A stretch of DNA of 7,064 nucleotides from Myxococcales bacterium. GTDB lineage: Bacteria > Myxococcota > Myxococcia > Myxococcales > Myxococcaceae. The notes beneath the pieces were generated by a model. It did no database searches. It was not told where the DNA came from and saw nothing but the letters and a program-made list of their open reading frames with translations. The DNA lies in assembly GCA_003153055.1 (NCBI GenBank), contig PMBV01000168.1, positions 14,131 to 21,194 on the forward strand, in the 5' to 3' direction. The number at the start of each line of letters is the position of its first letter. Within the stretch, counting starts at the first letter, position 1. Made by a program: the position numbers and the translations under genes. This document shows positions 1 to 7,064 of this stretch, one piece after another.

Positions 1-1071
1 ATCCGCACGCCCATGAACGGCGTCCTCGGCCTCACCGAGGTGATGCTGACCGAGCCGTTGCCTCCGCACCAGAGAGAGCGCCTCGAGCTCATTCGCCGCA
101 GTGGAGAAGTGCTGGTCTCGCTCATCAACGACCTGCTCGATCTCTCGCGCATCGACGCGGGCAAGATGCCCATCACCCCGGTCGACGCCGAGCTCGAGCG
201 GCTGCTGTCCGACGTGCACCAGCTCTTCGCCGCGGCCGCCGAAGAGAAGCACCTCTCGCTCGTGCTCGACGTCGACCCGTCGGTGCCCCGGGCGGTGCGG
301 GTCGACGCGCTCCGACTGCGCCAGGTGCTGTCGAACCTGGTGAGCAACGCGGTGAAGTTCACCGATCGAGGCACCGTGCGGCTGGCGGTGTCACGCGTGG
401 GAGCTCGCCTGCGCTTCGAGGTGCACGACTCGGGCATCGGCATCTCGCCCGAGCAGCTGGGCCGTCTGTTCCAGAGCTTCGAGCAGGTGGGCGATGCCTC
501 GACGTTCCGAGGCGGCAGCGGGCTGGGGTTGGCCCTCTCCAAGCACCTCGTCGGGCTGATGGGTGGCGTCCTCGAGGTCGAGTCGCGCCAGGGAGCCGGC
601 TCGCGGTTCTCCTTCGAGCTCGAGCTGCCCGAGGTCGTCCTCCACCAAACTCCCGCCGCGCCGCTCCCGAGGCCTCGCTCCGGGGGCAAGGTGCTGGTGG
701 TAGACGACAACGTCATCAACCTCAAGGTGGCCAGGAGCCTCGCCGAGAAGGCCGGTTACCAGGTCACCACGGCGACCAACGGGCTGGAGGCCATCGCCGC
801 GGTGGAGCGCGAGCCCTTCGACGTGGTGCTGATGGACTGCCACATGCCCGAGCTCGACGGCTTCGAAGCCACCCGCCGCATTCGCCGCCTCGGGGGCCCT
901 CGCGCCCAGGTGCGAATCCTCGCGCTGACCGCCTCCGCGTTGCCCGAAGACGTGGCGGCCTGCCTCGCCGCGGGCATGAATGGCTTCTTGGCCAAGCCCA
1001 TCTCGATGGCCCGACTGGTCGAGGCCCTCGAGGACGCACCGGCCCCGGGTCGGGCGCGGGTCGGCTCTTGA
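1..1071 (+). CDS. Hybrid sensor histidine kinase with C-terminal receiver domain (5' partial)
   Basis: This is the C-terminal part of a hybrid two-component kinase that autophosphorylates on His and passes phosphate to its own receiver Asp. The frame is open from base 1 and begins I-R-T-P, the tail of the H-E-I-R-T-P H-box, so the phospho-acceptor His lies two codons outside the window and any sensor or membrane segments are lost. Counting from the internal Met at base 13, the HATPase domain shows the N-box Asn112 (SNAVKFT), G1 box D139-S-G-I-G and G2 box G168-S-G-L-G. The receiver starts near residue 227, with acidic pair D231/D232, phospho-acceptor D275 (in MDCHMPELDG), T306 and K328. All key residues are present, so it should be active. 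The protein ends about 20 residues after the receiver Lys, leaving no room for an HPt domain; onward phosphotransfer would need a separate protein. The input signal cannot be told. Confidence 0.95.
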   Translation: MRTPMNGVLGLTEVMLTEPLPPHQRERLELIRRSGEVLVSLINDLLDLSRIDAGKMPITPVDAELERLLSDVHQLFAAAAEEKHLSLVLDVDPSVPRAVRVDALRLRQVLSNLVSNAVKFTDRGTVRLAVSRVGARLRFEVHDSGIGISPEQLGRLFQSFEQVGDASTFRGGSGLGLALSKHLVGLMGGVLEVESRQGAGSRFSFELELPEVVLHQTPAAPLPRPRSGGKVLVVDDNVINLKVARSLAEKAGYQVTTATNGLEAIAAVEREPFDVVLMDCHMPELDGFEATRRIRRLGGPRAQVRILALTASALPEDVAACLAAGMNGFLAKPISMARLVEALEDAPAPGRARVGS

Positions 1072-1076
1072 AGAGA

Positions 1077-1094
1077 GTCCGCGCTCACGCGGAC
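1077..1094. terminator. Stem-loop between convergent genes, likely terminator
   Basis: A perfect 7-bp stem (GTCCGCG, loop CTCA, CGCGGAC) begins 5 nt after the sensor-kinase stop codon and lies about 45 nt past the stop of the opposing Uma2-family gene. On the plus strand no U-run follows. On the minus strand the stem is followed by TCTCTT, a weak pyrimidine tract. Placement between two converging gene ends suggests a shared transcript end. The missing U-tract makes intrinsic termination uncertain; it could instead act as an mRNA 3' stabiliser. Confidence 0.5.
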
Positions 1095-1139
1095 AGCTCG
1101 CCGCACCTCAGTCTCCATCAGAATCGCTCCGCAGGAGCC

Positions 1140-1703
1140 TTACCGAGGGTCGTCGCCCAGGAGCTCCGCGACTCGCACCTCGACCACCTCGAACGGTGGG
1201 GCGTTCACCACCTCGTGGCGCTCGGCGCTGAGCACGTTCAGGAACCCCTGGGGCTCGTGCCGGAAGACAGTCAAGGTTCCCCAGGTCGGATCGAGGAGCC
1301 AATAGGAGCCAACTCCCGCGCGGTGATAGAGGCGCAGCTTGCGCACCGTGTCGTTCGCTCGGTTCGATTCCGACAGTACCTCGCAGATCCAGTCGGGCAC
1401 CTGGGTGACCGGACGCACTCTGGGCAGGCTCGCCAGCTGGTCGCGCCGCCACCCAGAGATGTCAGGTCGGAAGCCGTCGTTCCCCAACTGGATATCGATC
1501 TCGGGCGCAATCCACCAGCCGCCCGGTGCGCCCCCGTGGCCCGCGGGCCGGTGGAATGGAGTCGAGAGCGCCCTGATGAGGCCCATCTGGGAGAAGCCGT
1601 GAGGAACATCGGGTGCGGCCTTCTCGACGAAGGAACCATCGATGAGCTCCAGCCGTCGATCTTCCGGCTCGACCAGCCACTCGGCGATCGTGTGCGCCCG
1701 CAT
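1140..1703 (-). CDS. Uma2 family endonuclease-fold protein (DUF820)
   Basis: This is a 187-residue protein of the Uma2/DUF820 family, which has a PD-(D/E)XK nuclease-like fold; the biological role of these proteins is largely unknown. Numbered from the ATG at 1703, it shows E19-L-I-D-G near the N-terminus, P80-D81-I-S, W105-I-C-E108-V-L-S, then D118 and K122 leading to Y134-W-L-L-D138-P, the usual order of conserved acidic and Lys residues. Length is typical and nothing is missing. I chose the ATG at 1703 because MRAHTIAEWLVEPEDRRLELIDG matches the usual family N-terminus. A GTG at 1751 would add 16 unconserved residues. Neither start has a convincing Shine-Dalgarno site. A GATAAA box (1719-1714 on the minus strand) sits close enough to 1703 to suggest a leaderless transcript, but its -35 is poor. 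It converges with the sensor kinase and diverges from the large nuclease-STAND gene. Uma2 genes occur in many copies in some bacteria, so a link to that neighbour is not assumed. Confidence 0.88.
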   Translation of the reverse strand: MRAHTIAEWLVEPEDRRLELIDGSFVEKAAPDVPHGFSQMGLIRALSTPFHRPAGHGGAPGGWWIAPEIDIQLGNDGFRPDISGWRRDQLASLPRVRPVTQVPDWICEVLSESNRANDTVRKLRLYHRAGVGSYWLLDPTWGTLTVFRHEPQGFLNVLSAERHEVVNAPPFEVVEVRVAELLGDDPR

Positions 1704-1813
1704 GACGGTGTTCTTTATCACACTCACCCACGCCCCATCGCCATGCAGCACCGGCGGGAGCGGCCTGGATCACAGCCAGCTGGGTGGGCTTTCGGGGCCG
1801 GTATTGTGGTCGG

Positions 1814-1829
1814 AGAGGTCATGACCGCT
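1814..1829. promoter_or_regulatory. Palindrome in divergent intergenic region, candidate operator
   Basis: A perfect 10-bp palindrome, GGTCATGACC, lies at 1817-1826. It extends with one mismatched pair (A1816/G1827) to AGAGGTCATGACCGCT at 1814-1829. It sits in the gap between the Uma2-family gene (minus) and the nuclease-STAND gene (plus), about 85 bp before the latter's start. Position and symmetry suit a dimeric repressor site, but no regulator gene is adjacent, and a 10-bp palindrome can occur by chance. Confidence 0.3.
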
Positions 1830-1878
1830 GGAGTATGCCATCGAGCAGCCGCAGCGCACTGAGGCCTGGAGGGCGTCG

Positions 1879-1905
1879 TTGGCTCCCCGGCAATTGCGGT
1901 ATGCT
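1879..1905 (+). promoter_or_regulatory. Possible sigma-70-type promoter for the nuclease-STAND gene
   Basis: TTGGCT at 1879-1884 (4 of 6 to TTGACA) and TATGCT at 1900-1905 (4 of 6 to TATAAT) are separated by 15 bp, which is shorter than the optimum. Transcription would start around 1912, essentially at the ATG at 1914, predicting a leaderless or nearly leaderless mRNA. That fits the lack of a properly spaced Shine-Dalgarno site. The match is weak and could be chance. Confidence 0.3.
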
Positions 1906-1913
1906 CTTGGGGA

Positions 1914-4900
1914 ATGGTCACGAAGCGTCGAGGATCCGCTCAGCGCAAGCAGACCTCCTTTCGGGGGGCTGGGGTGTCTCCGACGTTCAAGGACTTTTCG
2001 GGGGACGATTTCGCCCAGCTGGTGAAGGACCTCCTGTGGTCCGAGCGCTTCGAGGCTGGGCTTCGTCCCGAAGAGCTGGAGGCCTTCGACGCCGGGAACA
2101 AAGGAGACGGAGGGGTCGACGCACTGCTGCACAGGACGCCGCCGGCTCCGACGCAGCACCTGAGGGACGGACCTTGCGTCTTTCAGTTCAAGAGATCCTC
2201 TCCCAGTGAGGCGAAGTGGCGAAGCGAGCTCCAACGCCCAGCCCAGTGTCGTGCCCTCGACCTGTTGAGGGCTGGCGCGTCCTACACCCTCGTGGTGGGG
2301 GCCGACATCGAGCGGGAGAAGATCGAGGCGGGTCTGGCCAATGCCATCAAGCGGCTCGTCCCTCGGTGGACCGGACGGGCTGTCGTCTGGAACGCGGAGG
2401 AGCTCAAGAGGTGGTTGTGCTCGAACATGGCGACGTGGGGGCGCGTGACGAGGAGCGCCGCGCTGCTGGGGCTCAGCCCGTGGGAGCAGTGGAGCCGTGA
2501 GCCTCGGTTCGATGCCGCCGGCCTCCCATGGACCCCGGATGAGCGTCGCGCTGAAGCCCTGCGGGTCTTCGCTGAGGAGGCCCACAACCCCAGCGGGCGG
2601 CGAGTCTGGCGCTTCAAGGGACCGCCAGGCATCGGCAAGTCCCGCCTCGTCCTCGAGGCCACCAGGGACCTGCCAGGTGTCCATGTGGCCAAGCGGTACA
2701 GCCCGGAGCTCCTGGGTCTGGACAAGGTGTCCTCGGGCTGGCTCGTCGTCGACGAGTGCGACGACGATCAGCACACCGATCTCGTGCGACTCTTCGAGCG
2801 ATCGAAGGTGCGGCTCGTCACCATCGGGCGGGACACTGCGCGCAGCCCGCACTCGGACGAAGTCTGGCTGGGCGCGCTAGATGACGAGGCGTGCATGAAG
2901 CTGTTGCCGTCGGGCTTGCCCGTCGAGCTCCGGCAGCTGTTGGTGAAGCAAGCGGGTGGCTACCCCAAGCTCCTGCGTCTCCTCCGTCGCGCCGTCCAGA
3001 TGCGGGACGCCGACTCTCCGGCAGCGGCCGGGACGTGGAGTGAGCCGGAGCTGCGCAAGGCCCTCGAGGAGCTCCTCGGCGGCCAGCTCAAGGCGGACCG
3101 GAGGGCGCTCAAGGTGTGGGCGCTCCCATCGATAGCCAGCGAGTCGGAGGTCAAGACGGTCGCCCTGGCGCTGGGGATGCAAGCCATCGACGTCGGCGAG
3201 GCCCGCCAGCTCCTCGACGAGCAAGGCCTCCTCGGCCAAGTCACAGGCGGGACGGAACCCCTCTACTACATGACCCCGCAGCTGCTCGCCGAATGGCTCG
3301 CCTGGAGTTTGTGGGACGCCGACGTGGACAGCGTCCTCGGCGCCATCCGGAGCGGGTCTCCGGTCCTGCGGCACAACTGTGTTCGCCGGGTGGCCATGGG
3401 TGGGTCAGAGCTCCTGGCCATTCTCCGGCGAATCCCCGCGGGAGCGCTCGTCGAGATCATCGACGGCGACCCAATGGGTGCCGTGGCCGACGTCCTTGCG
3501 TCAGATGCTCCCGACGAGGCCTTCGACCTCGTTCGGAGGTTACTTCATGCCAGAGCGACCTCAAGTGAGCGGACCTCCGCGGTCCTAGTCCTGAAGAAGC
3601 TCGCCTGGTTCGAGTCGTCGTTTCCGAAGAGCGTCGCGACGCTCGCCGAGATGGATGGGGCTGCGACCGGACGGACCCTGGTCGACCTCTTCGGCTGCTT
3701 CCTCGGGACGACGCAGGCCCCCGGACCGACGCGGCTCGCGGCGCTCGACGAGCTTAGCCGAGCTTCGTCCACCGAGATCCGTAGGCTGGCCGTTCGCTGC
3801 GCGCGCGAGGCGTGCGACCTCGAGGGGGCTCGGATGACCACCGGACTGCCCCAGCCCATCGAACAGGCGTGGCGCCCAACCACCCCGGAAGAGGAGCGCA
3901 GCTACAAGGCGGGGGCGGTGGATGTCCTGTGTCGACTGTTGTCCGACGAAGAGGTTCGCGCCGATGCTTTCGAGGCGTGTGCGAAGGTCATCCGCCCGCT
4001 CTTCGCCCGAGGGCAGCTTGCCCTGCTGTCCCGCATCGTCGACGCCTGGCGGGCCTCCGGGCACCCGGTGGCTCCTCTCCGAAAAGCGCTCGACACCATC
4101 GAGCGCTTCGACCGGCCGCGCGTCCAGACGGAGCGGCTGGAGGAATTGCGGACCTTCTCCGAAGCCCGGCGCAGCCTCGAGCCCCAGGACCTCGGTGACC
4201 GAGTTCAGGCGTTCCTCGAAACCGAGACGAGCCAGCGCCATGGTGGCGAGGCGCTGGCCGCGGAGCTCGTGAGCGCTCCGGGCGCGGAGGACATCGTCCG
4301 CGAGGTGCTGGTAAGTGCGACCGGGCACCCCGGCGCCCACGACCTGGGGCGGCTCTGCGGCCGAGTGGATGCCTCTCACCGGCTGCTCCCTGCCATCGAC
4401 TCCGTCGCCTCGACGGCCAGGTCGATCGGGTTCGCGAGCGGCTACTGCGCGGAGCTCCCCTTGGCCGTCACCGACGCCAGTCTCCGCGGCTGGGCGGCCC
4501 GGAGCGAGGCGGCCAGCTTCGTCTTCCAGATGCTCCAGCACCTCGACGTCACCCCGGCTCGGTCTGGGCTCATGCTCGAGCTGGTGGCGCGAGGGGCCAT
4601 TCCCCCCGATGATCTTCGACAGCTCTGGTACGCCCGATGGATGGTCCGTCAGGACGCCGCCTTCTCGAGCGCGCTCCTCGGACTCGTTCGTGGCTCGACC
4701 AGGTTTCTCCTCGCGCACCAGTGGGCCCAGGGCCAACCTCGACCGCCGGATCGCTCGAACCTGCTCCTCGGCGCCTGGTACGAAATGGAGGTGGAGGGCC
4801 TGGACGACGATCTCGTTGCGCACTTCTGGCGCGAGGAAGCACCTAACGCCGTCGCTGCTGGTGTCCTCGCTGCGCTCGAGACGGCCCTGCGCCTGGCCTC

Positions 4901-5450
4901 CGAAGACGCGCGCCGGGCGTCGCGCTGGCCAGAGGCGTTGGCCGAGTGCTTCCAGCTTCTGCGGGTGCGAGGGCCGACCGACGTCGTTCTTGGGCGAATC
5001 CTCGACGCTCTGTGCGCCGATGAGCACCTGGCGTCCTGGCTCCGCGCGCGGCGGTTCCTCGGCGACCTCAGCGACACCGAGACGACCGCCGTCCTCGACT
5101 GGGCCCGTGAGCACCCCAAGGCTGCCGCGGTCGCCGCTTCGTTGTCGTCGGGGATCGATCGCCTGGCAGTCGGTCTCGTGGAAGCATACCCGACGGATTC
5201 AGCCCTCCAGCGAACACTCCGCGAAGCGGTGTTCCCGATCGAGGTCTTCATGGCGGGTGAGGAGTCGGCTCGCCTCCTCGGCCGCCAAGCCGAGCTCGAG
5301 GTACTCGCTCGCTCCTCGAAGACTCCTGCTTCCCGGCGCTGGTTCGCGAGGCTCGCCGATGAGGTCGGGCGTCGAGCCCTTCAGGTCCAGCAGGCAGAGG
5401 ACGCCTTCCGCCGAGGTGCACTCCCGGTTCCCTTCGTCGCCTCGCCATAG
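1914..5450 (+). CDS. Mrr-like nuclease / STAND NTPase / helical-repeat fusion, Avs-like defence candidate
   Basis: This is a single 1178-residue protein. Residues ~25-180 form a restriction-endonuclease-like domain: helix DDFAQLVKDLL, G64-D-G-G-V-D69, then F-Q91-F-K93 (QxK variant of PD-(D/E)XK), a strand YTLVV and VVWNAEELKRWL. Residues ~205-390 are a P-loop NTPase with Walker A G236-PPGIGK-S243, Walker B WLVVD280-E281, a following strand ending I-G-R306, and G349-Y-P-K-L resembling the GxP motif of STAND/NB-ARC ATPases. Residues ~395-465 look like a winged helix (LLDEQGLL...YMTPQLLAEWLA). Residues ~470-1178 are Leu/Ala/Arg-rich helical repeats, HEAT-like at ~605-637, with W653-RPTTPEEE after them. 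No membrane segment or signal peptide is seen. Known nuclease-STAND proteins (Avs family) sense phage proteins through the C-terminal repeats, oligomerise and activate the nuclease; this role is inferred here. ATG 1914 is the first possible start after an in-frame stop at 1860; GTG 1974 (Val21) is an alternative. The helix-1 Glu usual in Mrr-like domains is not obvious. The nuclease-STAND architecture is firm; the defence role is likely but unproven. Confidence 0.85.
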   Translation: MVTKRRGSAQRKQTSFRGAGVSPTFKDFSGDDFAQLVKDLLWSERFEAGLRPEELEAFDAGNKGDGGVDALLHRTPPAPTQHLRDGPCVFQFKRSSPSEAKWRSELQRPAQCRALDLLRAGASYTLVVGADIEREKIEAGLANAIKRLVPRWTGRAVVWNAEELKRWLCSNMATWGRVTRSAALLGLSPWEQWSREPRFDAAGLPWTPDERRAEALRVFAEEAHNPSGRRVWRFKGPPGIGKSRLVLEATRDLPGVHVAKRYSPELLGLDKVSSGWLVVDECDDDQHTDLVRLFERSKVRLVTIGRDTARSPHSDEVWLGALDDEACMKLLPSGLPVELRQLLVKQAGGYPKLLRLLRRAVQMRDADSPAAAGTWSEPELRKALEELLGGQLKADRRALKVWALPSIASESEVKTVALALGMQAIDVGEARQLLDEQGLLGQVTGGTEPLYYMTPQLLAEWLAWSLWDADVDSVLGAIRSGSPVLRHNCVRRVAMGGSELLAILRRIPAGALVEIIDGDPMGAVADVLASDAPDEAFDLVRRLLHARATSSERTSAVLVLKKLAWFESSFPKSVATLAEMDGAATGRTLVDLFGCFLGTTQAPGPTRLAALDELSRASSTEIRRLAVRCAREACDLEGARMTTGLPQPIEQAWRPTTPEEERSYKAGAVDVLCRLLSDEEVRADAFEACAKVIRPLFARGQLALLSRIVDAWRASGHPVAPLRKALDTIERFDRPRVQTERLEELRTFSEARRSLEPQDLGDRVQAFLETETSQRHGGEALAAELVSAPGAEDIVREVLVSATGHPGAHDLGRLCGRVDASHRLLPAIDSVASTARSIGFASGYCAELPLAVTDASLRGWAARSEAASFVFQMLQHLDVTPARSGLMLELVARGAIPPDDLRQLWYARWMVRQDAAFSSALLGLVRGSTRFLLAHQWAQGQPRPPDRSNLLLGAWYEMEVEGLDDDLVAHFWREEAPNAVAAGVLAALETALRLASEDARRASRWPEALAECFQLLRVRGPTDVVLGRILDALCADEHLASWLRARRFLGDLSDTETTAVLDWAREHPKAAAVAASLSSGIDRLAVGLVEAYPTDSALQRTLREAVFPIEVFMAGEESARLLGRQAELEVLARSSKTPASRRWFARLADEVGRRALQVQQAEDAFRRGALPVPFVASP

Positions 5451-5471
5451 CGTCTGGCCTCGCCGTAGGGG

Positions 5472-5510
5472 GGACGATCGTCCGTGCCGAGGCGGCCAGC
5501 TCCTCGGCGC
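5472..5510 (+). terminator. Palindrome plus stem-loop after the nuclease-STAND gene
   Basis: Beginning 22 nt after the stop codon is a perfect 12-bp palindrome, GGACGATCGTCC (5472-5483). Directly abutting it is a 9-bp stem (GTGCCGAGG 5484-5492 with CCTCGGCGC 5502-5510, one G-U pair) with a 9-nt loop. No U-tract follows, so this is terminator-like by position and stability only. If it stops transcription, the downstream 122-aa gene would need its own promoter; the palindrome could also be a protein-binding site for that promoter. Confidence 0.4.
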
Positions 5511-5596
5511 CAACTGGCACGCCCGGGTAGCAAGTTGGTTCCCGGGAAGTCACATCAACCCGAGACGCGAAGGCCCAGAGGCGCCAGACTCACCCC

Positions 5597-5965
5597 ATGA
5601 CCCGAAAGCCCTGGAGCATGTGGGTGAAGTGGAACGAAAGCATGGATCGCACGCTGGTCGACGCGGAGCACCTCGCGGCCGGCGACGAGACGATCGCCGA
5701 AGCCCGCGAGCGCGCGGCGAAGGCGGGCACCGCGAGCATCCTCTCCGTACTCACGCTGGCCGACCACAAGATGCTCGGGCGCATCTGGGTGCTCTCACCC
5801 GCCGAGCTGCATGAGCACTTCGGTTCGAAGACGCCGGCGCGGAAGGTCATCGAGGGCGGGCAGGAGACCTTCATCGCCCGCCTCGAAAAAGGCCAGGCCG
5901 TCGCGGTCACTGCCTTCCTCCGCGGCCAAGCGATCATGGTGCTCTTCGCGGGACAGCCAGACTGA
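5597..5965 (+). CDS. Hypothetical protein, 122 residues, no recognised domain
   Basis: I do not recognise this protein. Codon third positions are overwhelmingly G or C on this strand, supporting a real gene over the antisense frame. The ATG at 5597 is the only start between it and the in-frame stop at 5528-5530. No Shine-Dalgarno site precedes it (the bases before it are CACCCC). The sequence is soluble and mixed alpha/beta: a Trp-rich start (KPWSMWVKWNESMD), a charged helix rich in Ala/Glu/Arg (about residues 30-43), then a hydrophobic strand or helix SILSVLTL. The second half has ELHEHFG and a C-terminal hydrophobic pair of strands, AVAVTAF and AIMVLFAG. There is no signal peptide, membrane helix, Cys cluster or catalytic motif. 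It lies 146 bp downstream of the nuclease-STAND gene on the same strand and converges with the kinase-like gene. A partner or regulator role is possible but unsupported. Confidence 0.75.
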   Translation: MTRKPWSMWVKWNESMDRTLVDAEHLAAGDETIAEARERAAKAGTASILSVLTLADHKMLGRIWVLSPAELHEHFGSKTPARKVIEGGQETFIARLEKGQAVAVTAFLRGQAIMVLFAGQPD

Positions 5966-6022
5966 GGCACCGCCCTCGACCCGCGAGTGCCGGGCGGCTC
6001 CCCTGCGTGGGGGTCTCCAGCG

Positions 6023-6060
6023 CTGTCATCACTGTTGACGCGTCTGTCATCAGTGATGAC
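6023..6060. promoter_or_regulatory. Repeated GTCATCA half-sites, operator-like or terminator-like element
   Basis: GTCATCA occurs at 6025-6031 and 6046-6052, exactly 21 bp apart (two helical turns), within the near-identical 12-mers CTGTCATCACTG and CTGTCATCAGTG. Its inverse, TGATGAC, follows at 6054-6060, so 6046-6060 is a perfect 15-bp palindrome, GTCATCAGTGATGAC. The outer copies also form a 10-bp inverted repeat (6025-6034 with 6051-6060). A TTGACG hexamer lies between them at 6035-6040, but no good -10 follows. Tandem half-sites in helical phase suggest cooperative binding by a dimeric regulator. Because it lies between two gene ends, a hairpin terminator without a U-tract is the alternative. 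Confidence 0.5.
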
Positions 6061-6107
6061 GGCTCCAGAGACCTCGCCCCCTCGAGGGCGCCCGCCTCCT
6101 GGCTGAC

Positions 6108-7064
6108 TCAGTGGGCCAGCTCACTCCACAAGATGAGGTCGCCCTTGCCGAGGTACGTCTTGTCGCCGAAGGCGGCGTAGAAGTCCTCGAAGACGGCCTC
6201 GAAATCGGGGTACCGGCTCTCGCGTCGATCCTGCGTCATCTTGTCGAAGATGGGGTCGAGCTTGGGTGGGCACTCTGGGTTGATCTCGCTGGGCAGCGGG
6301 CTCCGGCGCCCGGGAATCTGCCCGGTCAGCATCTCGTACAAGAGAATGCCCAGGGCGTAGACGTCGCTGGCCGGCCCGGTGTCCTTGCCGCGGGCGAGGA
6401 CCTCGGGGCTCATGTACCCCATGCCTCCGGTGCCCACGAAGACCTGGGGCATGCCCTTGGACTGATCGACCTCGATGACCCTCGAGAGCCCGAAGTCGGC
6501 CAGCTTCGCGTTGCCCCAGGCGTCGAACAGCACGTTCTCGGGCTTGATGTTGTGGTGCGTGAGGCCCTGCTGGTGGGCCGCCCTCAACGCGTACGCCAGC
6601 TGGAGGAAATAGCGCATCGAGAGGGGCACCGGCACGCCCTTGCCCCCCGAGGAGTCGAGCTTCTCCCGGAGGCTCCCTCGGCACAGCTCCATCACGTAAT
6701 AGGGCCGGGCGACGTCGGTGTTTTGATCGAGGATCTGCACCACCCCTGGGTGACGAACCTGGGCCTGGGCGCACAGCTCTCTCTTGAGCCGCTTGATGAC
6801 CTCGCCCCGCTGGAGGAACGAGAAGTAGCCGAAGATGTCCTTGAGCTCCTTCAGGCTCACGTCCAACCCCAGGGCGTTGTGCCGCCCCTTGAACACCGTG
6901 CCCAGAGGGCCGGTCCCCAGTTGATCGCCCTTCTGGTACCGCGCGTCACCCTCAGTGCTGCTCGGAGCTCCCTTGGCCACGCTGGCCTGCGAAGGCGAGC
7001 TCACCATCGCGGCCGTCAGCGGCAGTGGCACCGGAGGCGGGGGCGGCGGCGGCGGCGGACGTGG
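6108..7064 (-). CDS. Eukaryotic-like Ser/Thr kinase-fold protein, probable pseudokinase (5' partial)
   Basis: This is a Hanks-type kinase-fold protein, numbered from the GTG at 7031. The domain spans about residues 32-285: glycine loop G39-TGPLG, VAIK-equivalent V58-S-L-K61, helix-C Glu85 (candidate), DFG D179-F-G, S208-P-E (APE equivalent), S222-D-V-Y-A-L-G and R273 in subdomain XI. The catalytic loop reads H159-H-N161-I-K-P-E-N166, where HRD would have Asp; the codon is AAC where GAC is expected. ATP and metal residues are retained, so ATP binding is plausible, but phosphotransfer should be weak or absent. About 18 residues follow the domain; no PASTA, WD40, TPR or membrane segment is present in the window. 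Neither the GTG at 7031 nor the ATG at 7007 has a Shine-Dalgarno site, and the frame stays open to the edge through P-R and nine prolines. The true start is therefore probably outside, and the polyproline may be a linker to another domain. Confidence 0.88.
   Translation of the reverse strand, partial: PRPPPPPPPPPVPLPLTAAMVSSPSQASVAKGAPSSTEGDARYQKGDQLGTGPLGTVFKGRHNALGLDVSLKELKDIFGYFSFLQRGEVIKRLKRELCAQAQVRHPGVVQILDQNTDVARPYYVMELCRGSLREKLDSSGGKGVPVPLSMRYFLQLAYALRAAHQQGLTHHNIKPENVLFDAWGNAKLADFGLSRVIEVDQSKGMPQVFVGTGGMGYMSPEVLARGKDTGPASDVYALGILLYEMLTGQIPGRRSPLPSEINPECPPKLDPIFDKMTQDRRESRYPDFEAVFEDFYAAFGDKTYLGKGDLILWSELAH
7032..7058 (-). repeat. Proline-codon run (CCN)9 in the kinase-like gene
   Basis: Nine consecutive proline codons (mostly CCG, with one CCC and one CCT) in frame with the kinase-fold protein, read on the minus strand. 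It is a low-complexity tract prone to length change by slippage, and is probably an interdomain linker or a disordered N-terminal region. Confidence 0.75.

Follow-up and report, generated by a model that had tools for sequence, protein, structure and literature searches.

The window analysed here, 7,064 nt of DNA from a Myxococcales bacterium, carries a gene whose product, judged by its sequence, is a member of the subunit A family of PD-lambda-4, an anti-phage system of Escherichia coli, and we consider it probable that the gene (1914..5450) encodes a stand-alone, Avs/NLR-like sensor of invaders. Our computational analysis establishes its three-part architecture, the conservation of its nuclease and NTPase residues and its homology to PD-lambda-4 A (Table 1).

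Table 1. Features of the window; residue counts refer to the 127-row alignment described in the text
Feature	Position	Strand	Details
Uma2-family neighbour	1140..1751	-	Pfam Uma2 E 7.7e-23; PADLOC PDC-S03 E 1e-18; not counted within the system
PD-lambda-4 A-like protein	1914..5450	+	1178 aa; nuclease, STAND NTPase and helical sensor modules
PD-(D/E)xK-like nuclease domain	1989..2453	+	residues ~26-180
E44, possible catalytic acid	2043..2045	+	E in 107/127
Predicted catalytic D65-G-G-x-D69	2106..2120	+	D65 125/127, D69 125/127
Predicted catalytic Q91-x-K93	2184..2192	+	Q91 124/127, K93 124/127
STAND NTPase with winged-helix-like end	2478..3428	+	residues 189-505
Walker A GPPGIGKS 236-243	2619..2642	+	G236, G241, K242 in 127/127, part of the rows being selected for Walker A
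Walker B WLVVDE 276-281	2739..2756	+	D280 in 114/127 (9 E, 4 N)
GxP motif G349-Y-P351	2958..2966	+	G349 122/127, P351 91/127
All-helical HEAT/ARM-like sensor	3354..5411	+	residues 481-1166; AlphaFold2, Foldseek
122-aa neighbour protein	5597..5965	+	not PD-lambda-4 B; not counted within the system
Conserved Ser/Thr kinase neighbour	6108..7031	-	DNA similarity to relatives' kinase loci stops just beyond the kinase

The open reading frame starts with ATG and runs through 1178 codons with zero internal stops. AlphaFold2 (mean pLDDT 79.8, pTM 0.60) models an alpha/beta fold for both the N-terminal domain and the NTPase, the latter followed by helices and a beta hairpin, and then helices up to residue 1166. 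The motifs named in the original prediction are all confirmed, with GDGGVD at residues 64-69, QFK at 91-93, GPPGIGKS at 236-243, WLVVDE at 276-281 and GYPKLL at 349-354, and the effector-STAND-repeat order that it proposed for a single chain is borne out by AlphaFold2 and Foldseek, with helical repeats over about 690 residues. Conservation was assessed on an alignment of 127 rows, namely 66 database proteins (the window protein included) and 61 locus ORFs, some of the latter being fragments or near-duplicates; 55 of the 127 rows were retrieved by a pattern containing GK[ST]RL, so that Walker A was selected for in those rows.

Within residues 26-180, six of 155 columns are at least 95% identical, and these are exactly D65, G66, G67, D69, Q91 and K93: the nuclease motif is more conserved than the remainder of the N-terminal domain, and more than expected by chance. 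The pattern of the PD-(D/E)XK superfamily (acidic, acidic, Q/E-x-K) is present and conserved in the same alignment. A fold look-up with this domain returned PD-(D/E)XK nucleases in general, including MspJI and AspBHI, the latter described as modification-dependent in the title of its structure. The resemblance to Mrr holds at the level of the motif, D-GG-x-D..QxK, but not at the level of a domain model: the sole Pfam match, to Mrr_cat at residues 26-96 (E 0.058), scored 13.9 bits, below the PF04471 cut-off of 21. A profile of the nuclease domain searched against PDB sequences gave an unconvincing best E of 0.024.

Across residues 190-480, six of 291 columns in the 127 rows are at least 95% identical, and the Walker A residues G236, G241 and K242 are invariant also among the 66 protein-database rows, which were gathered without selection for Walker A. 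The modelled beta hairpin at residues 440-453 is compatible with a winged helix. The original prediction had named the lack of a STAND match in the middle region as counting against it; the structural matches of residues 189-505 are STAND/NLR folds, CED-4-like. The putative sensor, residues 481-1166, is far more variable, with a single column of 686 reaching 95% identity in the 127 rows. At full length the best Foldseek match was Avs3 bound to terminase (E 2.9e-8), followed by SAMD9, and the best structural matches taken together are Avs3, SAMD9, CED-4 and plant NLRs. A passage from an Avs5 paper (PMC12931631) likewise names a 'Sterile alpha motif domain' protein as similar.

These features bear on whether the protein could instead be a type IV-restriction-like enzyme, in which the repeats or the nuclease domain would themselves read DNA as foreign, for instance by its modification, with the STAND module serving only to power or gate cutting. 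The likeness of the motif to Mrr, the sub-threshold Mrr_cat match and the structural matches to MspJI and modification-dependent AspBHI are in its favour. We nevertheless regard it as unlikely, given that a long helical solenoid with little conservation, of the kind seen in protein sensors, makes up most of the chain, and that the NTPase is NLR-like.

Placement in the PD-lambda-4 A family relies on a profile-profile match by hhalign to the E. coli clade (probability 99.75, E 3.2e-27, 864 columns), augmented by BLASTP against E. coli PD-lambda-4 A (21% identity, E 2e-9). The PADLOC model PD-Lambda-4_A (PDLC03991) matches 13 of the 14 database relatives scanned (6/7 and 7/7, E 1e-8 to 4e-78). 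Searched with the same model at E up to 1, the window protein has no match; it is highly diverged, with an end branch of 1.33. The profile match gives a place to the protein, whose sensor half the original prediction could not match to a named Avs type: the suggestion of an undescribed subgroup gives way to membership in the PD-lambda-4 A family. PADLOC includes Avs models, and neither its full set nor NCBIfam, which includes Avs4 (NF041815), matched the window protein with any family at E up to 1. Since, in addition, a C-terminal Avs4 fragment (model positions 765-1579) reached only E 0.51 in hhalign, the N-terminal part of Avs4 being judged by the models alone, we rejected filing the protein as an unplaced Avs4. 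A third protein search for relatives added one protein, P0067, and the family spans Bacteria and Archaea. The attribution of PD-lambda-4 to Vassallo et al. 2022 follows PADLOC naming and a review table. In the portion available, one review (PMC10952713) lists PD-lambda-4 under 'P-loop NTPase' rather than PD(D/E)XK, and the accessible text of PMC9519451 reports anti-phage activity for the E. coli systems collectively, not for this gene. The open-access literature found under the system name, as far as its text was accessible, yielded no mechanism for PD-lambda-4.

In E. coli PD-lambda-4, gene B lies 45 nt behind gene A. Gene B (PDLC03992) is absent from the window by tblastn and phmmer, was found by the same searches only at two E. 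coli loci among 68, and was found in none of 47 relatives' genomes; because it was not found, we treat the window gene as a member of the A family and reject the window as a complete two-gene PD-lambda-4 system. The 122-aa neighbour was rejected as gene B, with no similarity and a best E of 0.56. It appears improbable to us that the sensor is one half of a system whose second protein is encoded elsewhere or has given way to an unrelated protein, for instance this neighbour. While the E. coli gene order and the 122-aa gene, in the same orientation 146 nt downstream, would fit such an arrangement, the scarcity of gene B opposes it, as does the fact that 13 of the 14 Myxococcota genomes (among 195) carrying the 122-aa gene have no match to the sensor.

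The sensor gene is rare, with matches in 3 of 195 Myxococcota genomes, one of them weak. The myxobacterial origin suggested earlier is supported by the flanking kinase, which shows 76-84% identity in the 16 Myxococcota genomes that match it best, and by the closest relative of named source, a Myxococcales MAG. The sensor gene itself lies at a non-syntenic junction, and relatives reside on plasmids of Proteobacteria, Cyanobacteria and Haloarchaea. Confinement of relatives to conserved core-genome contexts, which the original prediction had listed as speaking against defence, is not what we found: they are patchy and often located on plasmids or islands. The gene thus behaves as accessory, being rare, non-syntenic and with plasmid-borne relatives, and a link to defence is supported by its family membership. 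A scan of viral_contigs returned no relative, and phage records gave a single match, confined to a relative's HTH part.

We also compared 86 ORFs of at least 130 aa, lying no more than 6 kb from 12 loci (29 were tried, and those kept were in genomes that also yielded control stretches), with an equal number of control ORFs. The controls came from 21 stretches of these 12 genomes, which supplied 140 ORFs; 4 that ran off an end were dropped and the remainder was cut to 86. At a PADLOC threshold of 1e-10, the families listed for the near set include mad3 (3/86), type III restriction enzyme, type II methyltransferase and AriA (2/86 each), and those listed for the control are single matches, including methyltransferase, BrxH, DrmD and RtcR-type models; family totals were 109 near versus 86 control. 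Pfam, run on the near set alone, gave ResIII (3), Phage_integrase (2) and N6_N4_Mtase (2), plus transporters and metabolism. There was no clear excess of defence genes near the loci over the control, and we weighed this neither way.

We regard it as quite improbable that the protein serves myxobacteria primarily as a STAND regulator of social or developmental processes, controlling cell death, kin or GTA, rather than against phages. Two neighbours are signalling genes, and an excerpt of PMC7159879 describes a concentration of NTP-dependent conflict systems in multicellular prokaryotes and places some of these systems in myxobacteria; on the other hand, the family extends across Bacteria and Archaea with plasmid carriage, and few Myxococcota genomes match. 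A decayed, inactive copy, which the strong divergence might suggest, is highly implausible with an open frame of 1178 codons and the motif residues kept.

For the favoured reading, a stand-alone anti-invader sensor, we infer the trigger, nucleotide cycle, oligomerisation, DNA substrate and defence by this gene as follows. At rest, the C-terminal helical half would keep the STAND switch shut. The repeats would bind a molecule made by the invader, most probably a protein of the phage, upon which the NTPase would exchange nucleotide, open and oligomerise, bringing the N-terminal PD-(D/E)xK domains together for DNA cutting. The DNA cut could be that of the phage, or of the phage and its host alike, terminating the infection or killing the cell. 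The window protein thereby hints at how PD-lambda-4 defence may work: subunit A read as nuclease-STAND-sensor offers a directly testable mechanism.

Unexpectedly, the two closest relatives have an AbiEi antitoxin domain fused at the C terminus, and an AbiEii-like toxin gene lies directly behind one of them. Another clade carries an MqsA-type HTH fusion at the N terminus, and both fused forms have operator-like palindromes at their own gene start, in the Myxococcales AbiEi fusion a 13-nt inverted repeat. AACCT-N3-AGGTT, which we guessed to be the MqsA consensus, was not found as such upstream of the HTH members; near-matches showed ACCA-N3-TGGT, a pattern picked after part of the same data had been seen. 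By tblastn, AbiEi and AbiEii of the relatives had no match in the window at E up to 0.01.

A broader reading, which we offer tentatively, is that NLR-like, DNA-cutting sensors may form an ancient class in Bacteria and Archaea, most of whose members lack a partner, PD-lambda-4 A being a rare E. coli form that has one. This class might repeatedly have captured antitoxins of toxin-antitoxin systems as built-in autorepressors, an N-terminal MqsA-type HTH in one large clade and a C-terminal AbiEi in the clade of the window protein, which would be the bare form of that clade; the AbiEi-form sensor could itself be the antitoxin of the toxin encoded directly behind it. If so, an invader hitting or hijacking the AbiEi-form sensor could set free a further effector that serves as back-up. 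The fusions to antitoxins point to a way in which cells might restrain a dangerous NLR-like nuclease. Our analysis extends the PD-lambda-4 A family to Archaea and Myxococcota, with gene B unlinked to most of the members that we recovered.

Among known systems, CED-4, Apaf-1 and plant NLRs differ from the window protein in both effector and sensor. As regards AbiE, a type IV toxin-antitoxin system (PMC3985639, in part), the AbiEi domain and AbiEii-like gene belong to the relatives, the window having a match to neither. With Avs proteins it shares an N-terminal effector, central STAND and C-terminal repeats in a single chain, although Avs4 is longer (1579 model positions in NF041815 versus 1178 aa). 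Relative to PD-lambda-4 A it falls in a separate clade with long branches, at 21% identity; nonetheless the E. coli WAT L067 subunit (1283 aa) aligns with it through nuclease, STAND and sensor, and DGGxD..QxK and the Walker residues are common to both.

The window protein, which the original prediction had likened to the effector-STAND-repeat (Avs) defence proteins, matched no PADLOC or NCBIfam family (E up to 1) and no PDB sequence, and its Pfam matches to Mrr_cat (E 0.058) and Arm (E 0.19) fell short of the cut-off. From motifs alone, the protein could be traced no further than Avs. A single-sequence search returned ten proteins, the window protein itself among them: P0002 (1291 aa, 30% identity to the window protein over 73%), P0004 (815 aa) and seven proteins of approximately 1340-1360 aa for which an MqsA-like helix-turn-helix (HTH) domain is listed. 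The PADLOC model PD-Lambda-4_A, named after the A subunit of an E. coli anti-phage system, was matched by six of seven first-round proteins scanned (P0003, P0004 and P0006-P0009; E 5e-48 to 4e-78); P0002 had no such match, and matched AbiEi at its C terminus instead. A profile search enlarged the set to 66 proteins, and all seven newcomers scanned matched PD-Lambda-4_A (E 4e-40 to 1e-8), giving 13 of the 14 relatives scanned with PADLOC.

The E. coli system was found by way of an Enterobacter relative, whose DNA is matched at 60-80% identity in 175 of 5426 E. coli genomes, in no case over 80% of its length. BLASTP aligned the window protein to E. coli A at 21% over 862 positions (E 2e-9). In a profile-profile comparison, the window clade (window protein, P0002 and the protein of L001, a Myxococcales MAG locus) matched the E. 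coli clade (E. coli, Enterobacter and Vibrio) with a probability of 99.75 and E 3.2e-27 over 864 aligned columns (profile columns 27-910 versus 13-990); the alignment as printed extends to window residue 730. The window-clade profile reached E 0.51 against an Avs4 C-terminal fragment. A FastTree of 118 rows groups the window protein with P0002 and L001 at full local support, separately from the E. coli-Enterobacter-Vibrio set; since the window protein is among the long end branches, its deeper placement is unsure. According to the text of the discovery paper, each PD system lowered plaquing of the phage used for its selection (PMC9519451). As the name PD-lambda-4 is not spelled out in that text and appears in a review table citing the paper (PMC10952713), it is the PADLOC names that tie these E. 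coli genes to the published system.

A scan with one genome per species yielded 55 loci in Actinomycetota, Pseudomonadota, Poribacteria, Acidobacteriota, Chloroflexota, Bacteroidota, Bacillota, Archaea and others. With one relative as the query, 64 plasmid records were matched; of the 60 listed, 21 are covered solely by its HTH part, and most of these are annotated as MqsA antitoxins. The window protein as query matched a single plasmid record, from Haloarcula. On a Haloarcula plasmid (L066) the family is split into two overlapping genes (5959-6999 and 6992-9736), one holding the nuclease and Walker A and the other the rest of the protein, with a gene annotated SbcC/MukB-like 5' of the pair.

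Searches of 68 loci and the window found gene B at two loci only, both from E. coli; three further matches had E 0.09 to 0.8. The loci where it was not found include the Enterobacter and Vibrio plasmid loci, the nearest neighbours of E. coli A in the tree. The B model (PDLC03992) is one model of 303 positions, and B is two ORFs in both E. coli WAT and KSC64. The model matched none of 47 genomes of the relatives, many of which are draft MAGs; the scan took in 48 of the 55 loci, with seven loci left out, less the genome of locus L031, and two loci share a genome or record, none being counted twice. An E. coli control genome matched PD-Lambda-4_B and not A, and may carry a B homologue without A.

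Within the Myxococcota, the window protein was matched in three of 195 genomes, with up to three candidates scored per genome: that of L001, G200 and G060, the last by a weak, partial match (E 1.6e-5). The G200 member lies in two pieces on two contigs (L091 and L093), which share 38% and 29% identity with the window protein. The Ser/Thr kinase beside the sensor gene is conserved, with 76-84% identity across the 16 genomes that match best. The 122-aa gene, whose product matched no family in Pfam or PADLOC and reached chance level in NCBIfam, was found in 14 of the 195 genomes (48-64% identity); in all three enlarged loci it adjoins neither this kinase nor the sensor gene, and in one of them about 3.5 kb separates it from a histidine kinase paralogue. 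Because all seven enlarged kinase loci lack both the sensor and 122-aa genes, and DNA similarity to the window ends at 6101-6117, just beyond the kinase gene, we place the sensor gene in a variable stretch. Such a site, which may have arisen by either insertion or rearrangement, is what would be expected of an accessory gene.

In the window's own clade, the L001 protein (1311 aa, 31%) and P0002 both carry a C-terminal AbiEi domain. In P0002 it covers residues 1126-1290 (PADLOC E 1.7e-52), in L001 Pfam AbiEi_4 scores above its cut-off at that place, and the two regions share 51% identity over 208 residues. The AbiEii-like ORF of L001 scores 31.5 bits against the Pfam AbiEii cut-off of 22.5. AbiEi is described as repressing its own operon via inverted repeats (PMC3985639), and an inverted repeat like that before the L001 fusion occurred in none of 2000 shuffles and none of 59 other family loci. 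The window and G200 proteins end alike, short of any AbiEi domain, and neither AbiEi nor AbiEii was matched in the window.

Features of the window and of the L001 and E. coli WAT (L067) loci
Locus	Feature	Position	Strand	Remark
Window	Histidine kinase-response regulator	1-1071		
Window	Uma2-family protein	1140-1751	-	PADLOC candidate PDC-S03; given no weight
Window	Window protein	1914-5450	+	Single 1178-aa ORF
Window	122-aa protein	5597-5965	+	
Window	Ser/Thr kinase	6108-7031	-	
L001	Perfect 13-nt inverted repeat	1983-2013		5-nt spacer; 1 nt before start codon (2015) of AbiEi fusion
L001	Nuclease-STAND-sensor-AbiEi fusion gene	2015-5950		
L001	AbiEii-like toxin gene	5947-6366		Overlaps fusion stop by 4 nt; runs off contig
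L067	PD-lambda-4 A	9001-12852		PDLC03991, 2531 bits
L067	PD-lambda-4 B	12898-13644 and 13655-13810		Two ORFs, 3' of A

Independently of the AbiEi fusion, the proteins of 19 loci are extended at the N terminus by at least 80 residues. A crude MqsA-HTH-like pattern is found in 15 of these, and Pfam confirms the HTH in all five extended sister proteins scanned (P0003 and P0006-P0009). The sequence ACCA-N3-TGGT lies at the gene's own start, in the interval from 150 nt upstream to 60 nt downstream of the start chosen, in 13 of the 19 extended loci (L012, L013, L015, L016, L020-L022, L026-L029, L041 and L054), compared with 67 of 3800 random stretches. The count of 13 is optimistic, since the pattern was derived from a subset of these loci and some of the loci are close kin. 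The contrast with HTH-less loci is the fairer figure: none of 39 loci without the extension, a set that leaves out three fragments (L014, L033 and L052), has the site. In five of the 19 extended loci a pair of sites lies 28-29 nt apart, an exact copy together with a copy that has at most one mismatch, versus 53 of 9500 stretches. Self-repression of the HTH-extended genes through these operator-like sites is probable; none lies in the window.

Computation shows the parts of the window protein, their conservation and their homology, whereas all its dynamics, its substrate and its ligand are inferred. Likeliest is that a ligand would bind the solenoid, that nucleotide exchange would follow and an oligomer would then form, and that this oligomer would activate the nuclease, which would cut DNA. 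Among the rivals, direct sensing of foreign DNA by the protein has the best support. In the literature searched, for the discovery paper its text, PD-lambda-4 is named, with no mechanism given and no nuclease assigned to A; among the matches listed for AbiEi or antitoxin with STAND or Avs, no title or opening of an abstract mentions a fusion. The family name PD-lambda-4 is already known; new are the interpretation of PD-lambda-4 A as Avs-like, the majority of loci without B, and the antitoxin fusions.
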